From: Pseudomonadota bacterium | GTDB lineage: Bacteria; Pseudomonadota; Gammaproteobacteria; Burkholderiales; Thiobacillaceae | NCBI GenBank assembly: GCA_030691265.1 | Contig: JAUYET010000045.1 | Coordinates: 1 to 49,640 of the forward strand | Direction of reading: 5' to 3' | Length of the DNA: 49,640 bases | Shown here: in pieces, positions 1 to 49,640 of the stretch | How the letters are laid out: each line of letters opens with the position of its first letter | Position numbering within the stretch: the first letter of the stretch is position 1 | Notes under the pieces: model-generated | Database searches by the model: none | What the model saw: only the letters and a program-made list of their open reading frames with translations | Told to the model about the DNA's origin: nothing | Made by a program: the position numbers and the translations under genes

Positions 1-318
1 CCACTACCGGTAGTAACGTAGGTTGGGCAAAGCGAAGCGTGCCCAACGAACCGGCGCGCTGTTGGGCACGCTTCGCTTTGCCCAACCTACGGCGCCCTGC
101 CGCGAAATCACGCGCCACTACATCTAGTGGGTGGGTGTGACCACCCGATAAGCACGGGCGAAATGTTCATGGCTGCGAAATAACCGTGAAATCAGGGCGG
201 ATTTCCCGGTGCTGCCCACGGTTTCCGCATGCCCCGTCTTGTGCTCAAATCGCGCCCTTCCGCCGCACCAATTCAGAGCGCGCCAAGCAGCGCCGCGTTT
301 GCCACCTCTCGCCACACC
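1..318. repeat. Upstream region with a long hairpin repeat
   Basis: No gene is seen here. Positions 20-91 form a near-perfect hairpin: the arm beginning GTAGGTTGGGCAAAGCG (20-50) is repeated in inverted form at 61-91, with about 10 bp between. The same hairpin, with coordinated base changes, recurs at 22820-22897 inside another repeat. It is a dispersed palindromic (REP-like) element. The remainder up to the first start codon at 319 holds no recognisable promoter. Confidence 0.7.
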
Positions 319-2001
319 ATGAAAATCACCGTCAGTGAATTGATCGTCCGCTACCTGGAGCGCCTCGGTGTCGAAGTCATCTTCGGCATGCCCGGCGCGC
401 ATGTGCTGCCGATCTACGACCAGTTGCGCGACTCGAAGGTAAACAGCGTGCTGGTCAAGCACGAGCAGGGCGCGGCATTCATGGCGGGCGGCTATGCCCG
501 GGTGTCGCATCGGGTTGCCGCCTGCATCGCCACCGCCGGGCCGGGCGCGACCAATCTGGTCACCGGCATTGCCAACGCCTATGCCGAGCGCCTGCCGGTT
601 CTGGTCATCACCGGCGAGACCTCCACCTACATCTTCGGCAAGGGCGGTTTGCAGGAAAGCTCCGGTGAAGGCGGCGCCATCGATCAGGGCGCGCTGTTTG
701 CCGGCATCACCCGCTATCACAAGCTGATCGAGCGCACCGACTACCTGGGCCAGGTGCTCAACCAGGCCACGCGGGCGCTGCTTGCGCGCGAGCCGGGGCC
801 GGTGTTGCTCAGCATTCCCTACAACGTGCAGAAGGAAATGGTCGATGCGGATGTGCTCGATCATCTGCACATTCAGCCGCACCCCCCGCAGCACGCAGAA
901 ACCGCCGGCCCGCTGGCCGAACTGGTCAGGCTGATACAGGCGGCGAAATATCCGGTCATCGTGGCCGGTTATGGCTGCATCAAGGCGGGCGCGCGCGGCG
1001 TCGTATCGGAGCTGTCCGAGACGTTGCACATTCCGGTGGCATCCAGCCTCAAGGCCAAGGGCGTGGTGAGCGAGGGCGGCGATCTATCGCTCGGCTGCCT
1101 GGGCGTCACCTCGAACGGCCAGGCCTACCGCTACATCGTCGATCACGCCGATCTGGTGATCTTCCTCGGCGCCGGCTTCAACGAACGCACCAGTTATCTG
1201 TGGGACGCCAAATTGCTGGCCGGCAAAAAGGTGGCGCAGGTGGATAGCGATGCCGGCCAGTTGGGCAAAGTGTTCAAAGCGGATGTGGCGATCCACGGCG
1301 ACATTCGCGAAGTGCTGACGGAACTCTTGGCGGCGCTGGCAGCCGCGGGCGCGCTAGCTGGCAACCCCGATGGCAACCTCGACAAGCTGGACGACCATCG
1401 CGAATTCGAAGCGCAACCGTTGACCGAGGCAGCCCGCGCACAGCGCGCCAAATTCCGCCTGATGGAAGCCTTTTTCAGCGGCCTGGCCGCGCGCTTCCCC
1501 AAGGACGCGCTGATCTTCGACGACAACATCGTGTTCGCGCAGAGCTTTTTCGATGTCTCGCACGCCAATCACTATTTCCCGAATTCCGGCATTTCCTCGT
1601 TGGGCCATGCGATTCCGGCGGCGATCGGGGCACGCTTCTTCGCCAAAGATGCGCCCACCTTCGCCATCCTCGGCGACGGCGGCTTTCAGATGTGCTGCAT
1701 GGAGCTGATGACCGCCGTGAACTACGGCATCCCGCTCAACGTCGTGGTGATCAACAACGCCACCATGGGGCTGATCCGCAAGAACCAGTTCCAGTTGTAC
1801 GGCGAGCGCTACATCGACTGCGATTTCGTGAATCCGGATTTCGAACTGCTCGCCCGTTCCTTCGGCATCCAGCATCACCGCATCGCGGCCGAAGCCGACA
1901 TCGAAAATTTGTTCGCGACAGCCGACCTGATCGGCGCGATCAATCTGATCGAAATCCTGCTCGACAAGAATGCCTTCCCAACCTACCTGTCGGCGCGCTG
2001 A
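319..2001 (+). CDS. Thiamine-diphosphate-dependent enzyme, acetolactate synthase-like
   Basis: A 560-residue protein with the three-domain layout of the acetolactate synthase/pyruvate oxidase family. The cofactor-activating glutamate is in KHEQGAAFMAGGYA (about residue 49). The central domain is Rossmann-like. The ThDP/Mg motif starts with GDGG near residue 452 and ends with the NN pair near 479-480. The start at 319 (MKITVSEL) is preferred over an in-frame ATG at 229 because family members begin at this point. No regulatory subunit (ilvN) is adjacent, so it is probably not the anabolic acetolactate synthase. Its 3' end overlaps the next gene by about 32 bp, suggesting a shared pathway or transcript. 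Decarboxylase, carboligase and oxalyl-CoA-type activities all remain possible; the substrate cannot be read from sequence. Confidence 0.85.
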   Translation: MKITVSELIVRYLERLGVEVIFGMPGAHVLPIYDQLRDSKVNSVLVKHEQGAAFMAGGYARVSHRVAACIATAGPGATNLVTGIANAYAERLPVLVITGETSTYIFGKGGLQESSGEGGAIDQGALFAGITRYHKLIERTDYLGQVLNQATRALLAREPGPVLLSIPYNVQKEMVDADVLDHLHIQPHPPQHAETAGPLAELVRLIQAAKYPVIVAGYGCIKAGARGVVSELSETLHIPVASSLKAKGVVSEGGDLSLGCLGVTSNGQAYRYIVDHADLVIFLGAGFNERTSYLWDAKLLAGKKVAQVDSDAGQLGKVFKADVAIHGDIREVLTELLAALAAAGALAGNPDGNLDKLDDHREFEAQPLTEAARAQRAKFRLMEAFFSGLAARFPKDALIFDDNIVFAQSFFDVSHANHYFPNSGISSLGHAIPAAIGARFFAKDAPTFAILGDGGFQMCCMELMTAVNYGIPLNVVVINNATMGLIRKNQFQLYGERYIDCDFVNPDFELLARSFGIQHHRIAAEADIENLFATADLIGAINLIEILLDKNAFPTYLSAR

Positions 2002-3853
2002 CCTGGTTGAACAGATCGCCGCGCAGCACGCCGCCATTGCGCGTTTCGAGGCGGCGCTGTGGGACGGCGGCTTCAATGAAAACCTGCTGGCGTCGTATCA
2101 GGCGGCCTGGCGGCGGCTGGAGGCGTTGATCGAGGCCAGCGGTGAAGCGGGGGGGCAAACCGGGCGTCATTACTTCGTCATCGTCATCCCGGTCGCGGAC
2201 AGCCCGATCCATCTGAAAGATTGCCTCGCCAGCCTGCTGCAACTCTGTCGCGCCTACGGCTACGGCGGGCAGATGGGCGGCCAGCCCGATGGCCGCTGGC
2301 GCAAGGTCTCCGTGCTGCTGGCCGACGATTCCAGCGAGACCGGTTGCATCGAGCAGAACCGCGCCATCGCCGCCGAATTCGATGCCGCCGGTCTCAGCAC
2401 CGAGTATTTCGGCCTTGCTGCGCAACTCGCGCTGATGGACAAGCTGGCGGCGCTGGACCTGACCGCCATCGTCGGCAACCACGCCCGCGATGCCTACAGC
2501 CACAAGGGCCAGGCGATGATGCGCAACATCGCTTATCTGAAGCTGGCCGAGCTGTCGGCAACAGCGCCGGCTGACGAACCGCTGTTGTTCTACACCATCG
2601 ACGCCGACCAGGAATTCAAGGTCAAAGTTGACAGACCCGTTGATAAACCCGTTGATAAACCCGTTGCCACGCCCGAAGGCGGCCGCATGGTGGCCAACGA
2701 GGTATGCGCGGTGAACTTCCTCTATCACCTGGACGCCATCTTTACCCGCACCGACGCCCAGGTGCTGACCGGCAAGGTAGTCGGCGACCCGCCGGTGTCG
2801 CCCGCCGTGATGGCCGGCAACTTCCTGGAAGACGTGATCGGCTTCCTGCAAGAAATGGCTGCCGCCGAGCCCGGCCAGGCGTATCGGCAGCCTGGCGTTG
2901 CCGGAGGCGCGCATGGGCAAACCCAGGATGCGGCATATCACGACATGGCCGATCTGTTCGGCTTCAAGCCGGCCGAACAGGTATATCACTACCGCTGTCC
3001 ATTGCCTGGAACGCCGGACAACGCCGTTTGTTTCGCCGACTTCTCGACCCGCCTGAACCGCTTCTTCCACGGCGAACATCCCACCCGCGTGACCTGGTAC
3101 GGCCATGCAGACGTGATGCAAAGCGTGCAACCGGCGCGCACCGTCTACACCGGCAACTACGTGTTCCGGCCGGAGGCATTGGGCTGGTTCATCCCCTACG
3201 CACCGCTGCGCCTGCGCATGTCCGGCCCGACCATGGGCCGTTTGCTGCAAGCCGAAATCGGCCCGCGCTTCGTCTCCGCCAACCTGCCGATGCTGCACAA
3301 ACGCACGCTGGAAGCGACCGGCCAATCCGAATTCCGTCCCGGCGTGCTGGATCAATCCGCCAGCCCGGTGATTTGCCCAGTAATAGACCTGTGCGGCGAA
3401 TTCGAACGCCAGTTTCATGGTGACGTCATGCTGTTTTCCATGCAGCGATTGACCGCGCTGGGCTACCCCGGCGTTGAGCTTGCCGAACCCGTCGTCGTCG
3501 AAACACTGGATACGGTGCGCGCAGAAATACGCGAGAAATACCGCAGCAAGCAACACGCCATCCTGGAACGCCTCGACCTGCTGAAAACCCTGCTGCACGA
3601 CACCTCGCACTGGTGGAATCGAACCCCCGAACTGGTAAGTGCGCTGGCCAACTTCGAGTCATTCGCCGGCAACATCGAACACAACTTCGGTGAAGACTCG
3701 CCGTGTTACGCGCGCATCGATGACCCGGCGCGGCGCGACGACTGGCGCACCCGCCAACTCGCCGCCATCACGGGTTTCCACGCCAACCGGCTGGTGTGGG
3801 CGGAGGCACTGGCGTTGTTGCAGACGGGAAATCCGGGGCAACAGGCGCAATAA
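1970..3853 (+). CDS. Glycosyltransferase-like protein of unknown substrate
   Basis: A 627-residue soluble protein. Residues about 65-220 resemble a family 2 (GT-A) glycosyltransferase: a hydrophobic strand (FVIVIPVAD), a following LLADDSS strand and a DXD-like metal site, DADQEF, near residues 211-216. The central and C-terminal parts are not recognised. Near residues 220-231 a tandem VDKP repeat is encoded by 12-bp units (about 2627-2668). The start at ATG 1970 lies inside the ThDP-enzyme gene; no better in-frame ATG follows, so the overlap is probably real and the two genes are translationally coupled. The family assignment rests on motif and fold impression only. Confidence 0.6.
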   Translation: MPSQPTCRRADLVEQIAAQHAAIARFEAALWDGGFNENLLASYQAAWRRLEALIEASGEAGGQTGRHYFVIVIPVADSPIHLKDCLASLLQLCRAYGYGGQMGGQPDGRWRKVSVLLADDSSETGCIEQNRAIAAEFDAAGLSTEYFGLAAQLALMDKLAALDLTAIVGNHARDAYSHKGQAMMRNIAYLKLAELSATAPADEPLLFYTIDADQEFKVKVDRPVDKPVDKPVATPEGGRMVANEVCAVNFLYHLDAIFTRTDAQVLTGKVVGDPPVSPAVMAGNFLEDVIGFLQEMAAAEPGQAYRQPGVAGGAHGQTQDAAYHDMADLFGFKPAEQVYHYRCPLPGTPDNAVCFADFSTRLNRFFHGEHPTRVTWYGHADVMQSVQPARTVYTGNYVFRPEALGWFIPYAPLRLRMSGPTMGRLLQAEIGPRFVSANLPMLHKRTLEATGQSEFRPGVLDQSASPVICPVIDLCGEFERQFHGDVMLFSMQRLTALGYPGVELAEPVVVETLDTVRAEIREKYRSKQHAILERLDLLKTLLHDTSHWWNRTPELVSALANFESFAGNIEHNFGEDSPCYARIDDPARRDDWRTRQLAAITGFHANRLVWAEALALLQTGNPGQQAQ

Positions 3854-4217
3854 GGCAAGGGAAGCGCTGATTAATTCCAATACCGTCATTCCAGCGAAGG
3901 CCGGAATCCAGTGGAATCAACCACCTGGACCCCGACCTTCGCCGGGGTGACGAATAAACCTAAAAACCGCAGTTGAAGTGCTCGTAGGTGCGAATTTATT
4001 CGCACAATCAAGGACTTCAGTGCGAATTTATTCGCACCTACAGATATCTCGCAACACATTGAATCGTAATAAATTTATCTGCCAACTGAGGTTTTCAGGA
4101 TAAATCAGTGCCTCCCTAGGCGGATGAGGCTGCCTCGCTATTGATCCGGAACGGAAAGATTCTGAATGCCTTTCCCGCACAGGGCGGAAATGACGGCTGA
4201 ATTGCGCGGCATTATGT
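3854..4217. repeat. Intergenic repeat cluster
   Basis: No gene is seen. At 3884-3952 lie two inverted copies of a common proteobacterial intergenic repeat (CGTCATTCC.GCGAAGG... and its complement ending GGGGTGACG). At 3984-4041 a hairpin has arms GTAGGTGCGAATTTATTCGCAC (3984-4005) and its complement (4020-4041); each arm is itself palindromic (GTGCGAAT/ATTCGCAC). This hairpin is enclosed by ends at about 3959-3975 and 4083-4099 that are complementary to each other and resemble the ends of the repeats at 22768 and 49443. The stretch 4100-4217 shows nothing recognisable. Confidence 0.7.
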
Positions 4218-4339
4218 AATCGAAACGAATGTTTCGATTAATCCGTTCGCCCCGTCCGCCCAACTTCAATCGAAACAAATCTTTCTATTTCGCCGGATTC
4301 TTTCTATTGGCAGATACAATCGAAAGAATTCTTTAGATT
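4218..4339 (+). promoter_or_regulatory. Three operator palindromes upstream of hipBA
   Basis: Three 22-bp palindromes share one layout: a 9-bp arm, a 4-bp spacer and a complementary 9-bp arm. They are AATCGAAAC-gaat-GTTTCGATT at 4218-4239 (perfect), AATCGAAAC-aaat-CTTTCTATT at 4268-4289 and AATCGAAAG-aatt-CTTTAGATT at 4318-4339. Start-to-start spacing is exactly 50 bp. A further half-site (CTTTCTATT) lies at 4300-4308. The last operator ends 12 bp before the antitoxin ATG. HipB-type antitoxins bind such sites to repress their own operon; binding here is inferred. Confidence 0.75.
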
Positions 4340-4351
4340 AGTGAGGTTGCC

Positions 4352-4630
4352 ATGCTCCCTATCAAATCCCCCAGGGCACTCGGCTCGGTGTTGCGCGAGA
4401 CGCGAACGGCGTTGCGCATTCCAGCGGAAGACCTTGCCGCGATGGTGCACACCTCTCATGTCACCCTGAGCCGGCTTGAGCAAGGCAAGGCAACGGCCGC
4501 AATCGACACCCTTTTCGCGCTGCTCGACGAGCTTGGCATCGAGTTGAATGTTTCGCTCCCGCCGGGCGTCGGCCCCATCGCGCCACTGGATGCGAACGCC
4601 AAACCGCGCCGTACGCGGGTGAAACCATGA
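4352..4630 (+). CDS. hipB: HipB-like helix-turn-helix antitoxin
   Basis: A 92-residue XRE-family DNA-binding protein. The HTH spans about residues 10-65 (RETRTALRIPAEDLAAMV followed by HVTLSRLEQG), with a basic, proline-rich tail. A GTGAGG ribosome site precedes ATG 4352. The stop overlaps the next start (ATGA at 4627-4630), typical of an antitoxin/toxin pair. It should neutralise the HipA kinase and repress the operon through the palindromes at 4218-4339. Assignment rests on the HTH and the hipA neighbour. Confidence 0.85.
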   Translation: MLPIKSPRALGSVLRETRTALRIPAEDLAAMVHTSHVTLSRLEQGKATAAIDTLFALLDELGIELNVSLPPGVGPIAPLDANAKPRRTRVKP

Positions 4631-5907
4631 GTCGCGAACTTGACGTGTTCATCGAATCGGAACGCGCCGGCCGGCTTTACGAAAATCTGGGCATCTGGTC
4701 GTTCGACTACGACGCCGATTGGCGGGCAACCGGCTACCCATTGGCGCCAGGCTTGCCGTTGCGTGCCGAAGCCATCGTCGATACCGGAAGCGAGCGTCCG
4801 GTGCAGTGGTTTTTCGACAACCTGCTGCCGGAAGAAATGGCGCGAACCAGGCTCATCGCTGCTTTGGAAAAAGGCGAGTGGGATGCCTGGCGGCTGCTGG
4901 AACGCTATGGCGGCGAATCGGCCGGCGCGTTGACGCTACTGAAACCGGGCGAGACGCTGCCACCGCCCAGCCTGGCCCCGCTGACCGACGCGCGGCTGCA
5001 CGCACGCATTCAGGCCATGCCGCATATCCCGCTGGGCGAAAACGCCCCGAAGAAAATGTCGCTCGCCGGCGCCCAGGAGAAGCTGCCGGTCTTCATGGAC
5101 AAAGCCGGGCAGTTGTTCGACCCGGTTGGCTCGCAGCTATCGACCCATATTCTCAAGCCCAACGCATTGAGTGAGCGTTATCCCGCAAGTGCGGTGAATG
5201 AATGGTTCTGTGCGCGGGTGGCGCAGGAAATGGGGTTGAACGTGCCGCCGGTGACCCTGCATTACGCGCCGTCCTGCGTCTATCTGATCGAGCGGTTCGA
5301 CCGCGTCTGGGACAACGGTACGCTGCGCCGTCGCCATGCGCTCGATGCGGTGCAACTCCTCTCCCTGTCGGCCGGCTCGAAATACACGATGTCGGGGGTG
5401 CGCGCATTGAACGATGTGGTGGCGCTATGTCGGGTCAAGGCGCAGACCCGGATTGCCCTGTTTCGCTGGGCGTTATTCAACGTCCTCATCGGCAATGGCG
5501 ACGCGCATCTAAAGAATCTGTCCCTGTTTGCCGGGCGGGATGGCTACGCCTTGGCGCCGCACTACGACCTGGTAAGCACCGCAGCCTGGGCGCGACCGGA
5601 ACTGACGCCGCATGGCGCGACATGGCCGAACATCGAACTCTCGTTCCCGTTCGGCGATGCTGCCCTGTTCGGCCAGATCCGGCGCGAACACGTGTTTCAG
5701 TTCGCCGAGGCATTGGGCGTGCCCGCTGTGACCGTCTCGCGCGAGCTGGCGCGCATGCTGGGCGGCATAGAAACGGCCGCCGAAAAAATGATGGCCGAAT
5801 TCGCAGAACTAACGGTCCCACCTGCCCAACGCCCGGGACAACTGCACATGCTGCGCGTGATTCGCCATCTGCCGATCAAGGATATGAAAAGCAGGTTGTC
5901 GGTCTGA
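4627..5907 (+). CDS. hipA: HipA-like serine/threonine kinase toxin
   Basis: A 426-residue protein, normal length for HipA. The N-terminal HipA_N domain (about residues 5-105) is followed by the kinase-like domain. The glycine-rich loop SLAGAQEKLPV lies near residue 145 and carries the serine that is autophosphorylated in HipA. The catalytic loop NGDAHLKNLSL lies near residues 289-299, and the metal-binding region APHYDLV follows. HipA toxins phosphorylate aminoacyl-tRNA synthetases such as GltX and slow growth; the target here is not known. It is co-translated with the antitoxin through a 4-bp overlap. No frame damage is visible, so the toxin is probably functional. Confidence 0.9.
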   Translation: MSRELDVFIESERAGRLYENLGIWSFDYDADWRATGYPLAPGLPLRAEAIVDTGSERPVQWFFDNLLPEEMARTRLIAALEKGEWDAWRLLERYGGESAGALTLLKPGETLPPPSLAPLTDARLHARIQAMPHIPLGENAPKKMSLAGAQEKLPVFMDKAGQLFDPVGSQLSTHILKPNALSERYPASAVNEWFCARVAQEMGLNVPPVTLHYAPSCVYLIERFDRVWDNGTLRRRHALDAVQLLSLSAGSKYTMSGVRALNDVVALCRVKAQTRIALFRWALFNVLIGNGDAHLKNLSLFAGRDGYALAPHYDLVSTAAWARPELTPHGATWPNIELSFPFGDAALFGQIRREHVFQFAEALGVPAVTVSRELARMLGGIETAAEKMMAEFAELTVPPAQRPGQLHMLRVIRHLPIKDMKSRLSV

Positions 5908-6120
5908 GTCCAGTAAGACCCCCGCTTGAACTCCAGAAAGGCTACTTCCATGACCCATGACGGTCGCCTCCATCTGATTCCGGCCGTTCGCCAACGACTG
6001 TTTCCATAGGCTTCGAATTTCGGTTTTCGACCCAAAACGGAAGTAGCCCGATTGCAACAGCGGACACTCAATTCCACGGTCTGGTGACGCCGCGCGAACC
6101 ACACGGAGAGTCGCTGTCCT
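5908..6120. other. Convergent intergenic region with a 10-bp inverted repeat
   Basis: The gap between the hipA stop and the helicase stop holds no gene. GGCTACTTCC (5940-5949) and its complement GGAAGTAGCC (6039-6048) flank about 90 bp, giving the look of a small remnant element. No T-rich terminator is evident. Confidence 0.4.
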
Positions 6121-8661
6121 TCAGTCCTTTGCCACCACGGTGTCGTATAGCCCGTAGTGACTCAAGCCGTCGTGGCTCTCGATTCCCGTGTAGCGTAGCG
6201 ACGCATCTTCATAGCGACGGAAGGCAAAGACGGCCTGGTTCATCTGCTCGGTGTTGAACACCTTGAGCCGCACGAGCAGGTGGAAGTCCTGCACAGTCAG
6301 CCCGGTAACGACAAGAAACAAGTCCGGTTCAAGTTTGGTGATGACATCCTGCAGCGTGTTCTCGCGGAAGTCGGTGAGGTACATGAACGCCGGGATGCGG
6401 GTGGCGAACTTGATCAGCTTTTCCTGAACCAGCTTGCGCTTGGACTTGTATTCCTTCTCTTCGTCGGAGAGTTCCTTCTTCTCATCCTTCGTCAGGTCGC
6501 CTTCCTTGGCCTTGTTCTTGAGTGCTTTGACCTTCTCGCTCTTGTTGATGATGGTTTCGATGATGTTGTCGCCCAGCGCGCGCCAGCCTTCGATGCGCTC
6601 CACGGCAGACATCGCCTCGGGGTTGTCCATGATGCGCCGGAGCGTGTCGTTATCCACGTTCACCAGCAACGCGCTCTCCCACTTGCGCGCCAACAGCGTG
6701 GCCGAGGTGCCCGCCATGGCGATGTCGAGGATGCCGCCGGCATCGATCTGCGTCATGTTCGCGCCGTCGTAGGCCAGCACGGGCAGGAAGGACACGAGGT
6801 CCTTGACCGCGTTCTCCGGGTTCGGCTCATTGGGCGACAGGCCGATGCCGTACTCCGAGAGTTGGCGCAGGGCGCGGGTGGGCGCGAAGTCGAACACGAA
6901 GCAGACGGGTTTGAGGATTTCCTCCTCGTTCGGGTTGTCGCCGTTCGGGTTCTTGATCGACCACGGCGACTGCACCCGGAACGCGGCCTGGAAATAGGTC
7001 TCCGGCGACTTGAGATTGCGCAGCATCAGGATGGATGACCACTGCGGCACGGTGACGCCAGTGGTCAGCTTGCCGCAGGACAGCGTTATGGTCTTGCTGT
7101 CGAACCCGCTGCCAATGGCGCGGCGCACGGGCGGCAGGGCCTCCAGGCCGATGCCTGCCGACGCCCCGGCCGCGACCAGCACGGTGTAGTCATGCCAGAA
7201 GGTGTTGTGCTTCTCCGCCAGCAGGTTGGCCATCGCATGGCAGGCCGCCACATTGGGCAGGAACCAGAACGAATGTTGCAGGTAGGGCAGCAGGCGAACG
7301 TCCGAATACGGAAACGGCGGCCGCGAGCCCGTCTTCAGATGCTCGACAGACCTGGGTGCGTAGCCCCCGCGAATGATGTCCAGCCACTTCTGCACGTCGC
7401 TCTTGTGCTTGAACTGCGCCACGCTCCCTGTACCTGATGCCTCGAAGAAGGCATTGAGATCGAATTCGTCGAATTCCCCGGCGTTGGCGATGGCCACCAG
7501 TTCGTCGGGCATCTGATAGGTCAGCAAACGCATCTGCGGCAATGCCCCGTAGGGATTCCGCTGGCCGGGGTGCTCGGCGGCGAACGCTTCCTTGGCACGC
7601 TGTTCGTCGGTGTAGGTCCAGTTGAAAATCTGTTCCTCGATGAACTCGCCGGTCGCCAGCGCCTTGAACGGTGTGCCGGAGAGATACAGATACGCCTGGG
7701 TGGTGATGGGCAGAAACTCGGTTTCCTTTTCCGAGAGCACGGTGAGGTCTTCGTTCATGTCCTCCAGACCGCCGGCGTATTCGAGCTTGGTCTCCTTCTT
7801 CGCGACGGCCTCCTCTTCACCCTCGAACAGTTCCTTTGCGGTCTCGCGCCAGGCACCGAAGTGGTATTCGTCGAACACCACCAAGTCCCAGTTCACCGTG
7901 TGAATCCACTCGTTCTTCGGCTTGATGTTCCCCGCCGCATCACGGCCGAGCAGATCCTGGAAGGAACCGAAATAGACCACCGGCTTGTTGCGGTCGATCT
8001 GCGTCGGGTCGCTGCCGGAGTTACGGGATAAATACTGCCAGCCGTCGAAGTCCACATGACTTTCCAGGTCCGTCTGCCACGCATCCTCGACGGCCGGCTT
8101 GAAGGTGAGCACCAGCACGCGCTTCGCGCCGAGCTTTCTGGCCAACTGGTAAGCGGTGAAGGTCTTGCCGAAGCGCATCTTCGCGTTCCACAGAAAACGC
8201 GGCGCGGCATTCTTGTTCTCTGCCCAGATCGAGTGGTAGTAGTCGAAGGTCTTGTCCACCGCATCAAGCTGTTCGCGGCGCATCGGGAAGGCTTCGTGAT
8301 GCGTTCCCGTGTAGCGCTGGCCGGTGCGCAGCTCGGTGAGCGTGGTCTGCACGTCCTTGAGCGAACAGCGCATCCACTCCAGTTCGACTTTCTCGAACCC
8401 CTTCCTGACCAGCGCCGCTCGCACCTCGTGGTCACTGAAAATGCTGCTGTCCTCGCGCTCAGCAGGTTCGTCGAGTTCGATGGTGTAGTTCTTGATTGCG
8501 GCCGTCTTGAGCTGCTCGGCGACGCGCTGCTTCACGTCGCGCGCCGTCTGCCCCACTTTGAGAAGCCCCGTGTGCGCCGCATCGGTAATCGAGTAGGCGT
8601 AGATGCGTGGCCGGGCTTCCGGTTTGGGGACAAGGATTTCTTCGATGCTGGCTTTGCTCAT
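6121..8661 (-). CDS. GIY-YIG nuclease-superfamily 2 helicase, restriction subunit
   Basis: An 846-residue fusion. Residues about 18-105 look like a T5orf172/GIY-YIG nuclease domain (IYAYSI... LLKVGQTARDVKQRVAEQ). The helicase follows: motif I KMRFGKTF (about 161-168), DEAH-type motif II VVFDEYHF (about 261-268), motif III YLSGTPF (about 329), and motifs V/VI around TTGVTVPQW and FQAAFRVQSP. Lysine- and glutamate-rich coiled-coil sequence (KNKAKEGDLTKDEKKELSDEE) follows motif VI. It is the last gene of the operon; its ATG overlaps the Fic stop (ATGA, 8661-8658). It is inferred to be the DNA-translocating and cleaving part of a restriction system whose methylases lie upstream. The exact type is not assigned. 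Confidence 0.8.
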   Translation of the reverse strand: MSKASIEEILVPKPEARPRIYAYSITDAAHTGLLKVGQTARDVKQRVAEQLKTAAIKNYTIELDEPAEREDSSIFSDHEVRAALVRKGFEKVELEWMRCSLKDVQTTLTELRTGQRYTGTHHEAFPMRREQLDAVDKTFDYYHSIWAENKNAAPRFLWNAKMRFGKTFTAYQLARKLGAKRVLVLTFKPAVEDAWQTDLESHVDFDGWQYLSRNSGSDPTQIDRNKPVVYFGSFQDLLGRDAAGNIKPKNEWIHTVNWDLVVFDEYHFGAWRETAKELFEGEEEAVAKKETKLEYAGGLEDMNEDLTVLSEKETEFLPITTQAYLYLSGTPFKALATGEFIEEQIFNWTYTDEQRAKEAFAAEHPGQRNPYGALPQMRLLTYQMPDELVAIANAGEFDEFDLNAFFEASGTGSVAQFKHKSDVQKWLDIIRGGYAPRSVEHLKTGSRPPFPYSDVRLLPYLQHSFWFLPNVAACHAMANLLAEKHNTFWHDYTVLVAAGASAGIGLEALPPVRRAIGSGFDSKTITLSCGKLTTGVTVPQWSSILMLRNLKSPETYFQAAFRVQSPWSIKNPNGDNPNEEEILKPVCFVFDFAPTRALRQLSEYGIGLSPNEPNPENAVKDLVSFLPVLAYDGANMTQIDAGGILDIAMAGTSATLLARKWESALLVNVDNDTLRRIMDNPEAMSAVERIEGWRALGDNIIETIINKSEKVKALKNKAKEGDLTKDEKKELSDEEKEYKSKRKLVQEKLIKFATRIPAFMYLTDFRENTLQDVITKLEPDLFLVVTGLTVQDFHLLVRLKVFNTEQMNQAVFAFRRYEDASLRYTGIESHDGLSHYGLYDTVVAKD

Positions 8662-9689
8662 GCTGTCGCCTCGATGATTTCCCAGTGACCGGACTTGTCC
8701 GAACCGACACGCCGGATTCGACCTTGCTCGCGGAGGGCTTTGAGATGGCGCTTGATGGTTTTGTCGGTAACCCCCAAGGCGCTGGCCATCTTTTCAGCCG
8801 TGGCCTTGGGGTTGGCACGCAGCAAGACCAGAACCTTGCCTGAAACCGCATTTACAGGGACATTTACAGGGACATTTACAGGGACATCTGCCGATGCATC
8901 GGCCACCGTCTGGGTCGCCACATCGATGAATTTGTAGAGGGAATTGGCAATGGCATCGAGCATGAAGTCGATGAACGGACGGCAATCCACCGCGCCCGCG
9001 TGAGAATCCTGCAAGGCCTGGTAGTACAGCGCCTGATTGTGATGCACCAGCGTTTCGATCGGCATCCAGGCGAACAGCGGGTTCCATTGCGCAAGAATCA
9101 GCGTCTGCCACAGCCGCCCGATCCGGCCATTGCCATCGCGGAAGGGGTGGATGTATTCCAGCCGGTAGTGAACAGCGGAACTCTTGATAAGCGGATGTGC
9201 CGGGCTGCCCTTGCCCCAATCCAGAAGTTTCTCAACCAGGGCGGGGACTTGCGCCGAGGGCGCGCCGCGATGCAAGGGCAGGCCATCGCTCCCCACCACG
9301 GCCACCCCCACCGAGCGGAAATGGCCCGACTCACCGATCAGCGACTCCGTCAGGTGCGCGTGCGCCCGCAGCAAGTCGCTCACCGACCACGGATCGTAGC
9401 CGGGCATCTCGTTGTAGGCATGCCAGGCGTTCCGCACCTCCTGAATGTCCTTGGGTGGCCCCCACACCGGCTTGCCGTTGATGACATCGGTGACCTGGCT
9501 CAAGGTGAGCTGGTTGCCTTCAATGGCCGTGGACGCATGGATCGAGAGAATGCGATTGCGGCGGCGTAAATGCAGTACATCGCCCGACTGTTCCTCGCTG
9601 ATCTTGACCCGCTCCAGCAAGGCGTGAATGGCGCCGATCTTCTCGTGCCAGGCCGGGGACTCGGTATAGAACGGCTCCAGTGGCGTCAC
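8658..9689 (-). CDS. Fic-domain AMP-transferase with C-terminal winged helix
   Basis: A 343-residue Fic protein. The inhibitory motif STAIEGN (residues 53-59) is on the N-terminal side, as in class II Fic proteins. The active-site motif HPFRDGNGRIGR (about 181-192) is intact, so AMPylation or another nucleotidyl transfer should be possible once the inhibitory helix is displaced. Three VPVN repeats (about 269-280, encoded by 12-bp units near 8850-8886) link to a winged-helix DNA-binding domain (about 283-340). The start is GTG 9689, whose GTGA overlaps the stop of a small upstream reading frame. It lies between methylase and helicase genes of the same operon, which suggests a regulatory or accessory toxin role in the system. 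Confidence 0.88.
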   Translation of the reverse strand: MTPLEPFYTESPAWHEKIGAIHALLERVKISEEQSGDVLHLRRRNRILSIHASTAIEGNQLTLSQVTDVINGKPVWGPPKDIQEVRNAWHAYNEMPGYDPWSVSDLLRAHAHLTESLIGESGHFRSVGVAVVGSDGLPLHRGAPSAQVPALVEKLLDWGKGSPAHPLIKSSAVHYRLEYIHPFRDGNGRIGRLWQTLILAQWNPLFAWMPIETLVHHNQALYYQALQDSHAGAVDCRPFIDFMLDAIANSLYKFIDVATQTVADASADVPVNVPVNVPVNAVSGKVLVLLRANPKATAEKMASALGVTDKTIKRHLKALREQGRIRRVGSDKSGHWEIIEATA

Positions 9690-9742
9690 CGCCTGCTCTC
9701 CATGGGCTTGGGCGCGAGGATTTCCTCGATGGTCTTACTCAT
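9686..9742 (-). other. 18-codon relic of the helicase start at the methylase-Fic junction
   Basis: A reading frame from ATG 9742 to TGA 9686 encodes 18 residues beginning MSKTIEEILAPKP. The helicase gene 1 kb downstream begins MSKASIEEILVPKP. The two DNA stretches are similar codon by codon. The ATG overlaps the end of the large methylase gene (its stop is at 9737-9735) and the TGA overlaps the GTG start of fic. The helicase start appears to have been duplicated when fic came to lie between methylase and helicase. It may still act as a translational coupler. Confidence 0.75.
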
Positions 9743-11339
9743 CAGCCTCGCCCATCGGGCGGATCATTGACTCGATGAACGCTTGCTCGCCATCCGTGAT
9801 GCAGTACTTCTCGTAGAGCGCCGTGTCTGTCCAGATACAGTCCCATGTTTGCATCGGCACCCAGCGATATGTCGAGTGAGTGGCGTCCTGAGTAATCTTG
9901 CGTAGCGAGACCAGAAACCGGAAGAACCGAGTCTTGTAGTACGACTGAAGGCTCTCAGCCTCCTCACGCGACGACACGTAGAAGAAAAGGAATGACTGAG
10001 TACACACTGATGGCGCGGGAGCAATCAACGAAGGGCCGAGGACAAGGTCAACGCCACTTCGCTCCCGCTCCCGGCCAGATCCTACCTTCGGTACGAGCAG
10101 TTTCCATGTATCGATGAGATGCTCACTCTTGGTAACAGCGCTACGTGCGATAAAGCCGTAGCTTCTTTTCATCGAACGTATGTAGTACAGGGGCACGTCT
10201 CCCGACTGTTCCGTGGTGTGGAAGCCATCGAAGTTGGAGGTCCAGCCAAACTCCTTGTCTCGTGCGAGGATCGTGTTGACGGGCGGCTCTCCGTGCTGCA
10301 AGACCTTCCGCAAGATGTCCAGTGCACGGTCATCTCGAACGAGTACATCGAACTCGCCAAGTGACCGACTCATCGGTCCAAAGACCTCGCCAGATCTGAC
10401 CGTAGAAATGCTGCACGTGCCGTCATAGTCGGCGTCCCATAGGAAGTAACAAGCGCCGCCATTGAGGCCAACGGATGGGAAAACGTCGGCCGCATTCGGA
10501 TAGTCAACGAGGGCCCGGATACGCGCATCACTGAGCATGGTCTGTCGGAATTCGGTCAGACCAAGTCCGCCTGCCATCCAGCGAGACGGAATGACCATCG
10601 TCAAGTAGCGCGGTTCCAGCCTCTTCGCCTGCTCGATGAAGTGCTGGTAAATCGGTACGTCGCGGGTGCCGCCATCCGCGCCAAGCTGATACGGTGGGTT
10701 ACCAATGATTACGTCGAACTGCATGTCACCTCCAAATAACTCGGCGAGCCGGGTTGTAATGTCGTCTGTGTGGATGAACGCATAGGCGTGGGTTTCCTGT
10801 TTTTCGCCCCGATCGTAAGTCGCCTGTCTGGCACCGCAGTGCTGGCATCTGCCACTGCTCCACGTATGTTCGACGCGCTCGAACCAGATATTGCCGCCGT
10901 CGCCGCTAAAGCTCTTTGCAATGGAGTGCTGCCCATCGGCATGCTTCGAGCAATACACGCTGCGCCGCGCCAGCAGGCTGGTGAGATGCGTGATGCCGAT
11001 GCCGAATACCTGCTTGGTCAGAATGTGATCGACGCGCGCTTCGAGGTCCGGCATCGCGTCTGCCAGCCCATCGGTGAGGCGGCGGGTGATTTCGCGCAGG
11101 AACACACCCGACTTGGTGCAGGGGTCGAGGAACTTCACCGTCCTGTCCACCCAGAGGTTCGCGCCGCCGTGGCTGGCCGCCCAGGCCTCGGCCAGCGTGT
11201 CCAGCATCCGGTTGGCGAATTCGGGTGGCGTGAAGACCTCGTCGTTGGACAGGTTGGCGATGCAGGTCAGCACATCCGGGTTGCGGCCACGCAAGGCGAA
11301 GCCGACCTGTCCGGTCAAGGCTTCCGCCATGCCGCTCAT
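9735..11339 (-). CDS. Eco57I-like N6-adenine methylase subunit with zinc-ribbon-like insert
   Basis: A 534-residue protein. Motif X DEVFTPPEF (about 33-41) and a variant motif I, DPCTKSGVF (about 72-80), precede a cysteine-containing stretch (Cys130; CQHC at 165-168) that could bind zinc. The catalytic motif IV is NPPYQL (about 214-219), typical of adenine-N6 methylation. The C-terminal half should hold target recognition. The start ATG 11339 overlaps the stop of the upstream gene (ATGA, 11339-11336). Motif I departs from the usual D/EPxxGxGxF, so SAM binding may depend on or be shared with the upstream protein. Confidence 0.8.
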   Translation of the reverse strand: MSGMAEALTGQVGFALRGRNPDVLTCIANLSNDEVFTPPEFANRMLDTLAEAWAASHGGANLWVDRTVKFLDPCTKSGVFLREITRRLTDGLADAMPDLEARVDHILTKQVFGIGITHLTSLLARRSVYCSKHADGQHSIAKSFSGDGGNIWFERVEHTWSSGRCQHCGARQATYDRGEKQETHAYAFIHTDDITTRLAELFGGDMQFDVIIGNPPYQLGADGGTRDVPIYQHFIEQAKRLEPRYLTMVIPSRWMAGGLGLTEFRQTMLSDARIRALVDYPNAADVFPSVGLNGGACYFLWDADYDGTCSISTVRSGEVFGPMSRSLGEFDVLVRDDRALDILRKVLQHGEPPVNTILARDKEFGWTSNFDGFHTTEQSGDVPLYYIRSMKRSYGFIARSAVTKSEHLIDTWKLLVPKVGSGRERERSGVDLVLGPSLIAPAPSVCTQSFLFFYVSSREEAESLQSYYKTRFFRFLVSLRKITQDATHSTYRWVPMQTWDCIWTDTALYEKYCITDGEQAFIESMIRPMGEADE

Positions 11340-11968
11340 GGCTGATTCCCTTCCTGCGCCGCCAGCTCGCTTATCGTCATCGGCGGGTAAGTCCTGGTCG
11401 GCGTGAAAATTTCATGTTTGGCAAACAGCGAGCCTTGTTCGGTATGGCTGGACATGCCGGTGAGGGTGTCAAAGCGGAAGTCGCGACGCTGAAACCTGCC
11501 CTTGCCGAGGTAACCCCATTCGGCAAAGGTGATGGGCTCGACGCTGCGGGTGCGCATCGTCAGTGCATCGCCATGGACGATGTTCTGCGAAAGCACCAAG
11601 GCGGCGGCGCGATACAGGTCATCAGACGCTTGCAGATTCAGGTAGTCGGCAAAGATTTCGAGCACATTCTCCCGGCACTCGGCGATGTTGTCCGCCAGCA
11701 GTTCGATGCCGTAGAGGCACATCAGCGCAAGTAGCGCGTAGTGCTGCCGCTCGAAGTCCGACTTGCTGTACTTGAGTTCGACGGCGGCGAGCTTGCGTTG
11801 CAAGACCCGGACAAGGAAGTTTCCGCTTCCGCAAGCCGGCTCCAGAAAGCGGGAATCGATGCGCTCGGTTTCATCCTTCACGAGATCAAGCATGGCCTCG
11901 ACCATCCACGCCGGGGTGAACACTTCTCCATGATCAGCAACGCGTTTTCGGGACTTGATCAGACTCAT
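11336..11968 (-). CDS. Short adenine-methylase-like protein with motif I but no NPPY
   Basis: A 210-residue protein resembling the N-terminal SAM-binding half of a type I/IIG methylase. Visible are motif X GEVFTPAWM (14-22), canonical motif I EPACGSGNF (43-51), a motif II-like strand (YGIELLADN) and IVHGDAL (130-136). The catalytic NPPY motif is absent, although it would be expected after the HGDAL strand. The gene ends cleanly and overlaps the next start by 4 bp, so it looks like an established short subunit and not a recent truncation. It is the first gene of the restriction operon. Inferred role: SAM-binding partner of the downstream methylase. Confidence 0.7.
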   Translation of the reverse strand: MSLIKSRKRVADHGEVFTPAWMVEAMLDLVKDETERIDSRFLEPACGSGNFLVRVLQRKLAAVELKYSKSDFERQHYALLALMCLYGIELLADNIAECRENVLEIFADYLNLQASDDLYRAAALVLSQNIVHGDALTMRTRSVEPITFAEWGYLGKGRFQRRDFRFDTLTGMSSHTEQGSLFAKHEIFTPTRTYPPMTISELAAQEGNQP

Positions 11969-12159
11969 GGGAAAAAAGCTTCAGGCGATCGCTTGTACGG
12001 GACGCGACAGTATGCCTGACCCGTTTGAGACGCACGTTGAGCGTCAGCTATCTGGTGCATATCCGGAATGTCGGCTCCTGGCCGGGTTCTGCCCGATGCA
12101 GATGTTCCCCATAGCTGACATCCACACGATCTGACTACCCCAACTCGACCGCCTCTTGA
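11969..12159. other. Upstream region of the restriction operon
   Basis: No coding sequence or clear promoter could be recognised. It should hold the promoter for the minus-strand restriction operon starting at 11968. Confidence 0.3.
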
Positions 12160-12534
12160 GGCCGATTATGCAAAGTGCTCGATTATGTGAAGCAGCAACT
12201 TTGGACGCCCGCCAACCACTGATGAGCAACGGAAGGTGGGCGACGCGACCTTTGCATAATCACAGCGCTATCAGGAAGACGATTAACGAGTCGGGAGGAC
12301 GGTTCACGATGGAATCGGCTTTTGGCTCCCCAAGTCGTGACAGACCGCGCCCCGGAAGCGGCGCGCCAGAAGTCAAACACCACTTCAAGCAACCGTGAAA
12401 TTATGTTCAGTATTTGGCAGTCTCAGCCGTCGCCAAGCCGCTTATTGCCGGTCTTTCAAGGCAAACAGCTGCTGCCACTTCACATAATCGAGTACTTTGC
12501 ATAATCGGCCTTATGTAAAGCTCCACATAAGGCC
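12160..12534. mobile_element. Non-coding element with 33-bp inverted repeats
   Basis: The stretch GGCCGATTATGCAAAGT... at 12160-12192 recurs inverted at 12478-12510 with 32 of 33 positions identical. The ends contain repeated TTATGCAAAG and TTATGTGAAG units, and a further inverted copy (CTTTGCATAATC) lies inside near 12251. Immediately outside the right end is a palindrome, CCTTATGT...ACATAAGG (about 12509-12532). No open frame of convincing quality lies between the repeats. The arrangement fits a non-autonomous (MITE-like) element mobilised by an enzyme encoded elsewhere. Multiple short sub-sites at the ends recall tyrosine-recombinase or Tn-type ends, but the family is not identified. Confidence 0.65.
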
Positions 12535-12616
12535 GAACCTCAGCCATTCGTTGAGGCTTGACCATCCCTGGCTTCATGGCCAAAAAAGCGTTGCCAGATG
12601 GGCGCCGGCTCACTAG

Positions 12617-12638
12617 GATGGCTATATAGATAGCCATC
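12617..12638 (+). promoter_or_regulatory. Operator palindrome of the Phd/PIN operon
   Basis: GATGGCTAT (12617-12625) and its perfect complement ATAGCCATC (12630-12638) are separated by 4 bp. An AGGAGG ribosome site (12641-12646) and ATG 12652 follow at once. Phd/YefM antitoxins repress their own operons through such palindromes; binding is inferred. Confidence 0.7.
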
Positions 12639-12651
12639 ACAGGAGGTCGCC

Positions 12652-12933
12652 ATGACCCAAGCCTCTATCGCGGAAGCCAAGAACAATTTTCCTCGTCTGG
12701 TGCAGCAGGCCGAAGCGGGTGAACAAGTCAGCATTACCCGACGCGGTCATCCGGTGGCGGTGCTCTTATCTACTCAGGCTTATGAACGCTTGATTGCGCC
12801 TAAACCTGTCTTGAGCGAGTTCTTGCGTACCTGGCGCGAGGACATGCGCACTGCCGCCGGCGCGAGCGCGGACGAAGATGTTTTCACGAACTTGCGCGAC
12901 AACGCCGCCGGACGTGCGGCCGAATTGGAATGA
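12652..12933 (+). CDS. Phd/YefM-family antitoxin
   Basis: A 93-residue protein with the Phd N-terminal DNA-binding fold (SIAEAKNNFPRLVQQAE, then VSITRRGHPVAVLL, residues about 4-45) and a flexible acidic C-terminal half that should wrap the toxin. A strong AGGAGG site lies 6 bp upstream. Its stop overlaps the toxin start (ATGA at 12930-12933). With the palindrome at 12617-12638 it should autoregulate the operon. Confidence 0.9.
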   Translation: MTQASIAEAKNNFPRLVQQAEAGEQVSITRRGHPVAVLLSTQAYERLIAPKPVLSEFLRTWREDMRTAAGASADEDVFTNLRDNAAGRAAELE

Positions 12934-13349
12934 GTACGCTGTTCCTGCTCGATACCAACGTCATCTCCGAGTTGGCCAAACAACGGTCCAACCCGGGTGT
13001 GGAAGCACAGATACTCGCGCGGCAAGCAGACTGCGCGCTTGCCGCACTGACCGTGGAAGAACTGTGCTTTGGTGTCGCCCGGCTGCCGAAGTCAGCGCGG
13101 CGCGACCTGCTTGAGCGCTGGCTGGAGGGGGTGTTGCAGCAGTTCACCTTGCTGCCGATCGACTATCGAGCTGCCCTGTGGCTTGGTCGTGAGCGAGCAA
13201 GGTTGGCCGATGCAGGGCTTCCTGCTCCGCGCGCCGATGGCGAAATTGCCGCTGTGGCCGCGATCAATGGACTGACGCTGATTACACGCAATCAAAAGGA
13301 CTTTGCCAACTTCAACGGCCTTCGGGTCGATAGCTGGTTCGTTGATTGA
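12930..13349 (+). CDS. PIN-domain ribonuclease toxin (VapC/FitB-like)
   Basis: A 139-residue PIN-domain protein. The N-terminal strand LFLLDTNVISEL supplies the first acidic residue (Asp8). Further conserved positions lie in VEELCFGV (about 38-45) and in ADGEIAAVAAINGLTLITRNQKDF (about 101-125), giving the usual acidic cluster for Mg-dependent RNA cleavage. Length matches the family. It is coupled to the Phd-type antitoxin by a 4-bp overlap. The RNA target cannot be predicted. Confidence 0.9.
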   Translation: MSTLFLLDTNVISELAKQRSNPGVEAQILARQADCALAALTVEELCFGVARLPKSARRDLLERWLEGVLQQFTLLPIDYRAALWLGRERARLADAGLPAPRADGEIAAVAAINGLTLITRNQKDFANFNGLRVDSWFVD

Positions 13350-13360
13350 CCGAAGTGCCG

Positions 13361-14635
13361 ATGTTCCGATCCCTGCGTCCCTGGCTGCATCGCCGTCGCT
13401 ATCCGTTGCGCTATGCCCAACTTGAAATCCTGCTGCGCAACCAGGCGTTGAGCCGGGAAGAATTGCTGTGCAAACAGCAGGCGGATTTCGCGGAGATCGT
13501 CGCTTTTGCCGCTGCCAACACGGCGTATTACGCGGAGACGCTGGCGGGGCGGCAGGCCGCCGATCTACCCATCCTGGAGAAGGACGCGGTACGCGAGCGG
13601 CTGGACGATTTTCTGGCGCGCGAGGCTGACCGCAGCCAGGTAAAAATCGGCCATACCGGCGGTTCCACCGGCAAGCCGCTGGCGTTCTGGTATGACGAGG
13701 CCAAGCATGAGCTGATGCGTGCCGGCATGATGCGCGGCTTCATGATGTCGGGCTGGCGGCCGGGGCAGAAGGTGCTCAATTTCTGGGGCGCGCGCCAGGA
13801 TGTCGCGGCCGGCGGGGTGTTCGGTTCCAACTGGTCCGATCTGATCGCTGCCGAGAAGACGCTAGGCGCGACCGAATTCAGCGAGGCGAAGCTGCATGCC
13901 TGGGCGCGCTTCATTCAACGTTATCGGCCGGTTCTGCTCTACGGTTATGCCTCGGCGATGAGTGAGCTGGCGCGGTTCGTCATTGCCGGCAAGATGACGA
14001 TGCCACGCGGTTTGATCGGCGTTTATTCGACGGCCGAGGTATTGACGGACACGCAGCGCGGGCTGATGCAGCAGGCCTTCGGCTGCAAGGTGTTCAACCA
14101 GTACGGCTGTCGGGAGGTGCCCAACATCGCCTGGGAATGCCGGCACGGCAACATGCATGTGTTCGCCGATCTGGTTTATCTGGAATCCGTGAAGCTCGAC
14201 GCGGAAGACCGGCTGCTGGTCACCTCGCTGACCAATCGGCTGATGCCCTTCATCCGCTATGACATCGGCGATTCCGGCCGTCTGCTGGCGGGCGAGTGCG
14301 CTTGCGGATCGCCGTTCCCGCTGCTGGAAATGGGCCTGTGCCGGCAGAACGATCTGATCCGCAGCCGCGCCGGCAAGCGCATACACCCGGGCTTTTTCAA
14401 CCACCTGCTCAATGGCCAGAAGCAGATTCGCCAATATCAGTGGGTGCAACGCGAATTCGACCGGATCACGTTGAATCTGGTCGCTGCCGAAAAATTGAGC
14501 GCAGAAACGCTGGCCGCGCTGAGCGCAAACATCCGCTGCATGATGGAAACCGAGATAGCGCTCGAAGTGAATTATCTCGACGAAATCCCGCGCACGCTTT
14601 CCGGCAAGCATCGCTTCGTCATCGGCATGACGTAG
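13361..14635 (+). CDS. CapK/phenylacetate-CoA ligase-like adenylate-forming enzyme
   Basis: About 424 residues of the phenylacetate-CoA ligase/CapK branch of the adenylate-forming superfamily. The ATP-loop GHTGGSTGKPLAFW lies near residues 97-110. YGCREVPNIAWEC and IRYDIGDSGR mark the AMP-binding and hinge regions, and the C-terminal SGKHRFVIG holds the expected lysine. ATG 13361 is preferred as start; an in-frame TTG at 13346 overlaps the PIN stop. Related CapK-type genes usually sit in polysaccharide or lipid modification clusters; here the neighbours are a toxin-antitoxin pair and glycogen phosphorylase. The substrate is unknown. Confidence 0.8.
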   Translation: MFRSLRPWLHRRRYPLRYAQLEILLRNQALSREELLCKQQADFAEIVAFAAANTAYYAETLAGRQAADLPILEKDAVRERLDDFLAREADRSQVKIGHTGGSTGKPLAFWYDEAKHELMRAGMMRGFMMSGWRPGQKVLNFWGARQDVAAGGVFGSNWSDLIAAEKTLGATEFSEAKLHAWARFIQRYRPVLLYGYASAMSELARFVIAGKMTMPRGLIGVYSTAEVLTDTQRGLMQQAFGCKVFNQYGCREVPNIAWECRHGNMHVFADLVYLESVKLDAEDRLLVTSLTNRLMPFIRYDIGDSGRLLAGECACGSPFPLLEMGLCRQNDLIRSRAGKRIHPGFFNHLLNGQKQIRQYQWVQREFDRITLNLVAAEKLSAETLAALSANIRCMMETEIALEVNYLDEIPRTLSGKHRFVIGMT

Positions 14636-14641
14636 GGCGGG

Positions 14642-14726
14642 AATCCCTTGCCGCCTTCAATTTCCGATGGCTTCCGTTTGGCCGGCGGCGAAAAACCGCC
14701 GCGCGGAAAATGGTCGGCAAGGGATT
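14642..14726. terminator. Nested inverted repeat between convergent genes
   Basis: AATCCCTTGCCG (14642-14653) pairs with CGGCAAGGGATT (14715-14726). Inside are a weaker TTTCCG/CGGAAAA pairing and a central GGCGG-cgaaaaa-CCGCC hairpin. It lies between the convergent CapK-like gene and glgP and may act as a bidirectional terminator. There is no long T-run, so it could equally be a repeat remnant. Confidence 0.45.
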
Positions 14727-14754
14727 GCCGACCGACTCTCCCACGGCGGCAGCG

Positions 14755-17253
<2,499 letters not shown>

Positions 17254-17451
17254 TGTCATGTCTCCTATATTCCGATGGGCGTGCCGAGCACGAGTGGGGG
17301 ATTCAACGGCGGCGCGGCAGTATCACTGGCTATTGCGGTTGCAGGCAATCACTGCGTCGAGCGAATTGCAGACGCTCGTTCTTTGAAACTGTGCTAAATG
17401 ATCAACATCGACGTTGTCATCAGGAGCGCCGGAAATGTGGAGTGACGCGAA

Positions 17452-18654
17452 ATGGAAATAGCCGATAACTCAGCGACCGTTGCGGCGTTGTTCGGCAGCG
17501 CCTCGGACCGGTCGGCGCAACTGGACAACCTGGCGCTGCGCGAGCTGGACAAGGGGCTGAATCAATTCACCGCCAAGCGCTACGAGCTGGCGATCACCAG
17601 CTTCAGTCGGGCGGTCAGGCTGTCGCCCGCCGGCGATACCGCGATCAATGCCTACGATTACATGGCGCGCGCACAGCTCAGCCAGGGCAATGCGGATGCC
17701 GCGATCGAGTCCTATCGAAAGGCGCTGAAGGTCGACCCCAAGCGCGACGATCTGCATGCCCGCCTGGGCAACATCTACACCACTCAGGGCAATCTTGATG
17801 GGGCGCGCAGCGAATACGAACTGGCGGTCCAATACAACCCCGATGCCGCCAATCGTTATTCGCTCGGGCAAGGCTATCTGGCTACCGATCGGCTCGATGA
17901 GGCCAAAGCGCAGTTCGAATTCGTGCGCCAGTTGTCCCCGAAAGAGCCGTTCGGCGATTTCGGCCTCGGCCAGGTTTACGCCAAGCAAGCGCGCTACAAC
18001 TTCGCCATCGAAGCTTTCAAGTCGGCCATCGCAATCAAGAGCGACTACTGGGGCGCCTATTCCGAACTGGGTTACGCCCTGGCCGACAACGGCGATATCG
18101 CCCAGGCGCTGGATGTGGCTGCCGGTCTGGCGGCCAACGACGAGACGCTGGCCGGCGATCTGAGCCAGTACATCTACGAAAAAACAAATCCCAAAATGAC
18201 CGCCGTTTACGCCAGCGAGCTGTATGCGCTGTTTCCGACCACGCTGGGGCCGGGCACGCCGGTTTCCGGGTTGAATGCCTACCTTTCAACCGCCAGCGCC
18301 GAGCAGACTTTTTCACTGGCATTCCAGTTCAGCAAGCCGATGGATGCGGTGTCGGTCGAGGATGTTTTCAACTGGAAAATCGAGCGCGCCATCGGCAGCG
18401 GACGCGGCGATGGCTACAACCTCGACATGATGCTGCCGACTACCGAAGTCGCGTTGTCGCCGACGCCGCTGGCGGTGTACTACGACCAGAAATGGATGAC
18501 CGCGACGGTGTTGTTCAAGGTCAGCCAGAACGCCAGCGCCACCGGCACCATCGACCCATCGCACATCAATTTCTCGTTCAGCGGCAAGGATGTCATCGGC
18601 ATTTCGATGGATAAATCGGCCGACATGTACAGCGGCTTTTCCTGGTTCGCCTGA
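17452..18654 (+). CDS. Tetratricopeptide-repeat protein
   Basis: A 400-residue protein with about five TPR units between residues 25 and 240 (for example AITSFSRAVRLSP, AIESYRKALKVDP, ARSEYELAVQYNP, AIEAFKSAIAIKS). The C-terminal 150 residues resemble a beta-rich, Ig-like region (FQFSKPMDAVSVEDVFNW). No signal peptide is evident. GGAG at 17439-17442 lies 9 bp before ATG 17452. TPR arrays bind partner proteins; no partner is indicated by the neighbours. Confidence 0.75.
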   Translation: MEIADNSATVAALFGSASDRSAQLDNLALRELDKGLNQFTAKRYELAITSFSRAVRLSPAGDTAINAYDYMARAQLSQGNADAAIESYRKALKVDPKRDDLHARLGNIYTTQGNLDGARSEYELAVQYNPDAANRYSLGQGYLATDRLDEAKAQFEFVRQLSPKEPFGDFGLGQVYAKQARYNFAIEAFKSAIAIKSDYWGAYSELGYALADNGDIAQALDVAAGLAANDETLAGDLSQYIYEKTNPKMTAVYASELYALFPTTLGPGTPVSGLNAYLSTASAEQTFSLAFQFSKPMDAVSVEDVFNWKIERAIGSGRGDGYNLDMMLPTTEVALSPTPLAVYYDQKWMTATVLFKVSQNASATGTIDPSHINFSFSGKDVIGISMDKSADMYSGFSWFA

Positions 18655-18674
18655 CTGCCGCGCCACGCTACTGA

Positions 18675-19724
18675 ATGGAAACGCACATCCTGCTCGCCGT
18701 GCTGGCAGTCCTGATCGTCATCGCGTTCGACTTCACCAATGGTTTTCACGATGCCGCCAACATCGTCGCCACGGTGATCGCCTCGCGCGCGATGCAGCCG
18801 ATGCAGGCGGTGATTCTGGTCGGCGTGTTCGAGTTTCTCGGGCCGCTGCTGGGCGGCACGGCGGTGGCCAATACCATCGGCTCGTTCATTCAACTTTCCG
18901 ACCTGCCGCGCGAGGTTTCCCTGACCGTGCTGATAAGCGGTCTGGCCGGGGCGATCTGCTGGAATCTGATCACCTGGCGCAAAGGCATCCCCTCCTCGTC
19001 CTCGCACGCGTTGGTCGGCGGACTGATCGGTTCGATCCTGCTCGCGGTGGACGCCAGCCATGTCGTCTGGGGCTTCGAGCAACTGTTGCGGCATGGCCAT
19101 CTGACCGGCGTCACCAAGGTTTTGCTGGCGCTGGTGCTGTCGCCCATCGTCGGTTTCTGGGTCGGCTTCGGCGTGCATAAATTTTTCAGCCTGGCGTTTC
19201 GTACCGCCACGCCCAAGCTGAACCGGCGTCTGCGCTGGGGGCAATACGTCACCGCCGCCGGACTGGCGTTTGCGCACGGCGCCAACGATGCCCAGAAGAG
19301 CATGGGCATCCTCACGCTGGTGCTGGTGCTGGGCGGTTTCATCCCCGTTTTCGAAGTGCCGTTCTGGGTGGTGCTGACCTGCGCCACCGCGCTGACGCTG
19401 GGCATCATGTCCGGCGGTTGGCGCATCGTGCGCACGCTGGGCTTCGCCATCTACAAGGTGCGCCCGCTGCATGCGCTCAACTCGCAGCTCACCTCCGCCG
19501 CCGTGATTTTTTCCGCTTCGATGGTCGGCGCGCCGGTTTCCACCACCCATGTGGTGGCCACTTCCATCATGGGCATCGGCGCGTCGGAGCGGCCGCGCTC
19601 GGTGCGCTGGGGCAAGGCCGGCGAGATCGCGATGACCTGGATCGTCACCATTCCCGCCTCCGCTTTCATGGGCGCGGTGACCCTCGCCCTGGTTCAAGCC
19701 TTCATCCGCAGGGGACAGCTATGA
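18675..19724 (+). CDS. pit: PiT-family inorganic phosphate transporter
   Basis: A 349-residue multi-spanning inner-membrane protein. The two PiT signature repeats are present: FDFTNGFHDAANIVATVIA near the N-terminus and FAHGANDAQKSMGI in the second half, as expected for the inverted-repeat fold. It should import phosphate (as a metal-phosphate complex) or exchange with protons or sodium. It is coupled to the next gene by an ATGA overlap. Confidence 0.93.
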   Translation: METHILLAVLAVLIVIAFDFTNGFHDAANIVATVIASRAMQPMQAVILVGVFEFLGPLLGGTAVANTIGSFIQLSDLPREVSLTVLISGLAGAICWNLITWRKGIPSSSSHALVGGLIGSILLAVDASHVVWGFEQLLRHGHLTGVTKVLLALVLSPIVGFWVGFGVHKFFSLAFRTATPKLNRRLRWGQYVTAAGLAFAHGANDAQKSMGILTLVLVLGGFIPVFEVPFWVVLTCATALTLGIMSGGWRIVRTLGFAIYKVRPLHALNSQLTSAAVIFSASMVGAPVSTTHVVATSIMGIGASERPRSVRWGKAGEIAMTWIVTIPASAFMGAVTLALVQAFIRRGQL

Positions 19725-20371
19725 CCGTCATGAATGAAAACACCGCTTCCGTCGTGCATCGGGTGATCGACCGCGTCTTCCCGAAAGCGCCGGATTTCTT
19801 CCTGCTCTTGCACCAACAAGCGATGCAGGTTTCGCAGACGGTGAATCTGCTGGTCGATTTCATGGGCACGGGCGATGTCGAGATCGGCAAACACATCAAG
19901 CGTGACGAACATGCCGCCGACACCATCAAGATCAGCAACATCCATACGCTGAATGAAGCGTTCTCCACCCAGATGGATCGCGAGGACATCTACCGCGCGA
20001 TCATGGATCTGGATGCCATCGTCAATTACTGCAAGGACACCGTGAACGAGATGGATATGCTGGGCATCGCGCCGGACCGTTACACCTACGAGATGGCGTC
20101 CGCCTTGCGCGTGGGGTGCTTGGCGATCAGCGCAGGATTCACCCGGCTGGGCGAGAGCCCGGCCGAGGCTGCGCATGATGCGGATGCCGCACGCAAGGCC
20201 GACCGGCATGTGGAAAAACTGTACCGCAAGGCGCTGGCCGAATTGTTCCAGGGCGACGATTACCTGAACATGTTGAAGCGGCGCGAGATTTATCAGCATC
20301 TGGCGCGCGCGGCGGATCGCATGGCGCACTGCGCCAACACCCTGCACGACATCGTGGTGAAAATCAGCTGA
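19721..20371 (+). CDS. DUF47 (PhoU-like) partner of the phosphate transporter
   Basis: A 216-residue, mostly helical PhoU-like protein of the DUF47/TIGR00153 family, which is nearly always next to PiT genes and thought to modulate them. Sequences such as HIKRDEHAADTIK and DREDIYRAIMDLDAIVNYCKDT contain the acidic metal-binding positions of the family. The start is ATG 19721, overlapping the pit stop. Confidence 0.88.
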   Translation: MTVMNENTASVVHRVIDRVFPKAPDFFLLLHQQAMQVSQTVNLLVDFMGTGDVEIGKHIKRDEHAADTIKISNIHTLNEAFSTQMDREDIYRAIMDLDAIVNYCKDTVNEMDMLGIAPDRYTYEMASALRVGCLAISAGFTRLGESPAEAAHDADAARKADRHVEKLYRKALAELFQGDDYLNMLKRREIYQHLARAADRMAHCANTLHDIVVKIS

Positions 20372-20520
20372 TTCCATTCTGTATTTCATGCCTTTCCTGT
20401 CCTGTCTATTTCCTCGCCGGGGCCAACCGCCGGCGCAAACCAGGCGCGCCGCCAACCACCGCGATCAACACGTCATGGACAAAAACAAACACCGGGTAAA
20501 CCGGTTGGATTGACAGCACT

Positions 20521-22137
20521 TTGCCCATCGCCAAACTCACCATTTCCTGGAAAGTTCTGCTCGCCTACGCGCTGGCCAATCTGGCGCTGGATGCGCTGAG
20601 CAATCCGCAAACCGTGTTGCCGCTGGCCCTGGCGCAGTGGACGCCGCCGCCCGGCCTGACGCTGGCTTTTCTGCTGTTGTATGGCCTGCATTACGCGCCG
20701 TTTTTGATCGGGGTCACCTTCCTGGTCGGCTTGCCGCTTTATGGCATGCCGCGAGACTGGTTGCCGGCGCTGTATGCCGCGGGTTTGCTGATGCTGGGGC
20801 TTTGGGCGCTGACGACCTGGCTGTTGCGCGGCCTGCGCATCGACCCGCGCCTGGACACGCAGCGCGACCTGTCCTGGTTTCTGGTCGTCGCAGTCGCGGC
20901 GGCCTGGCTGGATGCCAGCGTGCATGTTTTTTCACGCAGTCCGGAAGCCGCGCCCGATGCCTGGGCCTGGATGGCGGACCTGGTCAACATCTGGGTCGGC
21001 GCGCTGATTCGCATCCTGATCATCACACCGCTGGTGCTCGTGCATGCGGGCGCCCACTGGAGAGGTTGGCGTGGTTGGCGCATATGGAGTTGGCACGCAT
21101 CGCGCGAGATGGTGTTGCAGGCGGCCACGATCGCCCTCGCGCTGTGGATCATCTTCGGCTTCAAGTACACCGACGAATTCAAGTTCTTCTACCTGTTGTT
21201 CCTGCCGATGATCTGGATCGCCATGCGGCATGGCATACAAGGCGCCACGATCGCGCTGGCGGCCAGCCATGTCGGCATCAACGCCATTCTGGACTGGCGC
21301 GGCTCGCATGCCATCACCGTGGTCGAATTCCAGATGTTGATGCTGGGTCTCGCGGTCACCATGCTGTTTCTCGGCATGACCGTGACGGTGCGCCGCGCCA
21401 CCGAAGAGCGCCTGCATCAGCGCGAAGCGGAACTGAACCAGGCCATGCGGCTGGCTGCGGCAGGCGAGATGGCGCAGGCCATCGCGCACGAACTCAACCA
21501 ACCCCTTTCCGCCGTCGCCAACTACGCCCGCGCCAGCCGTTCCATGCTGGCCGACCCGGCCCGACACGGCGCTTTGCTGGCCGATACGCTGGAAAAAATC
21601 GACCGCGAAGCCAATCGCGCCGGCCAGGTCATGCGCCGCTTGCGCGAGTTTTTCCGCGGCGGCGGCCTGCGCAAGGAAACCTTCACTCTGGCCGAGTTGA
21701 TCGAGGAGAGCCTGTCGTATGTGCGACGACGGGGCGAGCGCCACAACATCGTGTTCAAACTCACGCTGGACGAAGCGCTACCCAGCGTTCATGCCGACCG
21801 CGTGCAGATGGGCACCGTGCTGCACAACCTGCTGGCGAATGCCATCGATGCGCTGGCCGCCGGGCGCAACGAAGCGAGCGAAATCGAAATCAGCGCGCAC
21901 GCCCAGGCGGACGCACTGATTCGGGTTTGCGTCACCGATAACGGCGCTGGCGTCAGCAGCGAGATGCAAGACCGGCTGTTCGAATCCTTCGCCACCAGCA
22001 AAGCCGAAGGCATGGGACTGGGACTGGCGATCAGCCGCACCCTGGTGCAGGCGCATGGCGGCGAACTCTGGCTGGCCAACGCCCAGCCGGCCCAATTCTG
22101 CTTCACCCTGCCGATCAAGAGCACAAAGCATGACTGA
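20521..22137 (+). CDS. MASE1-type membrane sensor histidine kinase
   Basis: A 538-residue kinase. Residues 1-290 form about eight membrane segments resembling the MASE1 sensory domain. The kinase core shows the H-box AIAHELNQPLSAV with His323, the N-box LHNLLANAIDAL, G1 VTDNGAGV and G2 GLGLAISRT. The start is a TTG at 20521; no in-frame ATG or GTG exists between there and the upstream stop at 20497. Its stop overlaps the next gene, so the pair is co-translated. The HELNQPL sequence is typical of FixL/TtrS/DctB-type kinases. The signal is unknown. Confidence 0.85.
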   Translation: MPIAKLTISWKVLLAYALANLALDALSNPQTVLPLALAQWTPPPGLTLAFLLLYGLHYAPFLIGVTFLVGLPLYGMPRDWLPALYAAGLLMLGLWALTTWLLRGLRIDPRLDTQRDLSWFLVVAVAAAWLDASVHVFSRSPEAAPDAWAWMADLVNIWVGALIRILIITPLVLVHAGAHWRGWRGWRIWSWHASREMVLQAATIALALWIIFGFKYTDEFKFFYLLFLPMIWIAMRHGIQGATIALAASHVGINAILDWRGSHAITVVEFQMLMLGLAVTMLFLGMTVTVRRATEERLHQREAELNQAMRLAAAGEMAQAIAHELNQPLSAVANYARASRSMLADPARHGALLADTLEKIDREANRAGQVMRRLREFFRGGGLRKETFTLAELIEESLSYVRRRGERHNIVFKLTLDEALPSVHADRVQMGTVLHNLLANAIDALAAGRNEASEIEISAHAQADALIRVCVTDNGAGVSSEMQDRLFESFATSKAEGMGLGLAISRTLVQAHGGELWLANAQPAQFCFTLPIKSTKHD

Positions 22138-22741
22138 ACCCATTGTCACCATCGTCGACGACGACGAAGCCGTGCGCGACTCGTTAGCGCTCCTGCTGAA
22201 CTTTCGCGGCTATCGCACGCGCGCTTTCGCCAGCGCCGAAGCTTGCCTCGAAGCCTGGCGACCGGACTGGCGCGGCTGCCTGCTGCTCGACCTGCGCATG
22301 GGCGGCATGGATGGCCTGGCGCTGCAACAGGCCTTGATGCAACGCGACAGCACGCTGCCCGTCGTCTTTCTCACCGGTCACGGCGACCTCGCCCACGCCC
22401 GCGCCGCACTGAAAAGCGGCGCCGTCGATTTTCTCGAAAAACCGTATGAAGAAGCCGCTTTGCTGGCGGCGGTGAGCGAAGCCATGGAGCGCGATACACG
22501 CGAATATGCCGTGCAGTCCCATGTCGCTGAAATCACCGCACGCATCGAGCGATTGTCAGAGCGCGAACGCCAGGTCATGGACCTGGTCGTCGCCGGCAAA
22601 CCCAACCGCGAAATCGCCGAAGAACTCGGCATCAGCCCGCGCACCGTCGAAGTCTTCAAGGCCCGCATGATGGAAAAGATGCAGGCGCGCAGCGTGCCGG
22701 AACTGGTCAGGATGGCGATGGAGGCCGGCATGCTGAGGTAA
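22130..22741 (+). CDS. FixJ-family response regulator
   Basis: A 203-residue two-domain regulator. The receiver domain has acidic residues VDDDE (9-13), phospho-acceptor Asp54 in LLLDLRMGG and the conserved lysine in FLEKPYEE. A LuxR-type HTH (LSERERQVMDLVVAGKPNREIAEELG, then RTVEVFKARMMEKM) follows. The start is ATG 22130, overlapping the kinase stop by 8 bp. It should act as a transcription factor controlled by the preceding kinase; targets are not identified. Confidence 0.92.
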   Translation: MTEPIVTIVDDDEAVRDSLALLLNFRGYRTRAFASAEACLEAWRPDWRGCLLLDLRMGGMDGLALQQALMQRDSTLPVVFLTGHGDLAHARAALKSGAVDFLEKPYEEAALLAAVSEAMERDTREYAVQSHVAEITARIERLSERERQVMDLVVAGKPNREIAEELGISPRTVEVFKARMMEKMQARSVPELVRMAMEAGMLR

Positions 22742-22767
22742 GGCGCCGAGAAACAATAACTTGACCC

Positions 22768-23124
22768 TGGATTCCTCGGTTGAACACGCCCGAGTGTGCG
22801 GCTGGCGGATCGGCTGCTATGTAGGTTGGGCAAAGCGCAGCGTGCCCAACATTTCACGCCGCGATGTTGGGCACGCTGCGCTTTGCCCAACCTACGAATT
22901 TACGAATCCGGCGTACCCCTTGCGGGTGCAGCGCGGCCAGACGGCCCGCCAGCCCTGCAATCGGGCGCGTAGCCCCCCCCCAAATGGTGCGCGCCCTCGG
23001 ATAAGCAGGGACTTGGCCGCCGTCTTTTGGCGGCTTAGTCCTTCGCTTAGTGGTTTCATCAGGCGCAAACGCCAACATCCATGCCGCCTCGCAAGGACTG
23101 AGGAGCAGTCAACTGAGGAATCCA
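22768..23124. repeat. Structured dispersed repeat with a nested hairpin
   Basis: A 357-bp non-coding unit. Its ends are TGGATTCCTCGGTTGA (22768-22783) and the complement of TGGATTCCTCAGTTGA (23109-23124). Internal arms at about 22787-22816 and 22937-22968 pair over about 30 bp. The loop between them holds a second hairpin (22820-22897, like the one at 20-91) and a copy (22900-22935) of the small repeat also found in mpl and the MCE lipoprotein gene. The same outer unit recurs at 49443-49640 with a different arm sequence that still pairs. The stretch 23125-23219 shows nothing further. Confidence 0.7.
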
Positions 23125-23219
23125 GTCTGAACATTCTGGCTGCCTTGGCGCACGAGCAACGCTGGTTCGCGACCCAGCAGCAGGGCGGAATACAGGGGCA
23201 AGATCACTTGGCAACAACC

Positions 23220-23247
23220 TTGCCAAACGGCGCGGTTGCCTTATAAT
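23220..23247 (+). promoter_or_regulatory. Sigma-70 promoter of tRNA-Arg
   Basis: TTGCCA (23220-23225), a 16-bp spacer and a perfect TATAAT (23242-23247) lie 14 bp before the tRNA. Confidence 0.75.
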
Positions 23248-23261
23248 TCGCGCCTCTTTTA

Positions 23262-23338
23262 GCGCCCGTAGCTCAGTTGGATAGAGTACCTGGCTACGAA
23301 CCAGGGGGTCGTGGGTTCGAATCCTGCCGGGCGCACCA
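23262..23338 (+). tRNA. tRNA-Arg (anticodon ACG)
   Basis: A 77-nt cloverleaf with encoded CCA. Acceptor GCGCCCG pairs with CGGGCGC. The anticodon arm is CCTGG-CTACGAA-CCAGG with ACG at 23296-23298, and the T-arm loop TTCGAAT is standard. The wobble A is normally deaminated to inosine, reading CGU/CGC/CGA. Confidence 0.97.
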
Positions 23339-23347
23339 GAAAAAACA

Positions 23348-23373
23348 ACGGCTTACAGCGATGTAAGCCGTTT
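23348..23373. terminator. Hairpin terminator after tRNA-Arg
   Basis: AACGGCTTAC (23348-23357) pairs perfectly with GTAAGCCGTT (23364-23373). The flank read on the minus strand has six Ts, and the plus-strand flank is only weakly T-rich, so it may work better in the minus direction. Confidence 0.6.
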
Positions 23374-23836
23374 CCATTTGTGGCTTCAGAAGATCAAGCC
23401 GGTTTTGCCCCCACAATTGCCCCCACAGCAAGAAAAGCCCGGCTAGACCCTCTGCGCCAGGCCAACCGCCACGTCTCTGAACGACGCCAAGGCCGCTTCG
23501 AGGTGCATGTAATCGGCCGGGCCGGTGTCGGTGGGGTATTCACGGACCGCGACGCCAATTGCTGCACCGAGGTTGAGCTGCTTCATGTCCTGAATGACCC
23601 AGCCAGCCTGTTCGAGCTTTTGGTCAATCTGCTGGCGTGCTTTGGTTTCTGGTGTCATGCGCGTTGCAACCAATTCGACAGTGCACGGATTCTTCTGGAT
23701 TGCCGCATTGGCTCAATGCTTTGGCGCAAGCACTCGAGGTGAGCCAAACACAAGATGACTACAGGACCAAGATTTATTGAATCATTGTGACCACAACTTT
23801 GGCACAATGCCAGCGGATAGGTCCGACATCGGCGGG
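23374..23836. other. Degraded region behind tRNA-Arg
   Basis: Apart from the hsdR fragment listed separately, no intact gene is seen. Two direct copies of TTGCCCCCACA lie at 23404-23429; such paired G/C-rich repeats are often seen next to tRNA-linked integrase genes (from memory), so this may be the scar of a lost island. The stretch 23674-23836 shows nothing recognisable. Confidence 0.4.
23443..23673 (-). pseudogene. N-terminal remnant of a type I restriction subunit HsdR
   Basis: The first 55 residues (MTPETKARQQIDQKLEQAGW, then NLGAAIGVAVREYPTDTGPADY) match the characteristic N-terminus of HsdR endonuclease subunits, normally about 800-1000 residues. After GPADY the sequence changes to an unrelated 21-residue tail and stops, so more than 90 percent of the gene is missing. 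No hsdM or hsdS is present nearby. Confidence 0.7.
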
Positions 23837-24319
23837 TCATTCCGTCACCCTTACAGGCAAGAACAGCAATAACGGATTATCAGGCGCAGCTTCAAATCCG
23901 AAGCGCCGGTAATAGTCTGCCGCCCGCTCGTTGATGGCATCGACGAACAGGCCGATACCGCCCGCCTCCGTGTAAATGCGGCGCGCCCGGGTCAACGCGT
24001 CCACCAGCAGTAACTCACCCAGACCCTTGCCCTGATATTGTTTATCAACGGCCAGACGCCCCAGCCGCACACCGGGAATGCGACGCGGCAGTTTCTTGCG
24101 CCAGGCTTCCGGCAGGTGGCGGTTTTCGAGCTCGGCCAGGGTCAGCGCGTAATAGCCGCAGATTTGCTCTGGCGCATCCTCGCGCACCGCGACGAAGGAT
24201 TTCGACAGCCCCTTGTCCTGATGCTGGCGGGCAACCTGCCGCAGCCAGTCGTTCAGTTCCTGGCGGCCGCAGTCGAACCCCTGCCGGTCATGGCTCCCAG
24301 TTAAAGGACGTACCTGCAT
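23837..24319 (-). CDS. GNAT acetyltransferase toxin (TacT-like)
   Basis: A 160-residue GNAT protein. The early sequence FDCGRQELNDWLRQVARQ is the hallmark of TacT/AtaT-type toxins. The acetyl-CoA loop lies in VRLGRLAVDKQYQGKGLGELLL (about 81-102), and the late YYRRFGFE motif closes the fold. TacT toxins acetylate aminoacyl-tRNA amino groups and halt translation. It overlaps the antitoxin gene upstream by 32 bp on the same strand. ATG 24319 is the most plausible start. Confidence 0.9.
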   Translation of the reverse strand: MQVRPLTGSHDRQGFDCGRQELNDWLRQVARQHQDKGLSKSFVAVREDAPEQICGYYALTLAELENRHLPEAWRKKLPRRIPGVRLGRLAVDKQYQGKGLGELLLVDALTRARRIYTEAGGIGLFVDAINERAADYYRRFGFEAAPDNPLLLFLPVRVTE

Positions 24320-24602
24320 CGTCTCGCTTGACCTTCTGGTAGCGCTTCATGGCGGCCGTCAACGCGGGCGTCGGCTTGGGCGGGTTTTCCATCAGGTCGA
24401 GCAGCCAGTTCCAGTCGCGGGGCGACAGGCGAATGACCTCTTCCCGCTCGATGACAGCCTGGGCCTCCTTCAGCGCCGCTTGCACCAGAAACTGGTTGAC
24501 CGTGGCGCCGCTCAGTTCAGCGGCGCGGCACAAGGTTTCATAGACCTCGTGGGGGACGCGAGCACCGATGCGGTCTTGCTTGGCAGTGGCGGTTTCCATC
24601 AT
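24288..24602 (-). CDS. DUF1778 (TacA-like) ribbon-helix-helix antitoxin
   Basis: About 104 residues with an N-terminal ribbon-helix-helix (QDRIGARVPHEVYETLCRAAELSG) and a C-terminal tail that should block the GNAT active site. The start is placed at ATG 24602 or 24599, both just behind an AGGTGGAG ribosome site; an in-frame codon at 24620 has no such site. RHH antitoxins repress their own promoter. Confidence 0.88.
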   Translation of the reverse strand: MMETATAKQDRIGARVPHEVYETLCRAAELSGATVNQFLVQAALKEAQAVIEREEVIRLSPRDWNWLLDLMENPPKPTPALTAAMKRYQKVKRDDAGTSFNWEP

Positions 24603-24810
24603 CTCCACCTTTGGAATCACGGGCGGTCAGTGTATTAGTGTCGCCAAAGTGACGCCATATGTTTTCGATGACACAGCTTGGCTTCCCGATCACCCAGCGC
24701 GTTCATGCGGGCGTCTGTTGGCGCGCACCGAAATCCGGGTTTTTGCGTCGTTGCCGCCCTTCGCACAAATCCGGGAAGCCGCGCCAGGACTAGCGTTTCG
24801 GGCAGACGTG

Positions 24811-24837
24811 AAAAAGGCCAGAGCAACGTCTGGCCTT
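24811..24837 (-). terminator. Rho-independent terminator of tRNA-Ala
   Basis: On the minus strand, AAGGCCAGA-cgttgc-TCTGGCCTT with a run of five Ts lies 8 bp after the tRNA 3' end. Confidence 0.85.
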
Positions 24838-24844
24838 GGAAAAG

Positions 24845-24920
<76 letters not shown>

Positions 24921-24952
24921 ACGAAGGGGTCGGAATATAGCAAAAAAGGCAC

Positions 24953-25753
24953 TCAGGGCAAAGGCGGGGCGATCTGCTTGTGGGCGCGCCAGAGCAGCCA
25001 GAGGCCGATCAGGATCATGGGGAGCGATAACCACTGCCCCATGCTGACGACGTAGGACTGTCCGAAGATGCCGGCATCCGGGCTGCGGAAAAACTCGCCC
25101 AGACTGCGAAAAACGCCATAGCCGATCAGGAATGCGCCGGACACAGCGCCGACCGGATGGCGACGCGAGGAGTACCACCACAACAGGACGAAGAACAACA
25201 GCCCTTCCAGTCCGGCTTGATAGAGCTGCGACGGGTGGCGCGGCAGGTCATCGACTTGCGGGAACAGCATCGCCCAAGGCAGCGCGGGATCTGCGGCCCG
25301 GCCCCAGAGTTCGCCGTTGATGAAGTTGCCGATGCGGCCGAACATCAGCCCGAGCGGCACCAGCGGACCGACGAAATCGCCCACTTGCAGGAAGCTGCGG
25401 CCAGTCTTGCGACCGAAGGCCCAGAGCGCAAGCAAGACGCCGATGAGGCCGCCATGGAAGGCCATGCCGCCTTTCCAGATCGCGAGAATTTCGGCCGGAT
25501 TGCTGAGGTAATAACCCGGTTCGTAGAACAGGACCTGGCCGAGACGACCGCCCAACACGACGCCGATGACGCCCCAGAACAGCAGGTCGTCCAGTTCCTG
25601 CACGCTCCAGCGGGTTTCGGGTTGACTGCGGATGCGCTGGCGGCCGAGCAGGATGAAGGCGGCGAAGGCGGCGACGTACATCAGCCCATACCAGTGCACG
25701 GCAAGCGGGCCGATGGCGATGGCGACCGGGTCGAACTGGGGATGGATAAGCAT
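24953..25753 (-). CDS. lgt: Prolipoprotein diacylglyceryl transferase
   Basis: A 266-residue inner-membrane enzyme that transfers diacylglycerol from phosphatidylglycerol to the lipobox cysteine of prolipoproteins. [11 protein letters not shown] and [12 protein letters not shown] are family blocks, and the Lgt signature lies around [18 protein letters not shown]. The start is ATG 25753 ([11 protein letters not shown]); longer frames extend into the ilvD promoter region. It is divergent from ilvD. Confidence 0.95.
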
Positions 25754-25770
25754 GGGGCGGGCGCCTACGA

Positions 25771-25800
25771 TTGCTGGGCTAAAATGCGACCGATTATAGA
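25771..25800 (+). promoter_or_regulatory. Candidate promoter of ilvD
   Basis: TTGCTG (25771-25776), an 18-bp spacer and TATAGA (25795-25800) lie 18 bp before the ilvD ATG. The short leader has no attenuator-like structure. Confidence 0.45.
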
Positions 25801-25818
25801 GACCCAAGGTTACATCCC

Positions 25819-27672
25819 ATGCCCGAATACCGCTCCCGCACCACCACCCATGGCCGCAACATGGCCGGCGCCCGCGCCTTGTGGCGCGCCACCGGCATGA
25901 AAGATGGCGATTTCGACAAACCGATCATCGCGATTGCCAACTCGTTCACCCAGTTCGTGCCCGGCCATGTGCACCTGAAGGACATGGGCCAACTGGTGGC
26001 GCGCGAGATCGAGGCGGCCGGCGGTGTCGCCAAGGAATTCAACACCATCGCGGTGGACGACGGCATCGCGATGGGCCACGGCGGCATGCTGTATTCGCTG
26101 CCGTCGCGCGACCTGATCGCCGATTCGGTCGAATACATGGTCAACGCGCATTGCGCCGACGCGCTGGTGTGCATTTCCAATTGCGACAAGATCACCCCCG
26201 GCATGTTGATGGCCGCGCTGCGCCTGAACATCCCCACCGTGTTCGTCTCCGGCGGGCCGATGGAAGCCGGCAAGGTGATCTGGGACAGCAAGACGATCAA
26301 GCTGGATCTGGTCGATGCGATGGTGCAGGCCGCCGATGCCAGCCGTTCCGACGCGGAAGTCGAGGCGACCGAACGTTCCGCCTGCCCGACCTGCGGCTCC
26401 TGTTCCGGCATGTTCACCGCCAACTCGATGAACTGCCTGACCGAAGCCCTGGGTTTGAGTCTGCCCGGCAACGGTTCTCTGCTCGCCACCCATGCCGACC
26501 GCAAGGAATTGTTCCTGCACGCCGGCCGCTTGATCGTCGATCTGGCCAAACGCTATTACGAAAAGGACGACGCCTCCGTATTGCCGCGTTCCATCGCCAG
26601 TTTCGAGGCGTTCGAAAACGCGGTATGCCTGGATATCGCGATGGGCGGTTCCACCAATACCGTGTTGCACTTGCTGGCGGCGGCGCATGAAGCCGGCGTC
26701 AACTTCACGATGAAGGACATCGACCGGCTTTCCCGCAAAGTGCCCAACCTGGCCAAGGTGGCGCCGTCCACCCAGCTTTACCACATGGAAGACGTGCATC
26801 GCGCCGGCGGCGTCATGGCCATCCTGGGCGAACTCGACCGCGCCGGTCTGATTCATCGCGACTGCCACACCGTGCACAGCCACACGCTGGGCGGCGCGCT
26901 CTCGGTGTGGGATGTGATGCAAGCGCATGACGTTTCCGTATTCGACTTCTTCAAGGCCGCGCCCGGCGGCGTGCCGACGCAGGTTGCGTTCTCGCAGAAC
27001 CGCCGCTTCCCGGAACTCGACCTGGACCGCGCCAACGGCTGCCTGCGCGACAAGACGCACGCCTATTCGCAAGATGGCGGCCTCGCCGTGCTGTACGGCA
27101 ACCTGGCGCTGGACGGCTGCATCGTGAAGACCGCCGGCGTCGATGAAAGCATCCTCAAGTTCACCGGACCGGCGCGCGTCTTCGAGAGCCAGGATGCGTC
27201 GGTGGCAGCCATCCTGGCCGACCAGATCAAGGCAGGCGACGTGCTGGTGATTCGCTACGAAGGCCCGCGCGGCGGCCCCGGCATGCAGGAAATGCTCTAC
27301 CCGACTTCGTACCTGAAATCGAAGGGACTCGGCAAAGCCTGCGCGCTGATCACCGACGGCCGCTTCTCCGGCGGCACCTCTGGCCTGAGCATCGGCCATG
27401 TCTCGCCGGAAGCGGCGGAAGGCGGCTTGATCGGCCTGGTGCGGGAAGGCGACAGCATCGAGATCGACATCCCCAACCGCGGCATCCGCCTGGCGGTTGC
27501 CGACGCTGAACTGGCGACGCGACGCGCGGCGATGGAAGCGAAAGGCGCGCAAGCCTGGAAACCGGAAAACCGCGAGCGCGCCGTTTCCCCCGCCCTGCGC
27601 GCTTATGCCGCGATGACCACTTCAGCGGCCTTCGGGGCAGTGCGCGATGTTTCGCAAGTGGAACGCAAATAG
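25819..27672 (+). CDS. ilvD: Dihydroxy-acid dehydratase
   Basis: A 617-residue IlvD, the iron-sulfur enzyme that makes the 2-oxo acid precursors of valine, leucine and isoleucine. Cluster cysteines lie in [11 protein letters not shown] (Cys118 and Cys122) and [18 protein letters not shown] (near 192-210). The C-terminal [20 protein letters not shown] block is intact. Length is that of the proteobacterial long form. Confidence 0.97.
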
Positions 27673-27681
27673 GAGAACAAC

Positions 27682-28275
27682 ATGGGACTGGCGCTGCGTG
27701 ACCCGGAATACCACACCTACGGCGATTACCTGACCTGGCCGGAAGAGGTGCGCTACGAATTGATCGACGGTGAGGCTTACATGATGTCGCCGGCCCCCAC
27801 AGTCAGCCACCAGGACATTGCCGGGGAGGTTTATTACCAACTACGCAACGCCTTGCACGGCAAACCCTGCCGCGCGCTGATTGCCCCGGTGGACGTGCGA
27901 CTCCCGAAGGCAGACGAAGCCGACGATCAAATCGACACCGTTGTGCAACCGGACGTGCTGGTGGTCTGCGACAAAGACAAGGTCAGCGAACGCGGCGTGC
28001 GCGGCGCACCGGACTGGGTGCTGGAAGTACTGTCCCCCTCCACCGCCGGCCATGATCAGGTCAAAAAACTCCGCCTCTACGAGCGCCACGGGGTGCGCGA
28101 ATATTGGCTGGTACATCCGCGCGACAAGGTGTTGACCGTTTACACGCTAAACAACGGCGCATACGGTAGGCCCTATACCCAGGAACTCAGCGGCGAAACC
28201 CCGGTAGGTGTGCTGGAAGGCGTCACCATCCAGTGGGACGAACTCGCCGCCCGTTTGCCGCAACCCGAGTTCTGA
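27682..28275 (+). CDS. Uma2-family (DUF820) putative endonuclease
   Basis: A 197-residue protein with the PD-(D/E)XK-like core of the Uma2 family: RYELIDGEAYMMSPAPTVSHQ, then QPDVLVVCD and PDWVLEVLSPSTAGHD followed by KLRLYERHGVREYWLV. The acidic residues of the active site are present. It is only 9 bp behind ilvD. The cellular role of the family is poorly defined; it is most common in cyanobacteria. Confidence 0.8.
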   Translation: MGLALRDPEYHTYGDYLTWPEEVRYELIDGEAYMMSPAPTVSHQDIAGEVYYQLRNALHGKPCRALIAPVDVRLPKADEADDQIDTVVQPDVLVVCDKDKVSERGVRGAPDWVLEVLSPSTAGHDQVKKLRLYERHGVREYWLVHPRDKVLTVYTLNNGAYGRPYTQELSGETPVGVLEGVTIQWDELAARLPQPEF

Positions 28276-28287
28276 GCCGCCAGCTCC

Positions 28288-28584
28288 GTGCAGATTGACG
28301 ATGCCCCCGAGCAAGACTCTCTGGCCCGCTTTCGCAGTTGGCGCGGCTTCATGTTCGCAAGCGTCGCGGTCAATGTCCTGTTCGTTTACGGCATGCTCTC
28401 CGGCATGGGCAATGCCAGCGTTTCCATCTGGTACAAGACGTTGATCTGGTTGCCATTCAACATCATCGCTACGGCGCTCTACCTCGCCATCATGGCCAGA
28501 CTGGGCAATGCCGGCTGGGCGTTTTACCGAATACTCGGCGCCATCATGATCGTCGCCAACTGGTCCGTGATGATCGGCGTCTGA
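28288..28584 (+). CDS. Small membrane protein of unknown function
   Basis: Ninety-eight residues with a GTG start at 28288. Three hydrophobic segments are visible (FMFASVAVNVLFVYGML, then TLIWLPFNIIATALYLAIMA and ILGAIMIVANWSVMIGV). The N-terminus is charged and likely cytoplasmic. It lies 12 bp after the Uma2 gene and may be co-transcribed. No family recognised. Confidence 0.6.
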   Translation: MQIDDAPEQDSLARFRSWRGFMFASVAVNVLFVYGMLSGMGNASVSIWYKTLIWLPFNIIATALYLAIMARLGNAGWAFYRILGAIMIVANWSVMIGV

Positions 28585-28655
28585 ACCTTTTTTCCAAAGG
28601 CGGGACGCCCCGGCATCCGCCCGACCTGATCAACCTTCAACCTGGAGCCCCCTTC

Positions 28656-29561
28656 ATGACCCTCGCCGACCTCAACGCCCGCTTTGGCCTTGCCGAACAA
28701 CTCGAATTCATCGACGGCCCCAACGGCCTGATCTTCGCCGAGATCGACAACGCCCTCGGCACCGCTTACATCTGCCTGCAAGGTGCGCACATCACCACGT
28801 TCCGCCCGAAGGATCAGGATGAGCCGGTGATCTGGGTATCGAAATTCGCCAAGTTCGCGCCGGGCAAATCCATCCGCGGCGGCGCGCCGGTGTGCTGGCC
28901 CTGGTTTGGCGCGCACGCCAGCGAATCGAGCTTCCCCGGCCACGGCTTTGCCCGCACGGTGCTGTGGGAAGTGACGCACAGCGCGGCCTTGCCCAGCGGC
29001 GAGACTGAAATCACGCTGGCCCTGCTGGAGACCGAGCAGACTCACGCTCAATGGCCGCACAAGACCCGTTTGGAACTCAACGTCATCGTCGGCAACAGCC
29101 TGAAAGCCAGCCTCAACACGACCAATCTGGGCGACACGCCGGTGCAGATCGGCGAAGCGCTGCACACCTATTTCCATATCGGCGACATCGAAGACGTACA
29201 GGTGACCGGCCTGGAAAACACCGTTTATCTCGACAAGGTCGGCGAGGTTTCACGCAAGACCCAGAGCGGCGCGATCACCTTCAACGGCGAGGTCGACCGG
29301 GTCTATGTCGATACGACAGCCACCTGCGTCATCGTCGATGCCCAACTCAAGCGCCGCATCGTCATCGCCAAAACCGGTTCCCGCTCCACCGTGGTGTGGA
29401 CGCCGTGGAACGAGAAGGCCGACAAGATGGGCGACTTCGGCCCGGACGGCTGGCGTCAGATGGTCTGCGTGGAGTCGGCCAATGCGCTGGAAAACGGGGT
29501 GACCGTGGCCGCCGGGGAAACCCACCGGATGGCCGTGGAGTATTCGGCAGAAGCCTTGTGA
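28656..29561 (+). CDS. D-hexose-6-phosphate mutarotase (YeaD-like)
   Basis: A 301-residue aldose-1-epimerase-fold protein. GGAPVCWPWFGAH and GHGFARTVLWEV match the glucose-6-phosphate 1-epimerase subgroup. GEALHTYFHIGD contains the catalytic histidine region and VVWTPWNEKADKMGD the catalytic glutamate region. It interconverts alpha and beta anomers of hexose-6-phosphates. The start is ATG 28656. Confidence 0.9.
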   Translation: MTLADLNARFGLAEQLEFIDGPNGLIFAEIDNALGTAYICLQGAHITTFRPKDQDEPVIWVSKFAKFAPGKSIRGGAPVCWPWFGAHASESSFPGHGFARTVLWEVTHSAALPSGETEITLALLETEQTHAQWPHKTRLELNVIVGNSLKASLNTTNLGDTPVQIGEALHTYFHIGDIEDVQVTGLENTVYLDKVGEVSRKTQSGAITFNGEVDRVYVDTTATCVIVDAQLKRRIVIAKTGSRSTVVWTPWNEKADKMGDFGPDGWRQMVCVESANALENGVTVAAGETHRMAVEYSAEAL

Positions 29562-29715
29562 GCGTACAATGCGCGCCCCTAAAGCCTTGATTCATCAAAA
29601 ACAAGCGCCGGTTGGAAACCTCCCGCTTCATGGGGTAATCGAATATGGGAGAGGTGTAGCCTCTTCCGTGTTGTTTCGCTCGGCCTTGCCGGGCGCGGAT
29701 TGAAACATTAGAGAA

Positions 29716-30993
29716 ATGCAGCTTTTCGCCTGCGGCGTTAACCACCATACCGCGCCGGTTGCCATCCGCGAGCGGGTGGCCTTCCCGCCCGACATCCTGC
29801 CCAAAGCCCTGTCCGATGTGACCGGGGCGCGAGTTGGGTCACCCCATGGAACTGGGCAACTCGCGCGCGAGGCGGCGATTCTCTCCACCTGCAATCGCAC
29901 CGAGATTTACTGCAATACGCAGGAACCTGAGAGCGTGGCGGAATGGCTGGCCAACTTCCACGGCCTGCCGCCGCGCGAGGTGAAGCCTTACCTGTATTTA
30001 TTGCCCCAGCACGAAGCGGCCAATCATGCCTTCCGGGTCGCCTCCGGACTCGATTCGATGGTGCTGGGCGAGACCCAGATTCTCGGCCAGATGAAGCAGG
30101 CGGCCGAAAAAGCGCACGATGCCGGCACCATGGGCCTGCTGCTCAACAAGCTGTTCCAGCGCACCTTCTCGGTCGCCAAGGAAGTGCGCACCGCCACCGA
30201 AATCGGTTCCAGCACGGTGTCCATGTCCGCCGCTGCCGTCACGCTGGCGGAGCGCATCTTCCCGTCGATTGCCGATCAGGCCGTGCTGTTCATCGGCGCC
30301 GGCGAGATGATCGACCTGGTCGCCACCCACTTCGCCGCCCGCAAGCCGCGCCGCTTGATGGTGGTCAACCGCACCATCGAGCGCGCCCGCGATCTGGCCA
30401 ACAAATTCGGCGGCGAAGCTGCTGCGCTCAACAACTTGCCGGACCTGCTGGCCGAGTTCGACATCATCATCACCTCGACCGCCAGCCCGCTGCCCATCGT
30501 CGGCCTGGGACTGGTCGAACGCGCCATCAAGCAGCGCAAACATCGGCCCATGTTCATGGTCGATCTGGCGGTGCCGCGCGATATCGAAACCGAAGTCGGC
30601 CAGTTGAACGACGTCTTCCTCTACACCATCGACAGCCTGGGCGAAGTGGTGCGCGCCGGCCAGGACAGCCGACTATCCGCGGTGACCGAGGCCGAGACGA
30701 TCATTCAGGCGCGGGTTCACGAATTCATGCACTGGATGGACACGCGCCAGACAGTGCCGGTGATCCGCTCCCTGCGCGATCATGGCGAACGACTACGTCG
30801 GCACGAACTGGAAAAAGCGCACAAAGCGCTGAGCAAAGGCGAGAACCCGGCAGCAATCATGGAAGCCATGAGCCGCGCCCTGATGAACAAACTGCTGCAT
30901 GACCCCAGCCATGCGCTCAATCAAGCCGGCGAAAGCGAACGCGACGAACTTGCACGCCTGGTATCCCGGCTCTACAACCTGCACAACGAGTAG
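29716..30993 (+). CDS. hemA: Glutamyl-tRNA reductase with a nine-residue insertion
   Basis: A 425-residue enzyme making glutamate-1-semialdehyde for tetrapyrrole synthesis. The nucleophilic cysteine in [11 protein letters not shown] is Cys59, against Cys50 in E. coli HemA. The difference comes from extra residues around 38-51 ([16 protein letters not shown]), encoded by a 40-bp sequence (29827-29866) whose 10-bp ends are perfectly complementary. The NADPH region ([15 protein letters not shown]) and dimer helix follow normally. The stop codon at 30991-30993 lies in the stem of the hairpin before prfA. Confidence 0.96.
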
Positions 30994-31042
30994 GGTGCGC
31001 CGCGCGCACCGTCCTTGCGTGGTGCGCGCGGCGCACCCTACG
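30990..31042. repeat. Perfect hairpin between hemA and prfA
   Basis: GTAGGGTGCGCCGCGCGCACC (about 30990-31010) pairs with its exact complement (about 31021-31041) around a 10-nt loop. It includes the hemA stop and ends just before the prfA leader. There is no T-run, so a repeat or an attenuating or stabilising structure is more likely than a terminator. Confidence 0.75.
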
Positions 31043-31050
31043 GATTCCCC

Positions 31051-32133
31051 ATGAAACCCTCCCTGCAAACCAAACTCCAACAACTCGCCTATCGCCTGGA
31101 AGAAATCAACGGCCTGCTGGCCGACGAGCGCGCCACCTCGGATATGGCGCAATACCGCCGGCTTAACCAGGAACACGCCGAAATCACGCCGGTGGTCGAG
31201 CATTACCAGGCTTGGCAACTAGCCCAGGCAGACCTCGCCACCGCCGAAGGTCTGCTTGCCGATCCGGACATGAAAGAATTTGCGCAAGAGGAAGTCGAAG
31301 CCGCAAAACAACGCCTGCTCGAACTCGATGCCGAACTCCAGCTTCTTTTGCTGCCGCGCGACCCGAATGACGAACGCAACATCTTCCTGGAAATCCGCGC
31401 CGGCGCCGGCGGCAACGAATCCGCGCTGTTTGCGGGCGAGCTGTTCCGCATGTACAGCCGTTACGCCGAGCGCCAACGCTGGAAAGTCGAGCTGATCTCG
31501 GCCAGCGAGGGCGAAGTCGGCGGCTACAAGGAAATCATCTGCCGCATCCTCGGCCAGGGGGCGTACTCCAGACTCAAGTTCGAATCCGGCGGCCACCGCG
31601 TCCAGCGCGTGCCGGAAACCGAAACCCAGGGCCGCATCCATACCTCCGCCTGCACCGTCGCGGTAATGCCGGAAGCCGATGCCGCCGCCGAAATCAACAT
31701 CAACCCGGCCGACCTGCGCATCGACACCTTTCGCGCTTCCGGCGCCGGCGGCCAGCACATCAACAAGACCGACTCCGCCATCCGCATCACCCACTTGCCG
31801 TCCGGCCTGGTGGTGGAATGCCAGGACGACCGCTCGCAACACCGCAACAAGGCGCAAGCGCTGTCGGTACTCGCCGCGCGCCTGAAGGACATGCAGGATC
31901 GGGCGCAGCAGGCCAAGGAAGCGAGCACCCGCAAAAGCCTGATCGGCACCGGCGACCGCTCCGACCGCATCCGCACCTACAACTTCCCGCAAGGCCGCGT
32001 CACCGACCACCGCATCAACCTGACGCTGTACAAGATCGACGCGATCATGGAAGGCGGCCTGGACGAACTCATCGCCGCGCTGACCGCCGAACATCAAACC
32101 GAGTTGTTGTCCGCGCTGGCTGGCGACGAATGA
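31051..32133 (+). CDS. prfA: Peptide chain release factor 1
   Basis: A 360-residue class I release factor, full length. The GGQ motif ([15 protein letters not shown]) is at about 233-235. The anticodon-like loop should be within [16 protein letters not shown] (PxT: PET), which identifies RF1 (UAA/UAG) and not RF2. ATG 31051 is the start. Its stop overlaps prmC (ATGA). Confidence 0.97.
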
Positions 32134-32990
32134 ACCTGGCCGACACGATTGCCGTGCTGTTGGCCGATGCCACCGGGCGGCTCGCCGAAGCCTTGGCACT
32201 GGCGCGGCCAGAGGCCCGCATCGAGGCCCGCGTACTGCTCGCGCACGCACTCAAGGTCGATCACGCCTGGCTGATCGCGCATGACCGCGATACGCCGACG
32301 CCGGCGCAACGAGACGCCATCGAAAACCTGATCGCCCGCCGCACAGGCGGCGAACCGGTCGCCTACATCCTGGGCGAGCGCGAATTTTATGGCCTGAGTT
32401 TTGCTGTCACCCCGGCGGTATTGATCCCGCGCCCGGATACCGAATTGCTGGTTCAACTGGCCCTGGATCGCATCCCGACAGACCAGACCAGCAGTGTGCT
32501 GGACCTGGGCACCGGCAGCGGCGCCATCGCCCTGGCCTTGGCCGTCCACCGCCCGCTTGCCCGGATTGTGGCAGTCGATCGCTCGCCTGCGGCATTGGAG
32601 GTAGCACGTAAAAACGCCACTCGCCTCGGCCTGCGGAACCTGAGCTTTCTGCTGAGTGACTGGTATGCCGGGCTGGGTGTAAAGAATTTCGACATCATTG
32701 TCGCCAACCCGCCTTATATCGCCGCGGGAGATGCACACCTGGATCAGGGCGATCTGCGCTTCGAACCCAGAGAAGCCTTGCAGAGCGATGCCGGGGGTCT
32801 GGCTGACATCCGCAAAATCGTGGCCGGCGCGCCGGCGCACCTGCATCCTGGCGGCTGGCTGCTGTTCGAGCACGGCTACGATCAGGGCGAGGCCAGTCAG
32901 CATCTGCTGCGGCAGGCGGGCTGGTCCCAGGTGTGCACCTGGGTGGACCTGTCCGGTCTGCCCAGGGTTAGCGGCGGCCAACGCCTCTGA
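32130..32990 (+). CDS. prmC: Release-factor glutamine methyltransferase
   Basis: A 286-residue methylase that modifies the GGQ glutamine of RF1/RF2. SAM motif I is [16 protein letters not shown], and [21 protein letters not shown] (about 193 on) binds the glutamine. It is co-translated with prfA through a 4-bp overlap, the usual pairing. Confidence 0.96.
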
Positions 32991-33096
32991 TCGGGCTGTC
33001 GATTTTTTTTACGTTTTCCGGGGCCAGACTCGGGTATGGTTTCGCTACCACGCCGGAAAGCCCGTGTTCAGGGAATACATAAGCGGAAACATAGCC

Positions 33097-33112
33097 TGGT
33101 ATGTTTTTTGCT
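33097..33112 (+). promoter_or_regulatory. Sigma-54-type promoter
   Basis: TGGTATGTTTTTTGCT matches the -24/-12 pattern: GG and GC separated by exactly 10 bp, with TGG and TTGCT boxes. Transcription would start near 33123, leaving a leader of about 29 nt with GGAG before ATG 33152. A possible activator site, TGGTTTCGCTACCA (33037-33050), lies upstream. Confidence 0.65.
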
Positions 33113-33151
33113 TACTATTGGGCAGACAGCCATATACTTTGGAGAATCACA

Positions 33152-33820
33152 ATGAGCGACAAAACGAATTCCACCTTGCCTGACGAACTGGATGCCGCGA
33201 AGACCGGACAGGTCGACGAATCCCGCCGCCGCCTGGCCAAGGTCGGCATCGCCGGTTCCGGCGTCATCCTCACCCTGGCCAGCCGCAGCGTGCTGGGCGG
33301 TTGGGGAGTCTGCACCGGTTCCGAGATCATGTCCGGCAACCTGTCCAAACCCGGTGACGCCAATCCCTGCGGCTGCAGTCCGGGGTATTGGGGCAACCAG
33401 AATGGCTATGCCACCTGGATGGCTCAACTGGGCAATCTGATCAGTTCCAGCCACGCGCCGACGGCCCTGTTCAATACCGTATTTGGGGTGACCTTCTTCG
33501 GCCCGAACACGGGCAGCGCACTGACCACCTACGGCCCCAACGTGACCCTCTGGCAGGCCGTGCACGACAAGCAAAGCACGACCCCCATCATCACGTGCAA
33601 GGGAAACAACCAGAACGCCGCATTCCACGCCGTGGCGGCACTGATGAATGCATCGGTGTACGGTTCCCGCTATCCGGTGCCTGCGGGCTACCAGACTCCC
33701 GCCGGCGTCATCAATATGTTTTCCGCCGCTGCAAGCAATTGCACCCTGGAAGATTTCGTCACCATCGTCGACATCTACGGCAAGGTGTCGGACATGTGGT
33801 GCTTCGGCGACCGGGAGTAA
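33152..33820 (+). CDS. Putative exported target protein of the HPr-rel-A cassette
   Basis: A 222-residue protein of unknown function. After a polar N-terminus, SRRRLAKVGIAGSGVILTLA (24-43) looks like a twin-arginine leader: arginines at 25-27, then a hydrophobic stretch. The mature part has CGCSPGYWGNQNGY (73-86), a motif seen in secreted surface proteins, and six cysteines (54, 73, 75, 149, 197, 217). It is the first gene behind the sigma-54-type promoter and 9 bp before the PqqD-like gene. Inferred: it is the substrate or product on which the three following proteins act. Confidence 0.6.
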   Translation: MSDKTNSTLPDELDAAKTGQVDESRRRLAKVGIAGSGVILTLASRSVLGGWGVCTGSEIMSGNLSKPGDANPCGCSPGYWGNQNGYATWMAQLGNLISSSHAPTALFNTVFGVTFFGPNTGSALTTYGPNVTLWQAVHDKQSTTPIITCKGNNQNAAFHAVAALMNASVYGSRYPVPAGYQTPAGVINMFSAAASNCTLEDFVTIVDIYGKVSDMWCFGDRE

Positions 33821-33829
33821 ACGGGAGAC

Positions 33830-34102
33830 ATGTCTGAAGCCTGGGCGCTGGCGCGGTCCGACATCGGCCTGCGCTGCTGGGAGGATGGCTGTATCGCCTA
33901 CCAGCCCCTGACTGGCGAAACCCACATGCTCACCCCACAGGCAGGTCGTCTGCTCGACCTGCTACGGGAAGATGGCAGAACCACCGAGGCGTTGATGTCC
34001 GAACTGGCTGACGGCGCCGCCCCGCCCGAACTCGCCGAAGCCTTGAACACCTGGCTGCTGCAGTTGTCCGAGGCCCGTCTGATCTGCCGGCTTCAGTCTT
34101 GA
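33830..34102 (+). CDS. PqqD-like protein of the HPr-rel-A system
   Basis: Ninety residues with a PqqD-type winged-helix layout (ITYQPLTGETHMLTP-like region, read here as IAYQPLTGETHMLTPQAGRL, then LLDLLREDGRTTEALMSEL). PqqD-like proteins carry peptide substrates to modifying enzymes. A GGGAG site precedes ATG 33830. The stop overlaps the kinase start (TTGA at 34099-34102). Confidence 0.78.
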   Translation: MSEAWALARSDIGLRCWEDGCIAYQPLTGETHMLTPQAGRLLDLLREDGRTTEALMSELADGAAPPELAEALNTWLLQLSEARLICRLQS

Positions 34103-35007
34103 TCCTCGCCCAGATTCCCGCATCCGAACTGCGCACACGCCTGGCCCGTGGCCACCTGGCGCTACAGGTCGGGCCATTTCGTTTCCGCGTGACCTCGCCT
34201 TTAGCCTCCGTAAGCGAGGGTCTAGCCACCCTCTACCCCGATTTCGAACTGGTGGCGGAGGATGAATTCATCGACTTCCATGTCAGCGTGACACCGCCCG
34301 CCGGTGTGCGCCGCTGGATTCGCCCGCAGGCGAATTTCTCCTTCGACGGGCGCGTGCCGTTCAAGCCGCTGCCGGCCGACCAGGCCATGCCCATGCTGGA
34401 ATGGGGCCTGAACTGGGTGATCTCCAATCACGCGCACCAATACCTGATGCTGCATGCCGCGGTGGTGGAGCGAAATGGGCGGGCGATGATCCTCCCGGCC
34501 CCGCCCGGCTCCGGCAAGAGCACCCTGTGCGCCGGCCTGGTGAACCGGGATTGGCGACTGCTATCCGACGAACTGACCCTGATCCGGCTGACCGATGGCC
34601 TGGTCGTTCCCATTTCCCGGCCGGTGAGCCTGAAAAACCGCTCCATCGAAATCGTGCGCGGTCTGGGCAGGCATGTGGTGGTGGGGACGCCCTGTGCCGA
34701 TACCGGCAAGGGCACCGTCGCGCATATGCGGCCGCCGACCGACAGCGTGCGACGCATGGCAGAACCTGCCCGCCCGGCCTGGGTGGTGTTCCCCCAGTTC
34801 ATCCAGAACGGCGAGCCGACCTGTGAGGCGCGCGGCAAATCCACGGCCTTTGTCGAACTGGTGCATAACGCCTTCAACTACAACCTGCTCGGACTGGCCG
34901 GGTTCAATGCCCTGAGCGGCCTGGTGGATGCCTGCGATGTCCATCGCATCACCTACGGCAGCCTGGAACAGGCCTACACCGCCATCGACGCGCTGACCGG
35001 GGAATGA
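34099..35007 (+). CDS. HprK-related kinase A
   Basis: A 302-residue protein with an HPr-kinase-like P-loop (PAPPGSGKSTLCAGL, about residues 134-148) followed by WRLLSDELTLIR, which resembles the Walker B/catalytic strand. No HPr or PTS gene is nearby, so it belongs to the HPr-rel-A type of cassette and not to carbon regulation. The start is TTG 34099, inside the stop of the PqqD-like gene. The phosphorylated target is unknown. Confidence 0.82.
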   Translation: MILAQIPASELRTRLARGHLALQVGPFRFRVTSPLASVSEGLATLYPDFELVAEDEFIDFHVSVTPPAGVRRWIRPQANFSFDGRVPFKPLPADQAMPMLEWGLNWVISNHAHQYLMLHAAVVERNGRAMILPAPPGSGKSTLCAGLVNRDWRLLSDELTLIRLTDGLVVPISRPVSLKNRSIEIVRGLGRHVVVGTPCADTGKGTVAHMRPPTDSVRRMAEPARPAWVVFPQFIQNGEPTCEARGKSTAFVELVHNAFNYNLLGLAGFNALSGLVDACDVHRITYGSLEQAYTAIDALTGE

Positions 35008-36140
35008 TGCCCGCCGAACAAATTAAATCCCCTGTAAATAGCCGCCCGATGGCCCATTCGGACCTGGTTGTTACCCTGCTGCGCGAGCCTGGCAACGCCG
35101 CCGGGTTTTCCACCAGCGAATGGGATCTGCTCGTGCGTCAGGCGAGGCACGCCGATGTCATGGGGCAACTGCATGCGCGGCTCAGCGATGCCGGCCAACT
35201 CGGCAACCTGCCCGAGGCCGCGCGCCGGCATCTGGACACCGCCTGGAACCTGTCCCAACGCCACCGCCTGGCGGTGCGCTGGGAACTGCTCGGCATCGCC
35301 AACACCCTCGCGCCGCTGAACATTCCCGTCGTACTCCTCAAGGGGGCGGCCTACTATGCGGCCGGCCGCATGGCGGCCAGGGGACGCTTGTTCACCGATG
35401 TGGATATCCTGGTACCCAAGGCTGCGCTGGACTCGGTGGAACGGATATTTATCCGCAGCGGCTGGGTGCCGACCCACCTGAATGCCTACGACCAGCGCTA
35501 TTACCGACAATGGATGCATGAGTTGCCGCCCATGCAGCACGCCCGCCGCGGCACGCTGATCGACATCCATCACACCCTGCTGCCGCCGACCACCGGGGTG
35601 AATTGCGACGCCGCCGCGCTGATCGCCGCCGCTCAGCCTCTGGAGGATGCCGAGCTGGCTGCCTTCAAGGTGCTCGCGCCAAGCGACATGCTGTTGCACT
35701 CTGCGACCCACCTGTTTTACGGGGAATTCGACCGCGGCCTGCGCGAACTGGTGGACCTCGATCAATTGATTCGTGAACTCGGGACAGAGCCAGATTTTTG
35801 GGCGGCAACCGTAGACCGCGCCCGGCAGTTGGACTTGCTGAACCCGCTGCACCATGCCGTGCGCTATACCCATCTGCTGCTGGGCACACCGATTCCGGAC
35901 GTGGTATTGCGGGCGCCGCTCGACCCGACCATCGATGCCATCCGGCAGCGCCTGCTGGATGCGCTATTTCTGCGTGCGTTCAGACCGGATCACGTCAGTT
36001 GCAACGATGCCGCCACCCGACTGGCCCGCTGGCTCGCATTTGTCCGCAGCCACTGGCTGCGGATGCCGGTCCACCTGCTCGTGCCGCACCTCTTCTACAA
36101 GGCGGTAATCGCCCCGCGCAAGGAAGCAGCCGGGGCCTGA
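35004..36140 (+). CDS. Nucleotidyltransferase-family protein of the HPr-rel-A system
   Basis: A 378-residue protein of the PF14907-like group. The nucleotidyltransferase core is visible in VVLLKGAAYYAAGRMAARGR and FTDVDILVP (about 111-142), with the DVD metal-binding pair. DIHHTLLPP supplies a later conserved stretch; the C-terminal half is helical. The start at ATG 35004 overlaps the kinase stop. Homologues occur beside peptide-modification and exopolysaccharide genes. The gene ends 13 bp before the convergent fbp. Confidence 0.8.
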   Translation: MMPAEQIKSPVNSRPMAHSDLVVTLLREPGNAAGFSTSEWDLLVRQARHADVMGQLHARLSDAGQLGNLPEAARRHLDTAWNLSQRHRLAVRWELLGIANTLAPLNIPVVLLKGAAYYAAGRMAARGRLFTDVDILVPKAALDSVERIFIRSGWVPTHLNAYDQRYYRQWMHELPPMQHARRGTLIDIHHTLLPPTTGVNCDAAALIAAAQPLEDAELAAFKVLAPSDMLLHSATHLFYGEFDRGLRELVDLDQLIRELGTEPDFWAATVDRARQLDLLNPLHHAVRYTHLLLGTPIPDVVLRAPLDPTIDAIRQRLLDALFLRAFRPDHVSCNDAATRLARWLAFVRSHWLRMPVHLLVPHLFYKAVIAPRKEAAGA

Positions 36141-36153
36141 GACCCGGCTCGAC

Positions 36154-37161
36154 TTACCCCTCTCGGTGATACCCCAGCACCACCTCCACCTCGTTCTTCG
36201 ACCCCAGGATCACCGGCACGCGCTGGTGCAGGTTTTCCGGGGTCATATCGAGAATGCGTTCGTAGCCGGTTGAAGACACGCCGCCGGCCTGTTCGACGAT
36301 GAAGCTCATCGGGTTGGCTTCGTAGAGCAGGCGCAGTTTGCCGGGTTTACTGGCGTCTTTGGTGTCGCGCGGGTACATGAAGATGCCGCCGCGCGTCAGG
36401 ATGCGGTGCACTTCAGCCACCATCGAGGCGACCCAGCGCATGTTGAAGTCGCGCCCGCGCGGGCCGGTGCTGCCTTCCAGACATTCCGCCACGTAACGCT
36501 GCACCGGCGCTTCCCAGAAGCGCTGGTTGGAGGCGTTGATGGCGAACTCCTTGGTGTCGGCCGGAATCTTCATGGCCGGATGGGTCAGGATGAACTCGCC
36601 GATGTCGCGGTCCAGCGTGAAGCCATTGACGCCGTGGCCGGTGGTCAGCACCAGCATGGTGGAAGAGCCGTACAGCGCATAGCCGGCGCAGACCTGCTTG
36701 ACGCCGGGTTGCAGGAAGTCGGCTTCGGCGGCGGCGCGATTGGGCACCGGCGCGCGCAGGATGGAGAAGATGGTGCCGACGGAGATGTTGATATCGACGT
36801 TGCTGGAACCATCGAGCGGATCGAACACCATCAGATATTTGCCGAGCGGATATTTCGTCGGAATCGGGTAAACCGCGTCCATTTCTTCCGATGCCATGCC
36901 GGCCAGGTGACCGGCCCATTCGTTGCTGCGGATCATCATTTCATTGGTGATCACGTCCAGCTTCTTCTGCGTTTCGCCCTGCACGTTCTCGGTTTCCAGC
37001 GCGCCCATGACGCCGATCAGTGCGCCCTTGTTGACGGCATTGGAAATGGTCTTGATCGCGGTAACCACATCGTTCAGCAGCGCGGTGAAATCACCGGTTG
37101 CGCCGGCGATGTGACGCTGTTCTTCGATAATGAACTGGGTGAGCGTGGTGCCGGTATGCAT
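36154..37161 (-). CDS. fbp: Class 1 fructose-1,6-bisphosphatase
   Basis: A 335-residue enzyme hydrolysing fructose-1,6-bisphosphate in gluconeogenesis or the Calvin cycle. The metal site [20 protein letters not shown] (about 112-131) is intact, as are [13 protein letters not shown]-like [18 protein letters not shown] and the C-terminal [13 protein letters not shown]. Family length is about 335. It lies 74 bp downstream of the TonB-like gene. Confidence 0.96.
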
Positions 37162-37235
37162 GAGGCGATCCTTTTTGTAGATTAGAAAACGCTTATTTTA
37201 TCGATTTACTGGCTTTATCGACACCACAGGAATTC

Positions 37236-38189
37236 TTATTGCGTGGTCAGTTGGTCGGAACGGGTGAATGTCCAGCTCCGCGTGATGCCCAGAATATCGA
37301 CCTTCTTGCGCAGGGCCTCGGGAAAACGCGGAAACGGCGCCGACATTTCCACGATCTTCATGGCGGCGGCATCCAGCACTTTCGAGCCGGATGAACGCTC
37401 AATCTGAATCGATTCGATCTCGCCGTTATCGAAGATGTTCACCGTCAGAATCAGCGTGCCGTAGAGACTGTTGCGTTTGGCCGCTTCCGGGTAATTCATG
37501 TTGCCGACGCGCTCGACCTTGATGCGCCAATCTTCCACGTACTGCGCGAAGGTGAATTCCTGCGCGCGCGCACCGACAAACATCCGCCTTGGCCGTTTCT
37601 GGTACTCGTCGCGTTGCTGGTCGATACGCGCCTGCAACCGCGCCATTTCCAGACTGCGCGTGGCCAGATCGAGCGGCGCCGGAGTCGGCGGGGTTGGAAT
37701 AGGCGAGCGCGGATCGGCAACCGGCACGGGTTTCTGCTCCGGCACCTGGTAATCCGATTTGATCTGCTGCATCAGCGCCTTGGTTTTCTGTTCCAGCGCC
37801 TGCACACGCGCGTTGAACTCGGCCTCCGCACTCAACGTCTGGTCGCGTTCGGCCGCCGGCAGCGGCGATTTGGCCTGACGGTTGTCATCGACATTGCCGC
37901 CGCCGTCGAGATTCGCCTGCGCCAGCACGTCGGCCTGCAACGGTTTTGCCTTGGTCTTGGCGTTGACCAGCACCACGTCGATCGGCGGCGAGATGTTCTC
38001 GAACAGCTTCGGGTTGGCGGCCGTGAACTGCAAGCCAAAGATAAACAGCACATGAATGATGGCCGCGATCAGGAGCGCCTGAGTAAAGCGATCATCCCAG
38101 TCGGCTGAAGTCTGCGGCGCGTAAGGAAACGGCGCCACGACCTCAGTCAGGACATCCTTCAGGCGGCGGACTGGGCCAGAAACCGACAT
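37236..38189 (-). CDS. TonB-like energy transducer
   Basis: A 317-residue protein with one membrane helix (about 36-55, ALLIAAIIHVLFIFGLQF), a proline- and lysine-rich periplasmic stretch (EQKPVPVADPRSPIPTPPTP) and a C-terminal TonB domain (YPEAAKRNSLYGTLILTVNI, then FPRFPEAL). No exbB/exbD is adjacent. The start overlaps the RNB gene by 31 bp; a GTG 36 bp later is an alternative. Confidence 0.85.
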   Translation of the reverse strand: MSVSGPVRRLKDVLTEVVAPFPYAPQTSADWDDRFTQALLIAAIIHVLFIFGLQFTAANPKLFENISPPIDVVLVNAKTKAKPLQADVLAQANLDGGGNVDDNRQAKSPLPAAERDQTLSAEAEFNARVQALEQKTKALMQQIKSDYQVPEQKPVPVADPRSPIPTPPTPAPLDLATRSLEMARLQARIDQQRDEYQKRPRRMFVGARAQEFTFAQYVEDWRIKVERVGNMNYPEAAKRNSLYGTLILTVNIFDNGEIESIQIERSSGSKVLDAAAMKIVEMSAPFPRFPEALRKKVDILGITRSWTFTRSDQLTTQ

Positions 38190-40021
38190 GTCAGATCGTT
38201 GTCGAGCAGGTCGATATCCGCCACCGCCACACGAATCCGCTCACCCGGATTCAACGTCGGCGCGCCGACGACTTTGGCGACGAAGGGCAAGCCATCCAGC
38301 CGGATCAGGTTTTCGCGCCAGACCGAGGCGTCGATCTCCTGGATGCCTTCTTGTTGCAACCAGCGCAAGCACCAGTAACGCTCCATGCTGCGCTGGAAAT
38401 CGTTGTAGGCATCGTAGGCGAGTTCGAAATCGCGCACGGCGGCGAACAGCATGGTGTCATTGCCGGCGTGCGGCGGCGTTTCTTCGCGCGCCACGGCCAG
38501 AATCTGGCGTTGATTCAGCAAATCGACGTAACGCCGCAGCGGCGACGTGCTCCAGGTGTAATGCGCGACGCCGAGGCCTTCGTGCGGCGCGGGCTTCAAC
38601 GTCATGCGCACCTTGCCGCCGGTTTGCGCGCGATAAATGCCGGCCACATTGCGATCCGCCAGCATGCCGCCCCAGCGGCTGTTGGCCAGTATCATCATTT
38701 CCGAGACCAGTTTGTCGATCGGGTTGCCGCGCTGGCGCGGCACGATGTCGACGCGTTCCGCGTCCTTTTCACCACTCACCTTGAACACGTAATCGTGGCG
38801 CTGCACTTGATCCGCCTTGCCGCGCCCGATTTCGAGTTGCTTGGCGAAACCGAACAGCCATTCCAGTTCGCGCCGAAACGGGTAGTCGTTGCCGCGTGGT
38901 TGCCCTCCCTCGCCGATGGTGGCCTCATTGAACAAGGGTTCCAGCGTCTCATGCCGCAGATTGGCGGCGATGCGGATCGAATCGGCCTTGGTGGACAGGC
39001 TCTGGATGGCGTAATCCGGCCCGACTTCGACATACAGCGACAGCGCCGGGCAATCGCGGTTCTCGGCCAGGGTGTACTGCTCGATGAGATCGCCCGGCAG
39101 CATGGTGATCTTGTCGCCCGGCATATAGATGGTGGACAGCCGCGTCGCCGCCAGCTTGTCGAGATCGGAACCGGGCGTGATGCCGAGCGCCGGCGCGGCG
39201 ATGTGGATGCCGACGCGGACCGAACCATCGTCACGGAAGATCACCGAAAACGCATCGTCGATCTCGGTGGTGGAAGCATCGTCGATGCTGAATGCGGGCG
39301 CATCGCCGGCCGGCAACTCGGGCGGCGGCAACGGCGCGGCCAACGCAGGGAAAGCCAGGCCGCGCGGGAAATGCGTCAGCAGGAAAGCCTGGCGATGGAA
39401 CTCCAGGCTGGAAGGAATCGCGCCGCACTTGTCGAGCAGGCGCACCGCAGAAAGATTGGTTTCGGCGCAGGCATCCGACAGCGCCTTGAATTCCAGGCTG
39501 TTCTTGTCCGGCTTGTGCGCCAGCTCGAACACCTTGGCGCGCATGGCCTCCGGCAACTCGCTCTGCACCAGCATGGCGACCCACTCGGCGCGCAACGCCG
39601 CCTCGCGCGCCTTGCGTTCCAGGCCCAGTTTGGCCGCCGCCAGGTTTTCCGCCGGCGCCGCCTTGTAGCGGCCTTTGCCTTTTTTCTGGAAATAGATCGG
39701 CGCCTGATGCAGCGCCAGCACGATGGCGGTGGATTCCGGCGCGGCGGGTTTGTGGCCGAAATACTCTTGCGCCAAGGCCTCGAAGCCGAACTCCTCGCTG
39801 CCTGCGACTTCCCAGAGGAAATCCAGATCGAGTTCTGTGCGCAGCGCGCGTGCGCTGTCCATCACCTGCGCCGGCGCCGGCGCGGTATAGCGCAACAACA
39901 CATGCGCCGCCTTGAGCTTGCCGCGCTTGCCGTGTTGGGATTCGATTTGCAGCGAACTGTCTTGGTCCGCCAGGATGGTGCCGGCTTTGATATCGCCGTC
40001 TTCTTCGTAAAGAACGTACAT
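38159..40021 (-). CDS. RNB-domain ribonuclease (RNase II family)
   Basis: A 620-residue 3'-5' exoribonuclease. The RNB catalytic block is FSIDDASTTEIDDAFSVIF (about 240-258), with its ordered aspartates, followed by RVGIHIAAP and YMPGDKITMLP. The region GNPIDKLVSEMMILANSRWG and LRRYVDLLNQRQILA complete the domain. The protein is shorter than RNase R and lacks an obvious second cold-shock domain. It is co-transcribed with the YqiA-like and TonB-like genes. Confidence 0.9.
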   Translation of the reverse strand: MYVLYEEDGDIKAGTILADQDSSLQIESQHGKRGKLKAAHVLLRYTAPAPAQVMDSARALRTELDLDFLWEVAGSEEFGFEALAQEYFGHKPAAPESTAIVLALHQAPIYFQKKGKGRYKAAPAENLAAAKLGLERKAREAALRAEWVAMLVQSELPEAMRAKVFELAHKPDKNSLEFKALSDACAETNLSAVRLLDKCGAIPSSLEFHRQAFLLTHFPRGLAFPALAAPLPPPELPAGDAPAFSIDDASTTEIDDAFSVIFRDDGSVRVGIHIAAPALGITPGSDLDKLAATRLSTIYMPGDKITMLPGDLIEQYTLAENRDCPALSLYVEVGPDYAIQSLSTKADSIRIAANLRHETLEPLFNEATIGEGGQPRGNDYPFRRELEWLFGFAKQLEIGRGKADQVQRHDYVFKVSGEKDAERVDIVPRQRGNPIDKLVSEMMILANSRWGGMLADRNVAGIYRAQTGGKVRMTLKPAPHEGLGVAHYTWSTSPLRRYVDLLNQRQILAVAREETPPHAGNDTMLFAAVRDFELAYDAYNDFQRSMERYWCLRWLQQEGIQEIDASVWRENLIRLDGLPFVAKVVGAPTLNPGERIRVAVADIDLLDNDLTCRFLAQSAA

Positions 40022-40061
40022 AGAGGGCTACCCGCAAGCCTTTCGTGGATGCTACAAAAAT

Positions 40062-40631
40062 TCAAAAAGCCAGAATGGCCGGGATGGTGTCAGTAAATCG
40101 AGAGAAACCGTGATCGCCGCCTGCCAGCACAACCTGTTGCGCGCCCGCGTAAAAGCCCACGGCTTCTCGGTAGTCGAGCACGGCATCGCCGGTTTCAGCC
40201 AGCAGCAGATAACGCTCCGGCCGGGTAATCGCCGCAACCGCGCAGGCATTCAACTCGGCCGCGTGCTCGGCGCTGAACAGATATTCCTCACCGCTATGCC
40301 AGTTTTTCTGCGTTTGCCCGACCAGGCCGGCAAGCTTGCCATGGCAGGCCACGCAGGGGTTGACCAGAATCGCTTTGATATTGCGTTCATGACCGTGTTT
40401 TTCCACCAGCCAGGTCGCGTAAAACCCGCCCAGCGAACTGCCGATCAATTTGACCGGACTGCGACTCGAAACAATCAGGTCGTCCAGCAACTGGATGGCT
40501 GCGGCGGGACGATGCGGCAGATCGGGGCAGACATAGGCTACACCCAGACCGCGCTGATCGAGCCAGTCGCCAAGTTCAAGCGCCTTGCCGGAACGAGATG
40601 AGCTGTTGAAACCGTGGATGTAAAGCAGCAT
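40062..40631 (-). CDS. YqiA-like alpha/beta-hydrolase esterase
   Basis: A 189-residue UPF0227/YqiA protein. LLYIHGFNSSSRSGK gives the oxyanion region, GSSLGGFYATWLVEKHG the nucleophile elbow with its serine, and GGDHGFSRF the catalytic histidine. Likely a short-chain ester hydrolase. It lies 33 bp behind the MCE lipoprotein gene and 40 bp before the RNB gene. Confidence 0.88.
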   Translation of the reverse strand: MLLYIHGFNSSSRSGKALELGDWLDQRGLGVAYVCPDLPHRPAAAIQLLDDLIVSSRSPVKLIGSSLGGFYATWLVEKHGHERNIKAILVNPCVACHGKLAGLVGQTQKNWHSGEEYLFSAEHAAELNACAVAAITRPERYLLLAETGDAVLDYREAVGFYAGAQQVVLAGGDHGFSRFTDTIPAILAF

Positions 40632-40664
40632 GGGTGGGGGCGCGAAATCGCGAAATCGCGCATT

Positions 40665-41366
40665 TTAGCGGGCCTGGGGCTTTTCCACAGTGGCGGGCTG
40701 CACGCGAGCCAGCCATGCGATCACCGCATCCAGCACCTGGCCGCTGGCCTGCCCCAGGCCGGCGGCTGCGGCTGCGGCAGTCTGGCTGGCAACGGCAACC
40801 TCCGCGACAAACACCTGCTGCCCGACCAGACGCGCCGTGCTTCGCTGCACCAGCTCGACCTCCAGCGCGACGCGTGCGCTGCCCGGCGTTTGCGCGGCAT
40901 TGTGGAAAAAATCGAGCAGCCGGATGTTCAACTGATAGTCACCCTGCACGCCGGCCCCGAGCGGGAGCACACCGGCATACAGACCGCTGGCAAGCAGACG
41001 TTGGCGCAACAGGGTATGCAGACGTTTCGGCGGCGCTTCATTCCAGTGTGCATATTGGTATTGCGCCTGCGTGCCAGGCGCGCGGCTATAGACCAGACGC
41101 AGACTCTGCGAGAAACCGCCGGGCTCCGCTTCACGCAGCAGAAGAACCGGTCGTGTCGCCTGGGCTGGCGACGCGACAGCCGGCGCGGCGGCGGCGGGAA
41201 CCTCAAGCACGTAATAACTGATCGCTTGTGTGCGCGCGCCCGGCAGACTGCAACCGGCCAGGCAAACGAACAGGCAAACGTACCCGCAAGGGGCACGCCG
41301 GATTCGTAAAGCCGCTAAAGCGGCAACGACTCCGCTGAATCCGTGTGTCTTCATGCGCATGCTCAT
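40665..41366 (-). CDS. ABC-type transport auxiliary lipoprotein (PqiC-like)
   Basis: A 233-residue outer-membrane lipoprotein of the ABC_trans_aux/PqiC group found with MCE transporters. The lipobox LAGC ends at Cys39. The signal peptide is unusually long: residues about 10-30 (GFSGVVAALAALRIRRAPCG) are encoded by a dispersed palindromic repeat (41279-41337), and the ordinary hydrophobic core CLFVCLAGC follows. The start ATG 41366 overlaps the MlaD-like stop (ATGA). Confidence 0.85.
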   Translation of the reverse strand: MSMRMKTHGFSGVVAALAALRIRRAPCGYVCLFVCLAGCSLPGARTQAISYYVLEVPAAAAPAVASPAQATRPVLLLREAEPGGFSQSLRLVYSRAPGTQAQYQYAHWNEAPPKRLHTLLRQRLLASGLYAGVLPLGAGVQGDYQLNIRLLDFFHNAAQTPGSARVALEVELVQRSTARLVGQQVFVAEVAVASQTAAAAAAGLGQASGQVLDAVIAWLARVQPATVEKPQAR

Positions 41367-42343
41367 TGCTCCCCCGGTCCCAGTTCGGCCTTGTGCGGGC
41401 CATAAAGAATGCGGCTGGGGTCGGAGAACTCCCGGCTGGTGCTTTGCAGCGTGTCGCTGGAGCCGCGCAAGGCCTGGGCGGTGATCTGGATTTCCTGCAT
41501 GCCCAGATCGACGCTGAGGCGAAGCTGCGCCTGCATGTCGCGCAGGCTGGCATCCAGCGTGGTCAACGTGCTGCGCGCGGTATCGAGCGTGGCCTCGGCA
41601 TCGCTGGCCAGCTTGTCGAAACGCTGTCCGGCCTGCTGCGCCATGCGCCCGCCATCGCGCAGCAAACGGCTGCTGTCGTGCAGCACCGGCGTCAGCTCCG
41701 CGCCGACCGTATCCAGCCGCGCGGCAGCCTGACGCGCCGCACCCAGCGTGGCATGTAACTCGGGAGCCAGTTGACGCAACTCCCCGGTTGCGCCGGCCAC
41801 ATTGATCAAAATACTGCTGAAGGCTTTCTGGTTTTGATCGGAAAGCAGCTTGTTGACCCGCTCGACCGCCTCGCCGCCGGCCTTGCCCAAACCCTCGAGC
41901 GTGCTGGAAATACGCGCCATTTGCGGCACCCCCTCGTCGATGACCGGATAAGGCTCGCCCTCGGGCGGCGGACCGATATCCGAGCCGCCCTTCCAGACAT
42001 TGTCGAGATCGATCGCGGCCAGGCCGGTGACCAGATTGCGGCTGACCACGGCTTCGGCGCCTTCCCAGACCGGCGTGCGCGCATCCACTTCAATGATCAC
42101 GCGCACGGTCTTGGCCTGGCCCGGCAGGATGATGTAATCGGCCACCTTGCCGACCTTGATGCCCTGCATGCGCACATCGCTGTTGAGTTGCAGGCCTTCC
42201 AGCGACTGGTTGCGGAAGTACACGGTAAACCGGTCCACGTCCTGTTCGTTGCCGCCCTTGAGCCAATAAAAGCCGGCCGCCATCGCAATGATGAGCGTCA
42301 CCACCACGAGGCCGACCCAGGCATAGCGCGCATCTGATTCCAC
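41363..42343 (-). CDS. mlaD: MlaD-family MCE protein
   Basis: A 326-residue periplasmic lipid-binding subunit. One N-terminal membrane anchor (about 8-26, WVGLVVVTLIIAMAAGFYW) precedes the MCE domain (about 38-115, VYFRNQSLEGLQLNSDVRMQ, then GIKVGKV). A long helical C-terminal part follows. It should form the ring or channel that passes phospholipids between inner membrane and outer lipoprotein. Confidence 0.92.
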   Translation of the reverse strand: MESDARYAWVGLVVVTLIIAMAAGFYWLKGGNEQDVDRFTVYFRNQSLEGLQLNSDVRMQGIKVGKVADYIILPGQAKTVRVIIEVDARTPVWEGAEAVVSRNLVTGLAAIDLDNVWKGGSDIGPPPEGEPYPVIDEGVPQMARISSTLEGLGKAGGEAVERVNKLLSDQNQKAFSSILINVAGATGELRQLAPELHATLGAARQAAARLDTVGAELTPVLHDSSRLLRDGGRMAQQAGQRFDKLASDAEATLDTARSTLTTLDASLRDMQAQLRLSVDLGMQEIQITAQALRGSSDTLQSTSREFSDPSRILYGPHKAELGPGEQ

Positions 42344-42361
42344 TGATCTATCTCCTTCCCG

Positions 42362-43123
42362 TCATCTTTTTCCCGAATGGGCAGAAAAGTATTTCCTTAT
42401 CCATTCATGATCGAGTTCAGCGACGACATCCACCGGCCCATCGGCGATCACCCGGCCGCCATGCAACACGATGACCCGATCGACCATGCCCCACAAGGTA
42501 TCGAGGTCGTGCGTGGCCATCAGCGCGGTGAGGCCGAGACTGTCGCACAGCACGCGCAGCAGATGGTCGAATTCGCGCGCGCTGATCGGATCGAGGCCGG
42601 AAGTGGGCTCGTCGAGAAACAGCAATTCCGGCTCCAGAGCCAGCGCGCGCGCCAGGGCCGCACGTTTTTTCATGCCGCCGGAAAGCTCGCTCGGTCGTTT
42701 GTCGGCAGCCTCCATCGGCAAGCCGGCCAGGCGGATTTTCATCGCCACCACTTCATCGCGCAGCCTGGCCGGCAGACTGGTGTGCTCGATCAACGGCGCG
42801 GCGACGTTTTCCGCCACGCTGAGCGAAGAAAACAGCGCGCCTTCCTGAAACAACACGCCAAAACGGCTGCGCACCTGGTTCAGGTGGCTGTGCGACAAGT
42901 CGCAGATATTCTTGCCGAACAGACGCACATGGCCCTGCGACGGCCGCACCAGACCGATGCACTCGCGCAGCAGGACGCTCTTGCCGGTACCGCTGCCGCC
43001 AATCAACGCGACCACTTCGCCGCGCCCGATGGAGAAATCGAGCCCCCTGTGCAGCCATTGGTCGCCGAGATGCGTGTGCAAGCCCTTGACCTCCAGAACC
43101 GGATCGTTCGGAGCTGGATTCAC
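42362..43123 (-). CDS. mlaF: MlaF-like ABC transporter ATPase
   Basis: A 253-residue ATP-binding subunit. Walker A GGSGTGKS is at 42-49, the signature LSGGMKKRAALARAL near 142, Walker B LLFLDEPTSGLDP near 164, and the switch histidine in MATHDLD. The start is GTG 43123, whose GTGA overlaps the permease stop. Lipid-transport family by context. Confidence 0.93.
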   Translation of the reverse strand: MNPAPNDPVLEVKGLHTHLGDQWLHRGLDFSIGRGEVVALIGGSGTGKSVLLRECIGLVRPSQGHVRLFGKNICDLSHSHLNQVRSRFGVLFQEGALFSSLSVAENVAAPLIEHTSLPARLRDEVVAMKIRLAGLPMEAADKRPSELSGGMKKRAALARALALEPELLFLDEPTSGLDPISAREFDHLLRVLCDSLGLTALMATHDLDTLWGMVDRVIVLHGGRVIADGPVDVVAELDHEWIRKYFSAHSGKR

Positions 43124-44244
43124 TGCGTGATCTCCGGGAAGGCGATGGCGAACGCCGAATCGATCAGAATCACGGCGACGATGCTCTGCACCACGGTGCG
43201 GGTGGTGTATTCGCCGACGCTGCGCGCGTCGCGGCTGACGACGAAGCCGTTGCGACAGGCAATCAACGCAATCGCCGCCGCGAATACCGGCGTTTTGTAC
43301 AGACCAAACAGCACCATATTGATCGGCGACACCGATTTCATCCGCTCGAAAAACGTGTAGTAGGTGATATCCAACTGCGCATTGGCGACCCACGCCGCGC
43401 CGAGCACGCCCATGACATCGCCGACAAAGGTCAGCAAGGGCAATGCGACGATGATGGCGAGCAAACGCGGCAGCACCAGAACCTGGACGGGAGACAGGCC
43501 CAGCGTGGTAATGGCATCGATTTCCTCGGTCACCCGCATGGCGCCGATTTGCGCGGTGAAAGCCGCGCCCGAACGCCCGGCGACCAGGACCGCGGTGAGC
43601 AGCGGCGCCAGTTCGCGTGCGATGGCGATGGTGACGCCATCGACGATGAAAATATTGGCGCCGAACTTGCGAACCTGGACGCTGAGCAGGAACGCGAACA
43701 CGACGCCGATCAATAACGTCATCAGCCCCACGATGGGCAGTGCATTGGGGCCGACGGCTTCCAGTTGCGCCGTGCATTCGCGCAAGCGCAGCAAACGCGG
43801 CCGACGAATGACCTCATAAAAGCCTTCGACGATGTGACCAAAGAATGCGAAATGGCCGACCAGCCCGGTTGCCCATTGCGTCGCTTTGCGCCCCAACAGC
43901 GGCAACAGCGCCCGCCGCCGCGACCGCGGCCGCGCCCGCGCATCGAGCCGGTTGGCGACCAGATGAATCAGGGTGAGCTGATGCTCGTTGAAAGCGACCA
44001 GCTCGACATGCGGCCATACCACGCCCTGCGCGCGCAACCGGTTCACCAGCAGCATGACGCCGGTGCTGTCGATATCGACCAGCTTGCCGGCATCGACGCA
44101 GACATGGCAGTCATGCGGCGTCGGCGTCTCAGCCAACAAACGGTCTATCTGTTCGAGATGCTCGATGCACCAACGCCCGCGCAGTTTCAACACACAGCCT
44201 GCCGCCGTTAGCGTGCGTTCCAGGCTGGGGCGGTGATCGCTCAT
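43120..44244 (-). CDS. mlaE: MlaE permease fused to an N-terminal STAS domain
   Basis: A 374-residue fusion. Residues 1-115 form a STAS (MlaB-like) domain (CVDAGKLVDIDSTGVMLLVNRL), and 140-374 form the MlaE permease with the hallmark RSGAAFTAQIGAMRVTEEIDAI, then GLSPVQVLVLPR. In E. coli MlaB and MlaE are separate proteins; here they are one chain. It overlaps mpl by one base (TGATG). Confidence 0.92.
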   Translation of the reverse strand: MSDHRPSLERTLTAAGCVLKLRGRWCIEHLEQIDRLLAETPTPHDCHVCVDAGKLVDIDSTGVMLLVNRLRAQGVVWPHVELVAFNEHQLTLIHLVANRLDARARPRSRRRALLPLLGRKATQWATGLVGHFAFFGHIVEGFYEVIRRPRLLRLRECTAQLEAVGPNALPIVGLMTLLIGVVFAFLLSVQVRKFGANIFIVDGVTIAIARELAPLLTAVLVAGRSGAAFTAQIGAMRVTEEIDAITTLGLSPVQVLVLPRLLAIIVALPLLTFVGDVMGVLGAAWVANAQLDITYYTFFERMKSVSPINMVLFGLYKTPVFAAAIALIACRNGFVVSRDARSVGEYTTRTVVQSIVAVILIDSAFAIAFPEITQ

Positions 44245-45770
44245 CAGGCTGCGGGCTGGTTGTTGGCTGCGGGCTGGTTAGTGGCTATTCGCGCCAGCAA
44301 CTTGTCGTGGATGCCGCCGAAGCCGCCGTTGCTCATCACCAGCACCCGATCGCCCGGGCGCACCTGCGTTGCGATGCGCTCGATCAACGAATCCAGATCG
44401 GCATCCGTCGTCGCCTTGGCGCCCAGCGGCGCCATCGCCGCCGCCACATCCCAATCGATGCCGCCGCTGTAACAGAACACCAAATCCGCCAGCGCCAGGC
44501 TGGCCGGCAACTGGTCTTTCATGACGCCCAGCTTCATGGTGTTCGAACGCGGTTCCAGCACGGCCAGAATGCGCGCCGAGCCTGCTTTGGCGCGCAAGCC
44601 TTCCAGCGTCGTCGCAATCGCCGTCGGGTGATGCGCGAAATCGTCGTAAAGCGTGATTCCGTTCACTTCGCCACGAATCTCCATGCGCCGTTTGACGTTG
44701 ATGAAACGGCTCAGCGCGTCGATACCCGCCTTCGCCGGCACGCCGGCATGGCGGGCAGCGGCGATCGCGGCCAGCGCATTCATGCGGTTGTGCTCGCCCT
44801 GCAACAACCAACTGACCTGGCCTACCGGCTGCGCGTCCAGGCTCACATCGAAGGCATCGACATTGGCGACCTTGGCTTGCCAGCCCAGGCCCGGGCCGCC
44901 GCCACCGGGTTTGCCAAAATACTCGACCGGGCTCCAGCAGCCGCGAGCGAGCGCCCGCAGGATGTTCTCATCGCCGCCATTGGCGACCACCAGGCCATTG
45001 GCCGGCACCGTGCGCACCAGATGATGGAACTGGGTTTCGATGGCAGCCAGATCGGGAAAGATGTCGGCGTGGTCGTATTCCAGGTTGTTCAGCACCGCGG
45101 TGCGCGGGTGGTAATGCACGAACTTGGAGCGCTTGTCGAAGAAAGCGGTGTCGTATTCATCCGCTTCGATGACGAAAAACGGGCTCTCGGTGAGGCGCGC
45201 GGAAACGCCGAAATTCATCGGCACGCCGCCGATCAGAAAGCCGGGATTCAAACCACAGTCTTCCAGTATCCAGGCCAGCATGGAAGCCGTCGTGGTCTTG
45301 CCGTGCGTGCCGGCCACCGCCAGCACCCACTTGTCCGCCGCCGGGCCGCCCCAAGGCGGACATTGCGCCCCCTCGGGGGGCAGCGGAGTCGTTGACGGCT
45401 CTGCCGTCTTACGAATCCGGCGTGCTTCCTGCGAGTGCAGCGAAGCGTGGGGGCTGTGCACACCGCGCAGCACGTTCTCGAACAGCCACTGCGGCCCGGA
45501 GATATACGGCAGGCCGCGATTCAGGATTTCTTCCATCAACGGCTGTTTGCCGCGGGTGACCACGTTGCCGACCACAAAAACATCGGGCTTCAGATCCAGT
45601 TGCTCGAGGCCGAAACCTTCGCTCAGGCGGATGCCCTGGCTCTCCAACTGGGTGCTCATCGGCGGATAGACATTGGCATCACAGCCGGTAACGGTATGGC
45701 CAGCCTGCTTGGCCAGAACGGCGATGCCGCCCATGAAGGTGCCGCAAATACCGAGGATGTGAATATGCAT
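44244..45770 (-). CDS. mpl: UDP-MurNAc tripeptide ligase with a repeat-encoded insertion
   Basis: A 508-residue Mpl, which attaches the recycled tripeptide L-Ala-gamma-D-Glu-mesoDAP to UDP-MurNAc. HILGICGTFMGG and the ATP loop GTHGKTTTAS (about 155-164) are clear. Compared with E. coli Mpl about 43 extra residues (about 104-146) lie between WLFENVLR and WVLAVAGTHGK. They are encoded by repeat sequence at about 45333-45464. The C-terminus carries a duplicated NQPAA unit from an 18-bp tandem repeat (about 44249-44284). The start is ATG 45770. First gene of the lipid transport operon. Confidence 0.93.
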   Translation of the reverse strand: MHIHILGICGTFMGGIAVLAKQAGHTVTGCDANVYPPMSTQLESQGIRLSEGFGLEQLDLKPDVFVVGNVVTRGKQPLMEEILNRGLPYISGPQWLFENVLRGVHSPHASLHSQEARRIRKTAEPSTTPLPPEGAQCPPWGGPAADKWVLAVAGTHGKTTTASMLAWILEDCGLNPGFLIGGVPMNFGVSARLTESPFFVIEADEYDTAFFDKRSKFVHYHPRTAVLNNLEYDHADIFPDLAAIETQFHHLVRTVPANGLVVANGGDENILRALARGCWSPVEYFGKPGGGGPGLGWQAKVANVDAFDVSLDAQPVGQVSWLLQGEHNRMNALAAIAAARHAGVPAKAGIDALSRFINVKRRMEIRGEVNGITLYDDFAHHPTAIATTLEGLRAKAGSARILAVLEPRSNTMKLGVMKDQLPASLALADLVFCYSGGIDWDVAAAMAPLGAKATTDADLDSLIERIATQVRPGDRVLVMSNGGFGGIHDKLLARIATNQPAANNQPAA

Positions 45771-45893
45771 GAGAGAGGGGGTGGACCCGACAAATAAAGG
45801 CAAAAACGATTATCCGTTGGGTTATGGATTGCCGCCAGTTCGCCGATAATGCCCGGCGCGCCTACAACCCTTCACACCGCCCCAAATCGAAAC

Positions 45894-46880
45894 ATGGCTC
45901 AGACTCCCAACGTCATCGGCCTGACTGTTATTCAACGGCTCAGGGATACCGGCGTGCCTCCGACTCCGGAAAACTACGAGAACGCTTATTACGCAATCTC
46001 GGGCCTGTCGCGCCCGCGCAAGTCAGGCGAAGCGCAAAAATCGGGCGAGGCGGGCGAGGCGCAAAAACCGGCAGCAGAAACCGAGGCGACTCAACCCAAT
46101 AGCGCGTTCTATAACGACCTGGTCGTCATGCTGCGAAAAATGCTGCAGCACATGACCGATAAAACCGAGACCCTGGCCCGGGATCTGGACGACAAGAACA
46201 AGGACCTGGCCGGCAATGTCAGCAGTCTGCGCAGCAGTCGCGACAAGCACGAAATCCTGCGCCTGCTCTCCGCCGTAACCATGCAGGCCGGCGGCATTCA
46301 AAACGCCGTCGAAGCCAGCCACAAGGATCTGATCGAAACCAAGCAGGCGCTGACCGCGCTGCAGGAAGAAATGGCCGAAACGCGCCAGCTCTTGAATGAA
46401 GACGCCCTCACCGGCACGCTCAATCGACGTGGCCTGGAGCAGACGCTCACCCGCGAAATCGCGCGTGCGCAGCGCAGCAATGCGATTCTGTCCCTGGGCA
46501 TGCTGGACCTCGATTTCTTCAAGAAGATCAACGACGACTATGGTCATGACGCCGGCGATCAGATGCTGGTGCACTTCACCAGCCTGATCAAATCGATCAT
46601 GCGCAAATCCGATGCACTGGTGCGCTATGGCGGCGAGGAATTCACCCTGATCCTGCCCGATACCGACACGCGCGGCGCCCATTTCGTACTCGGCCGGTTG
46701 CAGCAATTGATGAGCAAGTCGCCGTTGAATTACGAGGGCGGGCAAGTCAACACCACCTTCAGCGCCGGCATCGCCACGCTGCGCCCGGACGAAAACGGCC
46801 ACGCCCTGCTGCTGCGCGCCGACGAAGCCCTCTACAGCGCCAAGAACGACGGCCGCAATCGGATCAAGATCGCGGACTAA
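45894..46880 (+). CDS. GGDEF-domain diguanylate cyclase
   Basis: A 328-residue cytosolic protein. The first 140 residues hold an unassigned N-terminal region and coiled coil. The cyclase domain begins at DALTGTLNRRGLEQ and has the active site GGEEF at about 246-250. The inhibitory I-site RKSD lies exactly five residues before GGEEF, so c-di-GMP feedback is expected. The start is ATG 45894 (MAQTPNVIGL). It is divergent from mpl and convergent with cheZ, whose stop overlaps by a few bases. Confidence 0.92.
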   Translation: MAQTPNVIGLTVIQRLRDTGVPPTPENYENAYYAISGLSRPRKSGEAQKSGEAGEAQKPAAETEATQPNSAFYNDLVVMLRKMLQHMTDKTETLARDLDDKNKDLAGNVSSLRSSRDKHEILRLLSAVTMQAGGIQNAVEASHKDLIETKQALTALQEEMAETRQLLNEDALTGTLNRRGLEQTLTREIARAQRSNAILSLGMLDLDFFKKINDDYGHDAGDQMLVHFTSLIKSIMRKSDALVRYGGEEFTLILPDTDTRGAHFVLGRLQQLMSKSPLNYEGGQVNTTFSAGIATLRPDENGHALLLRADEALYSAKNDGRNRIKIAD

Positions 46881-47392
46881 TCGAACAGGCTATCGACGTC
46901 AGCCTGGCTGATCTGCGTCTCGTTGCGAACTTGCGGCCCGGCGAGCAGACCGGGATCAGGGTCGGCGTCCAACAACAAGTGGGCCAGACTGGTCTCCATC
47001 TTCTCGATGGTCAGCATCAGTTTATTGACCACCTGCCCGACCAGATCCTGAAACGCCTGCGCCTGAATGATTTCGCTGACCTGGCCTAACGCCTGCGCAT
47101 GCTGTACGTCCAGGTTTTGCAGGAAGGCGAGCGCGTCAGGCGAGCGCACTTTGTGCAGCAATAAGCGCGCGGCCTTTTTCTGATCATGCAGGCAGTCGCT
47201 GATCGACTCCGCCGCGTGCAAGGTCTGACTGGCCGATTGCTCGGTCAAGGTGGCGATATAACGCAAACGGTCACGCGCATTGTTGACGATCGCGGTTTGC
47301 GGCAGTTGTTCATTACCGATTTCCCGCAAAGCCGCGTGCAATTCACCCACGATATCAATCAGATCGTGGCGCAGCGTTTGGACGTTATTCAT
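46877..47392 (-). CDS. cheZ: CheZ-like chemotaxis phosphatase
   Basis: A 171-residue helical protein, shorter than E. coli CheZ (214). The phosphatase helix AQAFQDLVGQVVNKLM contains the catalytic glutamine (about Gln120 or Gln115), and the C-terminal ADVDSLFD resembles the CheY-binding tail. The start is ATG 47392 (MNNVQTLRHD). No other chemotaxis gene is in the window. Confidence 0.82.
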   Translation of the reverse strand: MNNVQTLRHDLIDIVGELHAALREIGNEQLPQTAIVNNARDRLRYIATLTEQSASQTLHAAESISDCLHDQKKAARLLLHKVRSPDALAFLQNLDVQHAQALGQVSEIIQAQAFQDLVGQVVNKLMLTIEKMETSLAHLLLDADPDPGLLAGPQVRNETQISQADVDSLFD

Positions 47393-47535
47393 TACCAAGC
47401 TCCCCAAATGACAAGAAAAATCCGCATTGAAACCCGTGCGGATCGGTACGCGTTTTTGCGCTATCGGCGGCAAGTCTGAATACTTGAGCGCATGCAATCG
47501 CTTCGAGCGAGCCCGGCTTGGGCGACAATAGCGCC

Positions 47536-48858
47536 ATGCTCGTCACCGCCCGCCCTTCCCAGACCTCGCCTCGCCTCCTCGCCGCCAACCTGGTCAACGC
47601 CGTCCTGCTTGACGGATACAGTCTTACCACGACGCTCGCCAACCTGCGCACGTCCGCCGCCGCCGATGGCCAAGCGGACAGTCAAAACCTGGCTGCCGCA
47701 CAAAATCTGGCTTATGGCGTCTTGCGCCAGGCCGGACGTTTGCGCTTCTTCCTCGCCCAATTGACCCAGCGCCCGGTCCAACCCGATGCACTGACCGGAC
47801 ATCTGCTGGTCGGCCTGCACGAACTTGACGCCGAACTGTCTCCCGCCTACGCCGCCGTCAACGAAACGGTCACCGTCGCGGCCCAGCGCTACCCGCACGC
47901 ACGCGCCTTCGTCAACGCCGTGCTGCGCAATTTTCAGCGCCGCCGCGAGGAACTGGAACAAGCTGCGCGGCAAAACCCGGAGGCGCACTGGAATTTCCCG
48001 CCCTGGTGGCTGGTGCGTTTGCAGGCGGAATATCCAGCCGATTGGGAAAGCATCATCACCGCCCTGAACACCCGGCCGCCGATGACGCTGCGGGTCAACC
48101 GGCGCCAGACCAGCGTTGCCGATTACCGCGCACTGCTGGACGCAGCCGGACTCGATCACCACGCGTCAGCCGCCGCCGCCCTGATGCTGAACACCCCGGT
48201 TCCCGTGGCCGAACTGCCCGGCTTCGCATCCGGCCTGGTCTCCGTGCAGGATATGGGCGCGCAATGGGCCGCGCCGCTGCTCGATGCGACCGCCGGCATG
48301 CGCGTGCTCGATGCCTGCGCCGCGCCCGGCGGCAAAACCAGCCACCTGCTGGAATTCGCCGATCTCGATCTGGTCGCCCTCGATAACGATGCCGGCCGCC
48401 TGCGCCGGGTGCAGGAAAACCTGGACCGGCTGGGTTTGTCCAACTTGCCCGGCTCGAACGTCCGCCTGCTCGCCGAGGATGCCGGCAAACCCTCGCTGTG
48501 GTGGGACAAAAATCCGTTCGATCGCATCCTGCTCGATGCGCCCTGCACCGCCTCCGGCGTCGTGCGGCGGCATCCGGACGGCAAATGGTTGAAGCGCGCG
48601 GAAGATATGCAACACCTGGCGCGCGAACAGTCCAGGCTGCTGGAAGCTTTATGGCCGCTGTTGAAGTCGGGTGGCAAAATGCTTTACGCCACATGCAGCC
48701 TGTTCAAGACTGAAAACACCGAACAAATGGCCGCCTTCCTCGCCCATCATCCCGATGCCCGTAGCGAACCGATCGAGATACCGGCTGCGCGCGAAGGCCA
48801 GCTCATACCCGCCCCGGATACGGATGGATTTTTTTATGCCCGCCTGCTCAAGACGTGA
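47536..48858 (+). CDS. rsmB: 16S rRNA m5C967 methyltransferase
   Basis: A 440-residue enzyme. An N-terminal NusB-like RNA-binding domain (about 10-145) is followed by the methylase: motif I LDACAAPGGKTSHLLE, motif IV DAPCTASGVVRRHPD with Cys337, and catalytic YATCSLFKTEN with Cys387. The start is ATG 47536. Its 3' end overlaps the DUF4390 gene by 23 bp. Confidence 0.95.
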   Translation: MLVTARPSQTSPRLLAANLVNAVLLDGYSLTTTLANLRTSAAADGQADSQNLAAAQNLAYGVLRQAGRLRFFLAQLTQRPVQPDALTGHLLVGLHELDAELSPAYAAVNETVTVAAQRYPHARAFVNAVLRNFQRRREELEQAARQNPEAHWNFPPWWLVRLQAEYPADWESIITALNTRPPMTLRVNRRQTSVADYRALLDAAGLDHHASAAAALMLNTPVPVAELPGFASGLVSVQDMGAQWAAPLLDATAGMRVLDACAAPGGKTSHLLEFADLDLVALDNDAGRLRRVQENLDRLGLSNLPGSNVRLLAEDAGKPSLWWDKNPFDRILLDAPCTASGVVRRHPDGKWLKRAEDMQHLAREQSRLLEALWPLLKSGGKMLYATCSLFKTENTEQMAAFLAHHPDARSEPIEIPAAREGQLIPAPDTDGFFYARLLKT

Positions 48859-49420
48859 TTTCCTGCGCACCGCCGGCGCTGTGACAGCGCTTCTGGTCGC
48901 CCGCGTCAGCCATGCGGAAAGCAGGACGCCAGGCGGCGGCATCACCCTTGTGCAAGCCGAAATCAGCCAGAAAGGCGAGTTGTTTCAACTTTCCGGCCAT
49001 TTCGACGCCCAGCTTTCCAGCGCCCTGGAAAACGCGCTCATGCGCGGCGTACAACTGACTTTCGTGCAGGCTTTCGTGGCTGAACGACTGCGCGATTTCT
49101 GGATCGCCGAAAACCTGATCGACATCGAACGCAGCGTGCGCCTGTCATACAACGCCCTGCTGCGCCAGTACTACGTCAGCCTGTCCGGATTTTCCAGCAC
49201 GCACGACAGCCTCGCGGCGGCGTTGCGTGAGGTAGGCGATCTGCGTGACTGGTCGGTCTTGAACGTCAAACAGATGAAACGCAAATCCGATTTCAAAACC
49301 TACGTGCGCATGTATCTGGATGTCGCCCAGTTGCCGAAGCCGCTACAGGTCAACGCGCTGGCTTCCTCGGCGCGCTGGCAACTTGATTCGGGCTGGCAAG
49401 AACGCAGCTTCAAGTATTGA
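48836..49420 (+). CDS. DUF4390 exported protein
   Basis: A 194-residue protein with a Tat-like or Sec signal (SRRDFLRTAGAVTALLVARV, then SHA cleavage near residue 28). The body matches DUF4390: QLSGHFDAQLSSALENALMRG and WSVLNVKQMKRKSDFKTYVR, then RMYLDVAQLPKPLQVNAL. In related betaproteobacteria this gene sits between rsmB and an ntrY/ntrX two-component pair, which would lie beyond the window. Confidence 0.85.
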   Translation: MPACSRRDFLRTAGAVTALLVARVSHAESRTPGGGITLVQAEISQKGELFQLSGHFDAQLSSALENALMRGVQLTFVQAFVAERLRDFWIAENLIDIERSVRLSYNALLRQYYVSLSGFSSTHDSLAAALREVGDLRDWSVLNVKQMKRKSDFKTYVRMYLDVAQLPKPLQVNALASSARWQLDSGWQERSFKY

Positions 49421-49442
49421 TCCGGATATTTCATAAATGATC

Positions 49443-49640
49443 CTAGAAACCTCAGTTGAACGCGCCCGAGTGTGCGGTTTTCGGGTCGGCTGGCAAGGAG
49501 CGACGACGCGCGGGGTCGTTTCCCGCAAGGAGGAGCAACGCAGCCAGACGGCCCGAAAACCGTGCAATCGGGCGCGTAGCGGCATCACCCGCTCGGTGAG
49601 CGCCATCGGAGGGGCTAACGCCAGCATCCATGCGGCATCA
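49443..49640. repeat. Structured dispersed repeat, truncated by the window end
   Basis: The unit starts CCTAGAAACCTCAGTTGA and matches the repeat at 22768. Arms at 49461-49493 and 49544-49576 are complementary at about 27 of 32 positions, with CGGTTTTCGGG facing CCCGAAAACCG. Between them is a smaller hairpin with ACGAC/GTCGT. The far end lies outside the window. Confidence 0.7.

Follow-up and report, generated by a model that had tools for sequence, protein, structure and literature searches.

An HPr-rel-A kinase cassette and its leader-bearing partner form a candidate protein-modifying system

What does an HprK-related kinase act on when it is encoded with a PqqD-like carrier and a nucleotidyltransferase? 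We addressed this question for a four-gene set (33152-36140) in the window, the whole 49,640-nt stretch of contig JAUYET010000045.1 that was analysed. A preliminary description had proposed a cassette of these three proteins with a dedicated substrate, and the family matches bear it out. The kinase scores 398.2 bits against NCBIfam TIGR04352 (cut-off 200) and the carrier 56.8 bits against TIGR04353 (cut-off 35), making both members of the HPr-rel-A system by curated cut-offs; against Pfam PqqD the carrier reaches 21.1 bits, slightly below the cut-off of 23.4. The nucleotidyltransferase matches Pfam PF14907 with 181.9 bits (cut-off 31.2). The reported gene overlaps downstream of an SPGYW protein are also present, as 4-base overlaps at the carrier/kinase and kinase/nucleotidyltransferase junctions, and the carrier gene starts at 33830, directly after the substrate gene ends at 33820 (Table 1). 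Both junctions occur elsewhere as natural fusions, carrier-kinase (547 aa, genome G032) and kinase-nucleotidyltransferase (708 aa, genome G506). Position 33097, where the cassette had been taken to begin, lies 55 bases 5′ of the likely substrate start codon, and an alternative upstream ATG at 33101 would lengthen the substrate by 17 aa. A promoter scan returned zero sites. The window neighbours scanned are hemA, prfA, prmC, fbp, an RNase II-like gene and three more without a match at E 1e-20; the viral contigs and plasmids searched gave nothing useful for the cassette.

Table 1 Features of the four-gene set in window coordinates.
Feature	Position	Strand	Details
Candidate substrate, 222 aa	33152..33820	+	ATG start
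Leader, about residues 23-50	33218..33301	+	RR motif and hydrophobic stretch; signal peptidase probably cleaves after VLG
C54-T-G-S57-E-I-M-S61-G-N-L-S65, candidate phosphorylation site	33311..33346	+	S57 and S61 invariant in alignment A1
PqqD-like carrier / RiPP recognition element (RRE), 90 aa	33830..34102	+	TIGR04353
HprK-related kinase A, 302 aa	34099..35007	+	TTG start; TIGR04352
NTP_transf_5 nucleotidyltransferase, 378 aa	35004..36140	+	PF14907

Both enzymes retain conserved catalytic residues. H119, G137, G139, K140, D157 and E158 are invariant across 26 kinases (alignment A2), in all of which Glu replaces the second catalytic Asp. The kinase aligns to the HprK of 1jb1 at E 0.18, and reaches just 21 of the 240 bits needed for TIGR00679, the classical HPr kinase/phosphatase. 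In the nucleotidyltransferase, K113-G114, D132-x-D134 and D187 are invariant in 20/20 sequences (alignment A3); its model (pLDDT 91) has MenT1 as best fold match (Foldseek E 4e-4).

The 222-aa protein has zero matches in NCBIfam or Pfam at E<=10, and 57 SPGYW proteins gave scattered single matches only. It consists of a Tat-like leader, a motif containing C54, S57, S61 and S65, then C73 and a helical domain with the previously noted SPGYW at residues 76-80. The substrate model is predicted to be all-helical with a mean pLDDT of only 67, and a fold search with it gave a best E of 4.6; solved structures searched by sequence for the substrate and the nucleotidyltransferase yielded nothing useful. 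With six cysteines in 222 residues, the earlier term "cysteine-rich" is generous. C73 is kept in 93% of an earlier alignment and is among the A1 columns at >=90%, while C54, at 98% in the earlier alignment, is absent from those columns. Alignment A1 comprises SPGYW-profile ORFs below E 1e-10, less duplicates and those cut by locus ends (60), from which two L026 ORFs and one L061 ORF were removed to leave 57. Only R25, R26, S57 and S61 are invariant in it.

The leader reads S24-R25-R26-R27-L28-A29-K30 ... L48-G49 and has the features of a Tat substrate, namely an RR motif, a hydrophobic stretch and an AxA-like site. RR-x-[LFIMV] occurs in 25/25 SPGYW-class leaders and in 41 of 43 leaders of a second class, encoded beside the kinase in other lineages, that carries the same leader and a different C-terminal part. 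Signal-peptidase-like residues at -3/-1 are found in 24/25 and 34/43, respectively. The twin-arginine leader of the preliminary description thus stands as a residue pattern (57/57) and not as a family match: TIGR01409 (TAT_signal_seq) matches one of the 57 leaders (E=0.16), that of the window protein being unmatched, and the case for Tat export therefore depends on the RR pattern. In both classes the leader is far better conserved than the rest, with mean pairwise identities of 50% vs 24.5% for the domain in the SPGYW class and 43% vs 22% for the C-terminal part in the second.

S57 and S61, just behind the leader, are candidate phosphorylated serines. The motif S[GASET]xxS[GNA] is present in 52/57 A1 proteins vs 0/6 proteins that have the domain only. 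In the named loci, with one RR per ORF set by the leader profile and 3 of 78 ORFs unplaced, it follows the leader in 60/75 placed ORFs vs 7% of shuffled windows; the bare S-x3-S does so in 74/75 vs 43%, and is also found in three of the six domain-only proteins, making it weak evidence on its own. The regular expression C-x2-S[GASE]-x2-S finds only 33/78 ORFs because the Cys-Ser spacing varies. L061 (genome G051) has a leader and lacks both domain and serine motif, which limits the invariance of S57 and S61 to the SPGYW class. In the second class (aligned after removal of one ORF, L173, doubtful by eye), 72% have a serine at alignment column 38, and none of its serines aligns with those of the SPGYW class; a single site for the whole family is therefore not established. 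The SPGYW domain itself was considered as a mark of substrates and rejected, as it stands alone in 6/6 examined large or secreted-looking proteins, all without a leader match and two of them in kinase-positive genomes (G022 and G102).

Co-occurrence of the SPGYW protein with the kinase, the check that the preliminary description had named as able to refute it, is strongly positive. Among 61 relatives, all 25 SPGYW-positive genomes fall within the 31 kinase-positive ones (Fisher p 1e-11, inflated, as are all such values here, by phylogenetic non-independence). In an order-level sample (n=300), 39 of 41 SPGYW profile matches lie in the 50 kinase-positive genomes and the other two are domain-only; in a phylum-level sample (n=349), 24 of 27 lie in the 58 kinase-positive genomes, 22 of them adjoining the kinase, and the three outside comprise two domain-only proteins and one weak leader match (E 8e-4). 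A gene with the leader, the domain or both adjoins the kinase in 80/80 named loci; these are the top 80 among 281 when ranked by resemblance to the window kinase, and so favour close relatives. Kinase-positive genomes without an SPGYW-profile match (E 0.001) number 11/50 and 34/58 in the two samples, and most of those checked by region carry a second-class leader gene. Across 76 kinase regions, hand-picked from search lists in part for a missing match, a leader gene lies near the kinase in 68 (L173 included) and none in 8; 7 further kinase regions of the 76 have a leader match only at E 0.01-0.6. Region L205, fetched for substrates, is kinase-free and outside the 76. Two substrate genes accompany a single kinase in G006, G011 and G016, and Malonomonas rubra (Thermodesulfobacteriota) is among the genomes with this cassette type. 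A fused kinase ORF had contaminated the carrier profile built for this analysis, and the matches of that profile on kinase ORFs were discounted.

We propose, with a probability of roughly 0.6, that the four genes form one protein-modifying system. In the cytoplasm, the PqqD-like protein would bind the 222-aa protein at its conserved twin-arginine leader and offer the segment just behind it to the kinase, which would add at least one phosphate to a conserved serine, S57 or S61. The nucleotidyltransferase may then cap the serine phosphate with a nucleotide or sugar; this step is the weakest, since LppN had no effect in the related system discussed below (available sections of PMC13381572). The modified protein would leave by the general Tat pathway with signal peptidase cleavage after VLG, and therefore need no exporter or peptidase of the cassette's own. 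The cargo would be the variable C-terminal domain, SPGYW here, with a probable role in the cell envelope or in the matrix of exopolysaccharide.

The preliminary description had spoken of a modifying and export system. Carrier, two nucleotide-using enzymes and a candidate substrate agree with the modifying half; the cassette has no exporter. In a blastp clustering of ORFs of at least 110 aa from 77 regions, leaving out kinase, nucleotidyltransferase and antisense shadow ORFs, no neighbour cluster occurs in more than 24 regions, although diverged families may escape blastp; export would accordingly run through the general Tat pathway. The leader might instead be a RiPP-type recognition leader that resembles a Tat signal, with a processed product that exits otherwise or stays inside. 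Strong leader conservation is unusual for a plain signal peptide, and the 56/57 leaders that fail TIGR01409, with the 10/43 second-class leaders bearing a charged residue in the hydrophobic core, point the same way. We consider this unlikely, given that the RR-x-[LFIMV] pattern, hydrophobic stretch and -3/-1 residues agree with a Tat signal and that no transporter or peptidase family is prominent among the 10 of 59 common neighbour clusters that were annotated.

Somewhat less likely still is a reading in which the two enzymes have exopolysaccharide precursors as their targets, the secreted protein being a co-regulated component of the matrix rather than their substrate. Exosortase XrtA exceeds its cut-off in 27/31 kinase-positive vs 3/30 kinase-negative genomes, and relatives of XrtA, PEP-CTERM or EPS seeds lie near the kinase in 39/76 regions, four of which count by a PrsR-like regulator alone, perhaps unrelated. 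However, the kinase is accompanied more constantly by the leader gene, both in the 76 regions and in the best 80 of 281 loci; G020 and G033, near-complete genomes, have the cassette and lack XrtA, and the window cassette has no such EPS gene nearby. A further point against this reading is that PqqD folds bind peptides. Very improbable is a regulatory kinase/phosphatase that, like classical HprK, targets an HPr-type protein and has the SPGYW protein as its output: the distant HprK relation and the retained H, K and D would fit, but the TIGR00679 score, the Asp-to-Glu replacement and the lack of an HPr family among the 10 of 59 annotated clusters argue against it. The system of leader-bound carrier, kinase and Tat export remains our preferred reading.

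The chemistry had been called undescribed. This is true of the leader/SPGYW family: the literature searched, with the broader searches judged by listing and one of them partly, gave no paper on it, and those retrieved for SPGYW were unrelated by title. The model names TIGR04352 and TIGR04353 give no substrate, the literature searched describes none for these named families, and the leader-bearing partner belongs to no NCBIfam or Pfam family; there is now a strong candidate, with a motif in its leader and two serines as possible sites, making the chemistry directly testable. The claim does not extend to the trio of RRE, HprK-like kinase and NTP transferase, which is described in lasso peptide and LPP clusters. 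The HPr-kinase homologues PadeK and PsmK phosphorylate Ser in the lasso peptides paeninodin and pseudomycoidin, and the presence of one or two hexoses on the phospho-Ser is associated with PsmN, which is annotated as a nucleotidyltransferase (available sections of PMC9266682 and PMC8498205). Lasso clusters likewise have a separate RRE (B1), but as described there they include a macrolactam cyclase and a B2 protease, modify the C-terminal Ser of a short peptide and have the kinase motif H-K-D-D, in contrast to H-K-D-E here. No cyclase, B2 protease or short precursor was found in the cassette or the window neighbours scanned, and the one asparagine-synthase-like neighbour scanned elsewhere, at a different locus, exceeds the cut-off for an XrtA-type amidotransferase.

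The closer comparison, made by domain type, is with the linear polyphosphorylated (LPP) peptides of Bacillota (Popov et al. 2026, PMC13381572), whose clusters, in the sections available, share the discrete RRE, HprK-like kinase and NTP transferase. LppK phosphorylates core Ser3, and S3A abolishes phosphorylation; the phosphorylated Ser lies close to the mature N-terminus, where the invariant S57 and S61 would sit here. LPP precursors (35-200 aa) pair a conserved N-terminus with a highly variable C-terminus, the pattern seen in both leader classes, and LPP genes often lie in capsule loci, as the present cassettes often do in exosortase/EPS loci. LPP clusters also encode a SipW-like peptidase together with an MsbA-like transporter, whereas the window cassette has neither, nor do such genes occur among the window neighbours scanned or the 10 of 59 annotated common clusters. 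The LPP leader motif YxxPxVLxHQxIxFETxxS is replaced by a twin-arginine-like leader, and the lasso/LPP motif [YW]xxP occurs in 1/25 SPGYW-class and 1/43 second-class leaders. LPP are described as restricted to Bacillota, whereas the present cassette is mostly found in Pseudomonadota; the words twin-arginine, Tat, Proteobacteria, Pseudomonadota, PqqD and exosortase are all absent from the available sections. If our reading is true, phosphate-bearing RiPP-like products extend beyond Bacillota into Pseudomonadota and, in at least one genome (M. rubra), into Thermodesulfobacteriota, and RiPP recognition elements are linked to Tat export and exosortase-associated surface polysaccharide loci. More tentatively, and at somewhat less than even odds, Pseudomonadota, with one or more Thermodesulfobacteriota genomes, could hold a large and so far undescribed class of exported proteins with capped phosphates, whose Tat signal peptide is read by an RRE. 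One leader would recruit both enzymes in the cytoplasm and then serve export, thereby proof-reading the modification before the protein leaves, and the products would belong to surface biology linked to exosortase and EPS. The best reading of the cassette is as a Tat-type counterpart of LPP peptides, mostly in Pseudomonadota, that dispenses with a peptidase and transporter of its own.

The four cassette genes are codirectional and lie between prmC and an opposing fbp, with 4-base overlaps linking those for the carrier, kinase and nucleotidyltransferase. Because the named flanking genes are all housekeeping genes (hemA, prfA and prmC upstream, fbp downstream), the cassette seems to stand alone at its locus. 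The product of its first gene has no family match in NCBIfam or Pfam. Elsewhere in the window, a 620-aa RNase II/R-like protein (38162-40021, minus strand; best score 106 of 542 bits, far under the equivalog cut-offs) adjoins a 317-aa protein for which NCBIfam gave no match at E 1e-20.

Genes of the cassette in the window
Feature	Position	Strand	Basis
Candidate substrate, 222 aa	33152-33820	+	ORF call
PqqD-like carrier	33830-34102	+	over NCBIfam HPr-rel-A cut-off
HprK-related kinase A	34099-35007	+	over NCBIfam HPr-rel-A cut-off
NTP_transf_5 nucleotidyltransferase	35004-36140	+	over Pfam cut-off

The preliminary description grouped the first gene with the other three, and its distribution bears this out. 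Among 61 relatives, an SPGYW relative is found in 25 genomes, all of them among the 31 that are kinase-positive (kinase over cut-off). We searched larger order and phylum samples with a profile built from 57 relatives (A1). The order sample (300 genomes) gave 41 matches. The 50 kinase-positive genomes account for 39 of these; the remaining two (G142 and G216) have the SPGYW domain only, their frames being 1046 and 1301 aa long, and one of the 39 (G102) is likewise domain-only, on another contig. The phylum sample (349 genomes) gave 27 matches, of which 24 fall in the 58 kinase-positive genomes, 22 adjoining the kinase, and three outside (two domain-only and one weak leader match). At the level of single loci, an ORF with a leader match lies within 2.6 kb of the kinase in 68 of 76 kinase regions (75 fetched plus the window), 61 of the 68 at E <0.01, and the other 8 have no leader-matching ORF within that distance. 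In the best 80 of 281 named loci, every kinase has a leader- and/or domain-bearing gene beside it (leader and domain in 74, leader only in 5, domain only in 1), and a nucleotidyltransferase is near the kinase in 79; no leader match occurs elsewhere in these 80 loci (each up to 8.9 kb) at E up to 0.1. Two substrate genes lie near one kinase in G006, G011 and G016. By association, the first gene is assigned to the cassette, and the four genes almost certainly form one system.

Several loci depart from this arrangement. Leader-bearing genes sit on contigs other than the kinase's in G448 (L251:5074-6064, directly followed by a PqqD-like ORF) and G407 (L250:1200-1760), and could represent orphan substrates served in trans. 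In G460 (L234), the leader gene and carrier are divergent from the kinase, the usual order being codirectional. G019 has two adjacent SPGYW-type genes (L205) on a contig without a kinase (C18), its kinase sitting near the end of another. The weak leader match is a 610-aa frame in G618 (L252:3634-5463, E 8e-4), a genome in which the kinase search found no match. The SPGYW domain ([TS]-x-GYWK ... LLN-like) is also found by itself, in frames of 299 to >2500 aa (L241, L242, L243, L244, L245 and L246), some with repeats of adhesin-like appearance by eye; L245, the one scanned, had no Pfam match at E 0.01.

At E 0.001, 11 of 50 kinase-positive genomes in the order sample and 34 of 58 in the phylum sample have no SPGYW-profile match, and many of these carry a second class of partner. 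While the first class, including the window's protein, bears the SPGYW domain, the second combines a leader of the form RRR-x-LLKG-x-AAG-x-P-x-I-x-TL-x-SG-x-ALA with a different, shorter C-terminal part (RR-to-stop median 145 residues versus 203), and is found mostly outside the window's order, with some loci inside it. As a rule, a signal peptide varies more than the protein that it exports. Here, in both classes, the leader shows roughly twice the conservation of the remainder (identity 50% versus 24.5% in the SPGYW class, 43% versus 22% in the second), which is the pattern of a leader that would be specifically recognised. The leaders fit a Tat signal (RR-x-[LFIMV], a hydrophobic stretch and signal-peptidase-like residues), although the TAT_signal_seq profile matches only 1 of the 57 SPGYW proteins; export of the protein by Tat is likely.

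The only invariant columns of the 57-sequence alignment are R25, R26, S57 and S61, with M1, L42, S65, C73, W89 and N166 at 90% or above. S57 and S61 immediately follow the presumed cleavage site and are the candidate phosphorylation site. Among the named loci, 74 of the 75 ORFs that could be placed (78 in total) have S-x3-S behind the leader; in shuffled windows the figure is 43%. The stricter S[GASET]xxS[GNA] occurs in 60 of 75, compared with 7% after shuffling; domain-only proteins have these motifs in 3/6 and 0/6, respectively. In 72% of the second class a serine occupies alignment column 38; both classes share the first Cys (88% and 86%). Serine phosphorylation is therefore plausible in both classes, one common site not being implied. 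The window's protein is probably phosphorylated by the kinase, which keeps the HprK His, Walker Lys and Asp, with Glu replacing the second Asp (invariant in 26/26).

In the nucleotidyltransferase, K-G, D-x-D and a third Asp are conserved in 20/20; by fold, its model (pLDDT 91) comes nearest to MenT1 (E 4e-4), and aminoglycoside nucleotidyltransferases rank lower (E 5e-3 and weaker). Joint action is supported by natural fusions of carrier and kinase (G032, 547 aa; PqqD part 22.6 bits, just below Pfam's 23.4) and of kinase and nucleotidyltransferase (G506, 708 aa). The chance that the nucleotidyltransferase caps the phosphate is about even. Overall, these sequence features are best explained by binding of the leader to the carrier, phosphorylation by the kinase, capping and Tat export, to which we give a probability of roughly 0.6.

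Exosortase XrtA is present in 27 of the 31 kinase-positive relatives versus 3 of the 30 kinase-negative ones. Genes related to XrtA/PEP-CTERM/EPS seeds occur near the kinase in 39 of 76 regions, although in four of these the only such gene is for a PrsR-like regulator, possibly an unrelated protein of the NtrC type. The association is not obligatory, since a search of the window's own genome (2.02 Mb, 117 contigs, 58% complete) found no XrtA and the near-complete G020 and G033 have the cassette without it. With cassette genes and antisense shadow ORFs set aside, the largest common neighbour cluster is asparagine-synthase-like (24 of 77 regions), the one member scanned being an XrtA-type amidotransferase; no peptidase or transporter is prominent among the neighbour clusters of these 77 regions (10 of 59 clusters annotated).

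Literature searches found nothing on HPr-rel-A, HprK-related kinase, PF14907, or exosortase with PqqD or HPr kinase; for TIGR04352, TIGR04353 and HprK-like names they found only work on linear polyphosphorylated peptides (LPP) (PMC13381572). In the accessible portions of that paper, LPP are described as restricted to Bacillota, and twin-arginine, Tat, Proteobacteria, Pseudomonadota, PqqD and exosortase do not occur. There, Ser3 of the LPP core receives up to four phosphates from LppK, the unmodified precursor is a poor leader-peptidase substrate, and lppN deletion causes no detectable change (PMC13381572). In pseudomycoidin, a lasso peptide, a Ser is phosphorylated by PsmK, and the presence of one or two hexoses on that Ser is linked to PsmN, the accessible review text leaving undecided whether PsmN is itself the glycosyltransferase (PMC9266682, PMC8498205). 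Two LPP features, the leader motif and the peptidase and transporter genes, are absent from the window's cassette, and for this reason we do not class it as an LPP member. With LPP it does share the three enzyme types and precursors whose N-termini are conserved and C-termini variable (PMC13381572, as far as accessible), and we therefore read it as a working analogue of LPP that has a Tat-type leader.
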